Source: Spirosoma fluviale
GTDB taxonomy: Bacteria > Bacteroidota > Bacteroidia > Cytophagales > Cyclobacteriaceae
Length of the DNA stretch: 37,733 nt
Direction of reading: 5' to 3'
NCBI GenBank assembly: GCA_945868725.1
Contig: CAMBMU010000021.1
Coordinates: 1-37,733, forward strand
The position numbers and the translations under genes were made by a program. The notes under the pieces were generated by a model that did not search any database, was not told the DNA's origin, and was given only the letters and a program-made list of their open reading frames with translations. How positions within the stretch are numbered: the first letter of the stretch is position 1; every line of letters starts with the position of its first letter. Positions 1 through 37,733 of this stretch are shown in pieces.

Positions 1-174
1 AGAGTTAAAAGAAAACATAAAAAACCAAGGACAAGCCTCCCTGTTTCCTACATAGGGGCTTACTTTTCAGTCTAGACTGAAAAAGTGCTTATATTTATTC
101 CATTCAAACTATTTTTACTGGTGGTCGACTTTAGTCGGACACTAGTGAAAAAAAAGATAAAAGTTAATCCACAA
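1..174. other. Left-edge intergenic stretch with palindromes
   Basis: No convincing gene is visible here. There is a perfect 20-bp loopless palindrome, TTTTCAGTCTAGACTGAAAA, at 64-83, an imperfect hairpin around CGACT-TT-AGTCG at 126-137, and an 8-bp palindrome CACTAGTG at 140-147. The A/T-flanked 20-bp palindrome could be a terminator stem for a gene beyond the left edge or a dimeric protein-binding site; the sequence alone does not decide between these. Confidence 0.4.
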
Positions 175-210
175 AAAAGCCCTCTGTTTAGGAAGTAACA
201 GAGGGCTTTT
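175..210 (-). terminator. Rho-independent terminator of the M20 amidohydrolase gene
   Basis: A 14-bp perfect stem (AAAAGCCCTCTGTT at 175-188 pairing with AACAGAGGGCTTTT at 197-210) encloses an 8-nt loop. On the minus strand it begins 4 nt after the stop codon at 215-217 and runs into a T tract, the expected form of an intrinsic terminator for the upstream minus-strand gene. Confidence 0.9.
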
Positions 211-214
211 AAGA

Positions 215-1669
215 TTAATAGCCAGCTTTCAAGGGAGGAGGTCCAGACGGAACCATCCCTTTGTAGACATAACTTCCTTTTTTCTGTGCAAACTCTGCTT
301 TGATCTCGTTGCGTAGGGTTTCGTTTTTGAACAAATCCACCATGGTCATGGCAAGTGCCTTAGAAGCATAGCCCATGCCTTTGTGGCCAATTGACATGCC
401 TACAGAGGCAACAACGGCCCAAGAGTGCCATGGCGTACCGGTAGGGGCAACCGTTGCACCCATGCGGATGGTCGGAACCACCCAGCTCACGTCGCCTACG
501 TCTGTGCTACCGCCCATGCTGTGTTCAAGGGTTTCTTCCATGGGCTTGATTTCGGAAAGTACGCCCACAAGTGGTTTACCGTTTGCTTCTTGAATTTTCT
601 TTGCAAAGGCCTGCTCCTCATCTGTATAAGAGATGGCACCCAATGCCTCGATGTTTTGCTGCATCACGGCGGATCCGGTACGGTTGACCAAGATTTCGTG
701 TACTCCAGAGACCAAGGTCACTTTGTGGCTTACGTTGGCCATGATAGCGGCTCCTTCAGCCATTTTTTCCACTTGCTTGTAAACGGGTAGCAGTCCATCT
801 CTGCTGGAGTCACGCACGCGCACCCACAGTCGGCTGTAGTCAGGTACTACATTGACTACCTTACCTGCATCTTGGATGTGGTAGTGAATACGTACGGTTG
901 GCTTGATATGCTCTCTGTAGTAGTTGATTCCATTGGTGTATAGTTCTAGCGCATCGGATGCGGAGCGGCCATTCCAGGGATCGCCTGAAGCATGCGCCGC
1001 TTGGCCGTTAAATTCCACTAAAAAATCCACCAAGGCTAGTCCTTTTTGAACTTCGGTTTTGGTTTCATCGGCAGGGTGCCAATCCATCATGATGTCTACA
1101 TCATCCATCAAGCCAGCTCGGATCATCCAAAGTTTACCGAAGTATTTTTCTTCGGCAGGAGTTCCGTAAAAACGAATCGTTCCTTTGAGTTCTCCTGAGG
1201 CAATCAAGTCCTTGATGGCCGAAGCCGCGCCTAGGGAGGCTACGCCAAAGAGATTGTGTCCACATCCGTGTCCGGGAGCGCCTGCATGCAAGGGGCTTTT
1301 GAAGGGCACTTTGTTCTGAGACAAACCGGGAAGCCCATCAAATTCACCCATGATGCCGATGATTGGAGTTCCAGATCCATATTCAGCCACAAAGGCAGTT
1401 GGGATTTCGCCCACGCCTCTTGTCACTTTAAATCCAAGTTTCTCTGCGTAGGCAGATAAGGCGGCGGAAGATTGGCTTTCCTGAAAAGCAATCTCTTCAA
1501 AGGCCCATATTTTATCACTCAGTTCAGTCATGTTTGTAAATTGTGCATCAACGGATGCCTGAACAGCTTGTTTGAGTGGATTTGCTTTTACAGGAGCTTT
1601 TTTCTGCGCATGCAGCGAATGTCCAAGTCCGAACAACGCTAGTAAGAGGAGTAGGTGAGGTCTTTTCAT
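215..1669 (-). CDS. Secreted M20 family amidohydrolase/peptidase (AbgB-like)
   Basis: This 484-residue protein begins with a clear signal peptide (MKRP followed by a Leu-rich core and an AQ cleavage region near residue 22), so it should act in the periplasm or outside the cell. The body matches the M20 amidohydrolase family: the metal-site segment GHGCGHN lies near residue 134, followed by PAEE near residue 171 and the dimerisation-domain signature GQAAHASG. Full-length similarity is to the p-aminobenzoyl-glutamate hydrolase subunit B / aminoacylase branch, which hydrolyses N-acyl amino acids or dipeptides. The actual substrate cannot be read from sequence. It stands alone on the minus strand and ends in its own terminator. 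A -7-like box TACTTTTG (plus-strand CAAAAGTA, 1695-1702) lies upstream, but I see no matching -33 element. Confidence 0.88.
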   Translation of the reverse strand: MKRPHLLLLLALFGLGHSLHAQKKAPVKANPLKQAVQASVDAQFTNMTELSDKIWAFEEIAFQESQSSAALSAYAEKLGFKVTRGVGEIPTAFVAEYGSGTPIIGIMGEFDGLPGLSQNKVPFKSPLHAGAPGHGCGHNLFGVASLGAASAIKDLIASGELKGTIRFYGTPAEEKYFGKLWMIRAGLMDDVDIMMDWHPADETKTEVQKGLALVDFLVEFNGQAAHASGDPWNGRSASDALELYTNGINYYREHIKPTVRIHYHIQDAGKVVNVVPDYSRLWVRVRDSSRDGLLPVYKQVEKMAEGAAIMANVSHKVTLVSGVHEILVNRTGSAVMQQNIEALGAISYTDEEQAFAKKIQEANGKPLVGVLSEIKPMEETLEHSMGGSTDVGDVSWVVPTIRMGATVAPTGTPWHSWAVVASVGMSIGHKGMGYASKALAMTMVDLFKNETLRNEIKAEFAQKKGSYVYKGMVPSGPPPLKAGY

Positions 1670-1840
1670 AAGTAGATTATATACTAGTCAAATTCAAAAG
1701 TAAGATAAGAAGGGTTTTGGATTTGTAGCGAATTAATTGATGGGAAGAAGTTTTCTACACCTAACTTTTGTGTTTGAACCGAAGGATGTAATACATTTAT
1801 TGCACTAATTTCAACCCATACCCATCAAAAACCTGCAGGC

Positions 1841-2551
1841 ATGAACTTCCATTTTTTTTCTGACTTTGAGTCAATGAGTACCAAAGGATTTGAATTGATC
1901 AAAAAAGAGGTGGAAAAAAAGCCTGATCTTTTGTTTTGTGTAGCCAGTGGTGGATCACCATCCGGCACCTATTCCAAATTAGCGGCTTACAAGGAAGCCC
2001 ATCCTGAGTTTGGGGATCGGCTCCGTGTCATTAAACTAGATGAATGGGGAGGCTTGGAACCAGATTCCCCATTTACCTCTGAATTGGATGTGCAACAAAA
2101 GTTTGTGCAGCCGATGGGAATTCCAAATGATCGCTACTGGACCATTGACCCAACTACTTCAGATCCTGAGGGGGCTTGCTCTAACATGGAGCAGGTTTTG
2201 GAGCGAGAGGGGCCTTTGGATATCTGCATTTTGGGAATTGGGATCAATGGCCATATTGCGCTCAATGAACCATTAGAAGCCCATCAACTTCCGTATCATG
2301 TATGTGAATTAGCTCCATCTACTTTAGCCAACGGGATGTTGAAGACCTTGAAGCAACCGCCGAGTTTTGGAATGACTATTGGGCTTCGGGGAATCATGCA
2401 ATCCAAACTCATTCTATTATTTATTGCGGGATCCGGCAAAAAAGAAGCGTTTGAGCGCTTGAAGGAACCTGGCGTATCGGGTCAATTTCCTGCATCCTTT
2501 CTTTGGTTGCACCCCAATGTGCAGGTCCTGGTGGACCAGCGTGCCGTTTGA
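1841..2551 (+). CDS. NagB/AgaI-type glucosamine- or galactosamine-6-phosphate deaminase/isomerase
   Basis: The 236-residue cytosolic protein has the phosphate-binding SGGSPSGTY loop (36-44), the acidic KLDEW segment (Asp67) and the family signature LGIGINGHIALNEP (131-144) with His138 and Glu143. These are the marks of sugar-phosphate isomerases that convert hexosamine-6-phosphates to ketohexose-6-phosphate and ammonia. The residue matching E. coli NagB Asp141 is Asn136, a replacement that I recall being normal in Bacillus-type NagB. The short length and overall pattern fit NagB or AgaI rather than 6-phosphogluconolactonase; which hexosamine is used is not resolved. It is monocistronic, and a possible promoter (TTG at 1768-1770, TACATTTA at 1792-1799, spacer 21) lies upstream. 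No amino-sugar kinase or NagA neighbour is present. Confidence 0.82.
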   Translation: MNFHFFSDFESMSTKGFELIKKEVEKKPDLLFCVASGGSPSGTYSKLAAYKEAHPEFGDRLRVIKLDEWGGLEPDSPFTSELDVQQKFVQPMGIPNDRYWTIDPTTSDPEGACSNMEQVLEREGPLDICILGIGINGHIALNEPLEAHQLPYHVCELAPSTLANGMLKTLKQPPSFGMTIGLRGIMQSKLILLFIAGSGKKEAFERLKEPGVSGQFPASFLWLHPNVQVLVDQRAV

Positions 2552-2626
2552 CGCTGCCAAAACCATATTTATTTGTTTGATAGCGAAGGAGATACTTCCT
2601 CCTTATAAAAAAATAAAGTTGATTTA

Positions 2627-2656
2627 TTGCGGATAAGTTCCCTTTTTCTACCTTTG
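2627..2656 (+). promoter_or_regulatory. Bacteroidota-type promoter of the tRNA-Asp pair
   Basis: TTG at 2627-2629 is followed after 19 nt by TACCTTTG at 2649-2656, an exact match to the -7 consensus TAnnTTTG. The predicted start near 2663 gives a 5' leader of about 19 nt before the first tRNA. Confidence 0.65.
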
Positions 2657-2681
2657 CACCACTTCAAAAGTGAAGGGAAAC

Positions 2682-2755
2682 GGAGTGGTAGTTCAGCTGG
2701 TTAGAATGCCTGCCTGTCACGCAGGAGGTCGCGGGTTCGAGTCCCGTCCATTCCG
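2682..2755 (+). tRNA. tRNA-Asp (anticodon GTC), copy 1
   Basis: The 74-nt cloverleaf folds fully: acceptor GGAGTGG pairs with CCATTCC, the anticodon GTC lies at 2716-2718 in the loop CTGTCAC, the T arm reads GCGGG-TTCGAGT-CCCGT, and the discriminator is G73 as expected for tRNA-Asp. The 3' CCA is not encoded, so it must be added after transcription. GTC-anticodon tRNAs are the usual targets of queuosine at position 34. Confidence 0.97.
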
Positions 2756-2841
2756 CATCGATTATAACTTACTTATTTTGAGTTCGTTACTAGTATTTAT
2801 TTGGGCAATTAATTTATTGATTACTTGTCTTTTCTAACCTT

Positions 2842-2915
2842 GGAGTGGTAGTTCAGCTGGTTAGAATGCCTGCCTGTCACGCAGGAGGTCGCGGGTTCGA
2901 GTCCCGTCCATTCCG
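2842..2915 (+). tRNA. tRNA-Asp (anticodon GTC), copy 2
   Basis: This is an identical copy of the upstream tRNA-Asp over all 74 nt, separated from it by 86 nt. No good separate promoter lies between them: a weak TAACCTTG abuts the 5' end of the tRNA itself. Together with a terminator directly after this copy, that indicates one dicistronic tRNA transcript. The flanking DNA is not duplicated, only the tRNA body. Confidence 0.97.
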
Positions 2916-2918
2916 CTT

Positions 2919-2950
2919 AAAGTCCCTAAGAAATTAGGGACTTTTTTGTT
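2919..2950 (+). terminator. Rho-independent terminator after the tRNA-Asp pair
   Basis: An 11-bp perfect stem (AAAGTCCCTAA, 2919-2929, with TTAGGGACTTT, 2934-2944) closes a GAAA tetraloop and is followed by TTTTGTTTT. It starts 4 nt after the second tRNA. Confidence 0.93.
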
Positions 2951-3123
2951 TTGGGGCAGTTTGAACCTGTGTGGAAGCTAAGACTGAGGATGTCCTTGTC
3001 TTTGTTTAGAGGGTTGTTCTTGAAAACTGGATTTTAAGTCCGCTGTTCTCCTGCCTTTTCAGTCAAAATTTCCATCAGAGATTAAGACTAATCCTTATAT
3101 TTGTTCTTCAAAAATTTACGGAA

Positions 3124-4071
3124 ATGGTCTTAGAATTTGAAAAACCCATTGCTGATTTAGAGCAAAAATTGCAGGAGATGAAGGAGTTGGCAAAGGGGAG
3201 AAACATCGACCTAAGCAAGGACATTCAATCTTTAGAGGGTAAAATTTTAGCTTTGAAAAAGGAAACCTTTGCGAATCTTACGCGCTGGCAGCGGGTACAG
3301 CTCTCCAGACATGCAGACAGGCCTTATGCTTTAGATTACATCTACGAAATCACCAACGACTTTATTGAATTGCATGGGGACCGTACGGTGAAAGACGACA
3401 AGGCCATGATTGGTGGCTTGGGAGATATTGACGGGAGAACAGTCCTTTTTATTGGACAGCAAAAAGGTAGAAACACCAAGCAGCGTCAAGAACGTAATTT
3501 TGGAATGGCCAATCCAGAAGGATACAGAAAGGCCCTTCGCCTAATGAAGATGGCCGAAAAATTCAATAAGCCCATCGTAACGCTTATCGATACTCCAGGT
3601 GCATTTCCTGGTTTGGAAGCAGAAGAAAGAGGCCAGGGGGAAGCCATCGCCCGCAATATCAAAGAAATGTTTATGCTCAAAGTACCGGTGATCTGCATCA
3701 TCATTGGGGAAGGAGCCTCCGGAGGTGCTTTAGGCATTGCCATTGGAGACAAAGTCTACATGTTGGAAAATACTTGGTATTCTGTGATTTCTCCTGAATC
3801 CTGCTCTTCCATTTTGTGGAGATCCTGGGATTACAAGGAGCAAGCTGCTGAAGCACTCAAGTTGACCGCTACGGATATGAAGTCCAATGGGCTGGTAGAC
3901 GATATTATTCCGGAACCACTCGGAGGGGCACACAAAGACCTTAAAGGAATGGCCAAAACCCTCAAGGAGGTAATTGGTAAGGCTTTAGCTGAATTGGATA
4001 AAATTGAGGCAGAAGAACGCATCTCTCAGCGAATAGATAAGTTCTGTGCGATGGGTGTTGTTGTGGAATAA
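3124..4071 (+). CDS. accA: Acetyl-CoA carboxylase carboxyltransferase subunit alpha
   Basis: This 315-residue protein matches AccA over its full length. It has the N-terminal helical segment with [14 protein letters not shown], then the crotonase-fold core with [16 protein letters not shown], the glycine-rich oxyanion segment [15 protein letters not shown], and the [10 protein letters not shown] segment. With AccD it transfers the carboxyl group from biotin on AccB to acetyl-CoA, giving malonyl-CoA for fatty acid synthesis. accD, accB and accC are not in the window, so the subunit genes are dispersed. A TATATTTG -7 box at 3096-3103 precedes the start, although a -33 TTG is not evident. The next gene begins 88 nt later on the same strand. 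Confidence 0.96.
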
Positions 4072-4159
4072 ATCTTCCCGATTTTTCGATTTCCAATTTA
4101 GGCATCCCAATTCTTCAAACTAGTAGATAGGATTTTAAATTCCGCTTTAATCACCATAA

Positions 4160-4999
4160 ATGGAGCTTTTCACCGTAGACACAGGTTTTTTTAAATTGGA
4201 TGGCGGGGCCATGTTTGGTGTGGTGCCTAAATCCATTTGGTCAAGAACCAATCCCTCGGATGAAAACAACCTCTGTCCATGGGCCATGCGCTGCCTACTC
4301 GTTTCGGATGGCAATCGATTGGTCTTAATCGACAACGGAATAGGGGACAAGCAAGATGCCCGTTTCTTTTCACATTACTACTTGCATGGGGATGCTAGCT
4401 TAACCAAAAGTTTACAGCAACTCGGGGTACACCCAACCGATATCACAGATGTTTTTTTGACCCACTTGCATTTTGACCATTGTGGCGGCGGTGTGAAATA
4501 TGGTTCCCATGGGCAATACGAACTTACTTTTCCTCGTGCGACATATTGGACAAATGAAGACCATTGGAACTGGGCAACGGTTCCAAATCCAAGAGAAAAA
4601 GCATCCTTTTTGGAGGAAAATATCCTTCCCTTACAAGAGCATGGAGCGCTCAAGTACCTAGACTTAGCCACTAAATCCTTATTTCCAGGGGTTGACTTCC
4701 TCACAATGGATGGGCATACGGATAAGCAAATGCTTCCCAAAATGCAGTACAAAGGACATACGCTGGTGTTTATGGCTGATTTACTTCCTTCAGTGGGGCA
4801 TATTCCTTTGGCCTACGTGATGGGTTATGATACACGGCCCCTGTTGACCCTGCAGGAGAAGCAGCAATTTCTGGAAATAGCAGCCCGAGACCAGTATGTG
4901 CTTTTTCTAGAGCACGATTCGGTGCATGAATGTTGCACGGTAAAAATGACCGAAAAGGGCGTACGTGTGGATCAAACTTTCCGGCTCGATGAACTCTAA
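4160..4999 (+). CDS. Metallo-beta-lactamase-fold hydrolase
   Basis: This 279-residue cytosolic protein has the metal-binding THLHFDHCGG motif (His102, His104, Asp106, His107), later metal-ligand candidates in DGHTDKQ and LEHD, and no signal peptide. It belongs to the glyoxalase II/lactonase-like MBL hydrolases, which cleave thioesters, lactones or phosphoesters; the substrate is not predictable. Its last 11 nt overlap the start of the patatin-like gene, so the two are translationally coupled and probably act in one process. It opens a three-gene cluster with a phospholipase and an acyltransferase, which makes a lipid-related ester or thioester substrate plausible (inference). Confidence 0.85.
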   Translation: MELFTVDTGFFKLDGGAMFGVVPKSIWSRTNPSDENNLCPWAMRCLLVSDGNRLVLIDNGIGDKQDARFFSHYYLHGDASLTKSLQQLGVHPTDITDVFLTHLHFDHCGGGVKYGSHGQYELTFPRATYWTNEDHWNWATVPNPREKASFLEENILPLQEHGALKYLDLATKSLFPGVDFLTMDGHTDKQMLPKMQYKGHTLVFMADLLPSVGHIPLAYVMGYDTRPLLTLQEKQQFLEIAARDQYVLFLEHDSVHECCTVKMTEKGVRVDQTFRLDEL

Positions 5000-5795
5000 G
5001 CCAAGCATTGGAATTGCCTTTTCTGGCGGAGGAGTCAGAGGAATCTCGCATTTGGGGGTGCTAAAGGCACTGAATGAAGTGGGTATTTTCCCAAGCCAGG
5101 TGAGTGGCAGTTCAGCGGGTGCCATTGTAGGCGCCATGTATTGCCAGGGATATAGCCCAGATGAGGTGTTGAAGATTATCATTGAAACCAACTATTTCAA
5201 GTTGATCCGACCTGCCATCTCTTGGAAAGGCTTGTTTAACATGGATAGCTTGGCCCAGCTACTAAAAACCTACCTTCCGCACAATGATTTTGCTTCGCTG
5301 AAGGTTCCTCTTCATGTGGCGGCAACAGATATAGGAAAAGGGGAGGTGGTTTATTTCAATTCCGGCAAGCTGGTCGAACCAATATTGGCTTCCTCCTGTA
5401 TTCCAGGAATGTTTGAACCTATTTTTTATGAATCTCGGTACTTGGTTGATGGAGGAGTGCTGAATAATTTGCCTGTGGAACCCTTGCAAGCCAATTGTGA
5501 GATCCTGATTGGGGTCAACTGCAATCATCTACCTGAATTGGCAGCGGTTCGAAATGTGAAAAATCTTTTGGAACGTGCAGTCATGATGAACATGAATTTC
5601 AATGCCTACAGCCGTAAATCGGCTTGTACTTATTTTATTGAGGCCCCTGGATTAGGTAAGTTTGGCGTCTTTGACTTGAAAAAGGCTCCGGATTTCTTTC
5701 AAGCAGGTTACAACCAAGCGATGAAAGTCATTGAAGCCAATCCTAGTTTACTAGAAATTTCTACCCAGTTACAACCCCAACCTAGCGATTTATGA
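4989..5795 (+). CDS. Patatin-like phospholipase
   Basis: The 268-residue protein carries the complete patatin set: oxyanion GGGVRG (13-18), nucleophile GSSAG (Ser42) and the Asp of VDGG (Asp154), which form the Ser-Asp catalytic dyad of this acyl hydrolase family. It should remove acyl chains from membrane lipids. I chose the ATG at 4989 because it puts the oxyanion loop at the usual distance from the N terminus and gives an 11-nt overlap with the preceding gene; an ATG at 4965 is also in frame and would add eight residues. It has no signal peptide, so it should work in the cytosol or at the inner face of the membrane. It overlaps the next gene by ATGA. Confidence 0.9.
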   Translation: MNSKPSIGIAFSGGGVRGISHLGVLKALNEVGIFPSQVSGSSAGAIVGAMYCQGYSPDEVLKIIIETNYFKLIRPAISWKGLFNMDSLAQLLKTYLPHNDFASLKVPLHVAATDIGKGEVVYFNSGKLVEPILASSCIPGMFEPIFYESRYLVDGGVLNNLPVEPLQANCEILIGVNCNHLPELAAVRNVKNLLERAVMMNMNFNAYSRKSACTYFIEAPGLGKFGVFDLKKAPDFFQAGYNQAMKVIEANPSLLEISTQLQPQPSDL

Positions 5796-6352
5796 TGAAG
5801 TTACTTTCCCGAATTATATTTTGGTTGGCCGGATGGCGCTTGAATCCAAATTGGCCTGTTGGTGTGAAAAAGGCGGTATTGATTGCTATTCCCCACACCT
5901 CCAACTGGGATCTTTTGTATGCTAGAGCTGCCTTCTATTTGATGGATATTCCCGTCCGCTTTACGATTAAGAAAGAATCAATGATTGGCCCTTTGGGTTG
6001 GATGTTGTCTGGCTTGGGAGCGATCCCAATTGACCGCCAACGTATACCAGGAGGCAAGAAGCAAACCTATACAGAGGCCATGATCCAAATGCTCAATGGG
6101 AGAGATGATTTAGTGGTGATGGTCACTCCCGAAGGCACTCGAAGTGCAGTAAGTAAATGGAAGTCAGGATTTTACCACATTGCACTTGGAGCAAATGTAC
6201 CGATAGTGATTGGCTATTTGGATTACAAAAAGAAGGAAGCAGGTATTGGACCTTGTCTGTACCCCAATGGGGATATGGACGGTCAGATTGAGGAACTTAA
6301 GGCTTTTGGTAGGACCGTTGTTCCCAAGTATCCAGAAAAAGGAATTCGCTAA
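5792..6352 (+). CDS. PlsC-type 1-acyl-glycerol-phosphate acyltransferase family protein
   Basis: This 186-residue protein has the acyltransferase block I HTSNWD (His35-Asp40, HX4D) and the block III PEGTRS, with a hydrophobic N-terminal stretch that probably associates with the membrane. The family transfers acyl groups to lysophospholipid or glycerol-phosphate acceptors. At 186 residues it is shorter than classical PlsC (about 240) and resembles the compact acyltransferases common in Bacteroidota. Its ATG overlaps the patatin stop (ATGA), and a second ATG follows immediately at 5795. Coupling to a phospholipase suggests a deacylation/reacylation cycle (inference). A T run at 6361-6368 after the stop may help termination. 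Confidence 0.87.
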   Translation: MMKLLSRIIFWLAGWRLNPNWPVGVKKAVLIAIPHTSNWDLLYARAAFYLMDIPVRFTIKKESMIGPLGWMLSGLGAIPIDRQRIPGGKKQTYTEAMIQMLNGRDDLVVMVTPEGTRSAVSKWKSGFYHIALGANVPIVIGYLDYKKKEAGIGPCLYPNGDMDGQIEELKAFGRTVVPKYPEKGIR

Positions 6353-6405
6353 AAGAGCTATTTTTTTTGTTTAAAGGGATTGTTGTTGACTAAAGACCTC
6401 AAGAC

Positions 6406-7464
6406 CTAGATTCCATCTGACACCAGGCGGAAACCTACATTTGAGGTTCCAGAATCAATGGCCTGCCCTTGTCTTGCTGCAGGCCGGTAATTCACACAAT
6501 AATTGGAGGCACATAAAAATGAGCCTCCCTTTATTACTCGCTCCACGGCGTAGGGGTTGCTTGGGTTGTAGCAGGGGTTCATGGCTTCATCCAACTTGGC
6601 CACTTTTCCAGCAGTTCGCGCATGCTTTAACGCATCAAACCAGTCCGAAGTAAGTTCCCATACATTTCCAATCATGTCGTATGCCCCATAGGCATTGGGA
6701 GCGAAGGATTTGACAGGAGCTGTAGCATTAAATCCATCCTTACCCTCATCTTTTGATGGGAAAATCCCTTGGAAGGTATTCGCGAGATAGGTACCGCCCG
6801 GTGTAAATTCATCGCCCCAGGCAAATTTTTGCCCTTTGAGTCCCCCACGAGCAGCTAATTCCCATTCGGCTTCGGTAGGCAATCGCTTGCCAACCCAGTT
6901 GGCATAGGCTACTGCATCCTCATAAGCGATATGTACTACTGGGTGATTTTCTCGCCCTTCTAGATTGCTTTTGGGACCTTCTGGGTGCATCCAATTGGCT
7001 CCTTTTACCCAAATCCACCAGGCTGAGAGGTCTTGTAGTGAAACAGGCCGGGATGGAGCAATAAAGACCATGGATCCGGGAGCAAGATCTTCATCCGACA
7101 ATTTTGGTGTATTGGGAGGAAGTTGTTTTTTAAGTTCATCCCAGGAGATGGGCCGTTCTGCCACGGTCAGGTACCCCGAAGCTGTTACGAATTTTTGAAA
7201 TTGCGCATTGGTAACTTCGGTGGGATCCATCCAAAATCCGGTGACGGTTACATTCACAGCCGGCTTTTCAGCAGCATAGGCCCCAGGGTCATCACTTCCC
7301 ATAATCAGCGCAGCACCAGGAACCCAAACCATGCCATTTTTGGTGGTGGGAGGAGAAAAAGCCAGATCACCTAGAGCTTGGCTTGTATTTTCTGTTGCAT
7401 TGGAAGCACAGGAAGCGATTCCAATCAACCCTATAAATCCTATAAAAGAGCGCAAACTAATCAT
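6406..7464 (-). CDS. Lipoprotein formylglycine-generating enzyme (SUMF1/FGE-type) homologue
   Basis: The 352-residue protein begins with a lipoprotein signal peptide (lipobox IASC, Cys19). The rest is an FGE-sulfatase domain: MVWVPGAALIMGSDD, then KRLPTEAEWELAARGG, then AYDMIGNVWELTSDW, then GGSFLCASNYCVNYRPAAR. Many proteins with this fold lack the catalytic cysteines, but here both are present as CASNYC (Cys318 and Cys323), in the spacing of the copper-binding pair of human and Streptomyces FGE. It could therefore oxidise a sulfatase cysteine to formylglycine in the periplasm; no sulfatase gene lies in the window. It is 42 nt downstream of an HTH gene on the same strand and probably co-transcribed. 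Gliding-motility lipoproteins such as GldJ/GldK share the fold, but I know no reason for them to keep both cysteines. Confidence 0.85.
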   Translation of the reverse strand: MISLRSFIGFIGLIGIASCASNATENTSQALGDLAFSPPTTKNGMVWVPGAALIMGSDDPGAYAAEKPAVNVTVTGFWMDPTEVTNAQFQKFVTASGYLTVAERPISWDELKKQLPPNTPKLSDEDLAPGSMVFIAPSRPVSLQDLSAWWIWVKGANWMHPEGPKSNLEGRENHPVVHIAYEDAVAYANWVGKRLPTEAEWELAARGGLKGQKFAWGDEFTPGGTYLANTFQGIFPSKDEGKDGFNATAPVKSFAPNAYGAYDMIGNVWELTSDWFDALKHARTAGKVAKLDEAMNPCYNPSNPYAVERVIKGGSFLCASNYCVNYRPAARQGQAIDSGTSNVGFRLVSDGI

Positions 7465-7506
7465 TGGAGTAAGTTACACGGATTGAAATTCAAGCCAAAA
7501 TATATT

Positions 7507-8514
7507 TCAATTTTTTGACGTCATGTCCATAGCTTCAAGTTTAAGATAAACCTTTTTACGAAGGGTATTGAATACCTGGGTTCGCTCTTTTTCACCTGAT
7601 CCACTCATCAAACTTGATTTTTTGATTATATTCTCCATATTTCGAAAAACCAGCTCATTAAATTGGGGGTCCTTGGAACCCACAAAATAGAGGACACTAT
7701 GGTTGAGATAGGTGATTTTACTTTCCCCTAGCTCTACGAGTAAGGTATTGTCCCCCGATACGATATCGTTTAGGTAAAGTCGGTATTCTCCATGGTCGGA
7801 AGCAGGATTCTGGCCCAAAAGAGACTTTTTGCCATCAATAGCCATTTTTTCGAGGTGTCCAATTACATCCAATACACTTAAATAAATCAACTTGGTAGTT
7901 TCGCTATTTTCAATCCAACCCATCTCATGGTAGGTTTCAATCTGTCGTAGGGTTGTGTTTAGGGTGTCCTTATTCCAGATTTCTGTACTCGGAACCTTGG
8001 CATAAGCTCGAATGATCCGTTGGGATAATTCTTCGTAGTTGAACAGCTGCTTCTGGTTGAGGCAGAATTTTTCGAATTGCGCTTGCCCATTTGGTAAAAT
8101 GGATTTAGTCCAGAAAAAGAATTTAAAGCGAGCAAGCACGGGATGGAAAAAATGGTGAAAGGGGGGGAGATCCTTAATTAGGTGATACAAGTGCCTATTG
8201 GGGTAGCTATTGATGTAGTACAATTGCTTGTATACATCCTCCAACCATTGTTTTAAGGCATCCTTTTGGGAGGCTTTGGTGCCTGTCTGAAATAAGATGG
8301 TACCGCTGTTCAAACAGAAAAATTCGTCCACGGAAATGTTGAACCCTCGACAGAGTAAACTTATTTCATCGAAGTCTAGGAGTTTTTCCCCTCGGATCCT
8401 CCGATAGGCGCTATCCAAACTTACATTGAGGGTGATGGCTACTTCAGCAGCCAAGGAGGAGTAAGGCGAAACAGTCGGTTTTAATCTTTTGAAAAATTGC
8501 TCTTGTGTGTTCAT
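7507..8514 (-). CDS. HTH-domain transcriptional regulator, function unknown
   Basis: The 335-residue protein starts with a helix-turn-helix of the XRE/BetR-like kind (residues about 17-68, with AAEVAITLNVSLDSAYRRIRG as the core). About 265 residues of mostly helical sequence follow that I cannot assign to a named domain. Similar proteins with an N-terminal HTH and a large uncharacterised C-terminal region recur in Bacteroidota. It has no signal peptide and is probably cytosolic. It lies directly upstream of the FGE-like lipoprotein gene on the same strand. Its upstream region is extremely A+T-rich (8515-8635), with a mobile-element-like repeat beyond. What it senses or controls is not known. 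Confidence 0.75.
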   Translation of the reverse strand: MNTQEQFFKRLKPTVSPYSSLAAEVAITLNVSLDSAYRRIRGEKLLDFDEISLLCRGFNISVDEFFCLNSGTILFQTGTKASQKDALKQWLEDVYKQLYYINSYPNRHLYHLIKDLPPFHHFFHPVLARFKFFFWTKSILPNGQAQFEKFCLNQKQLFNYEELSQRIIRAYAKVPSTEIWNKDTLNTTLRQIETYHEMGWIENSETTKLIYLSVLDVIGHLEKMAIDGKKSLLGQNPASDHGEYRLYLNDIVSGDNTLLVELGESKITYLNHSVLYFVGSKDPQFNELVFRNMENIIKKSSLMSGSGEKERTQVFNTLRKKVYLKLEAMDMTSKN

Positions 8515-8917
8515 AAAAATAGGTAGCGATTAAAAAACAGTAAAACAAAAAAAATATTTTGTTAAATAAATTAAAAAAAATTAAATAAACAGCTATTTAT
8601 TTTAAAAAATATAAAAATATAATGTAATAATTAAGTTATATGATTATCCGCAATTATTCCAATGGCTCAATAGATGCCTATTAAACACTGCGGATAATCG
8701 CTCACAGTCGGCTGTCCACGGTCCACAGCTCACTTAATTGATCCTCAAACCCTATTTTCTTAGGTTAGTGGTGAAAAAGCGGATAATCATAAAACTGATA
8801 AAACTAGTGAGTGTAATGAATAGATATTTCGTAAAAAAATGACACATAACTTCGCTTCCAGTCTGGATTTTTCAGAATGGTGTGAGTAGTCGACTCTTAA
8901 AAAAACGAAATCTACTA
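8515..8917. other. Gene-free stretch: A+T-rich promoter region plus repeat copy A
   Basis: Bases 8515-8635 are almost entirely A and T and probably hold the promoter of the minus-strand HTH gene, though I cannot pin a -33/-7 pair. Bases 8636-8794 are a near-complete copy of the dispersed inverted-terminus element. From 8795 to 8917 nothing recognisable is present apart from the downstream flank of the M28 peptidase gene. Confidence 0.6.
8636..8794 (+). repeat. Dispersed TIR element, copy A (near-complete, 159 bp)
   Basis: The left end TTATATGATTATCCGC (8636-8651) and right end GCGGATAATCATAAAA (8779-8794) are inverted repeats matching at 15 of 16 positions. A third, inverted copy of the core, CTGCGGATAATC, sits inside at 8688-8699, dividing the element into a left hairpin module of about 64 bp and a right module of about 95 bp. 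The right module carries TCCACAGCTCACTTAATTG and GTGGTGAAAAAGCGGATAAT, both shared with copy B. No open reading frame is contained. The form resembles a non-autonomous MITE-like or REP-like element. Confidence 0.85.
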
Positions 8918-10264
8918 TTAACGGGAGAGTGGAGTTGGAATCACCGGCAAACTTTCAGTTCCATGCTCTGAAATAGACTGTACGGCAAAGAAGTAATTAT
9001 CCTTGCTGTAAGGAAGCTTCAATTGGGTGTCTTCGGTGTAAAACTTTTTTTCCCACATGGCTGAGGAGGTCTCACGCATGAGCACATAGTATCCTTTTGC
9101 TTTGCCATGGATAGGGGCTTTCCAACTCAAGGTCGATGAGTTGCTCAACCCGCGCACATCAATTTTTACTTCTTGTGGCATTCCTGCGGACTGACCGAGA
9201 GAAGCCGCTGCAGCAAGATTGACGGCGGCCACTTTCCGGAGGTATTCAAAATCCATGAACTCGGGTAAATCCCCGTACTGAATTCCATTTTCTACCCGTA
9301 CGTTTTCGTGTTGGTACAGGAAGTTTTCATTCATTTCGGACATGCGCACTGCGGTAAATCCATTTTTCATAAAGGAAGTTTGGTCTCCTCCTCTTAGAAA
9401 TCGATCGTTTCTATAGATTAACTTTACTTCCATCTGATCTACGTAGCGCTCTCCAAGTTCCTTGATGTAGCGCGCCAGCTGTCGAGAGGGACTGTCGTTA
9501 TCCGAATTGATGGAGCGGCGGATACCTGCGCCACGCTCATCCTCTGCCAATGGGATTGTTTCTGAAAACACGCGCATGACCGTGTTGTTGCTGATATTGG
9601 TTTCGGAAGAATTGCTATTTCCGACAATGTCATTGTTGAGCACCGCCTCAATTTTCCAGGATTCAGCTTTTGCCTTATCCGCCAGATAGGTGGCTCCCTT
9701 CAGGCCTTGTTCTTCCCCAGTAAAGGCAACAAAAAGAAGGGTGGCTGGAAACTCGGTGCCAGCGAGTATTCGGGCGAGTTCTAGGACCAAGGCTACACCG
9801 CTGCCATCATCATTGGCTCCTGGCGCTGCGCCGGCAGCATCCATAACATCCTTATTTCTAGAGTCTAAATGCCCTGAAACGATAATTATCCGTGGATCAT
9901 TGGGATTGGTTCCAGGTAGTTTGGCGATGACATTCCCAACAGTTGCATCGGCCACTATTCTTCTTCCGTCACCCGGTACCACAAATTCCTCGATGTTTGC
10001 AGTCATCCTTCCTTTTGATTTCCCTGCAAACTCCAAAAATTTAGCCTTCACATAGTTCTGAGCGGCAAGCATGCCATTTTTATCATCTCTGTTGAGGGTA
10101 TGTCTGCTTTGGAAGGAAGCCAGTTTTGTTGTATATTTTTTTAAACTGTCGGCATTTACTTGCTGCACGAGCTGATGGATTTCTGGATTGCGAATGACGA
10201 TCTCCTGACCAAATACAGGGAAAGTGAGGATGAGGGCGGTAAGTAAGAATAAAATGTGACGCAT
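8918..10264 (-). CDS. Secreted M28 family zinc aminopeptidase
   Basis: This 448-residue protein has a signal peptide (LLTALILTFPVFGQ) and a peptidase M28 domain. Visible metal and catalytic segments are VSGHLDSR, GANDDGSGVALVLELARIL, FTGEEQGLKGA, NNDIVGNSNS and the late QHENVR histidine, so both zinc sites look complete. The final 80 or so residues (EVKIDVRGLSNSSTLSWKAP onward) resemble a fibronectin type III-like beta domain. It should release N-terminal amino acids from peptides in the periplasm or outside the cell. The gene is divergent from dinB, sharing a 68-bp intergenic region. A second M28 paralogue of different architecture is encoded at 26550-28013. Confidence 0.92.
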   Translation of the reverse strand: MRHILFLLTALILTFPVFGQEIVIRNPEIHQLVQQVNADSLKKYTTKLASFQSRHTLNRDDKNGMLAAQNYVKAKFLEFAGKSKGRMTANIEEFVVPGDGRRIVADATVGNVIAKLPGTNPNDPRIIIVSGHLDSRNKDVMDAAGAAPGANDDGSGVALVLELARILAGTEFPATLLFVAFTGEEQGLKGATYLADKAKAESWKIEAVLNNDIVGNSNSSETNISNNTVMRVFSETIPLAEDERGAGIRRSINSDNDSPSRQLARYIKELGERYVDQMEVKLIYRNDRFLRGGDQTSFMKNGFTAVRMSEMNENFLYQHENVRVENGIQYGDLPEFMDFEYLRKVAAVNLAAAASLGQSAGMPQEVKIDVRGLSNSSTLSWKAPIHGKAKGYYVLMRETSSAMWEKKFYTEDTQLKLPYSKDNYFFAVQSISEHGTESLPVIPTPLSR

Positions 10265-10332
10265 GGTGGGGATCCTATCTTAAGTTCAGCTTAAATTTAG
10301 TTCAGATTTTAAAACAACCTAGTCAATTTTAC

Positions 10333-10848
10333 ATGAACACATTTTCCCTGCCTAGCAAAGGCGAATATCCTCCCTACTACGAAACCTATATTTCAAAGCT
10401 TGGAGATCAAAATTTTTCGACACTCCTCCAATCTCAAACCCAGGAATTAAAGGCTTTTTTTACTTCCAAAACTGAGGAATGGACCAATATGCCTTATGCC
10501 CCAGGTAAATGGACTCCTAAAGAAGTTTTGGGTCACTTGATTGATACGGAGCGCATCATGACTTTTCGCGCGCTGTGTATTGCTAGAGGAGAGAAAAAAT
10601 CGCTACCTGGTTTTGACCAAGATCCTTATGTTGTTCAAGGACAGTTTAATGCTGTTTTATTGGATGATTTACTTTCAGATTTTGAAATGCAACGGCAGGC
10701 AATCCTAAGCATGGTACAAACTTTTCCAGAAGCCGCTTTTCAGGAAATTGGATCAGCTAATGGAAATCCCATAAGTACCAGGGCTTTGCTTTGGATCATC
10801 CCTGGTCACTTTTTACATCATTTCCAGGTACTTCAACAAGCGTATTGA
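10333..10848 (+). CDS. DinB family protein (DinB_2-type four-helix bundle)
   Basis: The 171-residue cytosolic protein matches the DinB/YfiT-like four-helix-bundle superfamily. It has the early motif WTPKEVLGHLIDTERIM and the C-terminal GHFLHHFQVL, whose histidines (VLGHLID; HFLHH) are the typical metal ligands. Family members include bacillithiol or mycothiol-dependent transferases and uncharacterised metal proteins, so the reaction cannot be named. Its stop codon overlaps the next start by one nucleotide (TGATG), indicating translational coupling with the PhzF-like gene. Confidence 0.85.
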   Translation: MNTFSLPSKGEYPPYYETYISKLGDQNFSTLLQSQTQELKAFFTSKTEEWTNMPYAPGKWTPKEVLGHLIDTERIMTFRALCIARGEKKSLPGFDQDPYVVQGQFNAVLLDDLLSDFEMQRQAILSMVQTFPEAAFQEIGSANGNPISTRALLWIIPGHFLHHFQVLQQAY

Positions 10849-11645
10849 TGAGAAATTTAGCGATTGCAGTTGTAGATTCTTTTTCGGAGAAGCCATTTTC
10901 AGGTAATCCAGCAGCGGTTTGCCTATTGGAAAGTCCGTTGTTGACATCGGAGATGCAGGCCATCGCCATGGAGATGAACCTGAGTGAAACGGCCTTCGTA
11001 GAGAAAACTCAAGAGGAGGGCAGCTATTCCCTTCGCTGGTTTACGCCAATGCTAGAAATTGATCTTTGTGGACATGCGACTCTTGCGGCTGCCCATAGGA
11101 TGTATGCTGCAGGTTGGGTGAAGGAAGGGAAAGGGATTCGCTTTCAAACCTTAAGTGGAGAACTAAGGGTGACCAAGCAGGAGGACTTAATTTGTATGGA
11201 CTTCCCCTTAATTCCAACTGAGATAGCTCAGCATCCTGCATATACAGGAGAAATTTTTGGAAGCAAGATTATCCAAGCGGCTCAACTTCGGAAAAACTGG
11301 ATTTTTGAGTTGGCCGATGAGGAGGCAGTGCGTTCTTTCCAGCCTAACTTTACACGAATTGCAGAGACAAGTGAAGAAGGATTTGTCATTACCGCAGCAG
11401 GAAGCACTGGCTACGACATGGTCAGCCGGTTTTTTGGTCCTAATGTAGGCATCCCTGAGGATCCAGTAACGGGCTTTGCGCACTGTGCATTGGTGGATTA
11501 TTGGAACCAGAAAACAGGAAAAACAAAGTTTAAGGCCTTTCAAGCTAGTACTCGGGGAGGGGAACTCTTATTAGAAATTAAGGGAGATCGTGTGCTTATC
11601 CAGGGCAAGGCAGTACAGGTTTTGGTAGGTACATTGAGTTGCTGA
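10848..11645 (+). CDS. PhzF family isomerase
   Basis: The 265-residue protein shows the PhzF fold markers: DSFSEKPFSGNPAAVC (10-25), SETAFVE with the presumed catalytic Glu47, DLCGHATLAAAH in the middle, and DPVTGFAHC late. PhzF-like proteins are diaminopimelate-epimerase-fold isomerases; outside phenazine producers their substrates are mostly unknown, and there are no phenazine genes here. I chose the ATG at 10848, which overlaps the dinB stop as TGATG; the frame stays open upstream to an ATG at 10791, but that would insert 19 residues ahead of the conserved start. Confidence 0.9.
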   Translation: MRNLAIAVVDSFSEKPFSGNPAAVCLLESPLLTSEMQAIAMEMNLSETAFVEKTQEEGSYSLRWFTPMLEIDLCGHATLAAAHRMYAAGWVKEGKGIRFQTLSGELRVTKQEDLICMDFPLIPTEIAQHPAYTGEIFGSKIIQAAQLRKNWIFELADEEAVRSFQPNFTRIAETSEEGFVITAAGSTGYDMVSRFFGPNVGIPEDPVTGFAHCALVDYWNQKTGKTKFKAFQASTRGGELLLEIKGDRVLIQGKAVQVLVGTLSC

Positions 11646-11772
11646 TCAATAAACCACATTTGAATTTACAGTATCCATCCAAAAAAATGGAAGGCTACCG
11701 CTTCTGTAATTTTCACTTCGAGATATTTAAATAAAAACGTACTTACTCTTCTTTAAAAAACAAGTCAAACCC

Positions 11773-13257
11773 ATGAGAAAACTATCTTTAAGCCTTTTGC
11801 TACTCTGTGTGGTTACCTTAACGGTAGCGCAGACTACGCGTAAAATTGAAGTAGAATCCAAGGTGGAATCTACCTCCGAAGTGATGATTAAAGGCAAGCG
11901 AGTGCCTTACAAAGCCACGGCAGGTACGCAGCCTGTTTGGGATGAGAAAGGTGAGCCTATCGCTTCTTTATTTTACACCTACTACGAGCGTACCGATGTG
12001 GTAGACCGTACGAAAAGACCCTTGGTGGTCAGTTTCAATGGAGGACCTGGATCGGCTTCCATCTGGATGCACTTGGCCTATACAGGTCCTGTGGTCCTAA
12101 ATATTGACGACGAAGGATATCCAGTTCAGCCTTATGGCACCAAGTCCAATCCCCATTCCATTTTGGATGTGGCGGACATCGTCTACATCGATCCAGTGAA
12201 TACAGGCTATTCAAGAATCGTGAAAGAAGATACGCCTCGAAGCACCTTTTTCGGGATCAATTCAGACATCAAGTATTTGGCTGATTGGGTCAACACCTTT
12301 GTGACTCGTCAAAACCGTTGGGCATCCCCGAAGTATTTGATTGGCGAAAGTTACGGTACTACTCGCGTGGCAGGCATTGTGTCCCAGTTGCAAAATTCCC
12401 ACTGGATGTATTTCAATGGTGTGATTTTGGTGTCTCCTACGGACATGGGCATCTTGCGTGATGGACCAGTGAAAATGGCCAATTACTGGCCGTACTATGC
12501 AGCTACTGCTTGGTACCACAAAGCATTACCTGCGGAGTTGCAGGCTAAGGATTTGGATGAGATCTTGGCTATCGTGGAACCAATGGCCGTCAATGAGATT
12601 CTTCCTGCTATGGCTAAGGGAGGATTGCTTAGCGAGTCCGAGCGTGATGCTATCGCTACCAAAATGGCCTATTACTCAGGTCTGAGCAAAGAGTCGATTC
12701 TTCAACACAACCTGATGGTGCCTACTGGATTTTTCTGGAAGGAGTTGCTAAGAGCCCGTGATGGCATGACTATCGGTCGCTTGGACAGCCGTTACAAGGG
12801 ATTTGATCGGATGGAAGCGGGTGACCGCTACGATTTCGATCCGGCATTGACTAGCTGGAACCATGCTTTTGCACCTGCATTTAACCTGTATGCCAAGAAT
12901 GTGCTGAAGTACAACACCGACCTTACTTACAATCTTTTTGGCCCTGTCAATCCTTGGGATCGTAGCAACGAGAACACGGCCAATGACTTAGGAACTGCCA
13001 TGCGTCAAAATCCATACCTACACCTGATGGTTCAGTCGGGCTATTTTGATGGGGGTACCGACTACTTCAATGCGAAGTACAGCACCTGGCACATCGATCC
13101 AAATGGCAAGCTGAAGAATAGAATCGATTTTAAAGGCTATCGTTCCGGTCACATGATGTACCTGAGAGCGGAGGACCTGGCTACTTCTAACGAGGACATC
13201 CGTAAGTTTATCCAAAAATCTTCGGTAGCACCTGGGCAAGCAGCGAAATACAAGTAA
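11773..13257 (+). CDS. Secreted S10 serine carboxypeptidase-like peptidase
   Basis: This 494-residue protein has a signal peptide (LSLSLLLLCVVTLTVAQ) and the S10 family landmarks: FNGGPGSASIWMHL for the oxyanion region, GESYG with nucleophile Ser193, SGYFDGGTDYF with Asp426, and GYRSGHMMYL with His460. The alpha/beta-hydrolase triad is therefore complete. It should remove C-terminal residues from peptides in the periplasm or extracellularly, complementing the M28 aminopeptidases in the same window. It is monocistronic; two bases after its stop a copy of the dispersed TIR element begins, so the element occupies the transcript's 3' end. Confidence 0.92.
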   Translation: MRKLSLSLLLLCVVTLTVAQTTRKIEVESKVESTSEVMIKGKRVPYKATAGTQPVWDEKGEPIASLFYTYYERTDVVDRTKRPLVVSFNGGPGSASIWMHLAYTGPVVLNIDDEGYPVQPYGTKSNPHSILDVADIVYIDPVNTGYSRIVKEDTPRSTFFGINSDIKYLADWVNTFVTRQNRWASPKYLIGESYGTTRVAGIVSQLQNSHWMYFNGVILVSPTDMGILRDGPVKMANYWPYYAATAWYHKALPAELQAKDLDEILAIVEPMAVNEILPAMAKGGLLSESERDAIATKMAYYSGLSKESILQHNLMVPTGFFWKELLRARDGMTIGRLDSRYKGFDRMEAGDRYDFDPALTSWNHAFAPAFNLYAKNVLKYNTDLTYNLFGPVNPWDRSNENTANDLGTAMRQNPYLHLMVQSGYFDGGTDYFNAKYSTWHIDPNGKLKNRIDFKGYRSGHMMYLRAEDLATSNEDIRKFIQKSSVAPGQAAKYK

Positions 13258-13259
13258 AA

Positions 13260-13416
13260 TTATATGATTATCCGCAATCATGCCAGTAGCTCAGCATGTC
13301 TATTTAAAACTGCGGATAATTGTTGACAGACCACAGTCAACGGTCCACAGCTCACCTAATTGAACCTCAAACCTTTTTTTCTCTGGCTAGTGGTGAAAAA
13401 GCGGATAATCATATAA
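13260..13416 (+). repeat. Dispersed TIR element, copy B (complete, 157 bp)
   Basis: The ends are a perfect 16-bp inverted repeat: TTATATGATTATCCGC at 13260-13275 and GCGGATAATCATATAA at 13401-13416. An internal inverted core CTGCGGATAAT lies at 13310-13320. If the ends are trimmed to TATATGATT...AATCATATA, AAAT flanks the element on both sides, a possible 4-bp target duplication in A+T-rich DNA. It begins 2 bp after the S10 peptidase stop codon and carries no ORF. Confidence 0.88.
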
Positions 13417-13628
13417 AATTAATTTGTCGACAGCTGACAGACCACGGTCTGCAGGTTGTCGTCTGTGGACTGATGACAATTTTAACAGTCAACCGTCCAC
13501 GGACGACAGCCGAGTCGTGGTGATATCAAGTTTAGAAACCAAATACTAAGATGTTTTTTACGTGCTAAACCCTACTGGCTGTGGTCTGTTGACCGTCAAC
13601 TGTTGACATTCGCCTTAGTGACCTTTTC
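13417..13628. repeat. GTCCAC/GTTGAC-word repeat tract with hairpin
   Basis: This tract after copy B is built from variants of GACAGACCAC, GTCTGTGGAC, GTCAACCGTCCAC and GTCAACTGTTGAC. It contains a 13-bp inverted repeat with one G-T pair (GTCGTCTGTGGAC at 13458-13470 and GTCCACGGACGAC at 13495-13507). The same words occur inside copies A, B and D of the TIR element, so part of this tract may be expanded from the element. With copy B it makes up the 371-nt gene-free region 13258-13628. Confidence 0.6.
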
Positions 13629-14507
13629 TTATAGTGCTAAGCTTTGATTGAACTCTTCAAAAGATCTCAACTCTTCTTTCAGTCCTAGACTTTTGCCAAG
13701 TAGTAAAAATAGATCTGCCAAGGTCTTTCCATCCTCTCTTAAGGTTTTGATGGAACTGGAACCTGCAGATTTGGAGAGTTTCTTCTGATCTAGACTTTTC
13801 AGTAAGGGGTGGTGGTAAAAAGTCGTTTGGGAGAAGGTATCCTTGCCCAATAATCGCGCTAGGTCCAGCTGTGCCAAAGTTGAGGGGTACAAATCTTGCC
13901 CTCGGACAATCAAATCGACCCCATAATGAAGGTCATCGATCAAGGAACACAGTTGGTAGGCTGGGAACCCATCCTTTTTCCGTACCACATAGCAGGTTGC
14001 TTCTTCGGGTAAAATTGAGGATTTAGCCTGCTCTGGATATTCCTTAAACTGTAAAAAGTCAGCATCTAGGGTATTGATTCTCCAAGTCACTTGGTCTCTA
14101 TCTAGCGCAAGTCGTCTGTCCAAGCATTGCCCTAAATACACGCCTGTAGGGTCAATTTGTAAGATCTGAGCGCGGGTACAGGTGCAAGCGAAGGTGAGCT
14201 TCTTTTGCTTAAGTTGCTCCAAGGCTTCGGTATACAAAGGCAGTCGATGCAGCTGAGACCAGGTGGATTCCACCTCGTGAAGATTTTTTGGACCTTGGTC
14301 AATTTGAATTTCAAGGAAGTCTAAGGTATCAAAGATATCCTGTACATATTCTGATCTGTAGCGATCACGGTCTAGGTCGTCGATGCGAAGCAAGATCTTA
14401 GATCCGTGCTTCTGAGCCAAAGCTTTGGTAAGCAAAAAAGAGTAGGCATTGCCCAGGTGCAAGTAGCCGCTGGGTGTCGGAGCAATTCGTGTGAGCTCAA
14501 AATTCAT
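13629..14507 (-). CDS. gluQ: GluQ-type glutamyl-Q-tRNA(Asp) synthetase (GluRS-like)
   Basis: This 292-residue protein is a truncated class I glutamyl-tRNA synthetase. It has the catalytic core with RIAPTPSGYLHLGN (HIGH motif at 17-20) and KLSKS (about 243-247), but no anticodon-binding domain. The zinc-site pattern CTC...YLGQC is the one found in GluQ/YadB proteins, which attach glutamate to queuosine at position 34 of tRNA-Asp. I start at the ATG at 14507, where the HIGH motif sits 16 residues in; the frame is open back to 14618, but those residues look unrelated. A TATCTTTG -7-like box (plus-strand CAAAGATA, 14512-14519) lies only 4 nt upstream. Its presumed substrate, tRNA-Asp(GUC), is encoded twice in this window. 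Confidence 0.85.
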   Translation of the reverse strand: MNFELTRIAPTPSGYLHLGNAYSFLLTKALAQKHGSKILLRIDDLDRDRYRSEYVQDIFDTLDFLEIQIDQGPKNLHEVESTWSQLHRLPLYTEALEQLKQKKLTFACTCTRAQILQIDPTGVYLGQCLDRRLALDRDQVTWRINTLDADFLQFKEYPEQAKSSILPEEATCYVVRKKDGFPAYQLCSLIDDLHYGVDLIVRGQDLYPSTLAQLDLARLLGKDTFSQTTFYHHPLLKSLDQKKLSKSAGSSSIKTLREDGKTLADLFLLLGKSLGLKEELRSFEEFNQSLAL

Positions 14508-14621
14508 GGCCCAAAGATACTTTTTTCTGAAAGCTTGTCTCACACAAAAAATAGGTGAATTAAACTTCTTTAACATGCCGAAATTTTCTTGCTGAGCCAC
14601 AGTGTCTACTTTTGGCAAGCC

Positions 14622-15356
14622 ATGAAGCGAATTTTTCTCTTACTTTTCTTCTTTTTTTGTGTGGTTTCCCTTTCTGCGCAACGCCGGTATTCGGGCAATG
14701 TCATTGATGCTTGGGACAAAAAATACCTAGAAGGGGTAGTGGTAAGTCACGCTTCAGGTGAAAAGGTAAGCACGAATTCCCGTGGCTATTTTTCGATTCC
14801 AGCCTTTCAAGGAGATACCTTGATCTTTCAGTTTCCTGGCTTTTTAGAAAAGAAAATGCCAATGACTGCGGATGCTTTTTTGTTTGTGGAGCTACAAGAC
14901 TTGGCGAGGCTGCTGCCGACCTTTCAAGTGAAAGCTGAGCCCTATCGATTTCGATTTAAGGACGGAAAATTATACCTATCTGAGGATGAACCAGTAGAAG
15001 AAAAGCGGCTCAGTCAGCAGGTTGGAATGGGAGCAATTGATCCTACTTCAGCCACGCCAGGATTCGCCATCTATGGACCTATCAGTTACTTTACGAAGAG
15101 AAATCGAGAGCTCCGAGCCTATGAAGAGCGGATGAAATGGGAGCGGCAGCGTGCAGGATACCTGGAGGTGATTGATGCGGATTCGGTACGTACCGAATTG
15201 ATGCAGCAGTACGGTCTAGATCGACAAAAATGGGACGAGCTGATCTTGCGGTTCAACGCCTTTCATGCCGCGCACGAGTTTCTAGGCTGGTCCAAAGAAC
15301 GTGTCTTGGCCGCTTTGAAAGAGTTTTTCCGCTTAGAAATGGTTTTGGCTGATTAA
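14622..15356 (+). CDS. Exported protein with carboxypeptidase-regulatory-like beta domain
   Basis: The 244-residue protein has a strong signal peptide (KRIFLLLFFFFCVVSLSAQ). It then has a CarboxypepD_reg-like domain (about residues 22-95: GNVIDAWDKKYLEGVVVSH, then NSRGYFSIPAF, then DTLIFQFPGF), as found at the front of Bacteroidota outer-membrane and cell-surface proteins. The remaining 150 residues are charged, probably helical, and unassigned. The ATG at 14622 places the signal peptide correctly; an earlier ATG at 14589 would bury it. The gene is divergent from gluQ. Function unknown. Confidence 0.8.
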   Translation: MKRIFLLLFFFFCVVSLSAQRRYSGNVIDAWDKKYLEGVVVSHASGEKVSTNSRGYFSIPAFQGDTLIFQFPGFLEKKMPMTADAFLFVELQDLARLLPTFQVKAEPYRFRFKDGKLYLSEDEPVEEKRLSQQVGMGAIDPTSATPGFAIYGPISYFTKRNRELRAYEERMKWERQRAGYLEVIDADSVRTELMQQYGLDRQKWDELILRFNAFHAAHEFLGWSKERVLAALKEFFRLEMVLAD

Positions 15357-15650
15357 TCCTACGGATCCATCTGTGTGAAAAAAGTTTACCGCAGATTCTT
15401 TGGAAAAATTCTGCAGATCAAATGAAATAAATAGGATTATCCGTAATCCTGCTATTGGCTTAAAAAGTAATTCTAGTAGCTAAATTACCCTTTTTTATAT
15501 CGCTCCTCTGGAGCTCTGCACCAACTTTCACGAGGCTTTCTATTCACATAATGCCCCTCTGGGCCATAGACCTATAGCGTTCAATTTTGTAACTGGTCCT
15601 AATCGGAAAAATATCAACTCTTTACGCAGCCTAAGTTGCGGAAACACCGA
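15357..15650. other. Gene-free stretch with a repeat fragment and palindromes
   Basis: It holds a decayed left-end fragment of the TIR element (15431-15480) and a perfect palindrome GCTCCTCTGGAGC (15502-15514). A related near-palindrome ATGCCCCTCTGGGCCAT (15551-15567, one mismatch) follows. There is also a nested hairpin in which CTAATCGG (15599-15606) pairs with CCGATTAG (15647-15654), with CGCAGC/GTTGCG inside and TTTTTT after it on the plus strand. No ORF is evident. Confidence 0.5.
15431..15480 (+). repeat. Dispersed TIR element, copy C (left-end fragment)
   Basis: ATAGGATTATCCGTAATCCTGCTATTGGCT aligns, over about 50 bp with substitutions, to the left end of copies A and B (GATTATCCGCAAT...CCAATGGCT). 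The internal inverted core and the right module are absent, so it is a fragment or a solo left module. Confidence 0.55.
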
Positions 15651-16148
15651 TTAGTTTTTTCGCTTGAAGGACCAGGTGATAAAAAATCGCGCAACCTCTT
15701 CTCCTGAGGTGTTTTTGCCGTAGGACAGCATCGTAATTTGCTTGCTTTCACCTGGATTTAGTGATTCCACTAAGTCAAAAACTTCGGCTCCTTGTTCGCA
15801 GCTAAAGGTAGTTTTTGTTTTTGCTTTTTTGCTAAATTCTGCCCGAAAATCAACCACAAGCATGCTGAAAGCACCTTTACCTACTAGGGCAAGTTGGCAC
15901 AAGGCACCTGTACTGAGTTCGGCCGCTCCTGCCAACGCAGCAAAATAGATGGATTTAAATGGATTTTGACTTCTCCAGAAATAGGGAATGCTCACTAGGC
16001 ATTTCTCCCCATCCAGGTGAACCATCTTCAACCGCCAAAATACAGCCGTTGGCAATTTGAAAAGCATGGCCCACCAAAAAATAAAGGGGTTCATCATTTT
16101 TTTTTGATAAGCTAAAGCATGGGCTGGTAGTGTCATTTTAGTTTCCAT
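15651..16148 (-). CDS. DUF4442 hotdog-fold (PaaI thioesterase-like) protein
   Basis: The 165-residue cytosolic protein resembles the DUF4442 branch of hotdog-fold proteins, related to acyl-CoA thioesterases of the PaaI type. Visible marks are the aromatic N-terminal segment NPFIFWWAMLFKLP, the central helix region NPFKSIYFAALAGAAELSTGAL and a strand-rich C terminus ending in VARFFITWSFKRK. Most family members are uncharacterised, so a thioesterase activity on acyl-CoA is only a family-level inference. It is divergent from the M48 protease gene, with 102 bp between them. Its stop codon falls within the right arm of the hairpin at 15599-15654. Confidence 0.75.
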   Translation of the reverse strand: METKMTLPAHALAYQKKMMNPFIFWWAMLFKLPTAVFWRLKMVHLDGEKCLVSIPYFWRSQNPFKSIYFAALAGAAELSTGALCQLALVGKGAFSMLVVDFRAEFSKKAKTKTTFSCEQGAEVFDLVESLNPGESKQITMLSYGKNTSGEEVARFFITWSFKRKN

Positions 16149-16250
16149 TTTGGCTAAGAAAAGAAGATTCCTTGAATTTTATAATAAGTTTTAAGAATAA
16201 TCAAGTTCTTTTAATACTTTTAGAATAACCACCCTAAGAAAAACCTTCCT

Positions 16251-17084
16251 ATGAAAAAGTTAGCAGCTCTTTTTTGCGTTGTTTATGCCTTATCCGCTTG
16301 TTCGATTGTGCCATTAACTGGAAGAAGTCAACTAGCCATTTTTACCACCCAAGATTTGATGCCATTGGTAAATGACGAATATAAAGAATCCTTGACGGAT
16401 AGTAAGGTATTGACGTCCACCAAAGAAGGCCAAGAAATAGTCAAAGTAGGCAATAGAATGGCCGAAGCAGTGGAAACATATTTGAAAGAGCAAGGCTATG
16501 ATTCGTTAGTTAACGAACTAGACTGGGAGTTTAATTTACTTGAGAATGAGGAAATAAATGCCTGGTGTATGCCTGGGGGCAAGGTAGCTTTTTACACAGG
16601 GATTTTGCCATTTACCAGGGATGAAACTGGCATTGCAGTAATTATGGGACACGAAATCGCACATGCTGTAGCAGGGCATGCAAATGAAAGAATGTCACAA
16701 GAATTACTTTTCGAACTCGGAATAACAGCTGTGGACATTGCTATTGGGCAAAACCCAACGCTTACTCAAGAGCTATTACTTCAAGCTGTTGGGGTAGGTT
16801 CCGAACTTCAAATACTTGGTTTTTCTAGAAAGCATGAACTAGAAGCTGATCGCATGGGCTTGATTTTTATGGCAATGGCTGGGTATGATCCTCGAGAAGC
16901 ACCCGCTTTTTGGGAAAGGATGGCTGAGGATTCGGAAGAGGAAGAATTTGAGTTTTTATCTACCCATCCTGGACCTTCTCGAAGAATTGAACGCCTTAAT
17001 TCATTGCTGCCTGAAGCGATAGCGATCTATGAGCAATCAAAAGGATCAATAGGACTATCCGCTTTTTCACTAAGAACGAAATAG
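16251..17084 (+). CDS. M48 family metalloprotease lipoprotein (BepA/Oma1-like)
   Basis: This 277-residue protein has a lipoprotein signal (lipobox LSAC, Cys about 16). The N-terminal segment SIVPLTGRSQLAIF is typical of periplasmic M48 proteases. The zinc site is complete: HEIAH (His134, Glu135, His138) with the third ligand in HELEAD (Glu196). Such enzymes handle misfolded outer-membrane or periplasmic proteins. The C terminus is odd: residues 267-277 (IGLSAFSLRTK) and the stop are encoded inside the reversed end of a dispersed TIR element (17048-17141). The normal end therefore seems to have been replaced just after the conserved SRRIERLNSLLPEA segment. Catalytic residues are untouched, so activity is probably kept. 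Confidence 0.9.
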   Translation: MKKLAALFCVVYALSACSIVPLTGRSQLAIFTTQDLMPLVNDEYKESLTDSKVLTSTKEGQEIVKVGNRMAEAVETYLKEQGYDSLVNELDWEFNLLENEEINAWCMPGGKVAFYTGILPFTRDETGIAVIMGHEIAHAVAGHANERMSQELLFELGITAVDIAIGQNPTLTQELLLQAVGVGSELQILGFSRKHELEADRMGLIFMAMAGYDPREAPAFWERMAEDSEEEEFEFLSTHPGPSRRIERLNSLLPEAIAIYEQSKGSIGLSAFSLRTK

Positions 17085-17141
17085 AAGAAGCTTCGTAGTT
17101 CAATTAGGTGAGCTGTGGTCTGTGGACAGTCAACTGTGGTC
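17048..17141 (-). repeat. Dispersed TIR element, copy D (right module, reversed, overlaps the M48 gene end)
   Basis: Read on the minus strand this is the right module of copies A and B: CCACAGCTCACCTAATTG near its start and GTGAAAAAGCGGATAG at its end, finishing with an end repeat of the variant GCGGATAGTCCTAT. It is about 94 bp and lacks the left module. Bases 17049-17084 encode the last 11 codons plus the stop of the M48 protease. The rest fills the 71-bp gap to the convergent exonuclease gene. Confidence 0.75.
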
Positions 17142-17155
17142 GATTTTTTCAAATC

Positions 17156-17962
17156 TTAACGGGCATTGAAGCCACGCAATTTGATTTGGGTAAGTTTCCG
17201 TTTGGTGTCAAGCGGAAAATCCCCCTTCATCATCCACTCGTAGTAGCCAGGCTCTTCTTTGAGCGCCTGCTCGATGGTTTTTCCTTTGTGCTTACCAAAG
17301 TTGAATACTTCTTGTCCCTTCGCATCGAAGATAAAGCGACCCGCGAGATCTACCATTCGCTCGTTGACAAGAGCATGGATTTTTTTCATGTCGTTTTCAA
17401 ATACACCAAGGGTATTTCCTTGTAGGTCTACGGCAGTCTCACCCAGGTAGCGCTCCATCTGTGCACGAAATACATCTACAGTAGCCAAGGTGTCTGCTTC
17501 GGCACTGTGTGCATTTTCAAGTTTTTTGCCACAGTAGAATTTATAGGCTGAACTCAAGTTTCTTTTCTCCATCAGGTGAAAAATCTTTTGGGCATCCAGC
17601 AGATTTCGTTTTTCGAGATCAAAGTCGATTCCAGATCGTAGGAATTCCTCCACCAACAAGGGAATATCGTATTTTAGGACGTTGAATCCAGCCAAATCAC
17701 TCATCCCTATAAATTGAAAAACTTCTTGTGCTAGATCTTTGAAATAGGGCTCGTTTTTGAGGTCTTTGTCGTACAAGCCATGGATTAAGGAAGCTTCCAA
17801 AGGAATAGGAACACCAGGATTTACCCGACGGGTATAGATCTGCTGCCCTCCATCCGGGTTCAATTTGACGATCGATATCTCCACAATTCGATCCGTGGAG
17901 ACGTTGGTGCCCGTAGCCTCCAAGTCAAAAAATGCAATGGAATTTTTTAGGTTAAGATGCAT
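17156..17962 (-). CDS. DEDDh 3'-5' exonuclease (DNA polymerase III epsilon-like) with C-terminal DUF3820-like domain
   Basis: The 268-residue protein has an exonuclease domain: FFDLEATGT with Asp13 and Glu15, FNVLKYDIPLL in the centre, and NAHSAEADTLATVDVF with the His-Asp pair, giving the DEDDh set. After residue 200 it carries FNFGKHKGKTIEQALKEEPGYYEWM, the short DUF3820-like domain often joined to such exonucleases in Bacteroidota. It should degrade single-stranded DNA or RNA 3' ends or proofread. Its start codon lies inside the last 11 nt of the mpl gene, so the two are translationally coupled and share the mpl promoter. Confidence 0.88.
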   Translation of the reverse strand: MHLNLKNSIAFFDLEATGTNVSTDRIVEISIVKLNPDGGQQIYTRRVNPGVPIPLEASLIHGLYDKDLKNEPYFKDLAQEVFQFIGMSDLAGFNVLKYDIPLLVEEFLRSGIDFDLEKRNLLDAQKIFHLMEKRNLSSAYKFYCGKKLENAHSAEADTLATVDVFRAQMERYLGETAVDLQGNTLGVFENDMKKIHALVNERMVDLAGRFIFDAKGQEVFNFGKHKGKTIEQALKEEPGYYEWMMKGDFPLDTKRKLTQIKLRGFNAR

Positions 17963-19319
17963 GCGCTAGAAATTTTTGTTTGAGTGGTTCGAGGTCCAGG
18001 TTGTCGTAATTGCCCGAGCTCATGAGAAGGAGATTGGTATCCGAATAATTTTGTGCGAGCAAGTAGTCCCTCAAGGCGGTACTTTCCGTAAATAGAATTA
18101 GATCTTGTCGTTTAAATCCTTCTCGAAGCATTTCTTCGGACATCAAATCCAATTTTTTAAGGGCTACCGCATGGGGATTGAGGTAAATGATGGCTACATC
18201 GGCAAGATCCATGCTTTGGGCATAGTTGGGAAGAAATTTCGGGTTGAGGGAGGAGTAGGTATGCAATTCCTGCACAGCTAGGAGACGGCGCTTTGGAAAT
18301 TGATTTTTTACGGCATTCACGGTTGCCTTCAATTTGGATGGCGCATGCGCAAAATCTCGGAACATGATGCCTGTATCGTGCTGTACGATAACCTCCTGTC
18401 GTTTGGCGGCGCCTTTGAAACTTTGAATAGAGACATAGAACTTTTCCCGTGGTAGCCCTAGCGCTTCGCAGATATGCAGTGCCCCTTGAAGATTCTGAAG
18501 GTTGTGCTCCCCAAAAACTCCAATTTCAACTTCTCCTGTGGTAGTAATCAAGGTCGTTTTACCCGAATCAATTCGGGAGGGGTGGGCTTGATAGCCTATT
18601 TTTTTACCTTTGCCTACTGATTTTTCGGCTGCTTTCTTCACCAAGGGATCTGCACTGCAGTAAATTAGGGTCCCTGAGGCAGGGGTTCGGTCCATGAGTA
18701 GGGAAAACTGCTTTTTGTAATCCTCAAAATCTGGGAATACATTGAAATGATCCCAAGCGATGCCGCTGACTAGGAGGATGTCGTGCTTGTAATGAAAAAA
18801 CTTTGGGGTACGGTCGATGGGTGAGGTGAGGTATTCGTCTCCTTCAATGACAATGATGGGGGCATCGGAGAGGCGAACCATCAGGTCAAAGCCTTCGATT
18901 TGGGCGCCAACTAAATAGTCAAAATCTAGTCCTTGATCCTTGAGTACATGTAGGATCATGGAGGTAATGGAGGTTTTACCGTGGCTACCTGCAATTACTA
19001 CTCGTTGCTTAGTTTGACTTTGGTTGAAGATAAATTCAGGGAAGGAGTAAACCGGAACCCCCAATTCCTGGGCACGGAGGAGCTCTGGGTTATCGATACG
19101 AGCATGCATTCCCAAAATAATTCCATCGATATTGGCCTGTATTTTATCAGGAAACCAACCTTGTTCGGCCGGAAGGATGCCGGCTTTCTGTAGGCGAGTT
19201 TTGGAAGGCTCGTAAATTTCATCGTCGCTACCGGTGACTTTGAACCCTTTTTCAAGGAGGGCAAGTGCAAGATTGTGCATGACCGCGCCTCCTATAGCAA
19301 TGAAATGGTAGTGTTTCAT
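17952..19319 (-). CDS. mpl: UDP-N-acetylmuramate:peptide ligase Mpl (murein peptide recycling)
   Basis: This 455-residue Mur ligase begins with a Rossmann-like N domain (HFIAIGGAVMHNLALAL) and has the ATP loop GSHGKT (111-116), the central VIEGDEYLTS and WDHFNVFPD, and the C-terminal domain containing DFAHAPSKLKATV. The form MHNLA in place of the MurC GIGMSG motif is typical of Mpl, which ligates recycled L-Ala-gamma-D-Glu-meso-DAP to UDP-MurNAc. Bacteroidota annotations sometimes call it peptidoglycan synthetase or MurC-like. A promoter on the minus strand fits the consensus (19351-19378). The gene overlaps the exonuclease start by 11 nt. Confidence 0.9.
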   Translation of the reverse strand: MKHYHFIAIGGAVMHNLALALLEKGFKVTGSDDEIYEPSKTRLQKAGILPAEQGWFPDKIQANIDGIILGMHARIDNPELLRAQELGVPVYSFPEFIFNQSQTKQRVVIAGSHGKTSITSMILHVLKDQGLDFDYLVGAQIEGFDLMVRLSDAPIIVIEGDEYLTSPIDRTPKFFHYKHDILLVSGIAWDHFNVFPDFEDYKKQFSLLMDRTPASGTLIYCSADPLVKKAAEKSVGKGKKIGYQAHPSRIDSGKTTLITTTGEVEIGVFGEHNLQNLQGALHICEALGLPREKFYVSIQSFKGAAKRQEVIVQHDTGIMFRDFAHAPSKLKATVNAVKNQFPKRRLLAVQELHTYSSLNPKFLPNYAQSMDLADVAIIYLNPHAVALKKLDLMSEEMLREGFKRQDLILFTESTALRDYLLAQNYSDTNLLLMSSGNYDNLDLEPLKQKFLAHAS

Positions 19320-19350
19320 GGGGGATAAATCGGTGGTTTTTTGAGTAACT

Positions 19351-19378
19351 CAAACTTAGGGATAAAATCTTGCAGCAA
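19351..19378 (-). promoter_or_regulatory. Bacteroidota-type promoter of mpl
   Basis: On the minus strand TTG (plus CAA, 19376-19378), a 17-nt spacer and TAAGTTTG (plus CAAACTTA, 19351-19358) match TTG-N17-23-TAnnTTTG. The predicted transcript would start near 19344, about 25 nt before the mpl ATG. Confidence 0.55.
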
Positions 19379-19563
19379 GAGTGCCAGAAGGAATAAGTTT
19401 TCTATTTTTCCTACCTTGTCGTAGAGACTAGGATTGAACCTAAGCAAGGATAAAACTCGAAATTTGAAAATTTCAAGAGTTGATTCAACGGACCATTTGT
19501 TCTGTTGATAACTATGGGAAAAATTGTTTAAAACTCTTGCTTTCTAGCAGGTAAATTTGAATT

Positions 19564-21147
19564 ATGAATGAAAATACCCTGCCCACTGGCCGCTACCGTA
19601 AAAAGCCTTCGTTTGACAATCCAACGAACTATTTAGGAAAAGTTCCGCCTCAGGCGATTGAACTCGAGGAAGCGGTTTTGGGTGCCTTGATGCTGGAAAA
19701 AGATGCCTTGACTGCAGTCATTGATATTTTGAAAGTGGAAAGCTTTTACAAGGAAGCGCATAAGGTTATTTTTCAGGCCATTTTGGATTTGTTTACCGAA
19801 AGTCTGCCCATCGACTTGTTGACAGTGACCACTCAGCTCCGTAAAAATGGAGCCTTGGAGGTTGCCGGAGGAGCATTTTACATCACTGAGTTGACCTCAA
19901 AAGTAGCCTCTGCTGCTAATATTGAATACCATGCCCGTATCATTACCGAGCAATCCATCAAACGAGAGTTGATTCGAATCTCCTCGACTATCCAAAAAGA
20001 TGCTTTTGAAGATACTACAGATGTATTTGAGTTGTTGGACGCAATGGAGCAGTCACTTTTTGAGATATCAGAAAAAAATATCCGTAAAAATTACGCAACT
20101 ATGAGTTCCATCATGCGGGATGCGATTGCTGAGCTTGAGATCAGGAAAAATCAAAAAGATGGGTTAACAGGAGTTCCTTCTGGTTTCACAGCCTTGGATC
20201 GGGTCACCTCCGGATGGCAGAAATCTGATTTGATTGTTATTGCTGCGCGGCCTGCAATGGGAAAGACGGCATTTGTACTTTCCGTGTTGCGCAATGCTGC
20301 GGTAGATCACAACCGACCTGTTGCGATTTTTTCCTTGGAGATGTCTTCCGTACAACTGGTAAACCGTTTGATTTCTTCCGAAGCAGAGCTAGATTCTGAT
20401 AAGATTAAGAAGGGTACTTTGGCCGATCATGAATGGGCTCAGCTTGTGCACAAGACCGCCAAACTTTCAAAAGCTCCACTATTTGTGGATGATACTCCTG
20501 CATTATCAATTTTGGAATTGCGAGCCAAATGCAGAAAGTTGAAGGCGCAGCATGATATCCAAATGGTGGTAGTGGATTACCTTCAATTGATGTCTGGAGA
20601 TTCCAAAGGTGGATTTGGTGGAAATCGTGAGCAAGAAATTGCCAGTATTTCCCGAGCATTAAAGAAGATTGCCAAGGAATTAAGCATTCCTGTAATTGCA
20701 CTTTCTCAGCTTTCTAGAGCGGTAGAAACTCGTGGTGGAGATAAACGACCACAGCTGTCCGATCTTCGTGAATCTGGGGCAATCGAGCAGGATGCGGATA
20801 TGGTCATGTTCCTCTACCGCCCAGAATACTATGGGATTACGGAAGATGAGGGAGGAGCTTCAACTGCTGGTGTAGGAGAGGTGATCATCGCCAAGAATAG
20901 AAATGGTTCTTTGGAAAACATCAAACTCCGATTTATCGGGCGATATACTAAATTTACAGATTTGGATGGTGGAATGGGGAATCAAAATTCCCAGTCATCT
21001 GAGATTGGATATTCCCGCAAGTTTACCTCTGGTGCTTCAGGTGCAAGCAATTTTGATACTGATCAAACTTTAATGCGTTCGAGTAAGGCAAACGAGGGCG
21101 ATATTGAGAATGCATTTTTAGGTGGAGATGATCCCGCTCCCTTCTAA
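19564..21147 (+). CDS. dnaB: Replicative DNA helicase DnaB
   Basis: The 527-residue protein is a full-length DnaB. The N-terminal domain starts at VPPQAIELEEAVLGALMLEKDA, the linker follows, and then the RecA-like C-terminal domain with Walker A RPAMGKTAF (Lys234), Walker B VVVDYLQLMSG, and the conserved SQLSRAVE, SDLRESGAIEQDADMV and IIAKNRNG segments. It unwinds DNA at the replication fork and recruits primase. No intein is present. The tail beyond 480 is Ser/Gly/Asn-rich, as is common. The box TAAATTTG (19552-19559) lies just 4 nt before the ATG. The next gene follows within 6 nt, so it is likely co-transcribed. Confidence 0.97.
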   Translation: MNENTLPTGRYRKKPSFDNPTNYLGKVPPQAIELEEAVLGALMLEKDALTAVIDILKVESFYKEAHKVIFQAILDLFTESLPIDLLTVTTQLRKNGALEVAGGAFYITELTSKVASAANIEYHARIITEQSIKRELIRISSTIQKDAFEDTTDVFELLDAMEQSLFEISEKNIRKNYATMSSIMRDAIAELEIRKNQKDGLTGVPSGFTALDRVTSGWQKSDLIVIAARPAMGKTAFVLSVLRNAAVDHNRPVAIFSLEMSSVQLVNRLISSEAELDSDKIKKGTLADHEWAQLVHKTAKLSKAPLFVDDTPALSILELRAKCRKLKAQHDIQMVVVDYLQLMSGDSKGGFGGNREQEIASISRALKKIAKELSIPVIALSQLSRAVETRGGDKRPQLSDLRESGAIEQDADMVMFLYRPEYYGITEDEGGASTAGVGEVIIAKNRNGSLENIKLRFIGRYTKFTDLDGGMGNQNSQSSEIGYSRKFTSGASGASNFDTDQTLMRSSKANEGDIENAFLGGDDPAPF

Positions 21148-21153
21148 GTGGGT

Positions 21154-22152
21154 ATGAAAGCGATTGTACTTCAGCGGTCTTTGGATTCGAAAATTCAATT
21201 TGTAACCCTGCCAAAACCCGTTTGCCAGACCAATGAGGTGCTCATTCGAATCAAGGCAGCTGCCTTAAATCATCGGGACGAATGGTGTAGAAAGGGATTG
21301 TATCCCAACATTCAGGATGGAATAGTCCTGGGCTCTGATGGAGCAGGAATTGTAGAAGAAGTAGGAGCAGCGGTTGATCCTAAGTTGATTGGTCAGGAAG
21401 TCATGCTTAATCCTGCACTTCATTGGGGAGACAATGAGAAGGCTCAAGGGAAAAACTTCGAAATCATTGGAATGCCAAGAAATGGAACCTTTGCAGAGTA
21501 TGTAGCCGTACCTGCAGATCGCGTTTTTCCAAAGCCCAGTCACCTGAGTTGGGAGGAAGCGGCTGCTTTGCCCTTAGCTGGGCTCACTGCTTACCGGGCT
21601 GTGGCAGTTCAAGGCAAACTGAAAGCGGGAGAACAAGTACTCATCACAGGGATTGGGGGAGGAGTAGCCCAGTTTGCAGCCCAGTTTGTACTTGCCTTAG
21701 GCGCAAAACTTTTTGTCAGTAGCAGTAGTGGCGAAAAAAGAGCCGCAGCGCTAGCATTAGGTGCTTCGGAAGCCTTTGATTATGGAGTGGATAACTGGAG
21801 CGCTGCTGCACTTGAATCCTCCGGTGGGATGGATTTAATTGTAGATGGTGCGTCAGGAGATACGCTATCCCAATTGATGAACATCGCTAAGCCGGGTGGG
21901 CGATTGGTTTTCTATGGAGCCACTCGGGGTAATCCTCCGCAATTGGAAGCTCGAAAGCTATTTTGGAATCAACTTCAGTTGATCGGAACCACCATGGGAA
22001 CAGATCAAGATTTTGCGGAAATGCTTGCATTGGTAGACAGGCTGCAGCTTAAGCCACGAATAGATGCAGTTTTTCCATTAAATGAAGCAGCATTGGCCCT
22101 TGATCGAATGAAAGAGGGTATACAGTTTGGTAAAATTGTGCTTATTCCCTGA
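21154..22152 (+). CDS. Zinc-independent MDR family oxidoreductase (quinone reductase-like)
   Basis: This 332-residue protein is a medium-chain dehydrogenase/reductase. It has the GroES-like N-terminal domain (AALNHRDEWCRKGLYP, then GSDGAGIVEEVG), the segment EEAAALPLAGLTAYRA, and the NAD(P)-binding ITGIGGGVAQFAAQF. The structural-zinc cysteines of true alcohol dehydrogenases are missing, so it belongs with quinone reductases or enoyl reductases. The frame opens with GTG at 21148 directly after the dnaB stop, but the ATG at 21154 fits the family start (MKAIVL). The 6-nt gap suggests co-transcription with dnaB, without functional relation. It converges with a small TPR gene. Confidence 0.88.
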   Translation: MKAIVLQRSLDSKIQFVTLPKPVCQTNEVLIRIKAAALNHRDEWCRKGLYPNIQDGIVLGSDGAGIVEEVGAAVDPKLIGQEVMLNPALHWGDNEKAQGKNFEIIGMPRNGTFAEYVAVPADRVFPKPSHLSWEEAAALPLAGLTAYRAVAVQGKLKAGEQVLITGIGGGVAQFAAQFVLALGAKLFVSSSSGEKRAAALALGASEAFDYGVDNWSAAALESSGGMDLIVDGASGDTLSQLMNIAKPGGRLVFYGATRGNPPQLEARKLFWNQLQLIGTTMGTDQDFAEMLALVDRLQLKPRIDAVFPLNEAALALDRMKEGIQFGKIVLIP

Positions 22153-22186
22153 AGAATTAGTTGACCTGATTTTGGCTTGCATTGCC

Positions 22187-22519
22187 TTAATCCGAATCTG
22201 TTTCAAACAAAAAGTTCTGGTAGGCATTGCTCAACTCTTTCTTTGCTTTTTCGTCTTGTAGGGCATGGGCAAGTTCAATTCCGGCTTCAAATAGATTTTT
22301 GGCTTTTGGGAGGTCCTCATTTTCGAAGAAAAATTGGGCTGCAGGAAAAAATACAGGGAGATAATTTGGGAAATTAGCGACTACAAAATCAAATAAATAC
22401 GCCGCTTCCACTTTCTCAGATTCTCGGTATTCCAATGCCAGAGCATAATAATTGAAAGGATTTTGTGGTTCTTCGACACAATAGCCTTTTAGAAGTTCGA
22501 TTCGATCCAAATTGCGCAT
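22187..22519 (-). CDS. Small tetratricopeptide-repeat protein
   Basis: The 110-residue protein consists of about two and a half TPR-like helical hairpins (NPFNYYALALEYRESEKVEAA, then NYLPVFFPAAQFFFENEDLPKA), with no signal peptide. It probably acts as a cytosolic protein-protein adaptor. It is divergent from etfB, sharing a 73-bp upstream region, and convergent with the MDR gene 34 nt away. Nothing in the sequence names a partner. Confidence 0.75.
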   Translation of the reverse strand: MRNLDRIELLKGYCVEEPQNPFNYYALALEYRESEKVEAAYLFDFVVANFPNYLPVFFPAAQFFFENEDLPKAKNLFEAGIELAHALQDEKAKKELSNAYQNFLFETDSD

Positions 22520-22592
22520 GAATAGTTTTTTTAATTAACGCCTGCCTGTTATTTTCACACAAAATAAATCTAAATAACCAAACGCTAAACCA

Positions 22593-23330
22593 ATGAAGAT
22601 TCTAGTTTGTATCACCCATGTTCCCGATACGACTTCCAAGATTCAATTTACTGCTAACAATACCAAGTTTGACAGCACGGGTGTTCAATTTATCATTGGT
22701 CCCTATGATGATTATGCAATGGCTAGAGCGGTAGAACTTCGGGATCAAACTGGAGGTACACTTACAGCTTTGAATGTAGGCGAAGCCGAATCAGATCCTA
22801 CCTTACGCAAAGCGCTTGCAATTGGTGCAGATGATGCTATTCGAGTGAATTCATTTCCAAAAGATAGCTTTTTTGTAGCGCAGCAGATTGCTCATTTCGC
22901 GAAAGCGGGAGGCTATGAATTGATTTTAATGGGACGAGAATCTATTGATTTTAATGGGGGAATGGTTCATGGAATGGTGGGCGAGTTATTGGGTATGCCC
23001 TCTTTCTCACCGGTGATGAAACTAGAGTTGGAAGGGACTACTGTAAAGATGGCCCGGGAGATTGAAGGAGGAAAAGAGCATCTTGAAGCGCAATTACCAT
23101 TGATTGCGGGTTGCCAAGAACCCATTGCTGAGTGGAAAATCCCGAACATGCGCGGGATCATGTCCGCACGAACCAAGCCATTGGTAGTTGTCGAGCCAGT
23201 AATCCAAGAAACGCAAGCTGAAGCGAGTAGTTATCAATTGCCACCTGCCAAAGGATCTGTAAAATTGGTTGACAAGGACCAAGTTTCTGAGCTGGTTCGT
23301 TTACTCAAAAACGAAGCTAAAGTACTTTAA
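22593..23330 (+). CDS. etfB: Electron transfer flavoprotein subunit beta
   Basis: The 245-residue protein matches EtfB throughout: MKILVCITHVPDTTSKI at the start, DDYAMARAVELRDQ, LRKALAIGADDAIRV, and the GRESIDFNGGMVHGMVGELLGMP segment typical of the subunit's nucleotide-binding core. With EtfA it forms the soluble heterodimer that carries electrons from acyl-CoA and other dehydrogenases to the ETF:quinone oxidoreductase. It leads the etfB-etfA-nuclease operon, with etfA 34 nt downstream. Confidence 0.95.
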   Translation: MKILVCITHVPDTTSKIQFTANNTKFDSTGVQFIIGPYDDYAMARAVELRDQTGGTLTALNVGEAESDPTLRKALAIGADDAIRVNSFPKDSFFVAQQIAHFAKAGGYELILMGRESIDFNGGMVHGMVGELLGMPSFSPVMKLELEGTTVKMAREIEGGKEHLEAQLPLIAGCQEPIAEWKIPNMRGIMSARTKPLVVVEPVIQETQAEASSYQLPPAKGSVKLVDKDQVSELVRLLKNEAKVL

Positions 23331-23364
23331 TTCATTTTTTCAATTCACTAGAAATCAATAGGAT

Positions 23365-24333
23365 ATGTCAATACTAGTATATGTAGAACAGGCTGCTGGG
23401 AAAATTAAAAAAACCAGTTTAGAGGCAGTTTCTTACGGGTATGCCTTAGCAGCCAAAACAGGTGAGGGGGCAGTGATTGCGGTTGCTTTGGGTTCTTTAG
23501 CGGCAGATGAATTGGCTGCTATCGGTGAGGCAGGAGCTGCAAAAGTACTTCATATCTCGGATGAGCGCCTCAATGCTGGGGTCATTCAAGCCCATGCAAG
23601 TGCAGTAGCACAAGCGTTTGAATCCATTGGAGCAAGTACCCTAATTTTGGCCAAATCCTCCTTAGGAGATGCCGTTGCTGCACGCTTGGCGATCAAATTA
23701 AATGCTGGTTTGGTGTCCAATGTGGTGGAGCTTCCACGGATAGAAGGCGGATTTGTGGTTAAAAGAAGTATTTACACGGGAAAAGCATTTGCAGATACGA
23801 CGATCACGACAGCTAAGAAAATTTTAGCAATCAAAAAGAATGCGGTTGACCAAAAATTGGACGGTGCTAAGGCGCAGGTGGAATCTTTTTCGGTGGCTAT
23901 ACCCGAGTCGGATTTTGCTTCCAAGATTAGTGCTACCGAGCGAGCAACTGGTGAGGTTCTTTTGCCTGAGGCAGATATCGTAGTTTCTGGAGGTAGGGGA
24001 ATGAAAGGACCAGAAAACTGGGGTATGATTGAAGACCTTGCAAAGACATTAGGTGCTGCGACAGGTTGTTCCAAGCCAGTTTCCGATATTGGCTGGCGTC
24101 CTCACCACGAGCATGTGGGACAAACTGGTGTGAAAGTTGCGCCAACTTTGTACATAGCCATAGGAATTTCAGGAGCGATTCAACATCTTGCAGGGGTCAA
24201 TTCGTCCAAATGCATTGTGGTCATCAATAAGGACCCTGAAGCCCCATTTTTCAAGGCAGCAGATTACGGGATTGTGGGGGATGCGTTTGAAATAGTACCT
24301 CAACTAACTGCAGCACTTAAAGCGGCTCAATAA
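23365..24333 (+). CDS. etfA: Electron transfer flavoprotein subunit alpha
   Basis: The 322-residue protein has the N-terminal domain (MSILVYVEQAAGKIKKTS) and the C-terminal FAD-binding domain: SGGRGMKGPENWGMIEDLA, then the FAD signature regions GQTGVKVAPTLYIAIGISGAIQH and VVINKDPEAPFFKAADYGIVGD. It binds the FAD of the ETF heterodimer. It ends 5 nt before the GTG start of the downstream nuclease gene, so the three are one transcription unit. Confidence 0.96.
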   Translation: MSILVYVEQAAGKIKKTSLEAVSYGYALAAKTGEGAVIAVALGSLAADELAAIGEAGAAKVLHISDERLNAGVIQAHASAVAQAFESIGASTLILAKSSLGDAVAARLAIKLNAGLVSNVVELPRIEGGFVVKRSIYTGKAFADTTITTAKKILAIKKNAVDQKLDGAKAQVESFSVAIPESDFASKISATERATGEVLLPEADIVVSGGRGMKGPENWGMIEDLAKTLGAATGCSKPVSDIGWRPHHEHVGQTGVKVAPTLYIAIGISGAIQHLAGVNSSKCIVVINKDPEAPFFKAADYGIVGDAFEIVPQLTAALKAAQ

Positions 24334-24338
24334 TTTTT

Positions 24339-24938
24339 GTGGAAAAACTTGTAGAACTGGAAATTTTAGGGCTTTCGTCCAATCAAACCCAATCGGGCTC
24401 CTTTACCTTGGTGATGGGAGAAGTGGAAGGATTACGCCGGCTTCCAATTGTCATTGGTATGTTTGAGGCACAGGCCATAGCTATTGAGATTGAGAAAATT
24501 ATCCCCAATCGACCGATGACGCATGATTTATTTAAATCTTTCTCCGATAGTTTTCAGTTTGAAATTGATAAAATCGTCATTTCAGAAATGAAGGAAGGCG
24601 TTTTTTATGCCAAAATCCACAGTAAGAGTGATACAGCACTAGTCGAAATTGACAGTAGACCTTCAGATGCCATTGCGATAGCGGTTCGATTTGGGGCTGC
24701 AATCTTCTGTTCAGAAAAAGTGCTTTCTGAAGCAGGAATTGAATTTTCTGAAGAGGACAAGAAGGAAGAGTCCAAAAAACCAAGTAAATCCGTAGCGAGT
24801 AAAACCACTGCCCAAAAAGAAAATTTATTGAAGGATTTTAGCTTAGACAAGTTAAATGCACTACTTGATAAAGCGATTTTGGATGAGGATTATGAAAAAG
24901 CTGCCAGGATACGGGATGAAATAAATAAGCGAAACTAA
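24339..24938 (+). CDS. Bifunctional nuclease family (BFN/DUF151) protein with C-terminal UVR motif
   Basis: The 199-residue protein has the BFN domain (about residues 1-135: VMGEVEGLRRLPIVIGMFEAQAI, then ALVEIDSRPSDAIAIAVRF). A charged linker follows, then a C-terminal UVR-like helix pair ending LLDKAILDEDYEKAARIRDEINKR, the motif that in UvrB and UvrC mediates subunit contact. Plant BFN homologues have RNase/DNase activity; bacterial function is poorly known. The start is GTG at 24339, 5 nt after the etfA stop, indicating co-transcription with the ETF genes. A strong terminator follows. Confidence 0.88.
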   Translation: MEKLVELEILGLSSNQTQSGSFTLVMGEVEGLRRLPIVIGMFEAQAIAIEIEKIIPNRPMTHDLFKSFSDSFQFEIDKIVISEMKEGVFYAKIHSKSDTALVEIDSRPSDAIAIAVRFGAAIFCSEKVLSEAGIEFSEEDKKEESKKPSKSVASKTTAQKENLLKDFSLDKLNALLDKAILDEDYEKAARIRDEINKRN

Positions 24939-24944
24939 ATTTTT

Positions 24945-24972
24945 AAGCCCCGAAACCCTTCGGGGCTTTTTT
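24945..24972 (+). terminator. Rho-independent terminator of the etfB-etfA-BFN operon
   Basis: A 10-bp perfect stem (AAGCCCCGAA 24945-24954, TTCGGGGCTT 24959-24968) with an ACCC loop is followed by a T run. It lies 6 nt after the nuclease gene stop. Confidence 0.93.
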
Positions 24973-25017
24973 CTTGCCTAGGATTGCCCTATTTTTAAAA
25001 ATCGGTTAATCTACTTT

Positions 25018-26301
25018 ATGGAATTTGTAAGAGGTTTTTTTGGAATTATAGTCCTTGTATTGGTGGCTTTTCTATTTTCGGCGAATCGAAAAAAGATTGA
25101 TTGGAGGTTGGTTGCAATTGGCATCTCACTTCAATTGGTATTCGGTTTTTTAATTACACAGGTTGAGGTAGTCAAAATGGGCTTCCAGTTCCTATCTGAA
25201 GGCTTTGTCAAATTTCTAAGCTTCAGCGAAGCGGGTGCCCGCTTTATTTTTGGGGACCTTGCTGGAGATAGCTTCGGGTTTATTTTTGCTTTTAAGGTTC
25301 TACCAACCATCATTTTCTTCTCTACGGTATCTTCAGGGCTGTATTACCTAGGTATTTTGCAGAAGGTCGTATATGGCATTGCTTGGGTGATGGCACGATC
25401 CATGCGGCTATCTGGTCCTGAGTCACTATCTGCTGCTGGAAATATCTTCCTTGGTCAAACAGAAGCACCGCTTTTGGTACGGCCCTTTATTCCTCAGATG
25501 AGTAAGTCTGAATTGATGTGCTTGATGACAGGTGGAATGGCAACTATTGCGGGTGGTGTCCTTGCAGGCTATGTAGCATTCTTGGGAGGGGATAGCATGG
25601 AAGAGCAGAGCAAGTTTGCGGCCTATCTATTAGGCGCAAGTATCATGAATGCACCTGGGGCAATTGTGATGTCCAAGATGTTTATCCCAGAGACTGAGAA
25701 GGAAATCAAGCAAGACAAGCTCGAAGTCAATCAAGAGGCGATGGGTGTCAATCTCATCGATGCGATGTCTATTGGTGCAGCAGAGGGATTGAAGTTGGCC
25801 TTGAACGTAGGAGGGATGCTTCTTGCATTTATTGCAGTGATCGCAGCAATCAATTACGGTTTAACGGGCTTAATTGGAGAATATACAGGATTGAATGCCT
25901 GGGTGGAAAGTAGTACTGGAGGACAATTCAAAGGTTTCTCGTTGGAATATATTTTTGGGCAGGTGTTCCGGGTGTTTGCGTGGGTGATTGGTGTGGAATG
26001 GGTAGATACCCTGCAGGTAGGTAGCCTTTTGGGTCAAAAGACGGTTATCAATGAATTTGTAGCCTACTTGAGCCTTGCTGAAATGAAGGAAGCAGCTTCG
26101 ATCAGCACCAAATCCATCATCATTTCTACCTATGCGCTCTGCGGATTCTCTAACTTTAGTTCCATCGCGATTCAGCTTGGCGGTATTTCCATTATTGCTC
26201 CAAATCAGCAGGGCAACTTGAGTCGATTGGGCTTCCAGGCTTTATTTGCGGCTTCTCTAGCCTGTTTGATGACGGCTACGGTAGCTGGGATGCTGGTTTG
26301 A
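25018..26301 (+). CDS. NupC/CNT family nucleoside transporter
   Basis: The 427-residue integral membrane protein has many hydrophobic segments and the concentrative nucleoside transporter signature GQTEAPLLVRPFIPQMSKSELMCLM, then GGMATIAGGVLAGYV, and late SIIISTYALCGFSNFSSIAIQLGGI. CNT proteins import nucleosides with H+ or Na+ across the inner membrane. The ETF operon terminator separates it from the upstream genes. It converges with an M28 peptidase gene across a repeat-rich 248-bp gap. Which nucleosides it takes cannot be told from sequence. Confidence 0.92.
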   Translation: MEFVRGFFGIIVLVLVAFLFSANRKKIDWRLVAIGISLQLVFGFLITQVEVVKMGFQFLSEGFVKFLSFSEAGARFIFGDLAGDSFGFIFAFKVLPTIIFFSTVSSGLYYLGILQKVVYGIAWVMARSMRLSGPESLSAAGNIFLGQTEAPLLVRPFIPQMSKSELMCLMTGGMATIAGGVLAGYVAFLGGDSMEEQSKFAAYLLGASIMNAPGAIVMSKMFIPETEKEIKQDKLEVNQEAMGVNLIDAMSIGAAEGLKLALNVGGMLLAFIAVIAAINYGLTGLIGEYTGLNAWVESSTGGQFKGFSLEYIFGQVFRVFAWVIGVEWVDTLQVGSLLGQKTVINEFVAYLSLAEMKEAASISTKSIIISTYALCGFSNFSSIAIQLGGISIIAPNQQGNLSRLGFQALFAASLACLMTATVAGMLV

Positions 26302-26549
26302 GGATAGTATCAAGTAATTAGTATCAAGTATCAAGTAAAATGTACCAGGTACGAAGTACTTAGTGAAATACGAGTGACGAATTACGGGATGATTACCAAG
26401 TACCAAGATCCTTTAGGACCAGAATTCAATGCCCGAATAATTTTGAATTCTTATTTCAAGCTATTTCACGGAGCGGCCCGCCGCGGCGGGTATTTCTACT
26501 CTATTTCCATCGTCTTTCTTACTTCGTACATGGTACTTAGTACCTTGTA
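26302..26549. repeat. AAGTATC/TAGTACC repeat region with inverted arms and GC-rich palindrome
   Basis: The left arm (26305-26375) is a tract of AGTATCAAGTA, GTACCAGGTACGAAGTACTTAG-type words. The right arm (26520-26550) carries the complementary words (ACTTCGTACATGGTACTTAGTACC). Between them are a 9-bp inverted repeat AGAATTCAA/TTGAATTCT (26421-26429 and 26443-26451) and a perfect 14-bp palindrome CCCGCCGCGGCGGG (26477-26490), strikingly GC-rich for its surroundings. The right arm runs up to the stop codon of the M28 gene. It could act as a bidirectional transcription stop between convergent genes, but it lacks a T tract. Confidence 0.65.
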
Positions 26550-28013
26550 CTATTCATTACCATACAATTTCTTACCCACCTCTTCGTACTTGTCTCCAGC
26601 AGTCCATTGTGGTTTTTGAGACCAATTCGCTATTTTTTGAGCGGATAGAATGTAGGATTTCCAATACAGCTGCGCATAGTTTAAGTCAAAGCTCTCTACC
26701 TCATCGGCAGCCTTGTGGTAATACTTGTTGATCTCATCGTCAAAGGCGGTGAACCCAAGCGTAAAGCTGGGTGCAGGGATGCCCTTACGAGCAAAATTCA
26801 CGTTATCCGAACGGTCATACAACCCTTGTTCTGGCGATGGATCTGCTTTGGCGGTCAATCCAAACTCAGCCACCGCTTCATTGATCAAGAAATCTGCAGT
26901 GGTTCTGCCCAATCCAATCACCGTGATGATGGAGGTGTCGTTGTAACCTCCATTGTCGATGTTTAGGTTGTAGACGATTTGATTCAGGGGAATCAAAGGA
27001 TTGTTTGCAAAATAGGCGCTTCCCAACAATCCCTTTTCCTCAGCAGTCCACAGGGCAAATAGGATGGATCTTTTGGGAGGGTTTTTGGCAAAGTACTGTG
27101 CGGCATTGAGTACGGCTACGGTTCCCACGGCATTGTCACGCGCTCCATTGAAAATCGAATCTCCTTCTGCATCGGGTGTACCCACACCTACGTGGTCATA
27201 ATGTGCGGAAAGGAGGATGTATTCGTTTTTCAATTGAGAATCTGTTCCTTCAATCATTGCCAATACATTTTTGCCATCGATTTTTCGATTTACTTTTCCT
27301 TCGATTGCTAGGGTTGCATTGCCTAAGTTGGTACCGGTCAGCTGATTTTTTAAATCTTCTACCCAGAGGTAGGGAAGGTTACTCGCTTCCCCTTGGTCAA
27401 GACCCATTTGTGGTCGATTTAGGAAGCCAGACACAAGCTGCCAGGGCACGGAAGGCACATTGAATCGCTCAATCAAAGCTACTGCTCCTGCTTCCTTGGC
27501 ACGTTTTGCCTTGGCTCTTCCTTCAGCAAACAATTGATTTGGGCTGAATTTATTGGGTGCACCTACATTGCTGATGGCAATCTTTCCTTTCAAATCTTTG
27601 CCTGCAAATTCTTCCACAGATCCAAAGCCTACTTCCACCACTTCATAAGTGCCGGAGAAGGAGTTACCCTCCAATACCAATAGGTTTTGTCCTTGGGAAA
27701 AGGAAAAGTCCCCCATTTGAACGGATCCTTTGGTAGGTGGAGAAGATAAATTGAAGGGAATATCTTGGAAGAACCCATTTGCTCCAGGAAGAGGCTTGGC
27801 GCCAGCTTTCTCAAGTTCCTGTGCGATAAAAGTGTAGGCCAACTTCATTTCTGGGCGGATAGGATCTCTACCCATCAGGGCATCAGAGGCAAGGTAGGTA
27901 AACTGTGAAATGGCATCTTTGGAAGCGAAACGCTTTTCAATATCCAACTTTTGAGCAAAAAGAGCTGGACTGCAAACCAGGCCAGCAAAAAGAAGTAATG
28001 CGATTTTTTTCAT
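26550..28013 (-). CDS. Secreted M28 family peptidase with PA-type insert
   Basis: This 487-residue protein has a signal peptide (LLLFAGLVCSPALFAQ) and an M28 catalytic core: SAHYDHVGVG, GARDNAVGTVAVL, WTAEEKGLLGS, NIDNGGYND and YYHKAADEVE, so metal ligands appear complete. Between the N terminus and the core lies a segment (KGKIAISNVGAP through AKRAKEAGAVALIERF) like a protease-associated domain. It should act as a periplasmic or extracellular aminopeptidase. It differs in architecture from the 448-residue M28 protein at 8918-10264, which has a C-terminal beta domain. Its stop lies at the edge of the repeat region to its left. Confidence 0.92.
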   Translation of the reverse strand: MKKIALLLFAGLVCSPALFAQKLDIEKRFASKDAISQFTYLASDALMGRDPIRPEMKLAYTFIAQELEKAGAKPLPGANGFFQDIPFNLSSPPTKGSVQMGDFSFSQGQNLLVLEGNSFSGTYEVVEVGFGSVEEFAGKDLKGKIAISNVGAPNKFSPNQLFAEGRAKAKRAKEAGAVALIERFNVPSVPWQLVSGFLNRPQMGLDQGEASNLPYLWVEDLKNQLTGTNLGNATLAIEGKVNRKIDGKNVLAMIEGTDSQLKNEYILLSAHYDHVGVGTPDAEGDSIFNGARDNAVGTVAVLNAAQYFAKNPPKRSILFALWTAEEKGLLGSAYFANNPLIPLNQIVYNLNIDNGGYNDTSIITVIGLGRTTADFLINEAVAEFGLTAKADPSPEQGLYDRSDNVNFARKGIPAPSFTLGFTAFDDEINKYYHKAADEVESFDLNYAQLYWKSYILSAQKIANWSQKPQWTAGDKYEEVGKKLYGNE

Positions 28014-28079
28014 AAGTAGAAGAAATAGGAAATACTAAAGTAAATTAAAAGTAGGACTAGATGTGCTTGCTGAAGTAAT

Positions 28080-28775
28080 TTAAGCCAAGTTCCAACCTAA
28101 TTTTTCAACAATATGCTGAAAATGTGGGGGTGGAGTGCAATAGATGGAGATGATATTTCCGCTTGTGGGATGGGCGAAGCGCAACTGCCAAGCATGGAGG
28201 AGTAAGTGTTCCAAGCCAAAGTGCGTTTCAAAATAGTGATTTTGCTTGTTGTCCCCGTGCTTGCGATCTCCCAAAATGTAATGACGAATATGTGCCAAAT
28301 GCCTGCGTATCTGATGAGTTCGCCCGGTGAGCAACTCGATTTCAAGAAGGCTATATCGGCTTGTTGGATACCTTCCGGTACTGTTGAAAGGCTGTTCGGT
28401 CTCTGCCAAGACTTTGTATTTACTTTGGGCCTCCTGAAGTTTGCCCGACCGCTCACTTGTAAGTGGGTGATCGATCAGTCCTTCTTTTTCCATCGGAATG
28501 CCTCGAACGATGCAGCAGTAGGTTTTTTGAATTTTCCGTTCCATAAACATGCCTTGCAGCTTGGGAAGGACCTCTTCGTTTTTGGCAAAAAGCAAGCAGC
28601 CACTCGTGGCTCGATCCAGCCGATGAACTGGTGCTACCCAGTGGTCAAGTTGATTACGAAGCTGAATGAGGGCATTCTCGTTTTCACCAAAAGCTTGCCT
28701 CGTGCGGTGCACAAGCAGCCCAGCAGGCTTGTCGATAACTACCAAATGTTCGTCTTCAAAGAGGATATCTAGCAT
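28080..28775 (-). CDS. truC: tRNA pseudouridine(65) synthase TruC-type
   Basis: The 231-residue protein is an RluA-family pseudouridine synthase. It has VIDKPAGLLVHRT, the catalytic HRLDRATSGCLLFAK (Asp54), GRYPTSRYSLLEIELLTGR and RHLAHIRHYILGDRKHGD. The compact length without an S4 domain, and strong resemblance to E. coli TruC along its length, point to isomerisation of U65 in tRNA. I start at the ATG at 28775, where the family begins (MLDILFEDEHL). The open frame extends to 29018, but that part overlaps mnmA and looks non-coding. It is 61 nt downstream of mnmA on the same strand. Confidence 0.9.
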   Translation of the reverse strand: MLDILFEDEHLVVIDKPAGLLVHRTRQAFGENENALIQLRNQLDHWVAPVHRLDRATSGCLLFAKNEEVLPKLQGMFMERKIQKTYCCIVRGIPMEKEGLIDHPLTSERSGKLQEAQSKYKVLAETEQPFNSTGRYPTSRYSLLEIELLTGRTHQIRRHLAHIRHYILGDRKHGDNKQNHYFETHFGLEHLLLHAWQLRFAHPTSGNIISIYCTPPPHFQHIVEKLGWNLA

Positions 28776-28836
28776 GGTTTGGATGGACCGGCTTCGGGGA
28801 TTGGTGTTGTGGGCATGAACTGTACGAGGTGAAGTG

Positions 28837-30048
28837 TTAAAAGATGGTACCAGAGCCAATACATTCTTTATCCTGATACCAGGCCGCAAACTGGCCCGAG
28901 GCAATGCCCTTTTGTGCCTGTTCGAAGACCACGTAGAGCCCATTTTCCCGCTGGATGAGCGTGGCTTTGCTGAGTGGCTGTCGGTAGCGGATGCGCGCTG
29001 CATAAACGGCATGCTCACCCACCTTCAAGGCTAGGTCTTGTCTAATCCAGTGTACCTGATCGTTTTGGACAAAGAGGCCGAAACGATTCAGACCTGGGTG
29101 ATCTTCTCCCAGACCGGTATAGATCACATTTTCTTGGGTGTCTGTAGCGATCACAAATAGGGGCTTACCCGTGCCACCTACATGAAGACCTTTGCGCTGA
29201 CCTACGGTGAAGTAATGGGCACCTCGGTGTTCGCTGATGACCTTACCTTGGGTAGGAAGGTAGGCGAGAGCAAGACAAAATGCATCCAATTGTGCTTGAT
29301 CCCAGTCTTGGGGCGCTTCCTGAGGAACTTGGCTTATCGGCGTATAGGCAGGAAATTGTGCTGAGATCTCCACGATATTTCCTTGCTTGGGCTTCAGCTG
29401 TTGCTGCAAGAAATCAGGCAAGCGCACTTTTCCGATAAAGCAGAGCCCTTGGGAGTCTTTCTTTTCGGCGGTAATCAGTCCAGCTTCCTTTGCAATTTCC
29501 CTAACTTCTGATTTCTGGAGGTGCCCAATTGGGAAAAGAGCCTTTGCCAATTGCTCTTGAGACAGTTGGCAAAGAAAGTAGCTTTGATCTTTGTTGGCAT
29601 CTGCTCCGGCAAGGAGTTGGTAGACAGGCTGTCCATCTACAGCGATTTCGCCCTTTTGACAGTAATGCCCGGTGGCTACAAAGTCTGCTTTTAGTTGAAT
29701 GGCGGCTTTGAGGAAGATGTCAAACTTGATTTCTCGATTGCAAAGAATGTCCGGGTTTGGGGTCCGGCCTACGCTGTATTCTGCAAACATGTAGTCCACA
29801 ATACGTTTTTGGTATTCCGCACTTAGGTCGATGGCTTGAAAGGGGATGTTGAGCGTTTCTGCCACCAACATGGCGTCGGTAGAATCCTCTATCCAGGGGC
29901 ATTCGTTGGAGATCGTAACCGATTCATCGTGCCAGTTTTTCATAAACATGCCGATGACTTCGTAGCCTTGGTCCAATAAGATTTTGGCAGCCACGCTGCT
30001 GTCTACGCCGCCTGATAGGCCGAGGACGACTCTTGGTTTTGTTTTCAT
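28837..30048 (-). CDS. mnmA: tRNA-specific 2-thiouridylase MnmA
   Basis: The 403-residue protein has the PP-loop SGGVDSS (12-18) and the two catalytic cysteines in [14 protein letters not shown] (Cys103) and [10 protein letters not shown] (Cys203). The middle domain and C-terminal beta barrel follow (QRKGLHVGG, then [14 protein letters not shown]). It thiolates U34 of Glu, Gln and Lys tRNAs. I start at the ATG at 30048; a TTG in frame at 30096 would add 16 unlikely residues. A TACCTTTG -7 box (30122-30129, minus strand) lies upstream. truC follows, so two tRNA-modifying enzymes are probably co-transcribed. Confidence 0.96.
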
Positions 30049-30121
30049 TGGTCGGTAGTAATGGAGTAAAGGTCCATTAGGTAACACCCAAGTCAACCTC
30101 TAGGAGAGGGCAACAAGTTCC

Positions 30122-30129
30122 CAAAGGTA
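30122..30129 (-). promoter_or_regulatory. Probable -7 box of the mnmA-truC unit
   Basis: Plus-strand CAAAGGTA reads TACCTTTG on the minus strand, identical to the -7 box of the tRNA-Asp promoter. The expected -33 TTG is not clear (a CGAA at 30149-30152 sits at the right distance), so only half of the promoter is supported. The 5' leader would be about 67 nt. Confidence 0.45.
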
Positions 30130-30219
30130 GGAAATGGGGGGAGTTAATCGAACATTTATTGAAAGAGCTTTGTTTCATAGGTCGAATCCTTCACTTTTAT
30201 AGTACAAGATCGAGGTCAG

Positions 30220-30636
30220 ATGAATCTACAAAATCGCATCCAAAGCGGAATTTTTTTAGGGGAATTGGAATTCCAAACTTCCCGAAGTGGGGGAGCAGGA
30301 GGACAGCATGTGAATAAGGTGGAAACAAAGGTGCTCCTTAAATTTGATGTGATGTCTTCTCAGGCACTTACCGAGGAAGAAAAATTGACCCTTATTCAAA
30401 AAAATAAGAATAAGGTAGATCAAACGGGAATTTTGCAGTTGTATGCGCAGGAAACACGTTCCCAACTTCAAAACAAAGAGGCGGTAATCGCCAAATTCTA
30501 CGAATTGCTTCACAGCTCTTTTCAGAAAAAGAAGGTTCGGAAGGTCTCTCGCCCGAGAAAGGGTGCTATAGAAGATCGCTTGAAGTCCAAAAAGGCCCAT
30601 GCGGAGAAGAAGGCGAATCGGAAACGGCCTGAGTAA
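30220..30636 (+). CDS. arfB: Ribosome-rescue peptidyl-tRNA hydrolase ArfB (YaeJ)
   Basis: The 138-residue protein has a release-factor catalytic domain with GGQ (27-29, in SGGAGGQHVNKVETKV). It lacks the codon-recognition domain and ends in a lysine/arginine-rich tail (KKKVRKVSRPRKG and onward) of the kind that enters the empty mRNA channel of stalled ribosomes. It should free ribosomes stalled at the end of truncated mRNAs. It is divergent from mnmA and ends in a strong hairpin shared with the convergent DUF2911 gene. Confidence 0.93.
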   Translation: MNLQNRIQSGIFLGELEFQTSRSGGAGGQHVNKVETKVLLKFDVMSSQALTEEEKLTLIQKNKNKVDQTGILQLYAQETRSQLQNKEAVIAKFYELLHSSFQKKKVRKVSRPRKGAIEDRLKSKKAHAEKKANRKRPE

Positions 30637-30639
30637 AAA

Positions 30640-30676
30640 CTAAAACACCCCTTCCTAACTGGAAGGGGTGTTTTAG
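30640..30676. terminator. Bidirectional terminator between arfB and the DUF2911 gene
   Basis: A 16-bp perfect stem, CTAAAACACCCCTTCC (30640-30655) with GGAAGGGGTGTTTTAG (30661-30676), has a 5-nt loop and A/T tracts on both sides. It starts 3 nt after the arfB stop and lies between convergent genes. Confidence 0.92.
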
Positions 30677-30724
30677 TCACAAGTTTAACGCTTTGTCTTT
30701 TGGAAAGGGAAAGAAATAGGACTC

Positions 30725-31312
30725 TTAGCTATTCTTTACGTCAAATTTGATCTTCGTTTTATCCCAAGAGATAGAGATTGTGGTAGTTTGACTAGCAATT
30801 TTTTGTACCTGGTAGGTGAGGGACTCCACGGAGCTGTCGAGCTTTTCTGGCGTACAGGTAAATCGAATAACATCCTTGCTTGGATCGTAGTCATCTGCCA
30901 AGTGCATATCCCAAACCTGATTGATGATGACAGTCCATTCTTTTTCTCCAGGTATAGTGAACAGCCCATATTTTCCCGCAGGAACAATTTTTTCACCGAT
31001 TTTCACGGATTTATCGAATTGTATCCAGGTGGCTTTATGTGCACCAGTTGCCCAAACTTCTCCATAGGCTACTAATCCTCCAAAAATTTGTCTGCCTCTC
31101 ACGCTTGGAGAAGAATAATCAATGTGGATATGATTGCCATCGACGATGGCCATGGCCATTTTTTTAGGACTTTTTGAAGCAGCCGGTTTTTCTGCTGCTG
31201 CTTGGTGCTGGCTATGGTCTTCTGTTGGGACGGCTGTGGTTTGATTTTCTGTGTTACCACCACAGCTTGCAATGAGTAAGAAAAATAGAAAGAAGTAATT
31301 AATTTTTTTCAT
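30725..31312 (-). CDS. DUF2911 family lipoprotein
   Basis: The 195-residue protein has a lipoprotein signal (lipobox IASC, Cys17), then a low-complexity linker rich in Ala, Lys and Pro with HSQHQ. A DUF2911 domain follows, with its typical run: YSSPSVRGRQIFGGL, then YGEVWATGAHKATWIQF, then VPAGKYGLFTIPGEKEWTVII. DUF2911 proteins are common surface or periplasmic lipoproteins in Bacteroidota with no established function. It converges on arfB across a strong terminator. A solo left module of the TIR element lies just upstream of its start (31325-31388) and would sit in or near its promoter. Confidence 0.88.
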   Translation of the reverse strand: MKKINYFFLFFLLIASCGGNTENQTTAVPTEDHSQHQAAAEKPAASKSPKKMAMAIVDGNHIHIDYSSPSVRGRQIFGGLVAYGEVWATGAHKATWIQFDKSVKIGEKIVPAGKYGLFTIPGEKEWTVIINQVWDMHLADDYDPSKDVIRFTCTPEKLDSSVESLTYQVQKIASQTTTISISWDKTKIKFDVKNS

Positions 31313-31324
31313 GATCAGGGGTTT

Positions 31325-31388
31325 AATTTATGATTATCAGCAATCAATCCAGTGGCTAGAGAGGAGTGTTTACCACTGTGGTTAATCG
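31325..31388 (+). repeat. Dispersed TIR element, copy E (solo left module)
   Basis: TTATGATTATCAGCAATC...CACTGTGGTTAATCG aligns with the left module of copies A and B over 64 bp. Inside, CAGTGG (31350-31355) and CCACTG (31373-31378) pair across a 17-nt loop. It lies between the DUF2911 start and the fic gene end. Confidence 0.65.
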
Positions 31389-31394
31389 TGTTTT

Positions 31395-32486
31395 CTAATT
31401 ACTTGTCATTAAGTCCATCAGCCTATGGTTAATGTAATACGTCGTTCTTCCAATTTTTTGAGGCTTAACAATTCCAGCAGCTGTCAGCTTTTTTAACCAG
31501 GTTGATGCCGTTTGCCTGTGTGCTAACTCTCTTTTTACAAGCAAGTCAATTTTAAGGTAAGGCAAAGTAAACAGTAATTGAAGTAGCTCATGGCTGAATG
31601 AGGAACCCAACACTTCTTTCATCTGCTTTTCATAGTCTTCCTTAATCGAAAGCATTGTCCTTATTTTTTTGGTCGTGAGCTGTGTGGTTTCTATGAGAGC
31701 GGTGAGTATATACATTATCCAGTCGTTCCATTTGGATTTTTCTGTTACACTTCGTATCAATTGGTAGTATTCTGTTTTATGTTTTATAATGTACGAACTT
31801 AAGTAAAGCACAGGCTGTGATAAAAGTTCTTGCTGTACCAGGTACAATGCATTTAATATTCGTCCAGTTCTTCCGTTGCCGTCGGCAAATGGATGTATTG
31901 CTTCAAACTGATAGTGTATGAAGGCCATTTTTACCAATGGATCTAATGCAGATAAATCAGGATCGTTAATAAACTGTTCTAAGGCAGCTAGCTTTTCTCT
32001 TAAAACTTCTTCGCAACAAGGAGGGGTATAAATTACTTCTCCATTTATTGCATTCTTTAATGCCGTACCAGGCATATTTCTGATACCTGATTTATTTTGC
32101 TTTATCGTTTGTACAATTTCAACCATGGTATTGGTGAGCAACAAATTTTTTTGAGCCTTCATTTTTTCAAGACCAACATACAGAGCCTCCCTATAGCTCA
32201 ATACTTCTTTTGCTGCCTGGTTGGCTGTAGCTTCCTCTATTGCTGCCTTGTACAGTTCATCCTGAGTGGTTACAATATTTTCAATTGCCGAGCTGTCCTT
32301 GCTTTCTTGAAGGATGATGGTATTAATGAGTAGTTGTGGGTCTGGTAGGGAAGCACAGAGTCCGTTTAATTCGCCCAGATGACGATAGCCCTTTGCAAGA
32401 AGCCGTAATAGTTCAGGTGACTCTGTAAAGCCAAGTGGCGGCAGATCTGGAAGATCGTTGAAGGAAGTATTTTTGTCGTATGCCAT
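31395..32486 (-). CDS. Fic family protein AMP-transferase with N-terminal inhibitory motif and winged-helix tail
   Basis: The 363-residue protein has the Fic core HPFADGNGRTGR (198-209), the complete catalytic and phosphate-binding form HPFxxGNGRxxR. Upstream it has SSAIEN (65-70), the [ST]xxxE[GN] inhibitory helix of class II Fic proteins, which blocks ATP until relieved. The last 80 residues resemble a winged helix (LAHRQTASTWLKKLTAAGIV). It should attach AMP to a target protein, self-restrained by the helix; the target is unknown. The ATG at 32486 fits the family start (MAYDKNTSFNDLP); a GTG at 32513 would add nine residues. The gene looks more A+T-rich than its neighbours and is bracketed by TIR-element copies E and F. 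No antitoxin gene is adjacent. Confidence 0.9.
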   Translation of the reverse strand: MAYDKNTSFNDLPDLPPLGFTESPELLRLLAKGYRHLGELNGLCASLPDPQLLINTIILQESKDSSAIENIVTTQDELYKAAIEEATANQAAKEVLSYREALYVGLEKMKAQKNLLLTNTMVEIVQTIKQNKSGIRNMPGTALKNAINGEVIYTPPCCEEVLREKLAALEQFINDPDLSALDPLVKMAFIHYQFEAIHPFADGNGRTGRILNALYLVQQELLSQPVLYLSSYIIKHKTEYYQLIRSVTEKSKWNDWIMYILTALIETTQLTTKKIRTMLSIKEDYEKQMKEVLGSSFSHELLQLLFTLPYLKIDLLVKRELAHRQTASTWLKKLTAAGIVKPQKIGRTTYYINHRLMDLMTSN

Positions 32487-32513
32487 GATGATGAATTTTG
32501 CTATTAATTTCAC

Positions 32514-32804
32514 TATTAAACATTTTTGATGGTGTCGAGTTCAACATCAAAATTATTTTATGATGAAAATAGTTAAAAAATTCATCATTAATTCTTTTAC
32601 TGTCGAAATAGAGATACAAATCATGTCTGTGGCTTAATAGGAGTGCTAACCACAGCGAATAATCGTACTCTGAAGAATGTCCACGACCCACAGCTCACTT
32701 AACTGGACTTCAACTGGTAGTATTCCCTTTGACTTGTTGTAAAAAGCAGGTAGTCATTGGATCTATACGGAGCGATTCTATGAGTGGTTTAACTACTTAA
32801 TACC
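32514..32804. other. Gene-free stretch upstream of fic, containing repeat copy F
   Basis: Bases 32514-32608 are A+T-rich and contain CAAAATTA (32548-32555), a minus-strand TAATTTTG box that may belong to fic, without a clear -33. The rest is a decayed TIR element (32609-32757) followed by about 50 bp before the cusB stop. Confidence 0.5.
32609..32757 (+). repeat. Dispersed TIR element, copy F (decayed, about full length)
   Basis: Segments in order match copy A: TGGCTTAATAG (for TGGCTCAATAG), GCGAATAATCG (GCGGATAATCG), CCACAGCTCACTTAACTG (CCACAGCTCACTTAATTG) and GTAAAAAGCAGGTAGTCAT (GTGAAAAAGCGGATAATCAT). CTGTGG (32627-32632) pairs with CCACAG (32650-32655) over a 17-nt loop, the same geometry as copy E. 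Confidence 0.65.
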
Positions 32805-34526
32805 TCACGGAGTTAGGTTGGGCAAACTATTCAAATACGTTTGCTTCACCTCCCCACAGGTAAGCATAGATGCCCCAAAGTAGGGATTTGTAATTTCCTT
32901 CGTTTCGCTCAGCCAATAGCCTCCTTTGTTGTTGAAGGCCATGGGGCAGTAATCTTGGTATACTGCCGCCTTGGTGAGTTTGTAGGTTTCGGTGAATTGG
33001 ATGACCTGGGTCGAAAGGGATGAAAAGTGGGTTCTTGCCGAAGCAAGATCCTTTGACCCCTTTATTTTGGCTGTTGCATCGGATAGTCCCGACTTTATTT
33101 TTTCCCATTTCACATTGTCTTTTCCTGTTCCATCAGCACTTACCTTGACCAAAGCTTGGGCAAGTGTTTGTACGGCTTTCGTAGGCAGTTGATCTTTGAC
33201 CAAATTGTTTTTTATGAGAAAATACGATTCGACAACAGCCGTGAGTTGCTGGCTAAATGCTGCTGAAACTTCCACTTGCTGCGTACCGCGATTGAGGAGG
33301 CTTGGTTTTCCAGAAAGTTGGGAGGAAGCATCTAGCGCAAAAGCCCCGTAGGAAACGATTTCTTCGCCTGCTTGAAGTCCTGCCGTGATTTGGTAGTTTT
33401 CGCCCAAGCGGTTTCCAAGGGTGACTTCTCTCAGGATAAATTCGGGAATTGTCGCATTTGGAACTTTTACATACACGATGGAACGCTTCCCTGACCATAA
33501 GACGGCAGTGCGGGGCACGGTAACTTCTGCTGAACTTGCCTTATTTTTAGTTTGGATGCGTGCCGTCACAAACATTTCTGGTTTTAGTGCATTGCCCACA
33601 TTACGGATCTCAGCCCGTACTGAGGCAGCCCGCGTGTTGGCATTGATGAGTGGGTCAAGGAAAGTTACTTTTGCATTCAGCGTCTCCCCAGGCCTGCCTG
33701 CCACCGTAAATTGGATGTCATCACCAATCGCTACGAAGGGAAGGTCGGTCTCGTAGACGTCCAGTAGCAGCCAGAGGCTATTCAGGTTGGTAACAGTGAA
33801 AAGCACCGACCCCATGGAGACATAATCGCCAACTGAAACATTTTTTTGCAGCACTACGCCCGATTGATCGGCAAGGATGTCTATCCGCTCTTTGACTTGG
33901 CCACTGCGTTCGATTTCCGCGATTTGTGCTGCACTTAGTTTCCAAAAGCTCAACTTGTCTTTGCTTGCCTGATACAGTTGTGGGAAGCTTGCTTTTGTTT
34001 TTGCCGCTTCAAGCAACTCCTTCTGTGCAGTGAGCAACTCAGGGGAATACACAGTGGCAATTCGCTGTCCTGCTTTGACCTGTTCACCGGTGAAGGTGAT
34101 GAATAGCTTTTCTATTCTGCCCGGAAACTTTGCCGTTAGCGATGCATTTTCACGTTCATCGGCCTGAAGCTTGCCCGAAAGCAGCAATTCCTTTTTTGTT
34201 TGAGCGCCACCGACCACGAGGGTTTGTACCTGCGCCAAGGCCATGGCCTCTTCCGTCATTTGGAGGGCTTGTGGATTGCTGCTACCTGCGGATTCTTGGT
34301 CTGCTGGAATCAGGTCCATGCCACAAATGGGGCAATCGCCAGCTTCTGGAAGCCTGATTTGAGGGTGCATGGAGCAGGTCCAAATGGAAGGTAAGCCTTC
34401 TCCCTGCTCATGTGCGTGTGTGTCCGTATCTGCTGAGGTCATCGCACGAAATCCCCATCCTAGGACCAGTCCTACGACCAAGATAAGTGCTAGCTGGGCT
34501 ATTTTAGTTGAAAAGATATTTTTCAT
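32805..34526 (-). CDS. cusB: CusB-type RND efflux periplasmic adaptor with heavy-metal-binding and DUF3347 domains
   Basis: The 573-residue protein begins with a single N-terminal membrane segment and a His-containing stretch (DTHAHEQ). The heavy-metal-binding domain WTCSMHPQIRLPEAGDCPIC follows (Cys51, Met53, His54, Cys65, Cys68, Met70). The centre is a membrane-fusion-protein adaptor (ADERENASLTAKFPGRIEKL, helical hairpin, barrel with VGDYVSMGSVLFTVTNL). The last 140 residues are a DUF3347 domain ending in DYCPMAF, then NNKGGYWLS, then MLTCGEV. It links the CusA pump to the outer-membrane channel and probably binds Cu(I)/Ag(I) itself. Its ATG overlaps the upstream channel-gene stop by 4 nt, so it is the last gene of the operon. 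Confidence 0.92.
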   Translation of the reverse strand: MKNIFSTKIAQLALILVVGLVLGWGFRAMTSADTDTHAHEQGEGLPSIWTCSMHPQIRLPEAGDCPICGMDLIPADQESAGSSNPQALQMTEEAMALAQVQTLVVGGAQTKKELLLSGKLQADERENASLTAKFPGRIEKLFITFTGEQVKAGQRIATVYSPELLTAQKELLEAAKTKASFPQLYQASKDKLSFWKLSAAQIAEIERSGQVKERIDILADQSGVVLQKNVSVGDYVSMGSVLFTVTNLNSLWLLLDVYETDLPFVAIGDDIQFTVAGRPGETLNAKVTFLDPLINANTRAASVRAEIRNVGNALKPEMFVTARIQTKNKASSAEVTVPRTAVLWSGKRSIVYVKVPNATIPEFILREVTLGNRLGENYQITAGLQAGEEIVSYGAFALDASSQLSGKPSLLNRGTQQVEVSAAFSQQLTAVVESYFLIKNNLVKDQLPTKAVQTLAQALVKVSADGTGKDNVKWEKIKSGLSDATAKIKGSKDLASARTHFSSLSTQVIQFTETYKLTKAAVYQDYCPMAFNNKGGYWLSETKEITNPYFGASMLTCGEVKQTYLNSLPNLTP

Positions 34527-36019
34527 GGCTGGTTCGGATTAGAAAGTGAAGGACTTGGCGAAAGCAAGGCGTCTAGTTGTGCCAAACTTTGGTGCTGCTG
34601 ATAAAGGGCATTGAGTTTTTTTCTGCGGTAGTCGAGCAGTAGTTGTTGGGTTTGAATCACTTCTGAAAGCGAAAGGGCACCGCTCGAATAGGTGGTTTCC
34701 ATGACAGAAAGCTGTTGCTCCACCAAAGCCACTTGAGCCTCATAAAGGCTGAGCAGGCGTTCACTTTCCTCCCAATCCCGAAAGGCAGTCGCCCACTGTA
34801 GGGTAAGCTGGTTAGCTGTTTCTTCTTGCTGCATTGCTGCTCCATTTTTCAGGTAGTCGGCCTGCTTTATTTTGGAGGCTATTTTTTTGCGGTAGATGGG
34901 CAGATTCAAGGTCACCATAGGCATGACCATGTCGTCACCTGACCCCATGCGCATGCCATTTTCTATTCTTGGCGTGAAGGTCATGAGGTTGACTCCCGCA
35001 CCGACCATGGGCTTGCCCTCTAGCTTGGCCATTTTGGCTTGCTGTGTATAGGCCATTTGCTCTGAAGCATACATGCCAAGCATGGGATTGCTTTCCTTTA
35101 TTTTTTCCAAGTAGTCTTCCTTGGCTAGTGTGAGCTGCGCCTTTTCCCAAGTTGTTGGCAAGACGAGGTTTGCTTCCATAGGCTGATTGAGGAGTTTCTG
35201 GAATTGGTATTGGATGACTTCCTTGTTGGCGGCGAGCTGCTGCAGGGTGGATTCGAGCTCCTTAATCTGCAACCTGATTTGAAGAATGGCGGTTAGGCCG
35301 GTGCTGCTTCCCGCCATCGGAAGGGCCGACATACTTGAGGATGAACTTGGCGATCCCTGCATCGGCGTTTGGGTAGCCCCGCCCATACTTGACATTTGGC
35401 CTGTGCTGGAAGTAGCCTTGGTGTCATTAGCTGGGCGAAAACTGGTACTAGGCAGCGCAATCAAATTACCCGCTTGGTACTGCATCAAGGCAAGCGTTTC
35501 ATACTTCATCAGGTATTCTAGGTTTTCTTGGGCAAGTTGCTGCTCTCCTTGGAGTAGAAGCAGCGAGTTCCAGGTAGATTTCACCTCGAAAAACAGGCGA
35601 TTTTTTTCCTCCAAGAACAATTGGTAGTCGGCTTGCCCCATGTGGTAAGCTTCTTCCTTTTGGGTGGAGAGCATCCCAAACCAAGGGAACATCTGCATCA
35701 GTCTAAAGTCCGCCGTTTGATTGCCCATAAATCGCTCCATGGGGCGTATGAAGGCACCAACTTGGAGCTCAGGATTTGGAAGACTCGCTTGATTGACCTG
35801 TTCTGCAGTTGCTTGGTAGCGCGCGTAAGCTGCCTTTAGTCCTGGGTTATTTTCTTCGGCCTGTAAGAGATAGTCATCCAAGGATTGGGCTTGGATGGAC
35901 TGAGTTCCGGTCCAGAGGAACACAAGCAGTGAAGCAAGGGTGAGGGTGAGGGTTAAAACCCGCATCTGCCTGTTTACTGCTGCAACGAATCGAAGAGTAG
36001 GTAAGTGCTTATTTTTCAT
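34523..36019 (-). CDS. cusC: TolC/CusC-type outer-membrane efflux protein
   Basis: The 498-residue protein is an outer-membrane factor: signal peptide, then two TolC-like halves starting SLDDYLLQAEENNPGLKAAY. Residues 190-241 are an unusual low-complexity insert rich in Ser, Thr and Met (Met209, 212, 220, 230, 235), lying in the periplasmic part and possibly metal-binding. The start at 36019 gives an 11-nt overlap with cusA but a long N terminus before the hydrophobic core; Met19 (35965) is a reasonable alternative start for the signal peptide. It should form the exit duct for Cu/Ag efflux with CusA and CusB. Confidence 0.9.
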   Translation of the reverse strand: MKNKHLPTLRFVAAVNRQMRVLTLTLTLASLLVFLWTGTQSIQAQSLDDYLLQAEENNPGLKAAYARYQATAEQVNQASLPNPELQVGAFIRPMERFMGNQTADFRLMQMFPWFGMLSTQKEEAYHMGQADYQLFLEEKNRLFFEVKSTWNSLLLLQGEQQLAQENLEYLMKYETLALMQYQAGNLIALPSTSFRPANDTKATSSTGQMSSMGGATQTPMQGSPSSSSSMSALPMAGSSTGLTAILQIRLQIKELESTLQQLAANKEVIQYQFQKLLNQPMEANLVLPTTWEKAQLTLAKEDYLEKIKESNPMLGMYASEQMAYTQQAKMAKLEGKPMVGAGVNLMTFTPRIENGMRMGSGDDMVMPMVTLNLPIYRKKIASKIKQADYLKNGAAMQQEETANQLTLQWATAFRDWEESERLLSLYEAQVALVEQQLSVMETTYSSGALSLSEVIQTQQLLLDYRRKKLNALYQQHQSLAQLDALLSPSPSLSNPNQP

Positions 36020-37733
36020 CGGATGTCTGAGAAGTAGCCAAAGGGGTTTCCTTTGCCTTTTGATTCAATTTTCGTTCAGCCCACCAGCAATATAAGGTGG
36101 GTACAATAAATACGGTGGTGATCTCCAAAACCATGCCTCCGAGTGCAGGGATGGCCATGGGTACCATGATGTCTGAACCTCTACCCGTGGATGTGAAGAT
36201 GGGAATCAGGGCCAATAGGGTAGTGGCCGTAGTCATCATGCAAGGCAAGACGCGGCGCTTACCTGCTTCTAAGACTGCGTTACGAATCTCTTCTACAGTG
36301 CCAGGTTTCTTTTTGGCAAAGCTTTGGTCTAGATAGGAGGCGACAACCACTCCATCGTCCGTAGCGATACCAAACAAGGCGATGAAGCCCACCCAAACTG
36401 CTACACTTAGGTTGTAGGCTTTCATTTGGAATAGATCACGCAAGTTGGTCCCCCAGAGATCAATGTTTAAGAAGCCATCCAATCCCACAAGCCAAAGCAT
36501 CAGGAAGCCCCCCGAAAAGGTCATCGCAATACCTGTGAACACAAATAGCGTGGTAGAAACGGCCCTAAATTGAAAATAGAGCAGTAGGAAGATGAGTACG
36601 AGGCAAAGCGGTACGACCAGACCTAGGCGCTTCTCTGCACGGACTTGATTTTCATAGGAACCAGAAAATTCAAAGCGTACACCTTCTGGTACGGTGAGTT
36701 CGCCCGAAGCAATTTTCTCATCCAAGTAGGCTTTGGCATCTTCTACAACAGTTACTTCGGAGAAGCCTTCGTTTTTGTCCAAGAGGACAAATCCAACCAG
36801 GAAGCTATTTTCTCCACGAATCATGTCTGGGCCTGGTCGGTATTGAATGTCGACCAGTTGACCCAAGGGGATGTAGTTTCCAAGGGGGGTAGGGATTTGT
36901 AAATTTTCAATCGCTTCGGGGTCATCTCGGAATTCTCTGGCATAGCGCACCCGAATTGGAAAGCGCTCTCTGCCTTCTACCGTCGTGCTGAGCTTCATGC
37001 CCCCGATGGCTGTTTCGATAAACTCCTGTACATCGACCACATTCAATCCGTAGCGGGAGATTTTGTCCCGGTCAATGGCCAACTCGAGGTAGGGTTTACC
37101 CACAATCCGGTCTGCAAAAACGGCCTCCTTTTTAACGGAAGGAATCTCCTTTAAATAGCCTTCTAACTTTAATCCAAAGGATTCAATCGTTTCTAAATCA
37201 GGTCCATATACCTTTATTCCCATCGGGGCTCTCATGCCCGTTTGAAGCATGACCAAGCGTGTTTCTATGGGCTGCAGCTTGGGTGAGCTCGTGACTCCAG
37301 GCAGTTTGATCACGGCAAGGATCTCTTGCCAGATATCGTCTGGGTTGCGGATATGTGCTCTCCACTGTCTGAAGTATTCTCCAGACTCATCTGGCTGCAG
37401 TTGGGTGACGTCCAACTCCTGAAGGGACATGGTATTGGGGTCGAAATAGCTTCCGTTTTTCAGCAGGTATTTTCCATCTTCCATGGCAAAGCGAAGCCGC
37501 TTTCCTTGTGCATCACTCAGGTATTCGGACTTGTAGTTGATTGTATTTTCATACATCGTGATGGGTGCAGGGTCAATAGCCGTTTCAGCCCTTCCCGCTT
37601 TTCCGACTACCATGTCTACTTCAGGTATGGCGGCTACTAGCATGTCTAATTTTTGGAGTACCTCTTTATTTTCCTGCATACCCGAGTGGGGCATGCTACT
37701 AGGCATCAGCAAGAAGGAGCCTTCGTTGAGCGA
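36009..37733 (-). CDS. cusA: CusA-type heavy-metal RND efflux pump, C-terminal part (cut by window end)
   Basis: 574 residues are visible; the frame stays open to the right edge, so the N-terminal half lies outside. It begins within the porter domain (NEGSFLLMPSSMPHSG), has GKAGRAETAIDPAP and MLQTGMRAPMGIKVYG typical of CusA, and then the C-terminal transmembrane bundle (VGFIALFGIATDDGVVVASYL, then MMTTATTLLALIPIF, then PALGGMVLEITTVFIVPTLYC). Methionines in the porter region (LLMPSSMP, MLQTGM) fit Cu(I)/Ag(I) handling. From memory of E. coli CusA, the stretch between ENTINYKSEYLSD and KLPGVTSSP is longer here. It exports metal across the envelope using the proton gradient. The 11-nt overlap with cusC makes it the upstream operon gene seen. 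Confidence 0.93.
   Translation of the reverse strand, partial: SLNEGSFLLMPSSMPHSGMQENKEVLQKLDMLVAAIPEVDMVVGKAGRAETAIDPAPITMYENTINYKSEYLSDAQGKRLRFAMEDGKYLLKNGSYFDPNTMSLQELDVTQLQPDESGEYFRQWRAHIRNPDDIWQEILAVIKLPGVTSSPKLQPIETRLVMLQTGMRAPMGIKVYGPDLETIESFGLKLEGYLKEIPSVKKEAVFADRIVGKPYLELAIDRDKISRYGLNVVDVQEFIETAIGGMKLSTTVEGRERFPIRVRYAREFRDDPEAIENLQIPTPLGNYIPLGQLVDIQYRPGPDMIRGENSFLVGFVLLDKNEGFSEVTVVEDAKAYLDEKIASGELTVPEGVRFEFSGSYENQVRAEKRLGLVVPLCLVLIFLLLYFQFRAVSTTLFVFTGIAMTFSGGFLMLWLVGLDGFLNIDLWGTNLRDLFQMKAYNLSVAVWVGFIALFGIATDDGVVVASYLDQSFAKKKPGTVEEIRNAVLEAGKRRVLPCMMTTATTLLALIPIFTSTGRGSDIMVPMAIPALGGMVLEITTVFIVPTLYCWWAERKLNQKAKETPLATSQTSDEK

Follow-up and report, generated by a model that had tools for sequence, protein, structure and literature searches.

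The window, by which we mean the whole 37,733-nt stretch of DNA that was analysed, holds two full copies, one decayed near-full copy and three fragments of a single dispersed repeat, a putative MITE, as delimited by a family profile search and supplemented by the internal features listed here.

8639 to 8791, plus strand: full-length MITE copy A, 153 bp (profile E 1.3e-40), without target duplication and with a rearranged right flank
8643 to 8651, minus strand: GCGGATAAT in the left TIR of copy A (motif scan)
8690 to 8698, plus strand: internal inverted core of copy A (motif scan for GCGGATAAT)
8779 to 8787, plus strand: GCGGATAAT in the right TIR of copy A (motif scan)
13255 to 13262, plus strand: left 8-bp target duplication TAAAATTA of copy B, a single TAATATTA at the empty site in the related genomes G012, G007 and G011
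13263 to 13413, plus strand: full-length MITE copy B, 151 bp (profile E 6.6e-45), boundaries taken from the empty sites in G012, G007 and G011
13263 to 13275, plus strand: left TIR TATGATTATCCGC of copy B
13312 to 13320, plus strand: internal inverted core GCGGATAAT of copy B, a third copy of the end motif that is absent inside the IS described below
13325 to 13355, plus strand: degenerate heptamer tract of copy B, differing in length between copies, limits set by eye
13401 to 13413, plus strand: right TIR GCGGATAATCATA of copy B
13414 to 13421, plus strand: right 8-bp target duplication TAAAATTA of copy B
15435 to 15468, plus strand: probable left-end remnant (profile positions 2-35, weak at E 0.0053)
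17053 to 17166, minus strand: decayed copy without left end (profile positions 32-146, E 1.6e-21)
31331 to 31389, plus strand: left module only (profile positions 1-59, E 2.5e-9)
32620 to 32755, plus strand: decayed near-full copy (profile positions 13-146, E 1.5e-19)

A sequence-only reading of this DNA had reported both full copies, which are present, and six places in all, five of which are real and one, at 15435, only probably so. The ends that it gave (8636-8794 and 13260-13416) had to be moved inwards to the coordinates above, and its 16-bp TIR shrinks to 13 bp, the outer TTA/TAA of copy B being part of the target duplication. The AAAT that it had proposed as the duplication of copy B is likewise a part of it, the full duplication being the 8-bp TAAAATTA. 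Across the window GCGGATAAT occurs 6 times, whereas 100 shuffles gave 0.13 on average and never more than 1; copies A and B contain no ORF reaching 80 aa.

Comparison with relatives revealed the insertion boundaries directly. First, G012, G007 and G011 have an empty site where the host carries copy B: the flanks overlap by exactly 8 bp in the first two, and the same letters were read directly in the third. Second, another insertion (C8:9483) faces an empty site in each of G012, G011 and G005, the overlap being exactly 8 every time. At both of these clean sites the element ends coincide with the insertion boundaries. Copy A is clean on its left only: the element is absent at that place in G007, G012 and G005, and the left boundary is consistent with G007 and G005, while the right flank mismatches the relatives over at least 25 bases. 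The fourth insertion examined (C16:35409) is common to host and G012.

The family extends well beyond the window, as the sequence-only reading had proposed to check: a search of the host genome (a 2.81-Mb MAG, 82% complete) with copy B gave at least 44 matches genome-wide, with 40 of 130 candidates scored, and TGATTATCCGC occurs 91 times in the host genome compared to 0 for its reversed control. We recovered 58 full-length copies within 316,560 merged bases of host genome stretches, spanning 130-187 bp with 151 bp the commonest length (21/58), ending in TATGATTATCCGC and GCGGATAATCAGA and bearing a 13-bp TIR with one mismatch. Of the 58 copies, 57 are intergenic as judged with a crude ORF caller, compared to 12.3% of random windows. 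Five contigs of G013, among those listed, start with a copy. Viral contigs searched with a 26-bp left-end pattern gave 0 matches.

Target duplications are statistically clear in the host family, AT-rich and 8 bp long. The flanks match at one offset only (shift 14), where positions -10 to -3 agree in 64-74% of cases versus 31-51% in mispaired flanks, and since positions just beyond this interval lie at or near expectation, the duplication comprises 8 bp. With 0-2 mismatches tolerated, a duplication is seen at 34/58 copies versus 4.04 expected and is perfect in 16; a convincing one is missing at the other 24. The left duplications are 84% AT and the surrounding stretches 55%, a baseline drawn from whole stretches and not from intergenic DNA alone. 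A 95-bp form (L164) in an Algoriphagus MAG also has a perfect duplication, and hence the middle of the element is dispensable for insertion.

A transposase gene with the same ends had been named as something to look for, and an IS1595-family IS with homologous ends was found in sister species, not in the host MAG. This 1042-bp IS occurs in Algoriphagus, Belliella and Rhodonellum, and five of the six copies with both ends in view (in Algoriphagus sp. CAU 1675, A. winogradskyi, Algoriphagus sp. AK58, Rhodonellum psychrophilum and Belliella aquatica) are 1042 bp long with an identical 8-mer on each side; the sixth, complete-looking one (Cognataquiflexum, L189) is without a matching duplication. 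Duplications of IS1595 members are usually 8 bp (PMC8101967). The 308-aa transposase of CAU 1675 matches Pfam DDE_Tnp_IS1595 (E 4.6e-21) and Zn_ribbon_IS1595 (E 4.6e-6) as well as NCBIfam IS1595 (195.6 bits versus a cut-off of 75), the presence of both domains in one gene having been checked in this copy and the other IS copies recognised by tblastn. The frame is full-length in A. winogradskyi, Algoriphagus sp. CAU 1675, AK58 and Rhodonellum. Among 38 stretches with the left-end pattern, 24 have adjoining transposase sequence, 12 (including L164) are MITE-like and 2 (L179, L188) are neither.

At the left end, 25 of 26 bp of the IS are identical to the MITE consensus, an independent finding for CAU 1675 only, as the pattern with which the other four were found already entails it. 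The right 50 bp, which lie outside that pattern, align better than all 500 shuffles in 5/5 IS (z 4.9-7.4), although MITE and IS agree at only 9-10 of the last 13 bp; within a single element the 13-bp end pairs agree at 10-11 positions in the IS and at 12 in the MITE consensus. A sister IS from G023 also aligns well with the MITE ends (its score was reached by 0/500 shuffles on the left and 2/500 on the right), so that end similarity alone cannot fix the parent. On these comparisons the 1042-bp IS is the probable parent of the MITE, from which it differs in coding for a transposase and in having no second GCGGATAAT inside.

What we observed directly comprises the element's ends and duplications, the empty sites, the placement between genes and the homology to an IS whose ends are of this type, and we consider it about 93% probable that the repeat is an IS1595-derived MITE that took its ends from the IS, has no transposase gene and is mobilised in trans by an IS1595 transposase. 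The non-autonomous mobile element suggested earlier is borne out by insertion boundaries, target duplications and the existence of an autonomous element whose ends are homologous. From the IS the MITE would have retained some 27 bp at its left end and 45-50 bp at its right, which take in the 13-bp TIR and, further inside, a CCAGTA / TTAGTGG box; in place of the transposase gene it would have a filler that consists of an inverted end-motif copy and the heptamer tract. The zinc-ribbon/DDE transposase, probably that of the 1042-bp IS, would bind the TIRs in trans and direct insertion into AT-rich intergenic DNA, where staggered cuts would give rise to the 8-bp duplications. Movement may have taken place in the ancestry of the host MAG, the responsible IS being now lost, missing from the assembly or displaced by sister IS1595 copies.

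Against this explanation, we found no IS with a TATGATTATCCGC end within the host MAG itself. Seven host IS1595 loci were examined (C154 counted once): C20, C31 and C54 have TATGTGTATCCGT ends, C86 and C154 have TATGACTATTCGG ends, neither end was found at C35 and C62, and a full element-like end was found nowhere within the examined loci of IS1595 domain hits. C35 is the host fragment most similar to the probable parent (76% over 45 aa). An IS1595 domain search of the seven MITE-bearing genomes (host and six congeners) matched in host and G005 only; six of the seven are incomplete MAGs (67-83%). G004, which is 99% complete with 6% contamination, gave no IS1595 domain match despite 20 matches of at least 139 bases to its own MITE subfamily. 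Repeats are often missing from MAGs. As the host MAG is 82% complete, the parent may have been lost or left unbinned. A parent in the same genome is not required of MITEs; in PMC3852290, 19 of the MITE-like repeats listed have no partner.

A variant compatible with this explanation is that sister IS1595 copies with TATGTGTATCCGT or TATGACTATTCGG ends, and not an identical-ended IS, mobilise the MITE in this clade. No other IS1595 ends were read in the host, and each of the two differs from the left TIR of the MITE at 3/13 positions; on the other hand, the left 26 bp of the MITE match the CAU 1675 IS at 25 positions and the sister IS of G023 at 19, and the host MAG is incomplete. We regard the variant as possible, with the odds leaning against it.

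The interior of the IS1595-derived MITE has a structure of its own. Its degenerate tandem tract has a 7-bp periodicity: in the 49/58 copies with a separable tract, identity is 47.4% at lag 7 and 46.5% at lag 14, versus 17-28% at the other lags from 2 to 13. Similar heptamer tracts also stand alone elsewhere. The core is 95.5% conserved in 55 host copies and the spacer at positions 29-47 64.9%, figures that depend on how the copies were collected, namely through resemblance to copy B and exact end-motif matches. Left TIR and core can pair as a stem in which 982/1033 cells over 105 elements are Watson-Crick, with two-sided changes at four pairs. The sole frequent two-sided change marks one subfamily (17 copies in G004 plus one in G001), and in two rare two-sided cases (L263, L269) the right TIR is altered too. 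In G004 left TIR and core changed together and the right TIR did not.

Could the internal GCGGATAATC core be a working third transposase site, with a 58-bp unit (left TIR and core) nested within the 151-bp unit (left TIR and right TIR)? If so, it would explain the conservation of the core and its joint change with the left TIR in G004, and more transposase would be captured, helping the MITE to outnumber its parent. Three 58-bp left-module forms were seen, two of them free (C18:20701 and C37:7516) and one within a longer rearranged copy (C143); the free forms may be mobile units in their own right, and their would-be duplications, judged by eye, agree at 3/8 (C18) and 6/8 (C37) positions. We consider such a third site unlikely.

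The same conservation and the same joint change in G004 could point to a selected regulatory or RNA element (a terminator or riboregulator) spread by duplication and not as a transposon. Target duplications and empty sites speak against this, as does the stem itself: G-T and A-C cells number 16 each, whereas a one-strand RNA hairpin would give an excess of G-T, and in the host the core mirrors only 1/8 of the left TIR departures. The pairing fits palindrome correction or shared transposase recognition just as well. With no Rfam match in the copies (the sole match up to E 1, mir-5316 at E 0.9, lies outside them and far under the gathering score) and a selected RNA hairpin unsupported by the stem changes, we rejected this reading as very improbable.

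Less probable still is the earlier suggestion of a REP-like family, here taken as REP/BIME-like palindromes that a REP-associated Y1 (tyrosine) transposase moves in single-stranded form. In its favour one could cite the intergenic, palindromic, multi-copy nature of the element, a GTAG near position 24 of many copies and the three Y1_Tnp genes above cut-off in the host. We rejected it because of the target duplications and because no copy was detected, at E up to 10, within up to 1.5 kb on each side of those three genes. REP elements are not known to leave a target duplication. The exact empty sites and the homologous ends on an IS1595 element also argue against this reading; while REP/RAYT sequences are similarly dispersed, palindromic and usually outside genes, they are described as 20-40 bp hairpins with terminal GTAG and a Y1 transposase (PMC3733652), as opposed to TIR-bounded elements of ~151 bp ending in TATGATTATCCGC / GCGGATAATCAGA. 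On the basis of the 8-bp duplications and the IS with homologous ends, we favour the IS1595-derived MITE over a REP.

The kind of element is known; the particular family appears to be undescribed, as we found no description of it in the titles and abstract openings of the open-licence papers listed on IS1595, MITEs, Algoriphagus and Bacteroidetes. A repeat that is abundant in Algoriphagus and its relatives, and apparently without a name, gains a mechanism and a probable parent, which helps account for contig breaks and for repeats between genes in this group. Because the parent IS resides in named isolates and none with those ends was found in the MITE-rich genomes searched, the family suits the question of how long MITEs outlive or change their transposase.

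Among known systems, one comes from Cardinium, of the order Cytophagales. Its MITECca01 is likewise a Bacteroidota MITE that descends from an IS, outnumbers it and lies mostly between genes, but it is ~240 bp long, its parent ISCca4 belongs to the IS982 family and it was not found in the other sequenced Cardinium strains (PMC9769881). BrickBuilt of Porphyromonas gingivalis is a Bacteroidota MITE that is always intergenic and contains an internal tandem-repeat tract, with a 23-bp unit compared to 7 bp here; it was described from P. gingivalis strains, and the abstract names no parent IS (PMC4596501). A further MITE is tied to IS1182, not IS1595 (PMC11578231). A close parallel by description, not by sequence, is the MITE of Haloquadratum walsbyi (related to ISHwa6, IS1595 family; PMC3852290, Table 4), which is also IS1595-derived and multi-copy with 8-bp direct repeats. 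It measures 165 bp compared to 151 here and differs in being archaeal, with a 25-bp inverted repeat and 7 copies; the section on it mentions neither an internal core nor a heptamer tract (PMC3852290). A bacterial IS1595 MITE now stands beside this archaeal one, and others may exist.

The sequence-only reading had placed two copies of a dispersed element with terminal inverted repeats (TIRs) in the window, and both were confirmed there, with limits now set at 8639-8791 for copy A (153 bp) and 13263-13413 for copy B (151 bp). All six occurrences of GCGGATAAT in the window lie within these two copies, versus an expected mean of 0.13 in 100 shuffles. When a profile built from family members was run on the window, both copies were detected again and partial relatives were recovered at the four further places where they had been suspected, weakly so in the last case:

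32620-32755: decayed near-full copy
17053-17166, minus strand: copy without the left end
31331-31389: left module
15435-15468: weak left-end remnant

A tandem identical pair of tRNA-Asp (gtc) genes also lies in the window (2682-2756 and 2842-2916). Searching the host genome with copy B, as had been proposed, gave at least 44 matches, a lower bound because just 40 of 130 candidates were scored, so copies also occur outside the window; TGATTATCCGC is present 91 times in this genome and its reversed control not once. An iterated profile search of the 63 host segments around the matches (316,560 bases) yielded 211 matches, from which 136 non-overlapping ones were kept. Fifty-eight of these span the element plus 30 bp of flank on each side and measure 130-187 bp (151 bp in 21), and many of the remainder are fragments or the internal heptamer tract alone.

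To delimit the element, we compared the left and right flanks of the 58 copies at offsets 5 to 24, and offset 14 was the sole one to stand out: positions -10 to -3 before TGATT matched +4 to +11 after AATC in 64-74% of copies, compared with 31-51% when flanks were mispaired; immediately beyond these eight positions, matching was at or near expectation. The target duplication is therefore 8 bp and the element runs TATGATTATCCGC...GCGGATAATCAGA, with the two 13-bp ends of the consensus agreeing at 12 positions. Duplications were perfect in 16 of the 58 copies, carried 0-2 mismatches in 34 (4.04 expected from mispaired flanks) and more than two in 24; no target duplication was found in the flanks of copy A. 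Two host contigs, C126:1-148 and C133:1-148 (L119 and L120), are identical at 145 of 145 bases compared before a copy and differ after it, the C126 copy having a perfect duplication and the C133 copy none; two copies may have recombined here, or the assembly may have joined unrelated stretches.

The sequence-only reading had also proposed looking for empty orthologous sites, and such sites were found. Ten congeners were searched with 10.5 kb of window sequence, and in three of them (G012, G007 and G011), which permit a base-level reading, the flanks of copy B are contiguous: the empty site is a lone TAATATTA, whereas the host element is bordered by TAAAATTA left and right. In G012 and G007 the matches to the two flanks share exactly 8 bp, and the identical letters were read directly in G011. 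Similarly, the site of the host copy C8:9483-9640 is empty, again with an overlap of exactly 8 bp, in G012, G011 and G005, the three among six congeners searched in which the site could be resolved. The copy at C16:35409 is found at the equivalent place in G012, so that this insertion is shared; the G007 site is rearranged and lacks the element, and the left flank alone was seen in G020 and G005. Copy A is absent at the corresponding place in G007, G012 and G005, and G007 and G005 support its left boundary; its right boundary is not clean, since at least the first 25 host bases to the right are unmatched in the relatives compared. This is a real, well-delimited family of miniature elements (MITEs), and from its ends, duplications and empty sites we infer its mechanism.

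With copy B as query (E <= 0.001), 20 of 23 congeners gave a match, several of them one weak match each, and none was obtained in 14 genomes of the order's other families; the match in Algoriphagus sp. CAU 1675 is an insertion sequence (IS) itself. A 26-bp left-end pattern retrieved 38 stretches in named genomes, from Algoriphagus species and MAGs, Belliella, Rhodonellum, Cognataquiflexum and Echinicola, and also from MAGs labelled Cyclobacteriaceae or Cytophagales. A 95-bp short form without the core and heptamer tract (L164:3403-3497, JANQWS010000027.1) has ATTGATTT perfectly duplicated at its borders.

When genes were called crudely as longest ORFs, gene overlap was at most 40 bp for 57 of the 58 full copies, compared with 12.3% of random 150-bp windows from the same stretches. 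The 50 of these 57 with a gene seen on both sides have convergent (17), tandem (24) or divergent (9) neighbours, against 48, 130 and 37 for all neighbour pairs. Together with left duplications of 84% A+T, this placement indicates that the MITE settles in AT-rich intergenic DNA, a pattern that both selection and target preference would give.

Among segments compared in 55 aligned host copies, the inverted core GCGGATAATC is the most conserved (95.5%; left TIR 93.6%, right TIR 87.0%, spacer 29-47 64.9%), a comparison biased towards the ends by how copies were collected. In G004, a congener with a diverged subfamily (17 copies aligned, at L074, L260, L265, L268, L270 and others; left TIR TGAATATCCGC, core mostly GCGGATATTCG), all 17 copies carry one T-to-A change in the left TIR and the complementary change in the core, and the right TIR lacks this change. 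Across all 105 elements the left TIR shows 31 departures; the core carries a matching change for 21 of them, 17 of which are this single G004 change, and the right TIR for 2. In the host, the core matches one of eight. We take the core to be a palindromic or transposase-recognised part of amplified master copies, a candidate site. A one-strand RNA hairpin is spoken against by equal G-T and A-C counts (16 and 16). The tract between core and right module has a 7-bp period (identity in 49 host tracts 47.4% at lag 7 and 46.5% at lag 14, versus 17-28% at other lags from 2 to 13). Tracts of this kind are found on their own as well, in some cases as arrays; degenerate GTCCACGGTCAACAG-type examples (window 13422-13614, host C20:26735-27331 and C74:3598-4408) match the MITE middle, at profile positions about 50-95, and look like a separate repeat family.

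At two congener loci the left MITE end is followed by foreign sequence. One of the earlier proposals was to look for a transposase gene with the same ends; in CAU 1675, a 1042-bp element with TTTTTTAA on both sides encodes, on the minus strand, a 308-aa transposase in which Pfam recognises the zinc ribbon and the DDE domain of IS1595 and which scores 195.6 bits against the NCBIfam IS1595 model (cut-off 75). Five of the 38 pattern stretches show both IS ends: A. winogradskyi, Algoriphagus sp. AK58, Rhodonellum psychrophilum and Belliella aquatica carry the same 1042-bp IS between identical 8-mers, and Cognataquiflexum an apparent 1036-bp element with unmatched 8-mers. The Belliella copy looks broken because its longest frame is 203 codons (310 in the other four 1042-bp copies). 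In A. yeomjeoni and A. faecimaris, IS fragments lie where contigs end, which suggests that these genomes have many further copies. Of the left 26 bp of the 1042-bp IS, 25 are identical to the MITE consensus, a match that is independent for CAU 1675 only, since the pattern search asked for those letters. The right 50 bp, outside the search pattern, beat all 500 shuffles in five of five IS (z 4.9 to 7.4), and the outer right 13 bp match the MITE at 9 or 10 positions. The two 13-bp IS ends agree at 10 or 11 positions, and the end motif is present at the left end only. Matches are weaker in an IS of G019 (64% identical; left 22/26, right end reached by 1 of 500 shuffles) and in a sister IS of G023 (TTAGATTT on both sides; left 19/26, right end reached by 2 of 500). 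The 1042-bp IS is the probable parent of the MITE.

Seven IS1595 loci were looked at in the host MAG: three end in TATGTGTATCCGT (C20, C31, C54) and two in TATGACTATTCGG (C86, C154), forming two further IS1595 subgroups, several of whose loci sit at contig ends; no such end was seen in C35 or C62, and the C35 fragment is nearest to the parent IS among host loci (76% identical over 45 aa). An IS1595-domain search of seven MITE-bearing genomes gave four matches in the host, one in G005 and none in the others, and none of the loci examined around the matches shows MITE ends. G004, despite being 99% complete, has no IS1595-domain match, and its own subfamily gives 25 matches (20 of at least 139 bases). 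Either the parent has been lost from these lineages or is missing from their assemblies, or the MITE is mobilised by sister elements.

Among the literature titles and abstract openings compared, we found no description of this family. The nearest relatives in kind that we found, by host and by anatomy, are two Bacteroidota MITEs, the IS982-derived MITECca01 of Cardinium and BrickBuilt of Porphyromonas gingivalis, which contains a minisatellite. The CAU 1675 IS displays all three IS1595 features compared. MITEs derived from IS1595 elements are a known kind, because Table 4 of PMC3852290 lists for Haloquadratum walsbyi a 165-bp MITE of the IS1595 element ISHwa6 with 8-bp direct repeats.
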